Source of the DNA: an uncultured Lachnospiraceae bacterium
GTDB taxonomy: Bacteria; Bacillota; Clostridia; Lachnospirales; Lachnospiraceae
Direction: 5' to 3'
NCBI GenBank assembly: GCA_944380095.1
Contig: CALWGP010000009.1
Span: 1 to 45,142 of the forward strand
DNA length: 45,142 bases
In this document: in pieces, positions 1 to 45,142 of the stretch
How the letters are laid out: every line of letters starts with the position of its first letter
Numbering within the stretch: position 1 is the first letter of the stretch
Made by a program: the position numbers and the translations under genes
Notes under the pieces: model-generated
What the model was told of the DNA's origin: nothing
Seen by the model: only the letters and a program-made list of their open reading frames with translations
Databases searched by the model: none

Positions 1-3000
1 AAACACGCCGTTTGTGCCGCTGTCATAGCCGTAAGCTTCCCACTTGCCGTTTTCCAGGCGTTCCAGACGCATGGTCACCTGCAGGGGTACCCTTCCCCCG
101 TGGGCGCCGGTGGCATAGTACTGATCCAATTCTTCGGAGGTCATGCCCAGGGTATCCTGCTGCACCTCATAGCCGTACTTCTGTACGGTTACGGCCTGGG
201 TATCCACCGGCCAGTTCACCAGACGGTACTGCTGTCCGGTCGTGTCAACATCCTCCGGCGTATTTGCCGGCGTTACGGGCACATAGCCCCCTTCGCCTTC
301 CATGGTTGGATAAAAGGCCCATACCGTTCCCGTCTGGGTCTCCGCCAGGGGTACATCATTCTCTGCCCCCGTCTGGTCGCCCTTGACATAATAGGCGTCG
401 TTGAAAGTTTCGGTGGTCTGTTCCCCGCCGTCCCCAGTCGTTTCCCCTTTCCGGAAGAACAAATACATATAATAGGTGTTGCGGGATTCCAGCATGTAGC
501 CCATGGGGGCGTCGCTCTCCCGGATGGCCACCCGGACAAAAGCGCCGCTTTCTGTTTCCGTAAAAATGTCCTCATACAGTTCTTTAGACAGGGTATCTTG
601 ATATTTCGCCTGAAGTTCTTTCCAGGAAAAGGCCTTCGAGGAAGCCCATGCGGTAAGCGGTCCCTCGGCGGTGAAGTCGTTGTCCAGACCGGTGGTCATG
701 GTATCCAGCCTGTCATACAGGTTGCCCTGGGAATCCGCCAGATAGACGTCAAAGGTGGCGTTGCCCAGCGGGGTATAGGCATAAACCTTATCCCCGTTGT
801 CCGTACGGCCGCCGGCCCATTTGACAATACGGATCGTGGCGAACCGTTCGCCGGAGCCGCCGTACTCCGGATGGTTTTCAAAGGCCTCCTTTGTCACCTG
901 ATTATCCCGATATTCCATAACTTCCGTAGGGGTATACCTTGTCGTACCCCTCCCATCCGTATGGTCATAGGTCGTTTTGTTCGTATATTGGGTTCCTTCC
1001 CTCTTAATCAGGGTAACCACGTTTTCTTCCCGGATGCTTGCGCCGATGCCCGCGTTGGTTTCCACCAGCCAGTAGACCACGTTATCCGCGGCCTTCAGGA
1101 TGCCCGTGCCAAACCAGCCGTCCATCCGCTCCCCTTCCTTGTTATACAGGGTGCCGCTGGAATAGGAACCTACCACCGTATATTTTCCCGGATTGTTCTG
1201 GTCAAAGGACAACTCTGCGTCTGCTGCCGTTTCCGAAGGAAGCACCTCCTGATAGAGGGTGAACTGGGCGTTGTTGATCAGACGCTCATCCCCTTCCGTG
1301 ATACCGGGATGTCCGTCTTCTTCGATGACATATTTTTTGATCTGCAGCTGGGCCCAGTTTTCCACATCGGTCATCTCCGCCGTCCGGGCGCCCTGAGGTC
1401 TGCCCGTATGGTTGGCTTCCTTTGTCACATGATAGTAGCTGTCCATGGCGTCTGCGGAAATGTTTTGTGGCAAATCCTCCGGGGTCCCTCCCTCTGCCAG
1501 ATAGTCCGGCATCAGGTAGTCCGTTTTGTCGATGGGCTCCAGATACCTGTAGGCGTCGCCCTGGGGCACGCAGACTTCCACCGCCGCATACTCGGTTTCC
1601 TGGGCCAGGTTTTCGAATTTCACCTTCCCGTCCGTTGTCGTGGTCTGTACCTCTTTCAATTGGTAGGAACCGTCCTCCAGCTGCTCATAGAGGGCGATTA
1701 CCGCGCCAGGAAGCCAATAGGCTTTCTGAGTGAACGTATACTCCCACTTGTTATAATAGAATTTGGTCACTTCCAGGCTGGTAACGGGCTGGTTGATCAA
1801 TTCCAGCTCCTTTCCGTCCGTTCCGGTGGTCGCCGTCTGTCCCGGCGTCAGCTCCACCATCAGGGTTTCCCCGCTGGCCGTATAGCCGTTTGGCGCAGAA
1901 ATCTCCCGGATTTCATATTGAATCTTCTGCCCATTTTCGTCGTAGATCGGAAGACCCGTAAAGGATGCAAATCCCGTGGTAGCAGCGCTCGTCGCTTCCT
2001 GGACAGGTTCTGTTTTTCCCTTTCGGTAAATGCCGATAACAGCCCCGGCAAGAGGCACCGGATCGCCTGTTTCAACAGCCCGGTATTTGGTCACGGTTAC
2101 CGCGCCGGTATTGGCATAGTTGACAATGGGCCCATAGGTATTCACATTCTGCTGCTGCACTACTTCATAGGGGCCGAAGAAAAATCCTTCTGTGGTAGTT
2201 TCACCCTGTTCTGTATACAGCTCCGGATGGGCAGAGGGATCCAGGATGCCGTTGGGATTGCCCTCCGGCACCACTTCTTTCAGATAATAGATTCCCGCCG
2301 GCACCTGAAGGTCCGTGCCCGCTGTCAAAGTCAGGGGCTCTTTATCATACCCGCTGACACGGACGAAATTCTCCCCCGTCTTTTCATAGACTTCAAACGT
2401 CACGCCGGTCAGGGGGGTTGTCTTACCTGCCGCGTCCTGTTTGATTTTATTTACCCGAAAAGCGGGATCCGGCCGGTTGGACAGGGTAACCGTCTCTACC
2501 AGGGTGTCGGTATCCACCGACTCCACATCGGTCAAATCCACAATTTTTTCATCCGATTCAGTCACATCCGTATAGCCCTTCGGCGTTACCGTCTCTTCCA
2601 CCAGATATTTCTTTCCCGGTTCCAAAGAAAGAAGGGAACCGGAAGCGGATGTGATCTGCTGCTGCGAAACAACGACCTCTCCTTTTTGATCGTCCGTATA
2701 GTCGTAAACCGTATAGGATGCTCCCGGCACAAAGGTTTTTCCGTCATAGCTGTTTACCTTTTTCACAGCCACGGGGACTTTCTGCTCCACGTTGGAAACG
2801 GTGACGGACTGCTCCAGCACGATTCCACCGCTTCCCAAAGCGGTATTAAAATTGAAAGGCCCGAAGGCGGTTTTCTTCTCTGTGCCAATCGTCAGCTCTG
2901 TCTTTTGGGCCGCATTTGTGCCGCCTAAGGTTGCGGAAGCCTCATACCCTTGGGGGGAAGAAGTTTCCACCAGATAATAGTTTCTATCTGCGCCGTTGGT

Positions 3001-6000
3001 TCCGGTGCGGGGCAGGTCCGAAATGGTCACCGTGCCCCCTGCGGTTACGCGATAGGTATTTGTCCCGTATGGGGTCAAAGCGCCGTCATCGTCCCGATAA
3101 TAAAGGGTAAACTGCGCAGTAAGTTCGTTGTTGACCTGTTCGGTCATACTGCTTAAACCGGGGCCGTAGAACTTCTTGGTCAGTGCAATACTGCCGTTGC
3201 GGTCGTTTTTCATGGTGATTTTATACGGATCGCTTCCGGAATTGCCCAGATAATCGGTCAGCGTAAACGTTTCGGAATAAGCGTAGTTTTCCCCCCCTTC
3301 ACTTGTTTCTCCTTCCGCGTGCCAGCCCTCCGGCAGGGTTTCCCGGAACCGGTATGAAATCGCAGTGACGCCGTCGGATTCATAGACCGGAAGCTGCAAA
3401 GAAATGGTTCCGTCATTGCCCAAAGAAAGGATCTTATCTCCTCCCTGACCGGCTGCCAGGGAAGTCCAGCTTCCGCCGCTTTCCTTTCTCTGGATTTCAA
3501 AAGCATCCGCAAACACCCCGTAATTGGAGGCATTTACATTCTCATACTTCTCATCCTCCTCGCTATTGACATTAAACACCTGTTTTTGCAGGCGCACAGG
3601 CGCCAGGTTCTCTTTGTTGGTGCGCTCTACTGTTACAGCAGGGTTATCCTTGGAAACAACACACTCTGTAACGGCATCGTCCGGGATGTATCCTTCCGGC
3701 GCAGAAATCTCTTTTACGTAGTAGGTTCCATATTCCAGCCGGCCAAAGACCGCGTTGCCATCGCTTTCCGTTGTCACGGCGGCAAGAGGGTCGCCGGTAC
3801 AGTTTTGCGTTTCATACAGGCCAAATTCTGCCCCTTCCAGCGCGGAAGGAGTCCCGTTGGAAAGCCCCGTTTTGGTGATTTCGATTTTTCCCAGGGTTTC
3901 CCGGTTGTAAAAAGTAAGGGTTTCGTCCTCCCCGGCCGCGATGGCAACTGTTTTGTCATCCGCATTGTAGGTCCCGCCGGTGACTTTCTCCGTATTGTCC
4001 GGGCAGGTAATCTCATTTACCGTATAGGTGCCCGGATCCAGCCACACTTCCACCGTCCCGGTAAGACTGTCCGGATCCGTTTCGGGATTGTAGGTGATTT
4101 TCCCATTTGCGCCCGTCATCGGCGTATAAACGCCGCTTTCGCTGTTGTAGAAATACAGGGTAGGCGCCTTGCCTGTTTCATCCGTAATTTGATAAACCAC
4201 CGCACCGCTGACCGGATCGTTGAAATAATTGGCCCAGATATAGGGAACCTGTCTGTCTGTATCGTCATAGCCAATCAGCTCTTTTCCCAGGACCAGCTTC
4301 GCCGGGCGGGTCACTTCCCCGGCCTCCTGGTCGGCGGTGGCCTCCGACGTTCTTTCAACGCTTTCCCCTTTCAGCGTATAGGAGATTTTGGCAGTGTTTT
4401 TTACCTCCAGCGGCGCCTGGTCCTTATCGTAATACTGGGCGATGAACTTCGCATAGGGATAAACCACTTCCACCAGGTACGTGGAATAATAGGGCGCATT
4501 CCCTGCCACATCCGAAAGGCTGTGGCTTTCGCAGGTATCCACGGGAAGCGAAATGATTTCCCCGCTTTCGGATACGCTGATCGGTTCCTCATCTCCAAAC
4601 TGGGGCGTAACGGTGATGCTCTCTGCCTCAATCGGCTGACCTTCCCGGTCCAATACCATAGGGGTTTCCGTCAGCGAAAGGCTGCCTGTAAAGGGCACCC
4701 GTCCGGGACGGCTGTACGTCTCCGCATTGGAGACGATCTGCCCTTCATTTTCCAGACCTGCTTCCAGCCGGAAGGTAACGGTCACAGATTCCTTATCTTC
4801 ATCCGCCTCCGCCTTGACCGCGGTCTTTTCCACAATCCAGTTGTCGTCCGTCGTGGAAACCAGATTATCCAGCTCACTTTCGGTTTTTACTGATTTTTCG
4901 TAAGTCTTGCCGTCTTTAACGGCGTCCGGATCCATCCGGTCACGAATGGTAAATTCAGTCCGGATTTCCGCGATGTCCTCTCCCAGCGTAAAGAGATATC
5001 CCGTTTCCAGACTGCCGTTTCCCTCCACCTTCAGGTTTACCAGAAAAGAACCGGTGGCGTCCGCAGAGGCATCGATCCGGTCATTGAGCACCAGCGTCCA
5101 GTCATTGGGGCCGCCCTGCGCAGGCGCGATCACATCCGTCACGTTCTGCAGAGTTCCTTCCGCGCCTTCCACCACGGACAGACCTTCCGGAAGATGCAGA
5201 ATAACTGCCGAATCGTCATAGCTGTCAAACAGCGGCTCATTATGTTCGCCGTAATTGTAATAGGCCGCCGATTTGAAAGTATAATCCACTTGAAAAGTGA
5301 TGGTTTCTCCGGCTTTAACAGACGTGTCGCTCTGGTTTGCAACGGTCACTATGGCTGTCTCCATGGTACCGTTTTCCCCATAATATTCCTCTGCTGCCTC
5401 TGCGAAGGTCTTTCCGTCCGCCTCCAGCAGGTTCATCCGCCTGATGGCAGGAACGCTGCAGCTGACCGCATACAGGCTGAAATGATCCGTTGCAAAGGCA
5501 GCGTACTGCTTCCCGTCTTCTTCCACCCGGGAGGCGTCCAGGGCCGTAACGCCCCCTTCTTCGTCCGCATACCAGGCATCCAGTTCCCCGTTCCAGTCCT
5601 CCGGCACGGGAATCAGCACTTCCACGCTTCCTGACGGGGAGGCGCCGCCCAAATCGATATCGTAAAAGGCAATCCGTTCCAAAGCCATTCCCTCCGCCGC
5701 CAGGGCTTCCTCGATTAAGCCGCGGGCAGCTTCCGGATACCCGGCATCGCCTTCCTCTCTCTCAGACACATTCAGGGAAACCTCTGCCGGGAGGGCGCCG
5801 TCTTTCCAGCGCAGCAAAACACCGCTGCCCTCATCCGCCAGGACGCCTTCCGGCTTTTGTTCTCCGGATTCGGTCCGGGTTTCCGTCTCTGTTTCTGTCT
5901 CCGTCTCTGTTTCCGTCTCTGTTTCCGTTTCCGTCTCTGTTTCCGTCTCTGTTTCCGTTTCCGTCTCTGTTTCCGTCTCTGTTTCCGTTTCTGTCTCTGT

Positions 6001-6393
6001 TTCTTTTTCCGTCCCGGCTTCCGTTTCCGCAGGGGTTTCCTCTTCAGGGGATTCTTCTTCGGACGAAGATTCCTCTTCCGATGTGGACTGCTCCTGCGTG
6101 GAAGATTCCTCTTCCGACACAGACTGCTCCTGCGTGGAAGATTCCTCCTCCGACACGGACTGCTCCTGCGTGGAAGATTCCTCTTCCGACACGGACTGCT
6201 CCTGCGTGGAAGATTCCTCTTCCGACACGGACTGTTCCTGCGTGGAAGATTCCTCTTCCGACACGGACTGCTCCTGTGTGGAAATTTCCTCAGGCGTCGT
6301 TTCCGTCGCAGCCGCAAAGCTTTGATCCGTCAGAAACATCGACAGGGCCAGCAGCACGGCCAAACATCTTGTCCAAGGTTTTCTTCTCTTCAT
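1..6393 (-). CDS. Giant Cna-B/SpaA-type repeat surface adhesin, C-terminus beyond window
   Basis: An unbroken frame runs from an ATG at 6393 to base 1 (2131 codons, no stop), so the gene is cut by the left edge. The start has AGGGAGG 11 nt upstream. The protein opens with a signal peptide (MKRRKPWTR, a hydrophobic stretch, then SFAAA). Six 12-residue Ser/Glu/Gln repeats and about twenty Thr-Glu dipeptides follow, then a large ectodomain. Several Cna-B (SpaA-like) modules are recognisable by their closing strands: YYVKEISAPEGYIP, YYLVETSSPQGYEA, YLVEETVTPKGYTD, YEIREISAPNGYTA and similar. Such modules form rigid stalks, often with isopeptide cross-links, in Gram-positive adhesins and pilins. 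A sortase LPXTG tail would be expected beyond the window but cannot be seen. The ligand is unknown. The gene lies 61 bp after a small HTH gene on the same strand, so co-transcription is likely. Confidence 0.9.
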   Translation of the reverse strand, partial: MKRRKPWTRCLAVLLALSMFLTDQSFAAATETTPEEISTQEQSVSEEESSTQEQSVSEEESSTQEQSVSEEESSTQEQSVSEEESSTQEQSVSEEESSTQEQSTSEEESSSEEESPEEETPAETEAGTEKETETETETETETETETETETETETETETETETETETETETETRTESGEQKPEGVLADEGSGVLLRWKDGALPAEVSLNVSEREEGDAGYPEAARGLIEEALAAEGMALERIAFYDIDLGGASPSGSVEVLIPVPEDWNGELDAWYADEEGGVTALDASRVEEDGKQYAAFATDHFSLYAVSCSVPAIRRMNLLEADGKTFAEAAEEYYGENGTMETAIVTVANQSDTSVKAGETITFQVDYTFKSAAYYNYGEHNEPLFDSYDDSAVILHLPEGLSVVEGAEGTLQNVTDVIAPAQGGPNDWTLVLNDRIDASADATGSFLVNLKVEGNGSLETGYLFTLGEDIAEIRTEFTIRDRMDPDAVKDGKTYEKSVKTESELDNLVSTTDDNWIVEKTAVKAEADEDKESVTVTFRLEAGLENEGQIVSNAETYSRPGRVPFTGSLSLTETPMVLDREGQPIEAESITVTPQFGDEEPISVSESGEIISLPVDTCESHSLSDVAGNAPYYSTYLVEVVYPYAKFIAQYYDKDQAPLEVKNTAKISYTLKGESVERTSEATADQEAGEVTRPAKLVLGKELIGYDDTDRQVPYIWANYFNDPVSGAVVYQITDETGKAPTLYFYNSESGVYTPMTGANGKITYNPETDPDSLTGTVEVWLDPGTYTVNEITCPDNTEKVTGGTYNADDKTVAIAAGEDETLTFYNRETLGKIEITKTGLSNGTPSALEGAEFGLYETQNCTGDPLAAVTTESDGNAVFGRLEYGTYYVKEISAPEGYIPDDAVTECVVSKDNPAVTVERTNKENLAPVRLQKQVFNVNSEEDEKYENVNASNYGVFADAFEIQRKESGGSWTSLAAGQGGDKILSLGNDGTISLQLPVYESDGVTAISYRFRETLPEGWHAEGETSEGGENYAYSETFTLTDYLGNSGSDPYKITMKNDRNGSIALTKKFYGPGLSSMTEQVNNELTAQFTLYYRDDDGALTPYGTNTYRVTAGGTVTISDLPRTGTNGADRNYYLVETSSPQGYEASATLGGTNAAQKTELTIGTEKKTAFGPFNFNTALGSGGIVLEQSVTVSNVEQKVPVAVKKVNSYDGKTFVPGASYTVYDYTDDQKGEVVVSQQQITSASGSLLSLEPGKKYLVEETVTPKGYTDVTESDEKIVDLTDVESVDTDTLVETVTLSNRPDPAFRVNKIKQDAAGKTTPLTGVTFEVYEKTGENFVRVSGYDKEPLTLTAGTDLQVPAGIYYLKEVVPEGNPNGILDPSAHPELYTEQGETTTEGFFFGPYEVVQQQNVNTYGPIVNYANTGAVTVTKYRAVETGDPVPLAGAVIGIYRKGKTEPVQEATSAATTGFASFTGLPIYDENGQKIQYEIREISAPNGYTASGETLMVELTPGQTATTGTDGKELELINQPVTSLEVTKFYYNKWEYTFTQKAYWLPGAVIALYEQLEDGSYQLKEVQTTTTDGKVKFENLAQETEYAAVEVCVPQGDAYRYLEPIDKTDYLMPDYLAEGGTPEDLPQNISADAMDSYYHVTKEANHTGRPQGARTAEMTDVENWAQLQIKKYVIEEDGHPGITEGDERLINNAQFTLYQEVLPSETAADAELSFDQNNPGKYTVVGSYSSGTLYNKEGERMDGWFGTGILKAADNVVYWLVETNAGIGASIREENVVTLIKREGTQYTNKTTYDHTDGRGTTRYTPTEVMEYRDNQVTKEAFENHPEYGGSGERFATIRIVKWAGGRTDNGDKVYAYTPLGNATFDVYLADSQGNLYDRLDTMTTGLDNDFTAEGPLTAWASSKAFSWKELQAKYQDTLSKELYEDIFTETESGAFVRVAIRESDAPMGYMLESRNTYYMYLFFRKGETTGDGGEQTTETFNDAYYVKGDQTGAENDVPLAETQTGTVWAFYPTMEGEGGYVPVTPANTPEDVDTTGQQYRLVNWPVDTQAVTVQKYGYEVQQDTLGMTSEELDQYYATGAHGGRVPLQVTMRLERLENGKWEAYGYDSGTNGVF
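5876..6005 (-). repeat. Hexanucleotide Thr-Glu simple repeat in adhesin
   Basis: Near-perfect 6-bp units (plus-strand forms tccgtc, tctgtt, tccgtt) encode about twenty Thr-Glu dipeptides, forming an extended, highly acidic linker just after the 12-residue repeats. Units of six bases keep frame when they are gained or lost, so length could vary between strains without inactivating the gene. Confidence 0.9.
6084..6299 (-). repeat. Six 36-bp tandem repeats in adhesin N-terminus
   Basis: Six tandem 36-bp units, each encoding STQEQSVSEEES with only a few silent or single-base differences, sit directly after the signal peptide. The unit length is a multiple of three. The near-identity at DNA level suggests recent expansion or recombination-driven homogenisation. 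Confidence 0.93.
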
Positions 6394-6454
6394 ATCTGTT
6401 TACACCCTCCCTTTTGTTTTATCTATATCCAACGCTTTTTTCAGCGTTTATCGT

Positions 6455-6667
6455 TCAGTCGTCCTTCTGGGGGAAAAGATAGGAAAGATCGTGCTCCGGA
6501 AACAGGACGTCCCGGATCGCAACGGCTTCCCCATAGGTCCAGTCCTGCTTCCCTTCCAGTTTCGCTGCGGCTTCTTTTTCATCCTCTTCCAGCAAAAACG
6601 CAATTTCCGGACAGGTAATCCCTTTTTTCCCCATTTCCAAGATCAAGTTGCTGTTATCCGTCTTCAT
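6455..6667 (-). CDS. Small XRE/Cro-like HTH protein upstream of adhesin
   Basis: A 70-residue protein. The ATG at 6667 is preferred over the ATG at 6682 because GGGGGAG lies 6 nt before it. The sequence has the pattern of short phage-repressor-like proteins: a degenerate HTH (GITCPEIAFLLEEDEKEAAAK), then the typical KLEGKQDWTYGEAVAIRDVL segment and an F/L-rich end (SYLFPQ). It is probably a DNA-binding regulator. It lies on the same strand as the giant adhesin and 61 bp upstream, with one SigA promoter before both, so it may autoregulate and control the adhesin. The partner DNA site is inferred (inverted repeat 6708-6745). An alternative is a remnant of a mobile-element repressor. Confidence 0.65.
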   Translation of the reverse strand: MKTDNSNLILEMGKKGITCPEIAFLLEEDEKEAAAKLEGKQDWTYGEAVAIRDVLFPEHDLSYLFPQKDD

Positions 6668-6707
6668 GGCGTCTCCCCCCATCTTATATCCGTCGCGCCG
6701 ATAGTGC

Positions 6708-6756
6708 GATACATCGTAATTATTTATATAGTATTACATTGTATCATAATTGTCAA
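6708..6756 (-). promoter_or_regulatory. SigA promoter with overlapping inverted repeat (putative operator)
   Basis: On the minus strand, TTGACA (6751-6756), a 17-bp spacer and TACTAT (6728-6733) form a good promoter for the small HTH gene and the adhesin. An imperfect 13-bp inverted repeat (GATACATCGTAAT at 6708-6720, ATTACATTGTATC at 6733-6745; 11 of 13 match) flanks the -10, as expected for a repressor site. Binding by either nearby HTH protein is inference. Confidence 0.65.
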
Positions 6757-6830
6757 GATAATCTCTGTTACCGTTACGTACCTATGCGGAAAATCCATGT
6801 AATTCCATAGTGTATCGGCACGAAAAATGC

Positions 6831-6836
6831 TATACT
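6831..6836 (+). promoter_or_regulatory. Extended -10 promoter for XRE regulator
   Basis: TGC-TATACT is an extended -10 element 40 bp before the XRE start. No good -35 is seen at 16-18 bp. Confidence 0.45.
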
Positions 6837-6876
6837 AAAACAATGGGGGGTATTCCAAAAGGCAGGAGTTTACGGC

Positions 6877-7194
6877 ATGAAAAGAAATGAAATACTCAAA
6901 GAGCTGATGCGACAACAGGGGATCAGCACAGCGGAAATGTCCCGGGAAACAGGGATTCCCTATACGACCTTAAAATCCATCTTCGACAACGGAGTGGAAA
7001 AATCCAGCTACTGTTCCATCTGTTCCGCCCTCGGGATCACTACGGACCAGCTGGAAAACAGGGCCGGGAAATATTCCGGAAAACAGGGGCAAAACCTTGG
7101 TTTTTCGCTGGAAATCGGGGATTTTTCCGAAAAGGAAATGGAACAGCTGCGACACTATATCAGTTACCTTCGTTTTCTGAGGAAACAAGAATGA
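6877..7194 (+). CDS. XRE-family HTH transcriptional regulator
   Basis: A 105-residue protein with an N-terminal Cro/C1-type HTH (residues about 3-60: ILKELMRQQGISTAEMSRETGIPYTTLKSIF and a second helical part ending ALGITTDQL). A short C-terminal tail (FSEKEMEQLRHYISYLRFL) looks helical and could dimerise. GGCAGGAG precedes the ATG by about 10 nt. It is divergent from the HTH-adhesin unit and shares a 209-bp intergenic region holding an inverted repeat, so it may control both directions (inference). Its stop codon lies inside the left arm of a 36-bp hairpin. It has no sensor domain, so the signal is unknown. Confidence 0.85.
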   Translation: MKRNEILKELMRQQGISTAEMSRETGIPYTTLKSIFDNGVEKSSYCSICSALGITTDQLENRAGKYSGKQGQNLGFSLEIGDFSEKEMEQLRHYISYLRFLRKQE

Positions 7195-7263
7195 CCGGAC
7201 AAAGTGCCGCGCCAAAGAAGACCCGTTGGGTTTTCTTTGGCGCGGCACTTTGTCCGGTCATTC
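7189..7263. terminator. Very long hairpin between convergent genes, probable terminator
   Basis: Bases 7189-7224 pair with 7228-7263 to give a 36-bp stem with a single G-U wobble (7220:7232) and a 3-nt loop (gtt). The left arm overlaps the last codons and stop of the XRE gene. A short T run (atttttg) follows on the plus strand, which supports termination of the XRE transcript. The stem is much longer than an ordinary intrinsic terminator. Confidence 0.75.
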
Positions 7264-7325
7264 ATTTTTGACTTATACGGTCAATTATTGAGGTTTTCGT
7301 TTGGAACGGCATCCGGGACAGCAGT

Positions 7326-7577
7326 TCAGTCTTGCTGCCCGTCCTCTTCATAAATAATCCGCCTGCTGACCACCCCGATCTCTTCCAGGGCGTTGATCAT
7401 CCGGTATACCGTGGCGATTCCGATTCCTTCATCCACTTTGGAAGCCCGGTAAAAGATTTCCTTACAGCTGGAACAGCGGTTCTCAAGAATGATATCCAAA
7501 AGCTCACGCCTTTGCTTTGTGATCCGGCAGCCGTTATCCTTAAGCTTTTGAATGATTTCTTCCTTCTTTTTTTCCAT
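7326..7577 (-). CDS. Fur-family regulator reduced to its DNA-binding domain
   Basis: An 83-residue protein starting MEKKKEEIIQKLKDNGCRIT. The ATG at 7577 has AGGGG 8 nt upstream; an ATG at 7595 in the same frame is possible. The sequence matches the winged-helix half of Fur/PerR proteins (KQRRELLDIILE, CKEIFYRA, GIGIATVYRMINALEEIGVV). It stops shortly after the wing (RRIIYEEDGQQD). Family members are usually about 130-150 residues and carry the dimerisation domain with His/Cys metal sites, which is absent here. The only Cys pair is CSSC near residue 31. It is the last gene of the extended feo operon, 25 bp after the HMA-domain gene. How it would sense metal or dimerise is unclear; it could be a truncated remnant. 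Confidence 0.8.
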   Translation of the reverse strand: MEKKKEEIIQKLKDNGCRITKQRRELLDIILENRCSSCKEIFYRASKVDEGIGIATVYRMINALEEIGVVSRRIIYEEDGQQD

Positions 7578-7602
7578 ATCGGTTTCCCCTGTCATGCCCT
7601 GT

Positions 7603-7971
7603 TCATCCCTCGATGGAAACGACGTCAAAACCCGCCTTTTGCACCGCTTCTTTGAGCCGTCCGTTATCCAGTTTCCTGTCGTAGGAAACCACTGCGGTTT
7701 CTTTTTTCAGGCTCACTTTTGCGGACGCCCCGTCGATTTTGTTGATCGCCTTTGTCACGCTCTCGGCGCAGCGGTCGCAGTGCATTCCGGAAATACGGAC
7801 GGTTTTTGTCCCGATGACGGGGCCGGAAAGCTTTTTTCCCCCTGCTGCCTTCACTGCGCTTCCGCCTCCGCCTCCGCAGCAGGGGCCTTCTCCCTTAAAA
7901 TGTTTGACCGTGCCCTTCAGGGCAAATCCCAGCAGCACGATCACCACCAATACCACAATCAGATCAGCCAT
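7603..7971 (-). CDS. Membrane-anchored heavy-metal-associated (HMA) domain protein
   Basis: A 122-residue protein. The start at 7971 (MADLIVVLVVIVLLGF) has AGGGGGA about 10 nt upstream; the longer frame to 8028 overlaps the preceding gene and lacks this signal. One N-terminal membrane segment (residues 2-18) is followed by a short Cys/Gly stretch (PCCGGGGG) and a linker. A ferredoxin-like HMA domain (about residues 56-122) carries the metal-binding motif GMHCDRC and ends VVSIEG. HMA domains bind Cu(I), Zn and similar soft metals in chaperones and P-type ATPases. Its position downstream of feoB and a FeoB-associated Cys-rich gene suggests a role at the membrane in metal handling connected with iron uptake; the metal is not shown. 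Confidence 0.85.
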   Translation of the reverse strand: MADLIVVLVVIVLLGFALKGTVKHFKGEGPCCGGGGGSAVKAAGGKKLSGPVIGTKTVRISGMHCDRCAESVTKAINKIDGASAKVSLKKETAVVSYDRKLDNGRLKEAVQKAGFDVVSIEG

Positions 7972-7985
7972 TTCGTCTTTTCCCC

Positions 7986-8129
7986 CTATTCTTCCCGGTC
8001 TGTCCGGTCCTTTCGCCTTTCCCGCCATTTCTTAACCAGCTGCACAAGCTGGTAAACCGACATCCCCACAATATAAATGGCAATAAAAAGCCCGAAGGCA
8101 TAAAACATGGAACCCGTTGAATCTCCCAT
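7986..8129 (-). CDS. 47-residue single-pass membrane protein in feo operon
   Basis: Starting at the ATG at 8129 (AAAGGAG 10 nt upstream), this encodes MGDSTGSMFYAFG, one transmembrane helix (about residues 9-30, LFIAIYIVGMSVYQLVQLV) and a strongly charged tail (KKWRERRKDRTDREE). The tail predicts an N-out, C-in orientation. It begins 5 bp after the FeoB-associated Cys-rich gene ends and is followed 14 bp later by the HMA gene, so it is well inside the operon. I do not recognise the family. It could be an accessory subunit of the FeoB complex. Confidence 0.7.
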   Translation of the reverse strand: MGDSTGSMFYAFGLFIAIYIVGMSVYQLVQLVKKWRERRKDRTDREE

Positions 8130-8134
8130 ATCCG

Positions 8135-8329
8135 TCAGCTCCTTTTTTCTCCCGGTCCGTCTTTCCCTTTCGGGTTTTGGCAGGAGGCCAGGCAGCCGCT
8201 TTTGCCGCAGCCGCTGCATCCGGCGCAGCCTGCGCAGACGCCTCCCAGTTTCTTTTGTTTATGGCGGCGGACCAGGACGAAAATACAATAGGCTGCCACC
8301 AGCGTCAGAATAATCAAATCCGCAATCAT
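8135..8329 (-). CDS. FeoB-associated Cys-rich membrane protein
   Basis: A 64-residue protein; the start MIADLIILTLVAAYCIFVLV at 8329 has AAGGG 8 nt upstream. An N-terminal membrane helix is followed by basic residues (RRHKQKK) and a Cys cluster with the spacing C-x2-C-x2-C-x2-C-x4-C-x3-C (CAGCAGCSGCGKSGCLASC), then a hydrophilic tail. This is the architecture of the FeoB-associated Cys-rich family often found directly after feoB in Firmicutes. Its role is not established; delivery or binding of iron at the cytoplasmic face is a common proposal. It lies 83 bp after feoB. Confidence 0.88.
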   Translation of the reverse strand: MIADLIILTLVAAYCIFVLVRRHKQKKLGGVCAGCAGCSGCGKSGCLASCQNPKGKDGPGEKRS

Positions 8330-8412
8330 CTTCCAAACCCTTTCTGCGGCGGAAAGCCGGATACCTTTGCGCACCCGGCCTTTCCGTTTTTTGGTCTTAT
8401 TTTAACCCATCC

Positions 8413-10596
8413 TTACGCTGCCTGTACAGACCGTTTGGAATATACCTTCGAATTTTTGTAAGGATCAGGCCTTACCAGAAGCACTACCAGTACAAGGGCC
8501 AGCGCAATGCCCACTGCGGTTCCTGCGCCAAACGCCCCGCCCATGGCAAAGGAGCCGATCTGGTATACGCACAGGCAAACCACGTAGGCGAAAACATTCT
8601 GGAACAGGATGGCAAACCAGAACCATTTCCTGGACTGCATCTGCTGGGCCATAGTGGCGATGGCCGCCAGGCACGGGGAATCCAGCAGGTTAAACAAAAG
8701 GAAGGAGAACGCCGCCACAGAAGTAGGGAACCATCCCTGCACTGCCGCCGCCACGGTAACCGCATCTTCCGTATCGCCGGTTACATTGGCCAGCACGCCC
8801 ATGGTGGAAACGATGGCTTCCTTTGCGGTAAATCCGGACAGGGACGCTGCCACAGGCTGCCATGCGCCAAATCCCAGAGGCGCAAAAACCGGTGCGATGA
8901 AACCGCCGATGGCCGCCAGCAGGCTGTGGGAACTGTCTTCCACCATACCGAAACCGCCTTCGCCAAAACCGAACCCTCCCAAAAACCACATGACCACGCA
9001 TGCCAAGAAAAGGATCGTCCCCGCTTTGATGATGAAGCCTTTCAGTCTTTCCCAGACGTGCAGCAGCACCGTTTTCGCGGAAGGAATGTGGTACTGGGGC
9101 AGTTCCATGACAAAGGGGGCAGGCTTTCCGGAGAAAGGTTTTGTTTTCTTTAAGATAATGGCGGATACCAGCACTGCGATGATCCCGATAAAATACATCG
9201 CCGGGGCGATCAGTCCGCCCGCTTCATAGCTGCCCGTGGCATAGCTTGCCATAACCCCTCCCATCAGGGCGATTACCGGCAGCTTCGCGCCGCAGGGGAT
9301 GAAAGTGGCCGTCATAATGGTCAGCCTTCTGTCGTTGTCCTGCTCGATGGTTTTGGAAGCCATAATGCCCGGGATGCCGCAGCCGGAAGAGATCAGCAGC
9401 GGGATAAAACTTTTTCCCGACAGTCCGAAATGCCGGAATACCCGGTCCATGACGAAAGCGATACGGACCATATAGCCGCAGTCTTCCAGCAAAGACAGAA
9501 ACAGGAAGAGAATCGCCATCTGGGGAACGAAGCCCAGCACCGCGCCCACGCCGCCGATGATGCCGTCCACCACCAGGCTCTGCACCAGGCTGCCGGTTCC
9601 GATCGCCGTCAAAAATCCGCTTGCCGCGTCCTGGACGGCAACCACAAACACGTCGTTGGTCCAGTCTGTCACAAAAGTGCCGATGGTGGTGACGGATATG
9701 TAGTAAACCACAAACATCACGGCCACAAAGATAGGGATTCCCAGAATCCGGTTTGTCACAACCTGGTCGATTCTGTCGGAAACGGTCATTTTCTCTTTGC
9801 CCTTTTTCACCGTGGTGCCGACGATCTTTTGAATGAATTGATAGCGTTCATCAGTCACGATGCTTTCCATATCGTCGTCGTGCTCTTTTTCCAGTTCCTT
9901 GCGCAGTCCGGCCACTGTTTCCCCGGCGGGGGCGGACAGCTTCATGCTTTCCGCTACCCGGCTGTCATTCTCCAGAAGCTTCACCGCGTACCATCTCTTT
10001 TTTTCCGGCGTCACAGAGGCAGGAAGTACCTCTTTTACTTTCTCCACCGCTTCTTCCAGTTTTCCGGAAAAAATCTCAGCGGGAAGCTTTGCTTCCTTTT
10101 TGTGCGCCGTGCGCACCGCCTCGTCGATGAGCGCGTCCAGGCCGCTTTGTTTGAGGGCGGACGTTTCGATAATGGGGCAGCCAAGCAGCATGGACAGCCG
10201 CTTCGTATCGATCCTGATATTTCGCTTCGCCAAAAGATCCGCCATATTCAAAGCGATGACCACCGGTACGCCGGTTTCGATCAGCTGGGTGGTCAGATAC
10301 AGATTTCTTTCAATATTGGTGGCGTCCACCAGGTTTACAATCACATCCGGGTTTTCTTTGAGCAGATAGTCCCGGCTCACCACTTCCTCCAGCGTATAGG
10401 GGGAAAGGGAATAAATACCGGGAAGGTCGGTAACGATGATCTCTTCGTTTTTCCGCTTTCCCTTCAGCCTGCCTTCCTTTTTTTCCACCGTAACGCCCGG
10501 CCAGTTGCCCACATACTGATTGGCGCCGGTGAGGGCGTTGAACATTGTCGTCTTCCCGCAGTTGGGATTGCCGGCAAGTGCAATTTTGATTGCCAT
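8413..10596 (-). CDS. feoB: Ferrous iron transporter FeoB (first copy, divergent pore motif)
   Basis: A 727-residue GTPase-coupled Fe(II) permease. The N-terminal G domain has G1 GNPNCGKTT (9-17), G3 DLPG, G4 NMAD and G5 SALK, then the helical GDI-like region, then a polytopic C-terminal half with two gate regions. The pore motif reads SSGCGIPGIMASKTIE (about residue 400) where the second FeoB in this window has GFGCTVPAIMATR, so the two copies belong to different FeoB subgroups. The C-terminus ends in basic residues (KVYSKRSVQAA). It follows two feoA genes, with 13 bp to the nearer, and precedes four small accessory genes, all under the promoter at 11171-11202. Manganese as an alternative substrate cannot be excluded. 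Confidence 0.96.
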   Translation of the reverse strand: MAIKIALAGNPNCGKTTMFNALTGANQYVGNWPGVTVEKKEGRLKGKRKNEEIIVTDLPGIYSLSPYTLEEVVSRDYLLKENPDVIVNLVDATNIERNLYLTTQLIETGVPVVIALNMADLLAKRNIRIDTKRLSMLLGCPIIETSALKQSGLDALIDEAVRTAHKKEAKLPAEIFSGKLEEAVEKVKEVLPASVTPEKKRWYAVKLLENDSRVAESMKLSAPAGETVAGLRKELEKEHDDDMESIVTDERYQFIQKIVGTTVKKGKEKMTVSDRIDQVVTNRILGIPIFVAVMFVVYYISVTTIGTFVTDWTNDVFVVAVQDAASGFLTAIGTGSLVQSLVVDGIIGGVGAVLGFVPQMAILFLFLSLLEDCGYMVRIAFVMDRVFRHFGLSGKSFIPLLISSGCGIPGIMASKTIEQDNDRRLTIMTATFIPCGAKLPVIALMGGVMASYATGSYEAGGLIAPAMYFIGIIAVLVSAIILKKTKPFSGKPAPFVMELPQYHIPSAKTVLLHVWERLKGFIIKAGTILFLACVVMWFLGGFGFGEGGFGMVEDSSHSLLAAIGGFIAPVFAPLGFGAWQPVAASLSGFTAKEAIVSTMGVLANVTGDTEDAVTVAAAVQGWFPTSVAAFSFLLFNLLDSPCLAAIATMAQQMQSRKWFWFAILFQNVFAYVVCLCVYQIGSFAMGGAFGAGTAVGIALALVLVVLLVRPDPYKNSKVYSKRSVQAA

Positions 10597-10609
10597 TTTC
10601 TTTTCCTCC

Positions 10610-10828
10610 TTATTTCACCTGCACGCACTGCGCGTCGTTTTTCCTTACGGAAAGCTCGTAGCCCCTTACCGTAATTTCCACAGGATCTCCAAGAGGCGCA
10701 ACCTTTCTGATGTACAACTCGCTTCCCTTTGTGATCCCCATATCCATAATGCGGCGTTTGTAAGCGCTGTCTCCCTCGATCTTTGTTACCACGACCGTGC
10801 TTCCGACTTTTGCTTCACCCAGGGTCAT
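10610..10828 (-). CDS. feoA: FeoA-domain protein
   Basis: A 72-residue SH3-like FeoA protein: MTLGEAKVGSTVVVTKIEG, then the family core RRIMDMGITKGSELYIRKVAPLGDPVEITVRGYELSVRKNDA. FeoA is a small cytosolic partner thought to modulate the FeoB GTPase. It lies 13 bp upstream of feoB, so this is the copy most likely dedicated to FeoB. Conserved Gly and Pro positions of the fold are present. Confidence 0.93.
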   Translation of the reverse strand: MTLGEAKVGSTVVVTKIEGDSAYKRRIMDMGITKGSELYIRKVAPLGDPVEITVRGYELSVRKNDAQCVQVK

Positions 10829-10883
10829 CTTTCACTTCTCCTTCCTCTCCTCATTCTTTCTATTCATACAACAGGACACATCT

Positions 10884-11096
10884 TCATACCAGGATGTGTC
10901 TTGCCATATCCGCATTGATCGCCACCCGGGAATCTTTCACGTTCACAATCACGTTCCCGCCGATTTCCGAAAGAACCGTGATCTTCGTTCCCGAAACGAA
11001 ACCGAGATTTTCCAGAAATCTCCTTGTCTCCTCATTTCCTCCCACTTTGCGGATCGTGCTTACTTCCCCGCATCCTGTCATCGTCAACGGCATCAT
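10884..11096 (-). CDS. feoA: FeoA-domain protein, first gene of feo operon
   Basis: A 70-residue SH3-like protein. The ATG at 11096 (MMPLTMTG) is chosen because AGAGG lies 6 nt upstream; the longer frame to 11123 has no such signal. The core ETRRFLENLGFVSGTKITVLSEIGGNVIVNVKDSRVAINADMA fits FeoA and the SH3 domains of DtxR regulators. It differs strongly from the second FeoA, so the tandem pair is not a recent duplication. It is first behind the operator-bearing promoter. Confidence 0.9.
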   Translation of the reverse strand: MMPLTMTGCGEVSTIRKVGGNEETRRFLENLGFVSGTKITVLSEIGGNVIVNVKDSRVAINADMARHILV

Positions 11097-11170
11097 ACTT
11101 ATCCTCTTTTCTCTGTTTGGCATAACGGGCGTGTTTCAAACCGTCCACAGGTATCTGCTTTCTACATTTT

Positions 11171-11202
11171 GTTAGTATATACTAACGCATATTAGCAGTC
11201 AA
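11171..11202 (-). promoter_or_regulatory. feo operon promoter overlapped by a 16-bp palindrome
   Basis: On the minus strand, TTGACT (11197-11202), exactly 17 bp, then TATACT (11174-11179) form a near-consensus SigA promoter. The perfect palindrome GTTAGTATATACTAAC (11171-11186) covers the -10. TTAG...CTAA half sites are typical of DtxR/IdeR/MntR-type operators, and a DtxR-family gene lies 3.6 kb away, so metal-dependent repression is the natural inference. Confidence 0.8.
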
Positions 11203-11243
11203 GAACTATTTTTGATCATCTATTCTCAATAACAGGATATAAA

Positions 11244-11277
11244 ACTGCCGCAAAGAGGATACTCCTCCTGCGGCAGT
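11244..11277 (-). terminator. Intrinsic terminator after ABC permease gene
   Basis: ACTGCCGC pairs with GCGGCAGT around an inner GAGGA/TCCTC stem. TTTTAT follows on the minus strand, downstream of the permease stop at 11312. Confidence 0.7.
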
Positions 11278-11311
11278 CAAAAAAGCTTTTCTTATTATGT
11301 TACAGCTTATA

Positions 11312-12892
11312 TTACAGCGCTTCAAATTTTAAAGCGCCTTCTTTCATCAGCCATCTCCATGTCAGCATCCAAAGCCCTGCAAACAGCGCGGTCATGGCCA
11401 GGCAAAATACCTCCAGGCCCGTTTTTCTTCCGATCAGGACGTACAGTCCCGCCGCCGCGCCTGCAATCAGCATAGAACCCAGGCAGGCGATGATCGCCGA
11501 AGCGGACTGTTTGATCACTACGGTATCGTTATCAGCGTCCAGCCTGGGAAAGCACAGATTGACCGAAAGGCCTGCCGCCGCCAGAAAGCCCGTCATGGAC
11601 AGACAGGCGAGGGCCATACAGGCTGCCCGGAACGGGGCGATCCCAAGCGTCAGGGAAGCCAAGGCCGTAAACAGCAGGATGCAGGGCCAGGCCAGCGTCA
11701 GATTCAGGCATATTTTGGCTCCAAACAGCACGGAAGGCTTTAAGGGCGCTTCTTTGAGCAGCCAGACAGTCCTTCCTTCCAGGCTGACGGAAACTGCGGA
11801 AGGATAAATCATGGACAGTAAAAGGGCCATGCAGCCCAGGACAAGGGGGTCTGTCGTCCCGTGTCCTGCAATCTCCAAAAGCGTCGTTGGCAGTTCCTTT
11901 GCCACTGCCATCCAGACGCCGGCCGCCAGCAGGAGCACGGCCCCCATCCCCGCATTGAGCAGGTAGGAAGGAGTGGAAAAGAAACGGCTGATCTCCTTTT
12001 TGAGCATGGCGGCAAAAGGCCCCTGCGCCTTTTGGGCCTTCAGGCAAAAATCCGTCCGCACCAGGCGGGACTTAAGGCCCGAAAGGATCGCCTGATATCG
12101 GAAGGAAAAAAGCCAGGTAATCCCCAAAAAGGGCAGGACGCACAGGCACAGGCTGCAAAGCAGCGCCCCCCAGTCCCCGTCCATCCCCCTGCCCAGCAGG
12201 CCGATGGGCAAAAGCCAGGTCATAAACAGCCTCTGCGCCTCTTTTCGGTGATTCAGCAAAAGGGTCCCGATCTGATTGACCTGCATGCTCCCGGCCATCA
12301 GCGCCAAAAACAGGGCAATGGAGATCAGATTGGACAACAGCGCCCTGTGTCTCATCCTGGCGCCGGCCCAGGCGATCACATACCCGCCCAGGCAGGCCAG
12401 CGCGGACGGCAGGAAGGGGACAAACAGGATGGAAAGAACCAGGCGCAAAAAATAGGAAGGATCCGTCCGTCCTGCGAAAACAAAGCCCGCCGCTCCCGCA
12501 GGAATCATCCACAGTCCCACGAAAAGGAGGTTTTCCAGATAAAGGGCGCTCATCCTGGAAAGCACGACGCAAAAGGCGCTCACGGGCATGGACAGGATAA
12601 AGTCCGTATCCTTCCCCCCGAATACAATGCCCCCGGCCGCAAAAAAGGTGAAGATCAGGCTCACCGCTACCGCCAGCAGCGTCATCATCGGGATCAAAAA
12701 TTCCAACACACCCGCTTCTTCAAGAAGTTCCCCCATCAGCCAGCTGTACAGGCCGGAAATATAAAGTGCCAGAAAGGCCATCAGCCCTATGGCGCCCGCC
12801 ATCGTAACATTTTTCTTTCTTCCCTGTCCGGCGGCAAAGGTATACAGCATCTGCCGGAAACTGATCCCGATCAGCAGCCTTAACTCACGCAT
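11312..12892 (-). CDS. ABC-2 type exporter permease
   Basis: A 526-residue polytopic membrane protein. The start at 12892 (MRELRLLIGISFRQML) overlaps the stop of the ATPase gene by 8 bp (ATGCGTGA) with GGAGGGAGG just upstream, so the two are translationally coupled. About a dozen hydrophobic segments are spread through the protein (for example GAIGLMAFLALYISGLYSW and ILSMPVSAFCVVLSRMSALYL). The pattern fits two-component Gram-positive ABC exporters with a large permease. The substrate is unknown; related pairs export peptides or antimicrobials or take part in stress responses, which the sequence does not decide. Confidence 0.8.
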   Translation of the reverse strand: MRELRLLIGISFRQMLYTFAAGQGRKKNVTMAGAIGLMAFLALYISGLYSWLMGELLEEAGVLEFLIPMMTLLAVAVSLIFTFFAAGGIVFGGKDTDFILSMPVSAFCVVLSRMSALYLENLLFVGLWMIPAGAAGFVFAGRTDPSYFLRLVLSILFVPFLPSALACLGGYVIAWAGARMRHRALLSNLISIALFLALMAGSMQVNQIGTLLLNHRKEAQRLFMTWLLPIGLLGRGMDGDWGALLCSLCLCVLPFLGITWLFSFRYQAILSGLKSRLVRTDFCLKAQKAQGPFAAMLKKEISRFFSTPSYLLNAGMGAVLLLAAGVWMAVAKELPTTLLEIAGHGTTDPLVLGCMALLLSMIYPSAVSVSLEGRTVWLLKEAPLKPSVLFGAKICLNLTLAWPCILLFTALASLTLGIAPFRAACMALACLSMTGFLAAAGLSVNLCFPRLDADNDTVVIKQSASAIIACLGSMLIAGAAAGLYVLIGRKTGLEVFCLAMTALFAGLWMLTWRWLMKEGALKFEAL

Positions 12893-13610
12893 CCTGTCCT
12901 CCCTCCTGTGCCAGTTCCATGAAAACGGTTTCCAGACTTTCTTTTCCCACAATCTGGCCGGTAGGGCCTTCTTCTACCAGCTTTCCGTCCCGGATAATGG
13001 CGATCCGGTCGCACAGTTTTTCCGCCACCTCCAGCACATGGGTGGAAAACAGCACGGAACCGCCCTGCGAACAGATTTCCTTTAAAAACTGCTTCATCAC
13101 AAAAGCAGCTTGCGGATCCAGCCCTACGAAAGGCTCGTCCAAGACCAAAAGTTTCGGGGCGCGGATCAGGGCGGAAATCAGGGCCAGCTTCTGTTTCATC
13201 CCATGGCTGTATCCGGAAACCGGGCTTCCCAAAACCTTCGTCATGCCAAAGGCGTCCGCATACCTGCCGATCCGCTGCGTCCTTACGTCGGCGGGCAGCC
13301 TGTAGAGATCCGCCACAAATTTCAGGTACCGGATCCCGGTCATAAAGTCATACAGCTCCGGGTTGTCCGGCAAAAATGCCGTGACCTGTTTGGCTTTTAC
13401 CGGCTCTTTGCGGATATCATATCCGTCTATCGCAATCGTGCCTTCCCGGAACTCCAAAATTCCGGCCACACAGCGCAGCGTGGTGGTTTTCCCCGCGCCG
13501 TTGTGCCCGATAAACCCCGTGATCTGTCCGTCCGGGACCGTAAAGGTTAGGCTGTCCACCGCTTTTTTTCGCCCGTGATAAGATTTGGAAAAATCTCTGA
13601 TTTCCAGCAT
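12885..13610 (-). CDS. ABC transporter ATP-binding protein
   Basis: A 241-residue ATPase with Walker A GHNGAGKTT (about 35-43), Q-loop region FLPDNPELYDF, signature SGYSHGMKQKLAL, Walker B LLVLDEPFVGLD and H-loop STHVLEVAE. It powers the adjacent permease. The sequence resembles ATPases of drug or peptide exporters of the CcmA/NatA/EcsA group. It is first in its operon behind a strong promoter (13675-13703). No sensor kinase or GntR-type regulator gene is adjacent. Confidence 0.93.
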   Translation of the reverse strand: MLEIRDFSKSYHGRKKAVDSLTFTVPDGQITGFIGHNGAGKTTTLRCVAGILEFREGTIAIDGYDIRKEPVKAKQVTAFLPDNPELYDFMTGIRYLKFVADLYRLPADVRTQRIGRYADAFGMTKVLGSPVSGYSHGMKQKLALISALIRAPKLLVLDEPFVGLDPQAAFVMKQFLKEICSQGGSVLFSTHVLEVAEKLCDRIAIIRDGKLVEEGPTGQIVGKESLETVFMELAQEGGQDA

Positions 13611-13674
13611 GGCTTTTCTTCTCCGTTCCGCCGTTAGTCCGGCTTTTGTGTTTTTGTATTATTGGTATAGTACA

Positions 13675-13703
13675 AATATACAGTATTCCTCCTTCCCTGT
13701 CAA
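13675..13703 (-). promoter_or_regulatory. SigA promoter of ABC exporter operon
   Basis: TTGACA (13698-13703), 17 bp, TATATT (13675-13680) on the minus strand. Small inverted repeats (GTATA-N7-TATAC, and TTTGTA-N12-TACAAA just downstream) overlap the start region and may be a regulator site, but I cannot name the regulator. Confidence 0.75.
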
Positions 13704-13718
13704 CGGGGATTTATTTTC

Positions 13719-13747
13719 TTTACAATCCCCACCGAATGAATTATGAT
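13719..13747 (+). promoter_or_regulatory. SigA promoter of oxidoreductase-DtxR unit
   Basis: TTTACA (13719-13724), 17 bp, TATGAT (13742-13747), 27 bp before the start codon of the oxidoreductase. Confidence 0.65.
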
Positions 13748-13774
13748 TAGGAAAAAGAAACAGGAGGGATGACT

Positions 13775-14758
13775 ATGTTAAAGGTCGGTATTCTTGGAGC
13801 GGGCGGCATTGCCTGCGCAATGGCCAAAACCATTTCGCAGATGCCTTCTGCCTGCTGCTTTGCGGTCGCCAGCCGCGATCTGGAAAAAGCCCGGAAGTTT
13901 GCTGAAAAATGGGGGATAAAGAAGGCTTATGGTTCCTATGAGGAGATGCTTTCGGACCCGGGCGTGGACCTGGTCTATGTAGCCACCCCGCATTCCCACC
14001 ACTATCCCCATGTCAGGCTCTGCCTGGAGCACGGCAAGCACGTCCTGTGCGAAAAGGCTTTCACCGTCAACGCAGCCCAGGCCCGGGAGCTGTTTCGCAT
14101 CGCCAAAGATAAGCGCCTCCTTCTTACGGAAGCCATGTGGACCAGATACCTTCCCATGCGCGGGACCATCAACGAAGTGCTGCGCAGCGGCATCGTGGGC
14201 AAGCCCTGGCTTCTGACCGCCAACCTGGGATATATGATCAGTGATGTGGAGCGTTTAAAGGAGCCTTCCCTGGCAGGGGGCGCCCTTTTGGACGTGGGCG
14301 TCTATCCGCTGAATTTTGCGGCCATGGTTTTTGGCAATGATCCCGTTTCCATCCAGGGCAGCGCCGTTTTGTCCGACAAAGGCGTGGACCGCCAGGATTC
14401 CATCACCCTGCGGTATGCGGACGGACGGATGGCTGTGCTCAACGCCACCATGATGGGGATGAGCGACCGGCGCGGCGTCATCGACTGTGACAACGGTATG
14501 CTGGAGATCGTCAATATCAACTGCCCGCAGGAACTGCGGGTCTATAACCGGGAACGGGTCCTTATCGCTTCCTACCGGGCGCCAAAGTGCATCACCGGCT
14601 ATGAATACGAAGTGGAAGCCTGCATCCGCGCCCTGGACGCGGGCGGCATAGAGTGTCCCCTTATGCCTCATGCGGAAACGGTCCGCATGATGGAGTGGAT
14701 GGACGGCCTGCGCGCCCAGTTCGGCGTCCGCTATCCGGAGGAAATCGAAAAGCTTTGA
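13775..14758 (+). CDS. Gfo/Idh/MocA-family oxidoreductase
   Basis: A 327-residue NAD(P)-dependent dehydrogenase. The second ATG (13775, MLKVGILGAGG) is used because AGGAGGG ends 6 nt upstream, too close to the first ATG at 13769. The N-terminal Rossmann fold has GILGAGGIA (5-13). The substrate-side motif reads CEKAFTVN where most of the family has EKP, a variant seen in dihydrodiol dehydrogenase-like members. The C-terminal alpha/beta domain contains GGALLDVGVYPL. The substrate is probably a sugar or polyol derivative but is not determined. It lies 14 bp upstream of a DtxR-type regulator on the same strand. Confidence 0.9.
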   Translation: MLKVGILGAGGIACAMAKTISQMPSACCFAVASRDLEKARKFAEKWGIKKAYGSYEEMLSDPGVDLVYVATPHSHHYPHVRLCLEHGKHVLCEKAFTVNAAQARELFRIAKDKRLLLTEAMWTRYLPMRGTINEVLRSGIVGKPWLLTANLGYMISDVERLKEPSLAGGALLDVGVYPLNFAAMVFGNDPVSIQGSAVLSDKGVDRQDSITLRYADGRMAVLNATMMGMSDRRGVIDCDNGMLEIVNINCPQELRVYNRERVLIASYRAPKCITGYEYEVEACIRALDAGGIECPLMPHAETVRMMEWMDGLRAQFGVRYPEEIEKL

Positions 14759-14772
14759 AAGGAACAAAGGAA

Positions 14773-15153
14773 ATGGTCGTAAACGAATCTGCGGAAAATT
14801 ATCTGGAAACGATACTGATTTTGAGCAAAAGCCGCCCGGTGGTCAGATCCGTGGACATCGCGGAAGAAATGGGCTTTAAAAAGTCCAGCGTCAGCGTCGC
14901 CATGAAAAACCTCCGGGAAAAAAAGCATATTACGGTGACCAGGGAAGGCTTCATCTATCTTACCGACAGCGGCAGACAGATCGCGGAAATGATCTACGAA
15001 CGCCACGAACTGCTCTCAAAGTGGCTGACCCGGCTGGGGGTGGATCCGGCCATCGCCGCGCGGGACGCCTGCCGGATGGAGCATGTGATCAGCCCGGAGA
15101 GTTTTGCCGCCATCAAGGAACATGTCCGTCAGTTTGGCGAGACACAAAAATAG
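14773..15153 (+). CDS. Short DtxR/MntR-family metal-dependent regulator
   Basis: A 126-residue protein starting MVVNESAENYLETILILSK (ATG 14773, AAAGGA upstream). The winged HTH (VRSVDIAEEMGFKKSSVSVAMKNLREKKHITVTREGFIYLT) is followed by the metal-binding and dimerisation helices with the family residues in ERHELLSKWLTRLGV, ARDACRMEHVISPE and ESFAAIKEHV. The C-terminal SH3/FeoA-like domain of long DtxR proteins is absent, as in MntR. It probably represses metal uptake genes when Fe(II) or Mn(II) is plentiful. The palindrome over the feo promoter (11171-11186) is a candidate target. Co-transcription with the oxidoreductase is likely. Confidence 0.88.
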   Translation: MVVNESAENYLETILILSKSRPVVRSVDIAEEMGFKKSSVSVAMKNLREKKHITVTREGFIYLTDSGRQIAEMIYERHELLSKWLTRLGVDPAIAARDACRMEHVISPESFAAIKEHVRQFGETQK

Positions 15154-15190
15154 GGAATACGATTCCCTGCCATATAAAAGTACCAAAAAA

Positions 15191-15217
15191 AAGAACCCCT
15201 TATACGGGGTTCTTTTT
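15191..15217. terminator. Bidirectional intrinsic terminator
   Basis: AAGAACCCC pairs with GGGGTTCTT around a 6-nt loop. A-rich and T-rich tracts flank it on both sides, so it can serve the DtxR gene (plus) and the convergent CarD gene (minus), whose last codons form part of the stem. Confidence 0.9.
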
Positions 15218-15736
15218 CTTTTCTGCGGCCGACTGCCGGATCTTTTCCGCCACGTAGGATTCCACTTTTTCCCTGTCCGTTCCAAGTACAACGGCAAACT
15301 CTTCAAACAGGTTGTCCTGTGCCGACTTCAGATAGCGGGAATCCATAACGGGAAGTTTCTTTCCCTGCTCAATCCGTGCCTTCCTGCGCAGCAGAAGCTG
15401 GCGGATCATGGTCAGCATGGCCTGTGCATCCCCGTGGTTTAACGCATCCCGGTAACGCGCTTCCCTGGCCCTGTCGTCCCGGATCCATTCCTCTTCCATC
15501 TCCGGGATCTTCGAAACCAGCTCCCTGACCTCCTCTTTGGAAAGGAGCGGGCGCATCACGCCCTTGCTGCCTTCGTGCTCTACGGGGGTAAAAATCCGGC
15601 TTCCGGGATCCGATACCAGCTGCATTTCATAATACAGCCGGTCCTTTGGAATCCCGTCCATGTTCAGCGTGGTCACTTCCACGATCCTGCAAACTCCCTT
15701 ACACCCGTAGATAACGTAATCCCCTTTTTGATACAT
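15200..15736 (-). CDS. CarD-family transcriptional regulator
   Basis: A 178-residue protein with an N-terminal CarD/CdnL/TRCF RNA-polymerase-interacting domain (MYQKGDYVIYGCKGVCRIVEV, then IPKDRLYYEMQLV and RIFTPVEH). An all-helical C-terminal region follows (KEEVRELVSKIPEMEEEWI, ARYRDALNHGDAQAMLTMIRQL, RYLKSAQDNLFEEFAVVLG). CarD proteins bind the polymerase beta subunit and stabilise open promoter complexes. AGAAGGTG precedes the ATG. The last residues (EKKKNPV) are encoded inside the shared terminator hairpin. A clear TATAAT lies about 65 bp upstream near 15822, with a poor -35. Confidence 0.92.
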   Translation of the reverse strand: MYQKGDYVIYGCKGVCRIVEVTTLNMDGIPKDRLYYEMQLVSDPGSRIFTPVEHEGSKGVMRPLLSKEEVRELVSKIPEMEEEWIRDDRAREARYRDALNHGDAQAMLTMIRQLLLRRKARIEQGKKLPVMDSRYLKSAQDNLFEEFAVVLGTDREKVESYVAEKIRQSAAEKKKNPV

Positions 15737-15847
15737 AACAGCACCTTCTACTTTCTGCCACCGCCCCGGTGACCTTCCGGATAACCTTAAAAAACTCGCT
15801 TCTGGTACTATTATACCCCAAAAATGGAACCTCCGCTAACGGAATTT

Positions 15848-15985
15848 TCAATTTTCTTTTTTCTTTCCGGTGATTTTTGACATAATCAGTACGACCAGCA
15901 GGATCACCAGGCTGGCTGTGAAAATGCCCAGCATCCCCTTCCACATGATTTCCAGTGCGATCATGAAAACTTCCATGCGACTCAT
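15848..15985 (-). CDS. 45-residue OadG-like small membrane protein
   Basis: ATG at 15985, AGGAGG 8 nt upstream. One transmembrane helix (about residues 18-36, GMLGIFTASLVILLVVLIM) is preceded by a short hydrophobic amphipathic N-terminus (MEVFMIALEIMWK) and followed by a basic tail (SKITGKKKEN). This is the layout of the gamma (OadG-type) subunits of sodium-pump decarboxylases, though shorter than usual. It follows the beta subunit by 27 bp and is evidently in the same operon. It has no biotin-carrier motif. Confidence 0.7.
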   Translation of the reverse strand: MSRMEVFMIALEIMWKGMLGIFTASLVILLVVLIMSKITGKKKEN

Positions 15986-16012
15986 TCCCGTTTCCTCCTT
16001 CTTACAGCAAAT

Positions 16013-17149
16013 TTACAGGAACCGGCTGACCAGGTTGATCACCAGGCCGCCTGCCACAACAGATGCGATCTGTCCCGAAACGTTGGCGCCTGCAGCGTGC
16101 ATCAGGACCACGTTGCCGGGACGTTCGGTCTGGGCAATCTTCTGGACCACCCGCGCCGACATCGGGAACGCGGAAATACCGGCCGCGCCGATCATCGGGT
16201 TGAGCTTGTTTTTCCGGAACAGGTTTAAGATCTTGGCGAACACAACGCCGCCGATGGTGTCGAACACGAATGCAACCAGGCCGATCACCATAATCAGGAT
16301 CGTTTCCGGTCTGACGAATTCTTCCGCACGCATGCTGAAGGAAATGGTAATGCCCAAAAGCAGGGTAATCAGGTTCGCCAGGTCATCCTGCGCCGCCTGG
16401 GAGAGGGTCTTTAAAACGCCGCATTCCCGCAGCAGGTTGCCGAACATCAGAAAGCCTACCAGCGCCACGGAAGAAGGGGCGATAAAGCCCACGATCACCG
16501 TCACTACGATGGGGAAGGCAATCCGCATCCCCTTGCTTACGTTGCCGGGATGATAATCCATCTGGATCTGTCTTTCCTTTTTGGTGGTAACCAGCTTGAT
16601 GGCAAAGGGCTGTACAATAGGCACCAGCGCCATATAGGAGTAAGCCGCCACCGCAATGGCGCCCACATAGGCGGAATCCAGTACCTGGGACACCAGGATG
16701 GAAGTAGGGCCGTCCGCCGCGCCGATGATGCCGATGGAAGCGGCGTCTTTGATATCAAAGCCGAGAAGCGCCGCCACACAGATGGCAAAGAAAATGCCGA
16801 ACTGGGCCGCCGCCCCGAATAAGAACATGACGGGCTGGGACAGAAGGGGGCCGAAATCGATCATCGCCCCGATCCCGATGAACAAAAGGATCGGCATCGC
16901 CTCGGAAGCCTCGATCCCCACCTCAAACAGCCACTGGATAATGCCGTGGGTTTCCACGGTCCCCTGCACCACCTGGTCGATCACGCCGCTCATGGGCAGG
17001 TTCACCAGGATCGCGCCGAATCCCATGGGCAAAAGCAGGGAAGGCTCGTACTCTTTTTTAATCGCCAGATAGATGAGCACGATGCCCACCACATACATGA
17101 CCAGCTGCTGCCAGGTCACATTCCTGAAACCATCCAATAGAAACTCCAT
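16013..17149 (-). CDS. Sodium ion-translocating decarboxylase beta subunit (OadB/GcdB family)
   Basis: A 378-residue polytopic protein. Family segments are plain: LLPMGFGAILVNLP, AMPILLFIGIGAMIDFGPL, GAADGPTSILVSQVLD (with the Asp of the sodium-binding region), MRAEEFVRPETILIMVIGL and KLNPMIGAAGISAFPMSARVVQ. Beta subunits carry the Na+ channel and decarboxylate carboxybiotin, exporting Na+. AAAGGAGGAG precedes the ATG. A gamma-like protein follows, but no alpha subunit (carboxyltransferase) or biotin carrier lies nearby, so its substrate (oxaloacetate, glutaconyl-CoA, methylmalonyl-CoA or malonate) cannot be read from this locus. Confidence 0.93.
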   Translation of the reverse strand: MEFLLDGFRNVTWQQLVMYVVGIVLIYLAIKKEYEPSLLLPMGFGAILVNLPMSGVIDQVVQGTVETHGIIQWLFEVGIEASEAMPILLFIGIGAMIDFGPLLSQPVMFLFGAAAQFGIFFAICVAALLGFDIKDAASIGIIGAADGPTSILVSQVLDSAYVGAIAVAAYSYMALVPIVQPFAIKLVTTKKERQIQMDYHPGNVSKGMRIAFPIVVTVIVGFIAPSSVALVGFLMFGNLLRECGVLKTLSQAAQDDLANLITLLLGITISFSMRAEEFVRPETILIMVIGLVAFVFDTIGGVVFAKILNLFRKNKLNPMIGAAGISAFPMSARVVQKIAQTERPGNVVLMHAAGANVSGQIASVVAGGLVINLVSRFL

Positions 17150-17258
17150 AATCTCCTCCTTTGATCCGAATCAGTATCCTTATCCATGATAAATGATAGA
17201 TTCCCTTTTGTGTTGTTCAGATTCCGTTAAGAAGAGCTCCCTTCTCTTTTTTCGGATC

Positions 17259-19601
17259 TCACACTCTTAAAATCAGGGTCAGCACCCGTTTCGCGCAGGC
17301 AAGCAGGTCTTCCCTGGCAAGCTCCCCGTCCTTAAGCGCTGCAAGCAGCCGTTCCGGCTTTCCCACGGGCATTTTTAAGTCGTTGCCGGCCAGCACTTCC
17401 TTTTCATGGCGGGCGTAGTTCCACCAGTCGCTGGTCACCATGCCGTCAAATCCCCATTCTTCCCGCAGGATCCCCGTAAGCAGGTCCCGGTTCTCGGAAG
17501 CCCTCGTCCCGTTGATTATATTGTAGGAAGTCATAATCGTCCAGGGATGGGATTCTTTTACCATGATCTCAAACCCTTTCAAATAAATCTCCCTGAGCGC
17601 CCGCTCCGACAGGCGGGAGTCGCTGTTCTTGCGGTTGGTTTCCTTGTTGTTGCAGGCAAAATGCTTCGCGGACGCCGCGATGCCCACAGACTGGATCCCC
17701 CGCACCATGGCGGCCCCCATTTTCCCGGCCACCAGGGGATCTTCCGAATAGTATTCGAAATTGCGCCCGCACAGGGGGCTTCTGTGGATGTTCATGGCGG
17801 GGGTCAGCCATACGCCGATGTTGTTTTCCTTTACTTCCAGGGCGCCCGCCCGTCCCACGGTCATTGCCAGCTCTTCATCAAAGCTGCAGGCCAGCAGGGT
17901 GGCGCAGGGCCATGCCGTGGTATGAATCATGCACTCCGGCTCAATGCGCAGTCCGGCGGGGCCGTCTGCGGTCATCACGTTGGGGACGCCTGCCTCGGGC
18001 AGGTTCCCGATGCCGAAGGTATTGGCCACCCCTGTATTGGGCTGTCCGCCCAGCAGGCAGGCCAGCTCCTCATCCGAAAGGCTTTGCGCAAAGTCGTCCA
18101 GGCCCACCCCTCCTGCTGCCACATCGATCAGCTGTGGGCTTCTGGGCGGCGGCGCATCTTTCTCCCAGTGGATCAGCCTGGAAGGCGTCCCTTTTTGTAC
18201 CGGCATGTAAGCCTTTTTGGTATCCTCATCCCAGACCGCCTTTGGCTGATCTCCCGTATAGGAAGACAGCGGTTCCATGGTTCCGTCCGGCCGCATCCTT
18301 TCCCGGAGCATACAGGGTGCGCAGCGCCGGGTCAGCTGCCGGACCGTCCGCGTTTTTTCCACGTGCCACACAAATCCCGTGTCCTTGGCATCCCGCACGG
18401 CATTGCCCAGCCAGAAGCGGTATTCGCCTTCTTCCAGTACCCAGGCGGACCGGCAGACTTTTCCCTCGTCGTCATATGCTGCCAGGGAATCGCAATCCAC
18501 GGCCAGCCTAAGCTGCTGGCTCTCTCCCGCCAGAAGCTTCCTGGTTTTGGCAAAAGCCTTCAGCTCCCGGGAAGGTCTGCCCAGTTTGCCGCAGGGCGCG
18601 GAAAGATAAATCATCACCGTTTCCCTTCCGGCCCGTCTGCCCGTATTGGTCACGCAGACGTCGAACAGAATCGTCCCTTCTTTCACGGACGCGCCCAAAA
18701 ACCGGATTGCAAACTCCGTATAGGACAGGCCGTAGCCAAAGCAATAATTGACTTTGGACGCAGCGCCCGGTATGGTTTCAAAATACCGGTATCCCACGTA
18801 AATATCTTCTTCATAGGCCACATAGTCGTCCGACTCATGGAACCCTTTGCTGGAAGGGTAGTCCTCAAAGCAGGAGGCAAAGGTATCCGCCAGCTTCCCG
18901 GAAGGGGTTTCGTCCCCGCACAAAACGTCCGCTTCCGCCGGACCGCCCGCCATGCCGCCCTGCCACGCCAGAAGGGCTGCGCAAACGCCCGGTTTGTCCT
19001 TAAACCAGGACGTATCCACCATGCCCCCTACGTTGAGCACGGCAATCACACAGGGAAAGGCTTCCTGCAGCCGTTCTGCCAGCGCTGCTTCTTCCCGGGT
19101 CAGGTAAAAATCGCTGTCCGACCGGTCCCAGTCTTCCCCGGAAAACCGGCAGACGGAAAACACCGCCGTATCCGTAAACGCCCTTGCTTCCCGGAAAAGT
19201 TCTTCCGGCACTTTGGGCTCCCGGGTCTGGCCCGGCAAAATCCCCGCAGCGTACTGTTTTTTGACATAGTCCCTGTAAAACCGGTTCAGCGGCGCAAAGA
19301 GGCTGACCTTTCCCTGCTCCTGCTTTTCTTCCATCCCGTCAATCAGGTTTTTCACCCACGCCACGGTCACGTCCCCGCTCCCGCCTCCGCCTTTGACATA
19401 ATCCGCGGAAGCCTTGCCAAAGAGCGCGACCTTTTTCCCGACCGGAAGGGGAAGCGTATCTTTTTCATTTTTTAAAAGCACCATGCCCTGTGCGGCCGCT
19501 TCCCGCGACAGTCTGACATGGTCTGCGCATCCGGTGACCCGGCGTCCGTCTTCGCCCAGCGGAAGCACCGGAAGATGCACAAATCGGTTCCATTTTTCCA
19601 T
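17259..19601 (-). CDS. Circularly permuted family 3 glycoside hydrolase
   Basis: A 780-residue protein. The start at 19601 (MEKWNRFVHL) has AGGAGGG 6 nt upstream; the longer frame to 19943 lies over the divergent gene. Domain order is inverted relative to most GH3 enzymes. First comes the alpha/beta sandwich (about 30-320, with EAAAQGMVLLKNEKDTLPLP and SGEDWDRSD, whose Glu156 is a candidate acid/base). Next is a fibronectin III-like domain (about 330-435), and only then the TIM barrel (about 540-780, with GPAGLR, KHFACNNKETNR and VTSDWW; Asp about 725 as nucleophile). Permuted beta-glucosidases are known from Ruminococcus and Butyrivibrio. No signal peptide, so cytoplasmic hydrolysis of an imported beta-glycoside is likely. 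Confidence 0.92.
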   Translation of the reverse strand: MEKWNRFVHLPVLPLGEDGRRVTGCADHVRLSREAAAQGMVLLKNEKDTLPLPVGKKVALFGKASADYVKGGGGSGDVTVAWVKNLIDGMEEKQEQGKVSLFAPLNRFYRDYVKKQYAAGILPGQTREPKVPEELFREARAFTDTAVFSVCRFSGEDWDRSDSDFYLTREEAALAERLQEAFPCVIAVLNVGGMVDTSWFKDKPGVCAALLAWQGGMAGGPAEADVLCGDETPSGKLADTFASCFEDYPSSKGFHESDDYVAYEEDIYVGYRYFETIPGAASKVNYCFGYGLSYTEFAIRFLGASVKEGTILFDVCVTNTGRRAGRETVMIYLSAPCGKLGRPSRELKAFAKTRKLLAGESQQLRLAVDCDSLAAYDDEGKVCRSAWVLEEGEYRFWLGNAVRDAKDTGFVWHVEKTRTVRQLTRRCAPCMLRERMRPDGTMEPLSSYTGDQPKAVWDEDTKKAYMPVQKGTPSRLIHWEKDAPPPRSPQLIDVAAGGVGLDDFAQSLSDEELACLLGGQPNTGVANTFGIGNLPEAGVPNVMTADGPAGLRIEPECMIHTTAWPCATLLACSFDEELAMTVGRAGALEVKENNIGVWLTPAMNIHRSPLCGRNFEYYSEDPLVAGKMGAAMVRGIQSVGIAASAKHFACNNKETNRKNSDSRLSERALREIYLKGFEIMVKESHPWTIMTSYNIINGTRASENRDLLTGILREEWGFDGMVTSDWWNYARHEKEVLAGNDLKMPVGKPERLLAALKDGELAREDLLACAKRVLTLILRV

Positions 19602-19646
19602 TTGTAACCCTCCTGATGTCTGATCTTTTGTTGTACCGACGCTACC

Positions 19647-19652
19647 ATTATA
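19647..19652 (-). promoter_or_regulatory. Extended -10 promoter of GH3 gene
   Basis: TGT-TATAAT on the minus strand, 46 bp before the GH3 start. The -35 is poor. Confidence 0.5.
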
Positions 19653-19692
19653 ACAAGTTCCCGCGCTAAAATCCATAAAAACAAAAGCCGGT

Positions 19693-19721
19693 TTGACTTC
19701 TTTTTCATTCCATAGTAAAGT
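19693..19721 (+). promoter_or_regulatory. Promoter of amidohydrolase gene
   Basis: TTGACT (19693-19698), 17 bp, TAAAGT (19716-19721), 25 bp before the ATG. The -10 is weak. Confidence 0.45.
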
Positions 19722-19745
19722 GGGAAAATAAGGAGGAAAAAAGAC

Positions 19746-20909
19746 ATGCTCTGTATCAGAAATGCAATCATCCATACCGCTTCCAACGCAGATCCCCATG
19801 TGCGTTCCTTCACCGGGGATATCCTCATGGACAAAGGAAAAATTCTGGAAGTAGGACAAAATCTGGCCTGCGGCAAGGACTGCCCGGAGAGGGACGCCTC
19901 CGGCCTGCACGCCTATCCCGGTTTTGTGGAGGCCCACTGCCATATCGGCCTGGACGGGACGGCCATCGGATATGAAGGCCAGGATTACAACGAATACAAC
20001 GATCCCGTTACCCCCCAGCTAAGGGCCGAAGACGGGATCAATCCCTTCGACCCGGCCCTGCGGGAAGCTGCCATGGCCGGCGTGACCTGCATCGGCACGG
20101 GCCCCGGCAGCTCCAACGCCATCGGCGGAACTTTCGCCGCCATCAAAACCGTGGGGAAACGGGTGGATCAAATGATCGTCAAAGCGCCCGTGGCCATGAA
20201 ATGCGCTTTCGGGGAGAATCCGAAACGATGCTACAAAGACCACGGGATCAGCAGCCGGATGACCAATGCGGCCGTGATCCGGGAAGCTTTGATGAAGGCG
20301 CTTAAATACCGGCAAAAACAAGAAGCCGCAGGCCCCGATCCGCTCAAAGCCCCGGCTTACGACGCAAAATGTGAGGCCCTTCTCCCGGTCCTGGATCATC
20401 AAATCCCCCTGAAGGCCCACGCCCATCAGGCCAACGATATCTTCACGGCCATCCGGATCGCCCGGCAGTTTTGCCTGGATCTTACCCTGGAGCACGTGAC
20501 GGAGGGCCATCTGGTCGCAGATGAGCTGGCAAAGGAGGACCTTCCCCTTGCGGTAGGCCCCACCCTCACCCACGCTTCCAAATTCGAGCTGCAGAACAAA
20601 AGCTGGACCACCCCCGGCATCCTGGCCAAAGCAGGCTGCCGCGTCTCCATTATCACGGACGCGCCGGTGATCCCCCTGCACTATCTTCCCCTGTGCGCTT
20701 CTTTCGCCCACAAAGCCGGCATGTCCAAAGAGGACGCCCTGCTGGCGATTACCCTAAACCCTGCCCGGCATCTGGGCATCGAAGACAGGGTGGGTTCCAT
20801 CGAACCCGGAAAGGACGCGGACCTGGTGCTTATGGACGGATCCTTTTTGCAGGTGGAAAGCCGGGTTAAGTCAGTATATTTAGACGGATGTGACCTGATG
20901 GAAAACTGA
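19746..20909 (+). CDS. Metal-dependent amidohydrolase (imidazolonepropionase-like)
   Basis: A 387-residue protein of the amidohydrolase superfamily. It has the N-terminal beta sandwich (IRNAIIHTAS, GDILMDKGKILEVG), the metal-binding HxH at residues 64 and 66 (GFVEAHCHIG), further His in PLKAHAHQAND and LEHVTEGH, the catalytic Asp in SIITDAPVIP, and the closing segment NPARHLGIEDRVGSIEPGKDADLVLMDG. It probably hydrolyses a cyclic amide or peptide-like substrate, not identified. AAGGAGGAAAA precedes the ATG. Its 3' end overlaps the convergent glycosyltransferase gene by 30 bp. Confidence 0.92.
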   Translation: MLCIRNAIIHTASNADPHVRSFTGDILMDKGKILEVGQNLACGKDCPERDASGLHAYPGFVEAHCHIGLDGTAIGYEGQDYNEYNDPVTPQLRAEDGINPFDPALREAAMAGVTCIGTGPGSSNAIGGTFAAIKTVGKRVDQMIVKAPVAMKCAFGENPKRCYKDHGISSRMTNAAVIREALMKALKYRQKQEAAGPDPLKAPAYDAKCEALLPVLDHQIPLKAHAHQANDIFTAIRIARQFCLDLTLEHVTEGHLVADELAKEDLPLAVGPTLTHASKFELQNKSWTTPGILAKAGCRVSIITDAPVIPLHYLPLCASFAHKAGMSKEDALLAITLNPARHLGIEDRVGSIEPGKDADLVLMDGSFLQVESRVKSVYLDGCDLMEN

Positions 20910-22307
20910 CGGCTCATCCTGCTGCGGCGCCGTTTCCGGAATCTCCCGGATCATAAAGCGGACCAGGTTTTCGTCAAATTTCTGTTCCAGTTTTACGTAC
21001 TGTTCCTTTTCTTCTTCCGTAAAACCGGCAAAACAGATCTTTTCCAGATCTTCATTTAAATGGCGGAAATCCCGGCAGACCTTGGCCGCTTCGGGGCGGA
21101 GGGAAAAGGCGGAAACTTTTCCTTTTCCCTTTTCCCTTTTTTCCCCTTCTTTCACGGAAGGTTTTTCGCCGGCATCTTCCGGCAGCTTTTTCTCTTCCAC
21201 CAGCTTTTTATGGGCCAGCCTCTGCAGGCTCATATAGACCCGCCGCTGGGAAAGCTCCGTCACCTGCGCCAGCCTTTTTGGGCCGGTAAACGGCCCGCAT
21301 TCCTCCAATGCGCACAGGATGAGGGCGTCGTCCGAAGACAGGCTGTTTTTCTTGGCCGTCAGTTCCAGCTGGTATTCGAAAATCCGGTTCATGCGGTGCT
21401 TCCGGATGGCCGCGCCCCCTCCTTCGATCTCTTCCCTGCAGATTTTCTTTCGTTCTTCCCCCAGCTTTTTGCTTCCCGGCAGAAGGACCCAGGGCACTCC
21501 CCCGTCCTTTGCCGCCGCAAAGAAAAAGCTGTAAACCTGGAAGCGGATGTCCGCATAATCTTCCTGATCGTATACGTCCTTATAAAACCCGTTATAATAT
21601 TCGAAAATATTGATCTTCATCCGCACCGTGTTGCTGATGCTCATCCCCTGGGACACCAGGCTTCCCTTGCGTTTCAGGTAATAGTAAATCGGCACCTTCA
21701 GCGCATAAAAGGAAGCAGCGTGACGGATGTATTCCAGATTAAAAAGGAAATCCTCGCACCAGCTGATCTCCGTATCCATACGGATCTTGTGTTCTTCGAT
21801 GATCCTGCGCCGGTACAGTTTGTTCCAGAGTACCCCATAATAAAAGTCCGCCGGGTTTTCAATCATGCAGGCCGCAAATTCCTGACGGGAAAGGACCTTT
21901 TCCTCTTCGATGTCCCCCTTCTGGGCCAGCCTTTCCCCGGACACACGGTAAAAATCGGAAATCACCATATCACAGTCATACCGCTCCAGGGATCCCACCA
22001 GCAGCCTGGTCGCTTCCGGCGCGACCCAGTCGTCGCTGTCCAAAAACTGGATATATTCTCCCTTCGCCATATCCAAAGCGAGGTTCCTCGCCGCGGAAAC
22101 GCCTGCGTTTTCCTGATGAAAAACCCGGATCCGCGTATCCTGCGCTGCATAGGCATCGCAGATCTGCGCAGAGCCGTCCGTACTGCCGTCGTCTACCAAA
22201 ATCAGTTCAAAACCGGGATAGTCCTGTTTTAAAATGCTGTCCACACAGCGTTTCAGGTATTTTTCCGCATTGTATACCGGTACAATTATACTTACCAGAG
22301 AATCCAT
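20880..22307 (-). CDS. Family 2 glycosyltransferase fused to a MarR-like winged-helix domain
   Basis: A 475-residue protein. Residues 1-270 are a GT-A family 2 glycosyltransferase (VSIIVPVYNAEKYLKRCVDSIL, VDDGSTD, nucleotide/metal DSDD at 91-93, acceptor-side ED at 185-186 in WCEDFLFN). Residues about 305-455 look like a MarR regulator: a helix (MNRIFEYQLELTAK), an HTH (LSSDDALILCALEECG, PKRLAQVTELSQRRVYMSLQRL, AHKKLVEEKKL), a Lys/Glu-rich insert in place of the wing tip, then LRPEAAKVCRDFRHLNEDLEKICF and a dimerisation-like helix. The reading frame is continuous and one protein is implied. AGGAGGAG lies 12 nt before the ATG. The GT domain is confident; the regulatory reading of the second half is inference from pattern. 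Confidence 0.85.
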   Translation of the reverse strand: MDSLVSIIVPVYNAEKYLKRCVDSILKQDYPGFELILVDDGSTDGSAQICDAYAAQDTRIRVFHQENAGVSAARNLALDMAKGEYIQFLDSDDWVAPEATRLLVGSLERYDCDMVISDFYRVSGERLAQKGDIEEEKVLSRQEFAACMIENPADFYYGVLWNKLYRRRIIEEHKIRMDTEISWCEDFLFNLEYIRHAASFYALKVPIYYYLKRKGSLVSQGMSISNTVRMKINIFEYYNGFYKDVYDQEDYADIRFQVYSFFFAAAKDGGVPWVLLPGSKKLGEERKKICREEIEGGGAAIRKHRMNRIFEYQLELTAKKNSLSSDDALILCALEECGPFTGPKRLAQVTELSQRRVYMSLQRLAHKKLVEEKKLPEDAGEKPSVKEGEKREKGKGKVSAFSLRPEAAKVCRDFRHLNEDLEKICFAGFTEEEKEQYVKLEQKFDENLVRFMIREIPETAPQQDEPSVFHQVTSV

Positions 22308-22395
22308 CTTGTCCTATCTCCTCCTGAAATCCGTCTTTTCCAGTGTATCATCGGCCTTTTCTTTCGTCAAGGCTGGCCGCCAGGCGCACCGCAAA

Positions 22396-22437
22396 ACGGG
22401 CCTGCGAAACAGCAGGAAGCTGTTTTCGCAGGCCCGT
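22396..22437 (-). terminator. Terminator after small Cys-rich gene
   Basis: A 14-bp GC-rich stem (ACGGGCCTGCGAAA with its complement) is extended by a CAGC/GCTG inner stem, followed by TTTTGC on the minus strand. It closes the unit containing 22494-22691. The rest of 22308-22493 holds no further gene I can support. Confidence 0.65.
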
Positions 22438-22493
22438 ATGCCCAAAAGGCGTTATCCGTTCTTTGCCGTTTTCCGGCCTATCCTTTCAAAACC

Positions 22494-22691
22494 CTACCGG
22501 CTGCAGCCGCACGGTTCCGGATAAACCGGATAGGGGGCGGCTGCAGGCTGTCGCATCTCCGGCACCGTGTCCGGGCAGCATTCCTGCCGGGGCGGCGCGC
22601 AGTTTTCCCTTTTTTCGATACAGCAGCAGGGTTCTTCCCTTTTTCTTTGGCCGCAGCAGCATAACAGTACGAGTAAAAAGAGATAATTCAT
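22494..22691 (-). CDS. Small Cys/Pro-rich protein of unknown function
   Basis: About 65 residues: a short hydrophobic start (MNYLFLLVLLCCCGQRKREE), a Cys-rich middle (PCCCIEKRENC, QECCPD) and a Pro/Tyr-rich end (YPVYPEPCGCSR), with 10 Cys in all. The start is uncertain: ATG 22703 is too close to the GAGGAG, while ATG 22691 is 12 nt from it. The hydrophobic stretch followed by Cys could be a membrane anchor or poor lipoprotein signal. It follows the P-type ATPase gene on the same strand and has its own terminator. Metal binding is possible, not shown. I do not recognise a family. Confidence 0.6.
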   Translation of the reverse strand: MNYLFLLVLLCCCGQRKREEPCCCIEKRENCAPPRQECCPDTVPEMRQPAAAPYPVYPEPCGCSR

Positions 22692-22747
22692 GGCATCTTT
22701 CATCTCCTCACTTTATACTGCTATCATATGCGGCATCCAAAAGTTGG

Positions 22748-25402
22748 TTACCTGGCCAGTTTTCTCTGGATCCACTTCGTTACTTCCACAAACGGGATGA
22801 TAACAAATGCCAGGCCGATAGCCACTGCATATTCCATCAGGCTGATGTGCTCGAATCCAAACGCATTGGACAAAAACGGCACATAAATCACCGCCGTGGT
22901 AGCCAGCAGGGAAGCCAGCATTGCCAGCCAGAGCCACTTGTTGTGCCCCTTCATATGGAAGATCGACTTCTTTAAGGAGCGCATGTTGAAGGAGTGGAAA
23001 ATCTCCGTCATGGACAGGGTCAAAAAGGCCATGGTCATGCCGTCCGCGCTGTCCGTGATTTCCCAGACGCCGGATTCGATGTAGTGGCCGATAAAGTAGG
23101 AAGCCAGCGTAATCACCGTTACCGCCACGCCTTGGATGAAAATATTGACGCCCACGCCGCCGGCAAAAATACCTTCGGAAGCGCTTCTGGGCTTTCTTTT
23201 CATAATATCTTTTTCCGCTTCTTCCATGCCCAAAGCCAGCGCAGGGAAGCAGTCCGTAATCAGGTTGATCCACAGAAGGTGTACCGGCTGGAGGATCGTA
23301 AAGCTCAAAATGGTGGCCGCAAAAATCGACAGCACCTCGGACAGGTTGGATGCCAGGAGGAACTGGATGGATTTGCGGATGTTGTCGTAGATCCGGCGTC
23401 CTTCTTCCACTGCGGAAACAATGGTTGCGAAATTGTCGTCCGCCAGCACCATATCCGCCACGTTCTTTGTCACATCCGTGCCGGTAATGCCCATGCCCAC
23501 GCCGATATCCGCATTTTTGATGGAAGGCGCGTCGTTGACGCCGTCGCCCGTCATGGCCGTTACTTTGCCCTTCTTCTTCCAGGCGTTGACAATCCTTACT
23601 TTATGTTCCGGCTGTACCCGGGCGTACACGGAGTACTTCTCGATATTCTTCTCCAGTTCTTCGTCGCTCATCTTATCCAGATCGGCGCCGGTCACTGCCT
23701 CGTCCTTGCTGTGGATGATTCCAAGTTCCATGGCGATGGCTGCCGCGGTATCCCTGTGGTCGCCGGTGATCATCACAGGACGGATCCCCGCCTCCTGACA
23801 TTCCACAATGGCGTCCTTTACTTCCGGACGGACGGGGTCGATCATACCGGTCAGACCGATGAAGCAAAGGTCATTTTCCAGGTCCGCAGCTTCCTGGGAG
23901 GCAGGCATGCTGTCATAGGATTTGAATGCGGCCGCCAGCACGCGCAGGGCGCGGTCCGCCATTTCCTGGTTCCAGGACAGGATCTGTTCCCTGTGCGCAT
24001 CCGTAAGGGGCTGCGCCTTCCCGCCGATCCATACCTTGGTACATTTTTTGAGGACTTCGTCGGGAGCGCCCTTGGTATACTGGACGACCCTGCCCTCTTC
24101 CTGATGAAGGGTGGACATCATCTTGCGCATGGAATCAAAAGGCGCTTCGCCAACCCTGGGGGTTTTCTTTTCCAGTTCGCCCTTGGGCAGCTGGAGTTTG
24201 AAAGCGTAATCTACCAGGGCGCACTCGGTGGGTTCTCCCACCGCCTTGTTGTTTTCGTCAAGGTTTGCGTCGCTGCACAGCGCCATGGCGCCGGCCAGCA
24301 GTTTTTCCGCATCCCCCTCTTTTGCATCTTCCGAAAAGCAGCGATGCTCTACCACGGTCATCCGGTTCTGGGTCAGCGTACCCGTCTTATCGGAACAGAT
24401 CACCTGGGCGCAGCCAAGGGTTTCCACCGCGGTCAGTTTGCGGATTACCGCGTTGCGGCGGGACATGTTGGTCACGCCGATGGACAGTACAATGGTAACG
24501 ACTGCGGCCAGTCCTTCGGGAATCGCCGCCACCGCCAGGCTGACCGCTACCATGAAGGTATCCAGCATTCCCTGGCCGGTAATGTTGGGATAAGCGCGGA
24601 ACAGATCCAGCGCAAAAATAAATGCGCAGATCCCCAGTACCAGGGCGCTCAGGATTTTGCTGAGCTGGTTCAGCTTTTTCTGCAGGGGCGTCGCTTCTTT
24701 CTGCGCCTGGGTCAGCGCTTCCGCAATCTTGCCCATCTCGGTCTTCATCCCGGTATCCGTCACCACGGCGCGGCCCCTGCCGTATACCACCGTGCTGCCC
24801 ATGTATACCATATTTTTACGATCGCCCAAAGGTACGGCGCCGTCCACAGCCTGGAGGACGGATACGGTCTTGTCCACGGGAACGGATTCCCCTGTCAGCG
24901 CCGCTTCCTCCACCTTCATGCTGGCACATTCAATGATTCTTGCGTCCGCAGGCACCGCATCCCCTGCTTCCAGGATCACCACGTCGCCGGGCACCAGTTC
25001 TTCGCTCCGGATCGTCACCTGATGGCCGTCCCGGATCACGCGGGAGGTAGCCGCCGCGATTTCCTGAAGGGCTGCAATGGCTTTTTCCGCCTTGCTCTCC
25101 TGCACAACGCCCAATACCGCGTTGATCACCACAACAGCCAGGATAATGATTACATCCGTAAAGGACTCTCCCGCATAAGCCGCCGTAATACCGGAAATCA
25201 GCGCCGCCGCCAGAAGGACAATGATCATGGGATCCGCCAGCTGCTCCAGAAAACGCTGAAGCAAAGTAGCCTGCTTTCCTTCATCCAGTTTGTTGGGACC
25301 GAACTCTTCCCGGCGCTTGTGCACCTGGTCCGGCCGCAGCCCGTCCGGGCCGCTTTGCTGCTCTTTTAAGACCTCTTGGGCAGATCTTAAATACTCTTTC
25401 AT
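22748..25402 (-). CDS. P-type cation ATPase (type II, Ca2+/Mn2+ class)
   Basis: An 884-residue transporter starting MKEYLRSAQEVLKEQQ (ATG 25402, AAAGGAA upstream; longer frames have no signal). It has the N-terminal cation ATPase domain (GLRPDQVHKRREEFGPNKL), actuator motif TGES, M4 PEGLAA, phosphorylation site DKTGTLT, nucleotide-binding KGAPDEVL, hinge TGDGVNDAPSIKNADIG, and the C-terminal six-helix transport domain. PEGL with Asn/Asp residues in M5-M6 (NLITDCFPALALG) fits SERCA/PMCA-like pumps. The leader looks like a Mn2+-sensing yybP-ykoY riboswitch, so Mn2+ efflux, perhaps with Ca2+, is the best guess. Confidence 0.93.
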   Translation of the reverse strand: MKEYLRSAQEVLKEQQSGPDGLRPDQVHKRREEFGPNKLDEGKQATLLQRFLEQLADPMIIVLLAAALISGITAAYAGESFTDVIIILAVVVINAVLGVVQESKAEKAIAALQEIAAATSRVIRDGHQVTIRSEELVPGDVVILEAGDAVPADARIIECASMKVEEAALTGESVPVDKTVSVLQAVDGAVPLGDRKNMVYMGSTVVYGRGRAVVTDTGMKTEMGKIAEALTQAQKEATPLQKKLNQLSKILSALVLGICAFIFALDLFRAYPNITGQGMLDTFMVAVSLAVAAIPEGLAAVVTIVLSIGVTNMSRRNAVIRKLTAVETLGCAQVICSDKTGTLTQNRMTVVEHRCFSEDAKEGDAEKLLAGAMALCSDANLDENNKAVGEPTECALVDYAFKLQLPKGELEKKTPRVGEAPFDSMRKMMSTLHQEEGRVVQYTKGAPDEVLKKCTKVWIGGKAQPLTDAHREQILSWNQEMADRALRVLAAAFKSYDSMPASQEAADLENDLCFIGLTGMIDPVRPEVKDAIVECQEAGIRPVMITGDHRDTAAAIAMELGIIHSKDEAVTGADLDKMSDEELEKNIEKYSVYARVQPEHKVRIVNAWKKKGKVTAMTGDGVNDAPSIKNADIGVGMGITGTDVTKNVADMVLADDNFATIVSAVEEGRRIYDNIRKSIQFLLASNLSEVLSIFAATILSFTILQPVHLLWINLITDCFPALALGMEEAEKDIMKRKPRSASEGIFAGGVGVNIFIQGVAVTVITLASYFIGHYIESGVWEITDSADGMTMAFLTLSMTEIFHSFNMRSLKKSIFHMKGHNKWLWLAMLASLLATTAVIYVPFLSNAFGFEHISLMEYAVAIGLAFVIIPFVEVTKWIQRKLAR

Positions 25403-25492
25403 CTTTCCGTTTCCTTTCGTGAAAAATGGGTTTCCTTGTATCCGGAGTCTTCCCGCAGGCAAAACAAGTTATTCAAAAAGGGGCCTGTGTAG

Positions 25493-25614
25493 AAAAAAAG
25501 ACTTATCCTCCGTTTCGGTGGATAAGTCTCATCATTTCAAACAAAGCCAGGAACCTTTTTTCCGTGTGTTGACTTCGTTCCGCGATGCGGTGATTACTCC
25601 CTTACACACAAAGC
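25493..25614 (-). promoter_or_regulatory. Probable yybP-ykoY (manganese) riboswitch with terminator
   Basis: The minus-strand leader of the P-type ATPase gene contains, in order: a P1 arm GTGTGT, AAGGGAGTAA (compare the conserved GGGGAGUA), a CCGC/GCGG hairpin, GAACGAAGTCAAC, the P1 partner ACACAC (25562-25567), and then a strong intrinsic terminator. The terminator stem is AGACTTATCC with its complement (25499-25529), followed by seven T. This gene-terminator-aptamer arrangement before a type II P-ATPase matches known members of the family, which switch on transcription when Mn2+ binds. I assigned it by eye; a covariance search is decisive. Confidence 0.75.
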
Positions 25615-25639
25615 ATGGTAGCATATAAACCATCCTGTG

Positions 25640-26191
25640 TCAACGGATATTTCTTTGCTTCCTGCCCAGTACCTCCCGCCTTACGTAGGAGAACGTCTTT
25701 TTCTCCCCCTCGCAGGCCAGCATGCGCAGCAGCTTTTCCAGAAGCGCTTTGGTTTCCGGATGGATCATGGCCGGTTCCTTCGCGCTCAGGTAGTAGTCCA
25801 GCGGGGCCCGGTCCGTATACGCTGCCCCCAGGTAGGTCTTGGAAGCCGCGATCCGGTCCATGAGCATCTCCGCCACGTACTTTTTGGGCATGGGCGCGGG
25901 GCCCATGCCCCCCGGGATCTCCCTGAGGCTGTAGTCAATCCAGTATTCGTAATGGTGCTTGTTGCGTCCCTTATGGTGCAGCCATGCGGTGGAATAGCCG
26001 ATGTCCTCCCGCTCCGCGTTGTTGGGGCTTCTGTTGCCCTGGTAATACTTTGCCCCCACCCTGAATTCGGTCCAGGAATATTTGGAGAGGTCATGGCAGA
26101 TCCCCTGCCGGTAAAGCCCTACCGCAAAACACCCCTTCATAACGAGGAATTTGTGATGGGTAATGGTTTTAAAATGCTGTAGCGCCTTCAA
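25640..26191 (-). CDS. DUF5662 family protein
   Basis: A 183-residue protein with the family pattern: N-terminal HFKTITHHKFLVMKGCF, then GLYRQGICHDLSKYSWTEF, AKYYQGNRSPNNAERE, STAWLHHKGRNKHHYEYW and PKKYVAEMLMDRIAASKTYLG. Conserved His and Asp (HDLSKYS, HHKGRNKHHYEYW) suggest a metal-dependent phosphohydrolase-like fold, but no activity is established. The start is a TTG at 26191 with GGAAGG about 8 nt upstream; the next ATG would remove the conserved HHK. It overlaps the end of the upstream GH13-like gene by 23 bp, so the two are probably translationally coupled. Confidence 0.82.
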   Translation of the reverse strand: MKALQHFKTITHHKFLVMKGCFAVGLYRQGICHDLSKYSWTEFRVGAKYYQGNRSPNNAEREDIGYSTAWLHHKGRNKHHYEYWIDYSLREIPGGMGPAPMPKKYVAEMLMDRIAASKTYLGAAYTDRAPLDYYLSAKEPAMIHPETKALLEKLLRMLACEGEKKTFSYVRREVLGRKQRNIR

Positions 26192-28073
26192 CTTTCTTTC
26201 CTTCCTTCACCGGTTTCCCGAAACTTTGCAGAATCCGTATGCTGCGCCCCGGGATGCAGACCGTTTTTTCCACTTTCTGCCCGTCGCCGGAAACGCTGCC
26301 GTCCTGCGTATCCATTACCTTCTCCCAATGCATCCCGGCCGGGAGGGCGGGAAGGGCAAGCTCTTTTTCCTCCCAGTGCATATTGTAGGCGATATAGAAA
26401 AAGTCGTCGTGCTGTTTGCGGTCGATCTTCGCATAATTGCCGCAGTACAAAAGCCCTGCCTCCCGGCTGGTCCGTTCGATGGGAAGCCTCCATGCCTCCC
26501 GGCCGTGATAGGAAAGGTCCGGATAGCCGCAGGCGATATAGTCCAGCATGGTCATCTCTTTTGCCCCGTGCAGGATGGGATGGTCTTTGCGCAGCCGGAC
26601 GGCCGCCCTGACAAACTCCAGGAAATCCCTGTTTTTTTCCGTCAGATCCCAGTTCAGCCAGCTGACCGCATTGTCCTGGCAGTAAGGATTGTTGTTTCCT
26701 TCATGGCTCTGTCCGAATTCATCCCCGGAAACCAGCATGGGCGTCCCCTGGGCGAAGAACAAAAGGGCGATGGCGTTTCGCATCTGCTTACCGCGCAGCT
26801 CGCAGATCCAGCGGCGCCGCGTCTTTCCTTCCACGCCGCAGTTCCAGCTGGCGTCATAGTCCTTTCCGTCCCGGTTTTCTTCCCCGTTGGCCTCGTTATG
26901 GCGCCGCTCGTAGGAAACCATGTCCGCCAAAGAAAAGCCCTCGTAGCCCGCAATGAAATTGACCACGCCGGTCTGGGCGGGGTTTTCCTTAAGGTGGAAC
27001 AAAGCCTTGCCCAGCATGTCCTCGTCCCCTTTTAAAAACTGCCTCATATCATAGAGGAACTCATCCCGGTAGCAGGCCAGGTTGCGGTAATCCGGAATCT
27101 CCCTGGAACCGTAAATCTCCTCGCAGGGGAACCGGTAATAAAACAGTTTGGTATTGGCCAGCATAGGGTCCGTAGCCAGAAGGTCGGTGGGAATCCGCTC
27201 GCCCAGCAGGTGGATCCCGTCGATGTGGTATTCATAGACCCAGTGGCGGAGCACTTCCAGGATGAAGCCGCTCTTGATCTCTTTGGGGAAGTAAAACTGC
27301 ATGATCACTTCGATCCCGTTTTCATGCAGGCTTTTCACCATGGCCTTAAACTCTGCCCCAGGCTCGTCCGAACTGCTGTAGGATGCCTTGGGCGCGAAAT
27401 AGTATCCTTCCTTATAGCCCCAGTAGTTGATCCTCGGCTTTTCTTTCGGCGGTTCGTCCTCGGAGCGGGCCGCTGTTTTAGCCGGGATACCCTGCCTTTT
27501 TTCCTTCCGGCTTTCCAGCTCCACAAACTCATAGGCCGGCATCAGTTCCAGGGCCGTGATCCCCAGCGATTTCAGATAGGGGATCTTTTCCGTGATCCCT
27601 GCGAAAGTGCCCCGGTTTTGCACGCCGGAAGAAGGATGCCTGGTAAACCCCCTCACATGCACCAGATACAGGATGCTGTCCTGCAGGGGCGTCATAAGGG
27701 GCGCATCCCCTCCCCAGTCAAAGCAAAAGAAGTCTTCCCTCCCCCGCAGCTTAGGGTCTATCTGCCTGCCCCAGCGTTCGTTTCCCAGTATCTGTCTGGC
27801 ATAGGGGTCCGTAATAATCTCATCCCCCATATAAAAATTATAGTCGTAATCCTGTGCGTTCAGCCCGCAGATCTTCATGCAGCGGACATTTCCCACCTGG
27901 TTTCCGGAGTGAAAAGGCAGTCGGATCCTGCTGCCTTTCTTTCTCGGATATAAAATAACGCCGCAATCCTGACTGCCGTGAAGTACGGCCGCAAGGTTGA
28001 TCTCCCCCTGCTGTGTGACCGTCATCCCCAGCGGATAGGGCTTTCCCTCCGACACGGTAATCTTCTGTTTCAT
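26169..28073 (-). CDS. GH13 debranching-enzyme homologue lacking catalytic residues
   Basis: A 634-residue protein with the isoamylase/GlgX layout: an N-terminal CBM48-like beta domain (about 12-95, ending YNFYMGDEIITDPYAR), a TIM barrel and a C-terminal beta domain. The flanking family signatures are kept (YLVHVRGFTRHPSSG, NYWGYKEGYYFAP, RRHNEANGEENRDG, SWNCGVEG, GDEFGQSHEGNNNPYCQD). The four catalytic regions are not. Region I is IEVIMQFY (254-261) in place of DVVxNH. Region II is DGIHLLG, with the nucleophile Asp replaced by Leu290 and Arg by His288. The acid/base Glu region reads LFYYRFP. Region IV is AGYEGF in place of xxHDGF. It therefore probably binds alpha-glucan without cleaving it. 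AGGAAGG precedes the ATG. Confidence 0.85.
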   Translation of the reverse strand: MKQKITVSEGKPYPLGMTVTQQGEINLAAVLHGSQDCGVILYPRKKGSRIRLPFHSGNQVGNVRCMKICGLNAQDYDYNFYMGDEIITDPYARQILGNERWGRQIDPKLRGREDFFCFDWGGDAPLMTPLQDSILYLVHVRGFTRHPSSGVQNRGTFAGITEKIPYLKSLGITALELMPAYEFVELESRKEKRQGIPAKTAARSEDEPPKEKPRINYWGYKEGYYFAPKASYSSSDEPGAEFKAMVKSLHENGIEVIMQFYFPKEIKSGFILEVLRHWVYEYHIDGIHLLGERIPTDLLATDPMLANTKLFYYRFPCEEIYGSREIPDYRNLACYRDEFLYDMRQFLKGDEDMLGKALFHLKENPAQTGVVNFIAGYEGFSLADMVSYERRHNEANGEENRDGKDYDASWNCGVEGKTRRRWICELRGKQMRNAIALLFFAQGTPMLVSGDEFGQSHEGNNNPYCQDNAVSWLNWDLTEKNRDFLEFVRAAVRLRKDHPILHGAKEMTMLDYIACGYPDLSYHGREAWRLPIERTSREAGLLYCGNYAKIDRKQHDDFFYIAYNMHWEEKELALPALPAGMHWEKVMDTQDGSVSGDGQKVEKTVCIPGRSIRILQSFGKPVKEGKKVEGATAF

Positions 28074-28127
28074 GGAACCGCCTTCCTATTCTCTCCCCGG
28101 TCTGTGCCGATCGTTAAGAATATTTTT

Positions 28128-28133
28128 ATTATA
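28128..28133 (-). promoter_or_regulatory. Extended -10 promoter of GH13-like/DUF5662 unit
   Basis: TGC-TATAAT on the minus strand, 55 bp before the GH13-like start. No convincing -35. Confidence 0.5.
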
Positions 28134-28237
28134 GCATAAAGGGGGATTGCATGCTACCGCAACTTCCTGTATTATGAAAAAGAGCGTAACAATCAGCTTT
28201 TCGCAAACTTTTTATTCAACAGAAAGGAAAACACACT

Positions 28238-28573
28238 ATGGGCAAGCAGTACGATGAAGCGGACGAAGAGATGACCGTGGAGCTGGAACTGGATGACGGT
28301 TCTTCTGTCACCTGTGCCATCATCACTATCCTGGAGGTGGAAGGGAAGGATTACATCGTCCTTATGCCGCTGGATGAAAACGGGCAGAACGAGGACGGGG
28401 AGGTATGGTTTTACCGCTACTCCGAAAATCCCGACGACCCCAACGAAGAGCCTACCCTGGATTACATCGACGACGATGGGGAATATGAAAAGGTGGAAGA
28501 GGCCTTCGACGAATATCTGGACAGCTGTGAGTTCGATGAACTCATCGACGCGGACGACGAGCCTACGCTTTGA
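28238..28573 (+). CDS. DUF1292 family acidic protein
   Basis: A 111-residue, strongly acidic protein. The DUF1292 pattern is clear: MTVELELDDGSSVTCAIITILEVEGKDYIVLMPL, then GEVWFYRYSE, and the C-terminal EYEKVEEAFDEYLD. Family members are common and often single copy in Clostridia; their role is unknown. AAAGGAAA precedes the ATG, and a terminator follows. The promoter lies in the divergent region 28134-28220, but I see no strong match. Confidence 0.9.
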   Translation: MGKQYDEADEEMTVELELDDGSSVTCAIITILEVEGKDYIVLMPLDENGQNEDGEVWFYRYSENPDDPNEEPTLDYIDDDGEYEKVEEAFDEYLDSCEFDELIDADDEPTL

Positions 28574-28583
28574 TCCCGCTTTG

Positions 28584-28612
28584 GAAACCGCCGCGGCTGC
28601 GGCGGTTTCTTA
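28584..28612. terminator. Intrinsic terminator after DUF1292 gene
   Basis: GAAACCGCCGC pairs perfectly with GCGGCGGTTTC around GGCT, followed by TTAATTT. It lies between convergent genes and could also act for the helicase gene. Confidence 0.8.
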
Positions 28613-28640
28613 ATTTAAGAAACAACTGTCGTTTCCCCCC

Positions 28641-30518
28641 TTACCCGTTCTCATAAGGCGGGCGGTACCCGCATTCCGTCAGGAAGCGTGAAGGAAGGGC
28701 CGGTTCTTCCCCGCTTCTTTTATGCCAGCTTAAAAACAGCCGCTCTTTTGCGCGGGTCATCCCCACGTAAAACATCCTCCGTTCTTCTTCCAGGGAAGCG
28801 CCCGAGGCGCTTTTTTTGTGCGGGACCTGTCCTTCGTTGCAGCCCGGCAGAAAGACCACGTCATATTCCAGCCCCTTGGCCCCGTGCATGGTCAGGATGT
28901 CCACGGTCCCTTCCCGTCTTTCCCCTTTTTGCGCCCGTTCAAGGCTGCGGCCGTATTCCCGCATCTTTTCTTCCAGCTGTTCCAGCGTCTTTAGCCCGCG
29001 CACCGACCGTAAAAAAAAGTCGGCGGCCTTTTGGCAATTTTCTTTGTCCTTATCCTGCTGCGCAATCCAGCGGTCATATCCCATTCCCCGGCGGATATAG
29101 CAGACGGCGGCGTACAGGTCCATTCCTGCAATCCTCCCGATATCCTGCTGCAGTTTCCGGAGATTTTCATACAGGACGGGATTTCCTTCGGCAGCCTTAC
29201 ATAGCGCCGGGAAAAAGACCCGTCCCTGCGGCAGCATCTCCCGGGAAATGTACCGGCACGGCCGGTTCATAAACCGCAGGAAATCCCCCCGCGTCCTGGC
29301 CCTTTTGGCAAAGCGCAGGCAGGCAAGCAGGTCCTGACAGACCGGATGGGCGTAAAGGTTTGGCGCCTTTTGGCGCATCGTAAAGGGAATTCCCTTCTTT
29401 TCCAGCGCCTGCGTCAGAAATACAGCCCCGGCAGCGGTCCGGAAAATAGCGGCCACCGTCCGTTTTTTCCCGCTTTCCAGATATGCCCCGATTTTTCCCG
29501 CAACCCGGTCCGCTTCCTGTCCCTCGTCGTCAAACGTACCCACCCGTACGCAGCCGTCCGGTGAAAGGGGCGCAAAGAAAGCGTCCTGCCCTGTTTTTTC
29601 TGTCTGTCCTGCTTTTTGGGCCCGGATCCGTTTGTCCAGCCGGTTTTTGTTTCCTGCGATCAGGATTCCCGCAGTCTCCACAATTCCCCGGCTGCTGCGG
29701 TAATTGATGCCCAGACGGATGCAGGCGGCGTGGGGAAAATCCTTTCCAAACCTCTGCAGGATGGCCGGGTCTGACCCCCTGAATCCATAGATGGACTGAT
29801 CGTCGTCTCCCACCACAAACAGGTTTTTGTTTTCCCCCGCCAGAAGTTTTACGGCCTCATACTGCTCTTCATTGATGTCCTGGAACTCATCCACCAGGAT
29901 ATACGGAAAGCGGGCCTGCCACCCGGCCAGGACATCCGGCCTGCGGCCAAACAGTTCCTTTACGGCGGGCGCAAAATCATCCAGATCCAGCCGCCCGGCC
30001 TGGCGGACCAGCCGGCAGAATCCCGTAAAAATGCGCGCAAATTCCCCGGGTTCCAGATAATTGCTGCAAAATCCGCCCGGCGCTTCGCCCGTGTTTTTCA
30101 CCCGGCCGATTTCGGAAAGAAGTCCTTCTTCCAGTGCCGGATCCAAAAAGCCGCCCCTCTTTGTTTTCAGAAGCTCCATGCGCAGAAACTCTTTTTTCTC
30201 TTGTTGGGTTAAAATACTGTTGGGATCATAATGACAGGATGTCTGTAAGATTTGAAAAAAGACGGCGTGGAATGTGCCGAATACCACCGGATGAAAGGTT
30301 CCCCCCATCCGGGCCAGGAAGCGGTCCCGCATCTGCCGGGCCGCCGCCCTGGTAAAAGTGATGACGAGGATGCCTGCCGGGTCCTCTTTGCAGACCTCGA
30401 TCAGATGCCTCACCCTCTCCACCACGACAAAAGTCTTCCCGGATCCCGGCCCGGCCAGTATCATGGCCGGGCCCCGGTGAAAGACAATGGCTTCGTTTTG
30501 TTCTTTGTTTCCCTGCAA
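28641..30518 (-). CDS. UvrD/PcrA-like superfamily 1 DNA helicase
   Basis: A 625-residue ATP-dependent 3'-5' helicase. Motifs: Q-motif NKEQNEAI, Walker A AGPGSGKT (22-29), Ia TFTRAAARQMRDRF, II VDEFQDINEEQYE, III GDDDQSIYGFRG, IV NYRSS, V MHGAKGLEYDVVFLPG and VI RRMFYVGMTRAKERL. It is shorter than typical PcrA/UvrD (about 720 residues) and lacks their C-terminal polymerase-binding tail, so it is probably a repair or conflict-resolution paralogue. The start is TTG at 30518 with AAAGGAA 7 nt upstream; no usable ATG precedes the Q-motif. It lies 19 bp after gltX on the same strand. Confidence 0.92.
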   Translation of the reverse strand: MQGNKEQNEAIVFHRGPAMILAGPGSGKTFVVVERVRHLIEVCKEDPAGILVITFTRAAARQMRDRFLARMGGTFHPVVFGTFHAVFFQILQTSCHYDPNSILTQQEKKEFLRMELLKTKRGGFLDPALEEGLLSEIGRVKNTGEAPGGFCSNYLEPGEFARIFTGFCRLVRQAGRLDLDDFAPAVKELFGRRPDVLAGWQARFPYILVDEFQDINEEQYEAVKLLAGENKNLFVVGDDDQSIYGFRGSDPAILQRFGKDFPHAACIRLGINYRSSRGIVETAGILIAGNKNRLDKRIRAQKAGQTEKTGQDAFFAPLSPDGCVRVGTFDDEGQEADRVAGKIGAYLESGKKRTVAAIFRTAAGAVFLTQALEKKGIPFTMRQKAPNLYAHPVCQDLLACLRFAKRARTRGDFLRFMNRPCRYISREMLPQGRVFFPALCKAAEGNPVLYENLRKLQQDIGRIAGMDLYAAVCYIRRGMGYDRWIAQQDKDKENCQKAADFFLRSVRGLKTLEQLEEKMREYGRSLERAQKGERREGTVDILTMHGAKGLEYDVVFLPGCNEGQVPHKKSASGASLEEERRMFYVGMTRAKERLFLSWHKRSGEEPALPSRFLTECGYRPPYENG

Positions 30519-30537
30519 TGGGAGTTCCTTTCTTTGG

Positions 30538-31992
30538 TCAGACGCTGCGCAGAAGCTCGATTCCCTTGCGGATCCGCTTTAAGGACTCTTCCTTCCCCAA
30601 AATTTCCATAATTTCCGTAGCGCCGGCAGGGGTCATCTGCTTGCCGGACACCGCGGTGCGCACGGGCCAGAGGACATATCCGTTCTTGCATCCCTTCTTT
30701 TCCACATAGGATAAAAGAAGCCGGTAAAGCGCGTCGTTGCTGTAATCGGTCTGCTCTTCCAGAAGGGGCAAAAGCTCCTGCAATACCTCCAGGGCGCTCT
30801 GGGGCGTGGTTTTCATCTTCTTGTGCGCGTACATGGAAGGATCATATTCGGGCAACTCCTCGAAGAAATCCACCATTTCCGCAATATCCGGAAATACTTC
30901 GATCCTGGTCTTGACCATTTCCGCGATTTTTTTCAGGTCCTGGCCCTTGGTCAGGGACTGTTTTAAGTAAGGTTCCGCCATTTCGTAGAAGCGGTCAAAG
31001 TCCATGGCCTTTAAGTATTCGCCGTTCATCCATTTTAACTTGGTATAGTCAAATACGGCCGGGGACTTGGACATCCGGTGGAAGTCAAATTCCTTCACCA
31101 GCTCTTCCAGCGAAAAGATCTCGTTATCCCCTTCCGGGCTCCAGCCCAAAAGGGCCACAAAATTGACGATGGCTTCGGTCAAAAAGCCCTGCTCCACCAG
31201 GTCTTCATAGGAAGAATGGCCGCAGCGCTTGGAAAGCTTGTGATGCTCCTCGTCCGTAATCAGCGGGCAGTGGATGTAAACGGGCACCTGCCACCCGAAA
31301 GCGTCATAGAGCCGGTTGTATTTGGGAGAAGAGGAAAGGTACTCGTTTCCCCTCACCACATGGGTAATCCCCATAAGGTGGTCGTCCACCACATTGGCAA
31401 AGTTATAGGTGGGATAGCCGTCGGACTTAATCAGGATCATGTCGTCCAGCTCTGCGTTGTCCACCGTGATATCGCCGTAAATCTCGTCGTGGAACGTGGT
31501 GGTCCCTTCGGTGGGATTGTTCTGGCGGATCACATAGGGGACCCCTGCCGCAAGCTTCTCTTCGATCTCCTCTTTGGAAAGATGGAGGCAATGCTTGTCA
31601 TAGACGTTGATCTCCTTGCCCGCCACTTCCCTTGTCAGGGTCGCCAGCCGCTCCTTATCGCAGAAGCAGTAATAGGCCTCCCCTTTTTCAATCAGCTTTT
31701 TGGCGTATTCCAGGTAAATCCCCTTCGCCTGGCGTTCGCTCTGCACATAGGGGCCCACGCCCCCGTCCTTGTCCGGTCCCTCGTCATGCACAAGGCCGGT
31801 TTTTTGAAGCGTCCTGTAAATGATATCCACCGCGCCTTCCACATAGCGCTCCTGGTCGGTATCTTCAATCCTTAAAATGAAATCGCCGCCTTCGTGCTTT
31901 GCCACCAGGTAAGCGTACAGCGCTGTGCGCAGATTGCCCACATGCATACGTCCGGTGGGGCTGGGCGCGAAACGGGTTCTGATCTTTGTCAC
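30538..31992 (-). CDS. gltX: Glutamyl-tRNA synthetase, GTG start
   Basis: A 484-residue class I aminoacyl-tRNA synthetase. It has [20 protein letters not shown] (HIGH-equivalent), the SCC-like region, and KLSKRCG as the KMSKS signature. The GTG at 31992 is the likely start: GGAGG is placed 8 nt before it, whereas that GGAGG lies immediately after the in-frame ATG at 32007 and a farther ATG at 32022 has no Shine-Dalgarno. The translation then begins (M)[13 protein letters not shown], matching the family N-terminus. It charges tRNA(Glu), possibly also tRNA(Gln) where amidotransferase is used. It follows the second feoB by 96 bp. Confidence 0.97.
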
Positions 31993-32088
31993 TTTTCTTT
32001 CCTCCATCCGTTTTCCATACAAAATACCGGCTTTTTTTGGTCAGCCGCTATCCTATTTTTGCACAAACCTCTTTTAAAATCAAGCCCT

Positions 32089-34089
32089 TTAAAAGAGAAG
32101 GGATCCGATCTGGAACACCACGGTGCTGCAGGCCCAGGCAAACAGGAGCCAAAATCCCATCAGCCCCAGCGTAAAGCGCAAAGAACCGCTCTCTTTTTTG
32201 ATCGTCCCGATGGTAGCGGCACAGGGGATATAAAGCAGGACAAACAGCATCAGGCAAAAGGCGTTGAGGGCCCCGAAAGAAGGATCCACCGCCCGGATAT
32301 TGTCCAGGATCGTCTGCATTCCCGCCGCAGAATTGGCGTTGGAGACGCCGAAAAGGACGGAAAAGCTGGAAACCACCACTTCCTTGGCGGAAATGCCGGA
32401 AATCAGGGCCACCGCAATCTGCCACATCCCCATTCCCGCAGGGGCGAGCACAGGGACCAAAACTTTTCCGATCATGGCGCCGAAGCTGTCCGCCGTCTGC
32501 GCCACCATTCCCTGGGGGCCGAAATTGAGCACGAACCAGATGAGGATGGACGCCACGAAAATCGTGGTACCCGCCTTCGTCAGGTAATCTTTGAGCTTAT
32601 TCCAGACGTAAACCCGGATGGTCCTGGGGTTCGGACGCTTGTATTCCGGCAGCTCGATGAGCAAAGAATCATTGATCCTGCCTTTTTCCAGGCGGTTCAT
32701 TGCCAGCGCCACAAGGATGGCAAGGACCAGGCCGATCACATACATGGAAAAAGCGGGAAGCATGGGGTTTTCAGGGAAAAACATCTCGGAAAAAAGCACG
32801 TATACCGGAAGTCTGGCCGAACAGGACATAAAAGGGGTAATCACCATCACCTTCCGCCTGTCATGCTCCGTTTCCAGCGCGCGGGTCGCCATAATGGCGG
32901 GCACCGTACAGCCAAATCCAAGGATCATGGGCAAAAACGCCCTTCCGGACAGCCCCACCTTTCCCATAATGCCGTCCATCACATAGGCCACGCGGGACAT
33001 ATAGCCGGAGTCTTCCAGAATGCCCAGGGCCAGAAAGAGAATGAAGATGTTGGGTAAAAACGTCAGGATACCGCCTACGCCCGCGATCACCCCGTCCACT
33101 GCCAGGGAAATGGCCCAGTCGGAGGCCGAGGCTGCCGTCAGAAGCGCCCTGGCGCCGTCCGAAATCCATCCCAGCGCCACTTCGAACCCGCCTTTGAGGA
33201 AGTCCCCCACCGCAAAGGTCAGAAAAAAGACCAGCGCCATAATGCACAAAAACATGGGGACACCCCAGACCGGGTGCGTCAGGAGACGGTCCACGCGGTC
33301 GGTGCCGGCGGCCATCCTCTCTTTATGAAAGAGCGTCTCCGCCACCACTTCTTCTATGTACTGATACTTTTTTTGGATGATCTCTTTTTCGTAGCTTCTG
33401 TCTACTACGTTGGTGATTTCCATGGGATGTTCCCCGGCCACCTGTTCGTCGTTTTCCATCAGCTTGATGGCGTGCCAGCGGGTCATGGCATGGCTGGGAT
33501 AGCGGGCCTGCATCATCACTTCCAGACGGGAAATCTTATCCTCCAGTTCCGGGCCGTAGTCCATCACATTCTCCTTCGGCCCCTCCTCGTAATGATGTAC
33601 CACCGCGTGCAGCAGGATATCCAGCCCCGTCCTTTTTGCGGCGGAAACGGGGACCACCGGGATCCCGCCCAGCATTTCCGGCAGGCGGTGCAGGTCGATC
33701 TCCATCCCCCTTTCCTTGACAATATCCATCATATTCAGCGCCAGGATCACAGGCTTCCCCAGTTCCAAAAGCTGGAGGGTCAGATAGAGGTTCCTCTCCA
33801 GGCTGGAAGCGTCCACCACGTTTACAATGGCTTCGATGTCGTCGTCAAGGACGCACTTCCTGGTGACCTGCTCTTCGATGGTATAGCAGCTTAAAGAGTA
33901 GATTCCCGGCGTATCCACCAGTTTGATCTGATAGCCCTCATACTCGATATTGCCTTCAAATTTTTCCACCGTCACGCCGGGCCAGTTGGCCACTTTCAGC
34001 TTGGCGCCGGTTACCGCGTTGAATAAAGTGGTCTTTCCGCAGTTGGGGTTGCCTACAAAGGCCACATGAATATGTCTGTCCTGCTTCAT
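32089..34089 (-). CDS. feoB: Ferrous iron transporter FeoB (second copy)
   Basis: A 666-residue FeoB with G1 GNPNCGKTT (13-21), G3 DTPG, G4 NMMD and the canonical membrane motifs GFGCTVPAIMATRALE (about residue 390) and FMSCSARLPVYVL. It lacks the longer C-terminal extension of the first FeoB (727 residues). Its start overlaps the stop of feoA by 4 bp (ATGA). With two FeoBs differing at the pore motif, the cell may use them for different iron levels or for different metals (inference). No Cys-rich partner gene follows. Confidence 0.96.
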   Translation of the reverse strand: MKQDRHIHVAFVGNPNCGKTTLFNAVTGAKLKVANWPGVTVEKFEGNIEYEGYQIKLVDTPGIYSLSCYTIEEQVTRKCVLDDDIEAIVNVVDASSLERNLYLTLQLLELGKPVILALNMMDIVKERGMEIDLHRLPEMLGGIPVVPVSAAKRTGLDILLHAVVHHYEEGPKENVMDYGPELEDKISRLEVMMQARYPSHAMTRWHAIKLMENDEQVAGEHPMEITNVVDRSYEKEIIQKKYQYIEEVVAETLFHKERMAAGTDRVDRLLTHPVWGVPMFLCIMALVFFLTFAVGDFLKGGFEVALGWISDGARALLTAASASDWAISLAVDGVIAGVGGILTFLPNIFILFLALGILEDSGYMSRVAYVMDGIMGKVGLSGRAFLPMILGFGCTVPAIMATRALETEHDRRKVMVITPFMSCSARLPVYVLFSEMFFPENPMLPAFSMYVIGLVLAILVALAMNRLEKGRINDSLLIELPEYKRPNPRTIRVYVWNKLKDYLTKAGTTIFVASILIWFVLNFGPQGMVAQTADSFGAMIGKVLVPVLAPAGMGMWQIAVALISGISAKEVVVSSFSVLFGVSNANSAAGMQTILDNIRAVDPSFGALNAFCLMLFVLLYIPCAATIGTIKKESGSLRFTLGLMGFWLLFAWACSTVVFQIGSLLF

Positions 34090-34319
34090 CTTTCGTCTTC
34101 CTCCGGTTCCACTTCAATATGCTCGCTGATGTGTCTGCCCACTGCCAGACGCGTGCCGCGTACGGAAAGGATCAGCGCGCCCTTTTTCTTGCGGTTCAGC
34201 AGCCGCACGTCGGTCCCCTCGTTTAACCCCAAAGCCTGGAGGCGCCGCATAAGGCCCTCCTCCATAAGCATGTCGCGCACTTTATAAGCGCATCCTTTTT
34301 TTCCTTCGTATAAAGTCAT
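34086..34319 (-). CDS. feoA: FeoA-domain protein of second feo operon
   Basis: A 77-residue SH3-like FeoA protein (MTLYEGKKGCAYKVRDMLME, then RRLQALGLNEGTDVRLLNRKKKGALILSVRGTRLAVGRHISEHIEV). An acidic tail (EPEEDER) ends it. It overlaps feoB by 4 bp, indicating translational coupling, and starts 47 bp after a strong promoter. Confidence 0.93.
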   Translation of the reverse strand: MTLYEGKKGCAYKVRDMLMEEGLMRRLQALGLNEGTDVRLLNRKKKGALILSVRGTRLAVGRHISEHIEVEPEEDER

Positions 34320-34337
34320 ATTTCACACTTCCGCCTC

Positions 34338-34393
34338 TGATAATCAATCATTTTTTCTCATTTCGATTATACCATCCGGTTCGAAGCTGTCAA
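34338..34393 (-). promoter_or_regulatory. Strong promoter of second feoAB, with Fur-like dyad
   Basis: Consensus TTGACA (34388-34393), 16 bp ending TGG, then consensus TATAAT (34366-34371) on the minus strand. Downstream, TGATTGATTATCA (34338-34350) has TGAT/ATCA arms reminiscent of Fur boxes (TGATAAT-type). The GTTAG palindrome of the first feo promoter is not present, so the two operons appear to be under different control. The Fur assignment is tentative. Confidence 0.7.
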
Positions 34394-34416
34394 CTTGTTT
34401 TGCAGCTGCCTAACCG

Positions 34417-35829
34417 TCACTTCCTCGCTTCCGGCAGCCGGGTGCGCAGCAGCTGATGGGTCAGCTGTTTTGCGTTGAAGGGAAAGAGGGGGTAAAGATA
34501 ACTCTGGCTGCTCACCGTCCGGTTTGTGGCAATGGACAAAATCAGGACCAGGACGCCCGCTGCATACCCCCAGACGCCGAAAAGCGCCGTCAGGACCAGG
34601 TTGAGGATCCGCATGAATTTCAGCGCATACCCCAGCTCATAACTGTTCTGGGTATAATTTGCCACGGCCACAAAGGCCATGTACAGCATGACTTCGCTGT
34701 TAAACCAGCCGCTTTTGACGGAAAATTCCCCCAAAACCAGCGCCGCCATTACGGACAGGGGCGTACTGAGCATGTTCGGCGTATTCACCGCAGCCAGTTT
34801 CAGCCCGTCGATGGCCAGTTCCAGGATCAAAAACTGCCAGATCAGGGGGATATTCACTTCGTCCCGCAGAAGGATAAAGTCAAAGGATTCCGGAATCCAG
34901 TCCGGATTTTGCATCAGCAAAAGGAAGGTCGGCGTCAGAAAATACGTCAGCACCGCAATCAGCATCCTGGAAAGACGCAGATACGTCCCGGTAATGGGCG
35001 GGAAATAATAGTCGTCCGCTTCTTCGATTACATCAAAAAAAGTGGTCGGGGTAATCATGGCCGAAGGGGAATTGTCCACCAGGATAATGATGTTTCCTTC
35101 CAGCACCTGGGCCGCCGCCGTGTCCGGCCGCTCCGTATATTTGAATTTGGGGAACGGATTGTACCACCGTCTCTGATAGAGACATTCCGCCAGACTTTCC
35201 TGGTTTAAGGTCAGGGCGTCCACTTTCAGCTGTCCGATCCGGTCTTTGATCTTTTTGAGAAAATCCTGATCCACCCGGTCCTGCATATAGCACACCACAA
35301 TGTCCGTCTGGGAAGTCGTCCCCGCCTTAAGCATTTCCATCCGCAGCTGGGGGCTGCGGATCCGTCTGCGGATCAGGGCGGTATTAAACACCACCGTCTC
35401 CACAAACCCGTCCTTTGAGCCGCGCAGCACCTTATCCTTTTCCGGCTCCGACACCCCTCTGGCCGGATAGGTCCTGGCGTCAATGAGGATGCATTTTGCG
35501 TATCCGTCCACAAACAGGGCCACCACCCCGGACATCACGGCGTACTCGATTTCTTCCCAGTCCTCTTTCAAATCCACTTCCCCGTAGGGAACCAACTGTT
35601 TGCTCATGGTATGAGCGTCCATAGGCATTTTGTCCGGCGTGATCCCGATAAAATGCTGCATCAGCTTCTGCATCACCTCGTCCTTGCAGAATCCGTCGAT
35701 CATATAAAAGCACGCCTGCCTGCCGCCGATCTCCATCACCCGGTACAGCACGTCAAAGTTGGCGCCGACTCCCAGCTGTCCGTTGAGATATTCCATATCC
35801 TTTGCCAGCGCACCGCTCATTTTTTCCAT
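34417..35829 (-). CDS. spoVAF: Spore germination protein, SpoVAF/GerA family
   Basis: A 470-residue protein. The N-terminal cytoplasmic domain (MEYLNGQLGVGANFDVLYRVMEIGGRQACFY, MIDGFCKDEVMQKLMQHF) is characteristic of SpoVAF rather than GerAA. The C-terminal half has 4-6 membrane helices with the GerA core NIIILVDNSPSAMITPTTFFDVIEEADDYYFPP and NTPNMLSTPLSVMAALVLGEF. SpoVAF sits in the spore inner membrane and takes part in germination. No spoVA operon or gerB/gerC partner adjoins it, so it stands alone here. AAGGGAG lies 9 nt before the ATG. No sporulation promoter could be assigned. Confidence 0.88.
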   Translation of the reverse strand: MEKMSGALAKDMEYLNGQLGVGANFDVLYRVMEIGGRQACFYMIDGFCKDEVMQKLMQHFIGITPDKMPMDAHTMSKQLVPYGEVDLKEDWEEIEYAVMSGVVALFVDGYAKCILIDARTYPARGVSEPEKDKVLRGSKDGFVETVVFNTALIRRRIRSPQLRMEMLKAGTTSQTDIVVCYMQDRVDQDFLKKIKDRIGQLKVDALTLNQESLAECLYQRRWYNPFPKFKYTERPDTAAAQVLEGNIIILVDNSPSAMITPTTFFDVIEEADDYYFPPITGTYLRLSRMLIAVLTYFLTPTFLLLMQNPDWIPESFDFILLRDEVNIPLIWQFLILELAIDGLKLAAVNTPNMLSTPLSVMAALVLGEFSVKSGWFNSEVMLYMAFVAVANYTQNSYELGYALKFMRILNLVLTALFGVWGYAAGVLVLILSIATNRTVSSQSYLYPLFPFNAKQLTHQLLRTRLPEARK

Positions 35830-36000
35830 GGTTTAAAACTCCCTTCCGGCCTTTTTGCTTCCATTGTTCCCGCTTTTTTTAAAGTCATGCGGCCGGCAGA
35901 CAAGCAAAAAAAGGAAAGACTCTTTGACGGCCGGACGCGAATGGTCCGGCAGACCGCAGCGAATACTGTAAAAGAAACCGATGATGAAAAGGAGAATGCC

Positions 36001-36195
36001 ATGAAAGACGAAGATTATCACATTACACCAATGCAGGAACAGATCTGCGCCGCCTCCTTTACGGACTGCACCGGACTGATCCCTGCCGGGACGGTGGAGG
36101 AAAAAGATCTGGCCGCATACAGGGAGCTCTATCCTTTCGGTGCGCCGGAAGAAAATGAAGAACGCTGCAGGCACGGCGAAAAAGAGCAGAAATAA
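36001..36195 (+). CDS. Small acidic hypothetical protein
   Basis: A 64-residue protein, MKDEDYHITPMQEQICAASFTDCTGLIPAGTVEEKDLAAYRELYPFG and an acidic/basic tail. AAGGAG lies 6 nt before the ATG at 36001, and a good terminator follows directly, so a real gene is likely. Three Cys; no membrane segment. I do not recognise the family. It is divergent from spoVAF and could be spore-related by position only. Confidence 0.65.
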   Translation: MKDEDYHITPMQEQICAASFTDCTGLIPAGTVEEKDLAAYRELYPFGAPEENEERCRHGEKEQK

Positions 36196-36197
36196 GG

Positions 36198-36244
36198 AAA
36201 ACGGATCGCCCGCCACCTCTTTGGATGGCCGGACGATCCGTTTT
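36198..36244. terminator. Terminator between small acidic gene and groEL
   Basis: AAAACGGATCG (36198-36208) pairs with CGATCCGTTTT (36234-36244), with further GC pairing inside. TTTTCTTTC on plus and TTTTCC on minus follow, so it serves both convergent genes. Confidence 0.8.
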
Positions 36245-36280
36245 CTTTCTCTTCTATTCTGTACTCTATCCGATAGAAAA

Positions 36281-38220
<1,940 letters not shown>

Positions 38221-38268
38221 GATAACTGCCTCCTTATTATGAATGATTCACTTTCTTTTGTGAAGTTG

Positions 38269-38295
38269 TTAGCACTCATTTATGTCGAGTGCTAA
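38269..38295. promoter_or_regulatory. CIRCE operator (HrcA site)
   Basis: TTAGCACTC-N9-GAGTGCTAA, a perfect match to the CIRCE inverted repeat bound by HrcA, 49 bp upstream of groES. Confidence 0.98.
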
Positions 38296-38306
38296 ACACT
38301 ATATGT

Positions 38307-38335
38307 ATATTATGTTCCTTCCCTCTAATATGCAA
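38307..38335 (-). promoter_or_regulatory. groESL promoter
   Basis: TTGCAT (38330-38335), 17 bp, TAATAT (38307-38312) on the minus strand, immediately upstream of CIRCE. The rest of the long gap 38336-38608 is AT-rich and holds three hairpins, listed separately; no gene is supported there. Confidence 0.7.
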
Positions 38336-38450
38336 CACGGTTTACAATCGTTTTTCTTTTATTTTCTCATGTTATCTTAAGCTTTCTTTTGTTTTCTCTG
38401 TTTTTCTTATTTTGTTCAGGAAAATCGGATTTCATAATTTTTTTACAATT

Positions 38451-38476
38451 TGAGGATACCTCTTGAGATATCCTCA
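38451..38476. repeat. Short inverted repeat in efp-groES gap
   Basis: TGAGGATA (38451-38458) pairs with TATCCTCA (38469-38476). No T run follows in the groESL direction; role unknown. Confidence 0.5.
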
Positions 38477-38490
38477 TGCGCATCACCATT

Positions 38491-38535
38491 GTTTCTTATA
38501 CGATAGGAAATGCAATTTCCTATCGTATAAGAAAC
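38491..38535. repeat. Perfect 21-bp inverted repeat with 3-nt loop
   Basis: Bases 38491-38511 are the exact reverse complement of 38515-38535, separated by gca. The arms are AT-rich (they begin GTTTCTTATACG), unlike the GC-rich terminator that adjoins it. No T run follows on either side. Confidence 0.85.
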
Positions 38536-38574
38536 GCCATGCAGGGCACGTAAAATACGGCCTTTGCATGGCGT
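38534..38574 (-). terminator. Terminator of efp
   Basis: ACGCCATGCA pairs with TGCATGGCGT around a 21-nt loop, 35 bp after the efp stop; TTCTTAT follows on the minus strand. Its T run forms part of the neighbouring inverted repeat. Confidence 0.7.
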
Positions 38575-38608
38575 CTTTTGTTGCTTTCCGATTCTGTTTT
38601 TCGCCGGA

Positions 38609-39166
38609 TCATACCCTAGACAGATACTCGCCGGTCCTGGTGTCGATCTTGATGACGTCGCCTTCGTTGACAAACAGGGGAACGTTCACCTGCGCCCCGG
38701 TTTCCACCGTAGCGGGCTTGCTGGCGCCGGTAGCGGTATCTCCCTTGAATCCGGGCTCTGTCTCGGTGATTGCCAGCTCTACGAACAGAGGGGGCTCCAC
38801 GGCAAATACGCTGCCGTTATGGGAGCAGATCTTGCAGATCTCGTTTTCCTTAACGAACTTCAGCGCATCCCCGATTGCGTCCTTGTTCAGGGAAATCTGG
38901 TCGTAAGTCTCCGTATCCATGAAAGTATACAGATCGCCGTCATTGTACAGATACTGCATATCCCTTCTGTCAATGCGGGCCTGGGGACATTTCTCAGTAG
39001 GGCGGAACGTCTTTTCAACGACACCGCCGCTCTTGATGTTCTTTAACTTCGTTCTAACAAAAGCAGCTCCCTTACCGGGCTTTACGTGCTGGAATTCAAT
39101 GATCTGATAAACGTTGCCTTCAAATTCAATGGTAATGCCATTTCTGAAATCACCTGCAGAAATCAT
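38609..39166 (-). CDS. efp: Translation elongation factor P
   Basis: A 185-residue EF-P: KOW-like domain I ([20 protein letters not shown]) with the tip [12 protein letters not shown] carrying Lys32, then domains II and III ([38 protein letters not shown]). It relieves ribosome stalling at polyproline. The tip residue is Lys, so lysylation or another modification, or none, is possible. It has a good own promoter. Confidence 0.98.
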
Positions 39167-39213
39167 ACTGTGTCTTCCTCCTGATCCTATTTCACGGTTT
39201 CAAATCCTTTACA

Positions 39214-39242
39214 AGTGTATCCTAAAAATCCGCTTTTTTCAA
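39214..39242 (-). promoter_or_regulatory. efp promoter
   Basis: TTGAAA (39237-39242), 17 bp, TACACT (39214-39219) on the minus strand, 47 bp before the efp ATG. Confidence 0.65.
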
Positions 39243-39295
39243 CTGTTTTTTTCAAAAATTTGCCCCTTTAGGGCCGGCGCAGGAAGAAGCGTCCG

Positions 39296-40771
39296 CTATT
39301 CCGGCCGGTCCACCTGCTCTAGTTCAAACCAGAAGGAAACCCCGTTTTCATAGTTGATCACCCCGTATTTCTGATTCATGGATTCCATAATCGCCTTCAC
39401 AATGGAAAGCCCTACGCCGCTTCCCCCGTATTCCCTGGTCCTGGCCTTATCCACCTTGTAGAACTTCTCCCACAGGTGCGGCAGGGAATCCTGCGGGATG
39501 GGCGTCCCCGTGTTGAATACGGAAACACGGGCATGTCCGTCCTGACAGGTAATTTTCACCTCGATCACCTTTTCCCCCTCGCAGTGGTTGACCGCGTTGG
39601 AGTAAAAATTCATCAGCACTTCTTCCGTTTTAAATTCGTCACCCCAGACATATACCGGTTCCGTCTGGTCCATCCGCACATCGATGCCGTGCTGCTGGGC
39701 CAGGATTTTGGCCGACTGCAGGTAATTGCGCACCATGGCCGTAATGTCGAAGCGCTCCATGGAAACGGGATCATTGCCAAACTCCAGCTGGTTTAAGGTA
39801 AGAAGCTTTTTGACCATTTCATTCATCCGGGAAGCTTCGTCCACAATCACATCACAGTAAAAATTCCTGCTTTCCGGATCGTCGTCGATCCCTTCCTGCA
39901 GGCCTTCCGCATATCCCTGGATCAGGGCAATGGGCGTTTTCAGCTCATGGGAAACGTTTGCGAGGAATTCCCGCCGCATCTCATCCACTTTGTTTTTCTT
40001 TTCGATATCCTTTTTCAGCTCGTTATTGGCCGTTTTCAGCTCGGAAATGGTGGCCTCCAGCGTCTCGGACAGTTTATTGATATTTTCGCCCAAAAGCGCG
40101 ATTTCATTGCTGCTGTCCCCCTGGTATCTGGCGTCAAAATCCAGATGAGTCATACGCTTTGAAATCTCTGCCAGCTGCAGGATAGGATCCGCAATCCTGC
40201 GCGACACAAACCAGATGATAACGCCGCTTGCAATCACAGCCAAAATCCCCACATAGGCCAGGAAGCGGTTGGCAATTTCTGCGCTGTCCTGGATCCCTTC
40301 CAGGGCGGAACGGATTAAAAAAAAGTTCCCGTTGCCCAAAATCCCCCAGATTTCAATATATTCCATCCGGGATCTGGCGTCCCCTACGCGCTGGATCACA
40401 TACTGGTCCGTCCGCTTCATCACCGTGGCCGTCTCTTCCGTATTCATAAAAATATGCTGCCACAGCTGCTGGCGGATAAAGTCGTCCCCCCGAAAAGCGA
40501 TCACCGGCCTGGAATCTGCGTCCATCACCAGCAGGGACAGATTGTACTTGGAGCAGCTTTGCTGCAGTTTCAGCCGGAAGGTCTCGGAGTCCATGTTCCC
40601 CTCCGACACAGCTTCCTGCAGCCCCCCGTATACTTCCAGAAGCACATTCTGTTTGTTGTGGACATAATATTTCTGCAAAAAAGAACTGTTGATAAACCAG
40701 CAAAGCAGGATGGTCCCCGTCATCAGGCCGATGAAAACCGCGGCCAGCTGCCTGCGGATGGAATGTCTCAT
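39296..40771 (-). CDS. Sensor histidine kinase
   Basis: A 491-residue membrane kinase. TM1 is about residues 9-29 and TM2 about 172-190, enclosing an extracytoplasmic sensor of roughly 140 residues. A HAMP domain, a coiled coil (LKTANNELKKDIEKKNKVDE), HisKA (NVSHELKTPIALIQGYAEGL, His275) and HATPase with N box, GGSGVGLSIVKAIME follow. AGGGAGGG precedes the ATG. It lies 22 bp after the response regulator, forming a two-component pair. The stimulus is unknown; it resembles envelope-stress or antibiotic-responsive kinases only in layout. Confidence 0.95.
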   Translation of the reverse strand: MRHSIRRQLAAVFIGLMTGTILLCWFINSSFLQKYYVHNKQNVLLEVYGGLQEAVSEGNMDSETFRLKLQQSCSKYNLSLLVMDADSRPVIAFRGDDFIRQQLWQHIFMNTEETATVMKRTDQYVIQRVGDARSRMEYIEIWGILGNGNFFLIRSALEGIQDSAEIANRFLAYVGILAVIASGVIIWFVSRRIADPILQLAEISKRMTHLDFDARYQGDSSNEIALLGENINKLSETLEATISELKTANNELKKDIEKKNKVDEMRREFLANVSHELKTPIALIQGYAEGLQEGIDDDPESRNFYCDVIVDEASRMNEMVKKLLTLNQLEFGNDPVSMERFDITAMVRNYLQSAKILAQQHGIDVRMDQTEPVYVWGDEFKTEEVLMNFYSNAVNHCEGEKVIEVKITCQDGHARVSVFNTGTPIPQDSLPHLWEKFYKVDKARTREYGGSGVGLSIVKAIMESMNQKYGVINYENGVSFWFELEQVDRPE

Positions 40772-40793
40772 TTTTCCCTCCCTGCCGGGGCCC

Positions 40794-41471
40794 CTATGCC
40801 TCCAGCTTGTAGCCCATTCCCCAGATGGTTTTGATTAAGTCGCCCTTGTCCCCCAGCTTGCTGCGCAGCTTTTTCACATGGGTATCAATGGTCCTGGCGT
40901 CCCCGAAATAGTCGTAGTTCCAGACATTGTTCAAAATCTTCTCCCGAGAAAGGGCAATCCCACGGTTTTCCATGAAATAGGCCAGCAGTTCAAATTCCTT
41001 GTAGCTTAAATCCACTGTCCTGCCGTCGATCTCCACCATGTGGGCGGCTTTGTCCAGATGGATCCCTCCCACGTCCAGAACTTCGCCGCCGTCCCCGCCT
41101 TTGCCGGACCGACGCAGCACCGCTTCCACCCTGGCCACGAGGATTTTGGGACTGAAAGGCTTGGAAATGTATTCGTCCACTCCCAGGTCAAAGCCCTGGA
41201 GTTCGTCCTTTTCATCCGCCCTGGCAGTCAGCATAATAATGGGTACCTTGGAATAGCTGCGGATTTCCCTGCATACCTGCCAGCCGTCCATTTTGGGCAT
41301 CATCACATCCAGGATGATCAGGGCGATATCCTTGTCCGAAAAAAAGATATCCAGCGCTTCGCTGCCGTCCGCGGCTTCCCGCACCTCGAACCCTTCTCTT
41401 TGCAGGAAGTCCTTTACCAGTTTGCGCATCCTGCCCTCATCGTCCACCACGAGAATTTTCCCTTTTTCCAT
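40794..41471 (-). CDS. OmpR/PhoB-family response regulator
   Basis: A 225-residue regulator. The ATG at 41471 (MEKGKILVVDDEGR) has GGAGG just upstream; the longer frame to 41513 has none. The receiver domain has acidic Asp10/Asp11, phosphoacceptor Asp55 (ILDVMMPKMDGW), Thr in IIMLTARAD and Lys in SKPFSPKIL. A winged-helix output domain follows (LSYKEFELLAYFMENRGIALSREKILNNVWNYDYFGDARTIDTHVKKLRSKLGD). It pairs with the downstream kinase. Confidence 0.96.
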   Translation of the reverse strand: MEKGKILVVDDEGRMRKLVKDFLQREGFEVREAADGSEALDIFFSDKDIALIILDVMMPKMDGWQVCREIRSYSKVPIIMLTARADEKDELQGFDLGVDEYISKPFSPKILVARVEAVLRRSGKGGDGGEVLDVGGIHLDKAAHMVEIDGRTVDLSYKEFELLAYFMENRGIALSREKILNNVWNYDYFGDARTIDTHVKKLRSKLGDKGDLIKTIWGMGYKLEA

Positions 41472-41519
41472 TTTGCCTCCGCCTTCCTTTCCCGATGACA
41501 TTGTATCGTCCATTCTTTC

Positions 41520-41525
41520 AGTATA
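41520..41525 (-). promoter_or_regulatory. Extended -10 promoter of two-component operon
   Basis: TGC-TATACT on the minus strand, 48 bp before the regulator start. No clear -35. Confidence 0.5.
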
Positions 41526-41552
41526 GCAGGAAATTATGTAAAAACTGTGACT

Positions 41553-42908
41553 TCAGTCTCCCGGTTTTTTATATCCCAGCTCTTTTTGCGTGCGTTTCAT
41601 CAGGTAAAAATAGGCGGGGACCAAAAACAGGTCCGCCATTACCCAGGCGAGCGGGTTGGCAAAGCACACCGCCGCAAACCCGAAAGAAGGGACAAGTAAA
41701 AAGCCCGCCAGCGCCCGGGCCACCATTTCGCTGGCGCCGGAAAAAATGGCCAGTCCGCTGTAGCCGATTCCCTGGATCAGGAAACGGACATTATTCACCA
41801 GGACCAGGGCGATATAAAAGGCGCTGTTGGCGGTCAGCATCCTCTGTACGTTTCCGAGGATCTCCGTTTCGGAAGCGTCCACAAAAAGCAGGGCCACATA
41901 TCTGCCCGCCGCCATCAGGAATACAAACGCTGCCACCGCATAGGCAAAGCCGAATAGGTTCCCGGTCCGCAGCCCGCTTCGGATCCGGTCCGGTTTTCCG
42001 GCCCCCACATTCTGTCCCGCAAAGGTCGCCATGGTCGCTCCCAGGGCGTCGAAGGGACAGCAGAAAAACATGCTGATTTTGCTGGCCGCAGTCACGGAAG
42101 CCACAGCCATGGAACCTAAGACGTTCACCGCGCTTTGCAAAATTACGCTGCCGATGGCGGTAACGGAATACTGCAGCCCCATGGGCACGCCCATAATGAC
42201 CAGCCGGCCGGCCAGACGGGGGGAAAACCGCATTTCTTCCCGGCTCATCCGCAGGATCGTATATTTTTTCCTCATATAAACCAGGCAGCAGACGCCCGAC
42301 ACAGCCTGGGAGATTACGGTGGCGACGGCCGCCCCTGCCACGCCCATGTGCAGCACCAGGATGCAGAATAAGTCCAGTACGATATTTAAAAGCGCCGCAA
42401 TCACCAAAAAAATAACCGGCGTTTTGGAGTCCCCCATGGAACGGATAATGGCGGAAGTCAGATTATACAGGATCGTAACCGGGATGCCCGCAAAAATAAT
42501 AACAATATAAGCATAGGAATCGTCGATAATGTCCGCAGGCGTTTTCATCCAGACCAGGATGGTCCTGCACAGCGCCACGGTCAGCACAGTCAGTACTGCG
42601 GCAAATACCGTGGATACCCAGATGCTGTTTGCAACATAGCGGCGCATTCCGCCCTCGTCCCTGGCCCCGAATTTCTGGGAAATGGGAATGGCGAACCCGC
42701 TGCAGATTCCCGTGCAGAAACCGATGATCAAAAAGTTGACGGATCCTGTGGCCCCTACCGCAGCCAGCTGCGTCACCCCCAGGAATTTCCCCACGATCAG
42801 CGTATCCATCAGATTGTAAAACTGCTGGAACAGGTTTCCGAAAAGCAGGGGAATTGCAAAGCCCAGTATCAGTTTGCCCGGATGCCCCTGTGTCATGTCC
42901 TTTATCAT
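41553..42908 (-). CDS. MATE-family multidrug exporter
   Basis: A 451-residue, 12-helix transporter. The ATG at 42908 (MIKDMTQGHPGKLILGFAIPLLFGNLFQQFYNLMDTLIVGKFLG) has AAGGGGA 7 nt upstream. MATE hallmarks: two halves each with the loop motif (GAVGATGSVNFL-like and FDALGATMATFAGQNVGAGKPDR). These proteins exchange Na+ or H+ for cationic compounds; the substrate is not predictable. It lies just upstream of the two-component genes on the same strand, with 81 bp between. Confidence 0.95.
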   Translation of the reverse strand: MIKDMTQGHPGKLILGFAIPLLFGNLFQQFYNLMDTLIVGKFLGVTQLAAVGATGSVNFLIIGFCTGICSGFAIPISQKFGARDEGGMRRYVANSIWVSTVFAAVLTVLTVALCRTILVWMKTPADIIDDSYAYIVIIFAGIPVTILYNLTSAIIRSMGDSKTPVIFLVIAALLNIVLDLFCILVLHMGVAGAAVATVISQAVSGVCCLVYMRKKYTILRMSREEMRFSPRLAGRLVIMGVPMGLQYSVTAIGSVILQSAVNVLGSMAVASVTAASKISMFFCCPFDALGATMATFAGQNVGAGKPDRIRSGLRTGNLFGFAYAVAAFVFLMAAGRYVALLFVDASETEILGNVQRMLTANSAFYIALVLVNNVRFLIQGIGYSGLAIFSGASEMVARALAGFLLVPSFGFAAVCFANPLAWVMADLFLVPAYFYLMKRTQKELGYKKPGD

Positions 42909-42994
42909 AAAAAAATCCCCTTTCGCTTTTTCATCAGTGTATATACCACGGATTTTTGAAAAGCGCAATGGGGGATTTTCGAAAGATTGGGATT

Positions 42995-43510
42995 TTATTC
43001 GGATTTTGCTGCAAAAATTTCCCTTGCGAACCGGGCGGCCTCCTGCTCGTCCTTCCGGTCGGGATGAAGCATCGCTTCGTCAAAGTTGCGGATCATCAGG
43101 CGGATGTGCAGATCCCTGTCGCTTCCGTCCAGCATGGACTCATAACGGTTGCGCACCTGCATGGGCATCTTGCCCTGACACAGGAAACTTCCCAGATAAA
43201 CGTTATCGGACGGCAGCCATTTTCTGACCCGCGCTGCGATCTGGTCATAATAAACGTCGTCGGTCCCCATGCCGCAGGTTCCAAACAGCGCCACTTTTTT
43301 CCCGTGGAGGCCGGAAAGCAGGGCCGCGACCGCGGAATCGCAGTCTCCTTTATCCGTCCAGAAGCCGACGAAAAACAGATCCGCATCCTTCCCGCGATAT
43401 TCCGTCACGTTCTGAATATCCTTGGAATCCCCGGGAATGGCCGCAAAAATCGCATTGGCGATTTTACGGGTATTTCCTGTATGACTGGAATAAACAACCA
43501 TTGCATCCAT
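42995..43510 (-). CDS. Flavodoxin-like FMN protein
   Basis: A 171-residue protein beginning MDAMVVYSSHTGNTRKIANAI, where SSHTGNT is the FMN phosphate loop. ADLFFVGFWTDKGD and KKVALFGTCGMG form the other flavin-contact loops. The C-terminal helical part (NRYESMLDGSDRDL, RKDEQEAARFAREIFA) exceeds simple flavodoxins. It probably serves as a single-electron or hydride carrier in the cytosol; the redox partner is not evident from the neighbours. It lies 16 bp after the J-domain gene on the same strand. Confidence 0.9.
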   Translation of the reverse strand: MDAMVVYSSHTGNTRKIANAIFAAIPGDSKDIQNVTEYRGKDADLFFVGFWTDKGDCDSAVAALLSGLHGKKVALFGTCGMGTDDVYYDQIAARVRKWLPSDNVYLGSFLCQGKMPMQVRNRYESMLDGSDRDLHIRLMIRNFDEAMLHPDRKDEQEAARFAREIFAAKSE

Positions 43511-43526
43511 GTTCGCTCGCTCCTTT

Positions 43527-44282
43527 TTAATAATATCGGATGAGTACGCCGCCGCAGCACAGCCCGCCTCCGCCGCAGCACAGATTGCAGATCAGGTTGG
43601 CCAGGCACAGTTTCCAGCAGAACCCGCTGCCTGCATCCGCCGGCATTCCGCCGTACTGGGTCTGTCTGCCCGCGTACCAGCTCTCCCCGGACTCGATCCG
43701 CTGTTTCCAGAGGGCGTACTCCCGGTTTCCCGGCTCCATGGCCGCCGCCTTCCGGGCATATTCCAGTGCTGCGGCGTTATTGCCGATTCCCTGGTTTGCC
43801 ACGGAACTGTAATAATACCAGCGCGCCGTCCTTTCCCCGATCCCGTTTAACACGTTGATGGCTTCCCGGTAGTGGCCGCTGTTAATGTAGTTCATGGCAG
43901 CCTTCATATGGACGCTGTATTCGTCGTCCTGCCCTCCGGCACTGCCCGTACCGTATCCGTTCCGGCCGTATCCGCCATAGCCTCCGAAGCCGAAGCCGCC
44001 GAAGAAATCATCGAACCCGCCAAAGCCGCCGAACTCTCCGGAAGATGCGTTCCTGCCGTCTCCGTCGTAGGTTCCGTATCCGGCCTGCCCCTGCTCTTTT
44101 TCTTTCATGATCTGCTGGTAGGCCTGCTGGATTTCCTTAAACTTTTCTTCCGCCTGTGCCTTGTTTGGGTTATTGATATTGGCGTCGGGGTGATAGATCC
44201 GGCTCAGTTTCCGGTATGCTTTCTTGATTTCTTCTTCCGACGCATCCCGGGACACGCCCAACACCTGATATGGGTCACGCAT
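43527..44282 (-). CDS. J-domain protein with Gly-rich region and Cys-rich tail
   Basis: A 251-residue protein. The N-terminal J domain (residues 1-70, [35 protein letters not shown]) has an intact HPD, then a Gly/Phe/Tyr-rich stretch, a TPR-like helical region ([38 protein letters not shown]), and an unusual hydrophobic Cys-rich tail ([19 protein letters not shown]). It is not DnaJ itself, lacking the four CxxCxGxG zinc motifs. It should stimulate a DnaK; the tail may anchor it to membrane or bind metal. Its ATG overlaps the preceding gene by 8 bp (ATGCGTGA). Confidence 0.92.
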
Positions 44283-45120
44283 TTTCCTTTTCCTTCTTCC
44301 TGCGCGCTGCCTCGTACCGGCACCAGACGCCGGAGTAAAGAATATTGCGCAGAATCTCCACATTTTCCAGAATCGGCAGCTTTTCGAAAGCCCTGGAACA
44401 TTCCGCCATCATCAGCTGCAAAACCTGATGGGCGTCCGCTTCAAAAGCTTCTTTACTCTCCGCCTCTTTTTTCCGGAATAAAAACACATTATAACTTCCG
44501 TTTTTACTGTCCTGATCCATATCTTCATAGGCGTCCATCAGATAGATGAACTTCCCCAAAAAGAAACCGATCTTTCTTAATTCCGTCTCCCACTCGTCCC
44601 TGCGCCAGGCAAAAACCTCCGCCATAATCTCCCCGAAACAGCCGCTGGCCAGGTCCATGCTGGTTTCCCCCGCGCTTTCATATGCGCGGATTTGCCTCAG
44701 CAGGCTGCCGATTTTTTCCGCCTTGTGCGGATATTTCCTGCAAACTGCCAAGCACCTTTTCTTTAAAACGGACGCAAACGCCCTGCGGGAAACCTTTCTT
44801 TCATCCTCCCAGTCATCCATACATTTATAATAGGTAAGCAGCAGGTTCATATCCGCCGCGTATTCGGTAAAGACGTTCTGCCGCGCAGGATGGGCTTCAA
44901 AGGGGTGAGCGATGCACTTGCAGCGAAAAGATTCGGTCTTTGGCTCATACAGGGAGGACAAAAGCACGATCAGAAAGGTCATATCATAGCTTAAGGTCAG
45001 CTGCCCGCCCCTGCCGTAGCGTTTTTTCAGGCACTGGCAAAGGCCGCAGTAATAGGACTGATAGCAGTCAAACTCCCGGAATTTCAGTTCCTGCTTGTTG
45101 ACGATAATATATCCGAACAT
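44275..45120 (-). CDS. DUF5685 family protein
   Basis: A 281-residue protein with the family pattern [36 protein letters not shown], then [25 protein letters not shown]-like Cys/His ([12 protein letters not shown]), [21 protein letters not shown] and a second helical half ([23 protein letters not shown]). The conserved Cys (C-x2-C, C-x-C) and Asp-rich helices suggest metal binding and a prenyltransferase-like all-helical fold, but no function is established. AAGGAAA precedes the ATG. Translational coupling with the J-domain gene suggests a joint role. Confidence 0.88.
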
Positions 45121-45142
45121 GGCGTTTCCTTCAGCTCTTTTT

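Follow-up and report, generated by a model that had tools for sequence, protein, structure and literature searches.

In the window (the whole stretch of DNA analysed, 45,142 nucleotides), a gene for an XRE-type regulator of 105 aa (6877-7194, + strand; Pfam HTH_26) runs towards a gene for a Fur-family regulator on the - strand (7326-7628 for the ORF as listed, whose true start may be internal), together with the rest of a putative feo operon (7603-11123, - strand) comprising an HMA / FeoB-associated ORF, FeoB and two small ORFs, the latter resembling FeoA by eye only. Between these convergent genes lies a hairpin at 7189-7263, which starts 3 nt ahead of the stop codon of XRE and leaves 62 nt to that of the Fur-like gene; the initial annotation had placed it at exactly these positions. 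On its other side, the XRE gene is divergent from a 75-aa ORF (6455-6682, - strand) with no Pfam match, and this pair is kept in the sister species (G001) and in another genome of the genus (G010) despite differing neighbours. The 75-aa protein occurs in three of the 13 genus genomes, the same three that carry a close XRE, and the two genes likely form a functional pair. Positions 5857-6325 hold low-complexity tandem repeats which, judged by eye, apparently encode a repetitive protein on the - strand.

The arms of the hairpin (7189-7224 and 7228-7263, 36 nt each) enclose a GTT loop (7225-7227) and are reverse complements of each other except for a single pair, G7220-T7232, which is a G-U pair in the RNA of the + strand and an A-C mismatch in that of the - strand; 35 of the 36 pairs are thus Watson-Crick. 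As described before, the stop codon of the XRE gene (TGA, 7192-7194) is part of the structure and sits in the 5' arm. Folded as RNA with short flanks, the hairpin reaches -72.7 kcal/mol on the + strand and -67.2 kcal/mol on the - strand, and none of 200 dinucleotide shuffles was as stable on either strand. It is a stable, GC-rich hairpin with a short loop near a gene end, as expected of a terminator. On the + strand the stem is directly followed by ATTTTTGA, containing the U-run ATTTTT (7264-7269), as a terminator for the XRE gene would call for, and on the - strand by TTGTTTCC (7181-7188), a weak run with five T in eight positions.

How unusual such a structure is was assessed by scanning 845,142 of the 2,624,177 bases of the genome, in two samples of which the first (445,142 bases) includes the window, for hairpins with loops of at most 12 nt, scoring +1 for each Watson-Crick pair and -3 for each mismatch with a cut-off score of 12. 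Altogether 45 hairpins scored at least 12 (23 in the first sample and 22 in the second), and the hairpin at 7189-7263 is the longest of them, with a score of 32 followed by 24, 24, 21 and 19; a first-order Markov control, confined to the first sample, contained no such hairpin. Best scores elsewhere were 23 in G001 (324,634 bases), 20 in G010 (220,000 bases), 16 in G007 (180,000 bases) and 21 in 20 other members of the family (298,698 bases). The hairpin is real and far beyond chance; among strong hairpins, which grade into one another, it occupies the far end without clearly forming a class of its own. Counting crude ORFs of at least 80 aa as genes, and setting aside 12 of the 45 hairpins that lie inside ORFs and two at contig ends, we found 14 of the 31 long hairpins with both neighbours defined at convergent junctions, which make up 121 of all 713 junctions and 10,432 of 47,122 intergenic bases. 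This excess is what bidirectional terminators would give.

Matches to XRE were found in five of the 13 genus genomes (its own included), the close ones in G001 (71% identical) and G010 (51%), and at E <=0.001 in 39 of 397 family genomes, where the best match beyond the genus is 30% identical; a search of genome contigs for wider relatives returned two distant ones. Directly 3' of the orthologous XRE gene, G001 carries a shorter, imperfect and interrupted hairpin, GCCGCGCCGGCGAAAATCC[TTTC]GGATTCTTTCCGGCGCGGC, followed on the opposite strand by TGTTTTT. An eight-base core is the same in both hairpins, and the comparison places a conserved terminator core, GCCGCGCC...GGCGCGGC, at 7206-7246 of the window. 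When 195 genomes were searched with GCCGCGCC-N(8-30)-GGCGCGGC, matches appeared in 16 of them, with one place each in the genome of the window and in G001, both 3' of XRE; a reversed control pattern also matched several genomes, so that the pattern alone is not specific. The G010 relative of XRE lacks this hairpin and is followed by an unrelated one of 8 bp and then TTTTTT on the opposite strand. As far as seen, conservation of the hairpin thus seems to reach only G001.

Aligning the hairpin with that of G001 gave 26 pairs, of which 15 are unchanged, five are changed on both sides, two on one side and four are unpaired in one of the sequences; compensatory change is thus present, albeit in two sequences only. 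For the same two sequences, 92.3% of the aligned cells are paired, as against 41-52% for slid partners, and five or more double changes were reached by 12 of 500 shuffles. The element being palindromic, the choice of strand in this alignment is partly arbitrary (the gene-consistent orientation scores 28, the other 21), and the outer flanks can be aligned in more than one way, as GGTC...ATTC also occurs 3' of the core in G001. The genes facing the hairpin are different in G001: there we found an ORF resembling, by eye, a FeoB-associated Cys-rich protein as well as an ABC permease that, on visual comparison, is related to the one at 11312-12952 of the window, and the Fur-like gene is on another contig. 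The genes on the facing side would accordingly have changed without separating the hairpin from XRE, and the hairpin looks like an old feature of the XRE gene end.

Taking these data together, we consider it highly probable that the hairpin is a bidirectional intrinsic (Rho-independent) terminator, serving XRE on the + strand and the Fur-like gene and feo operon on the - strand, with a conserved core and a stem lengthened in this lineage, likely by template switching. A polymerase arriving from XRE would make the 36-bp stem and then AUUUUU, where it should release the transcript, while one coming from the feo side would make the complementary stem followed by UUGUUUCC, for which reason termination should be weaker on that side. 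The core of this terminator would predate the split from G001. Among the three possibilities raised in the initial annotation, a structure blocking read-through both ways is the one best supported, by the convergent genes, by a U-run on one side with a weaker one on the other, and by the hairpin kept at this place in G001. Against the terminator reading count this weak run on the - strand, the different short hairpin of G010 and the fact that a terminator scan did not list the hairpin at 7189-7263. The same holds for its stem-loop of 75 nt, which exceeds the limit of 59 nt that a Term-seq study adopted from TransTermHP (PMC12207403); terminator finders bound to such a limit would miss it.

With the bidirectional terminators described for TransTermHP (PMC1852404), the hairpin shares a GC-rich stem, a short loop, the position between tail-to-tail genes and a T-rich run after the stem, clear here on the + strand and weak on the - strand; it differs from them in its 36 pairs and in the stop codon within the base of its stem. 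The earlier remark that the stem goes beyond what termination needs can be upheld, since the mode in Neisseria, the genus with the longest stems among the six organisms shown in the same source, is 11, and in the Term-seq study the species medians of hairpin length, measured in stem nucleotides, range over 20-35 nt (PMC12207403). For terminators of Bacillus cereus, evolution through compensatory changes has been reported (PMC5381666). In kind, the hairpin is most likely ordinary, a long bidirectional terminator and not a novel type of RNA or a mobile element. It represents a clear case, matched by an imperfect hairpin in a sister species, of how a terminator stem may outgrow the needs of termination.

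Regarding its length and near-perfection, the comparison with G001 suggests a lineage-specific extension, most likely caused by the template-switch correction of a quasi-palindrome: a switch of template during replication would have made an imperfect palindrome almost perfect. Consistent with this origin, the outer 17 pairs contain no mismatch in the genome of the window and the hairpin of G001 is shorter and interrupted. According to one proposal, a single template-switching event can generate a perfect stem or restore one (PMC8794818), and quasi-palindromes have been described as hot spots of template-switch mutation (PMC7202029). With the stems treated in these two papers, the hairpin has in common its near-perfect arms, hard to reach via single substitutions, and the existence of an imperfect version in a relative, seen here at the same site in one, G001. 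It should be noted that two orthologous sequences do not fix the direction of the extension, its nature as a single event, the arm copied or the ancestral state. Were several strains of this species compared, the site could reveal template switching at work in the formation of bacterial RNA stems.

Other explanations have to be weighed against the terminator. The hairpin could give rise to a small double-stranded RNA of some 70-75 nt, as its precursor or as the stable species itself, which RNase III would process and which would regulate XRE or feo expression, as the initial annotation had envisaged in part. RNase III does cut long perfect duplexes, and the hairpin is very stable on both strands; however, a search of positions 6600-8100 against Rfam yielded six matches, all below the gathering score (five to mir-, microRNA precursor, models and the sixth to STnc250 with E 0.59), and thus no known structured RNA family, nothing else in the genome is complementary to the 22-nt core at up to three mismatches, and the stem of G001 differs in sequence outside the GC core. 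We therefore regard a processed RNA as very unlikely. Slightly less credible still is an assembly or amplification artefact mirroring one arm: palindromes can arise as chimeras and the genome is a draft of 208 contigs, but the palindrome is internal to a 45-kb contig, is short enough for a single read and has flanks that are not mirrored beyond it, and G001 independently carries a hairpin at the same site.

Termination could also depend on translation of XRE and so link it to the control of iron uptake, a variant to which we give very little credence. As the stem has the stop codon at its base, a ribosome finishing translation of the XRE mRNA would sit over the lowest pairs, beside the U-run; if it followed closely, the polymerase would read through and produce an antisense RNA to the Fur-like gene, and poor translation of XRE would give a clean stop.

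Least probable of all is the remnant of a palindromic mobile element of MITE or REP type, likewise proposed initially, which the long palindrome and the absence of full-length matches from all 194 relatives would favour, but against which stand the single copy in the 2.62 Mb genome, the retention of the core at the corresponding gene end of G001 and the lack of a flanking duplication when inspected by eye. The search for further copies of the arm, recommended at the outset, returned no other genomic copy. The sole match in a relative, in G124, covers 25 nt around the loop only (inspected by eye), a 14-mer of the arm found once in L135 is taken as chance, and the 19-nt core gave no match to viral contigs. 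A MITE/REP-like palindromic element would be expected in several copies, and the search of this genome does not bear this out.

Repeated hairpins of other kinds were observed alongside. In G001, three near-identical hairpins with 27-nt arms and an 11-nt loop, starting with AGGCACATG (L066:13363-13427, L070:132-196 and L056:18966-19030), constitute a repeated palindromic element. Another core, TACGATAGGAAAT...ATTTCCTATCGTA or GCGACAGGAAAT...ATTTCCTGTCGC with a variable loop, recurs at 38491-38535 of the window and at L140:199-239, L125:1699-1737, L144:13190-13230 and L056:16116-16156. The pattern AGGAAATN(1-8)ATTTCCTRTCGNA matches seven of 61 genomes, with four places in the genome of the window, nine in G002 and four in G015, and its control gave one match in all. 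The TACGATAGGAAAT...ATTTCCTATCGTA hairpins may represent terminators or palindromic repeats of a dispersed family and, with their GCGACAGGAAAT...ATTTCCTGTCGC variant, may merit separate attention.
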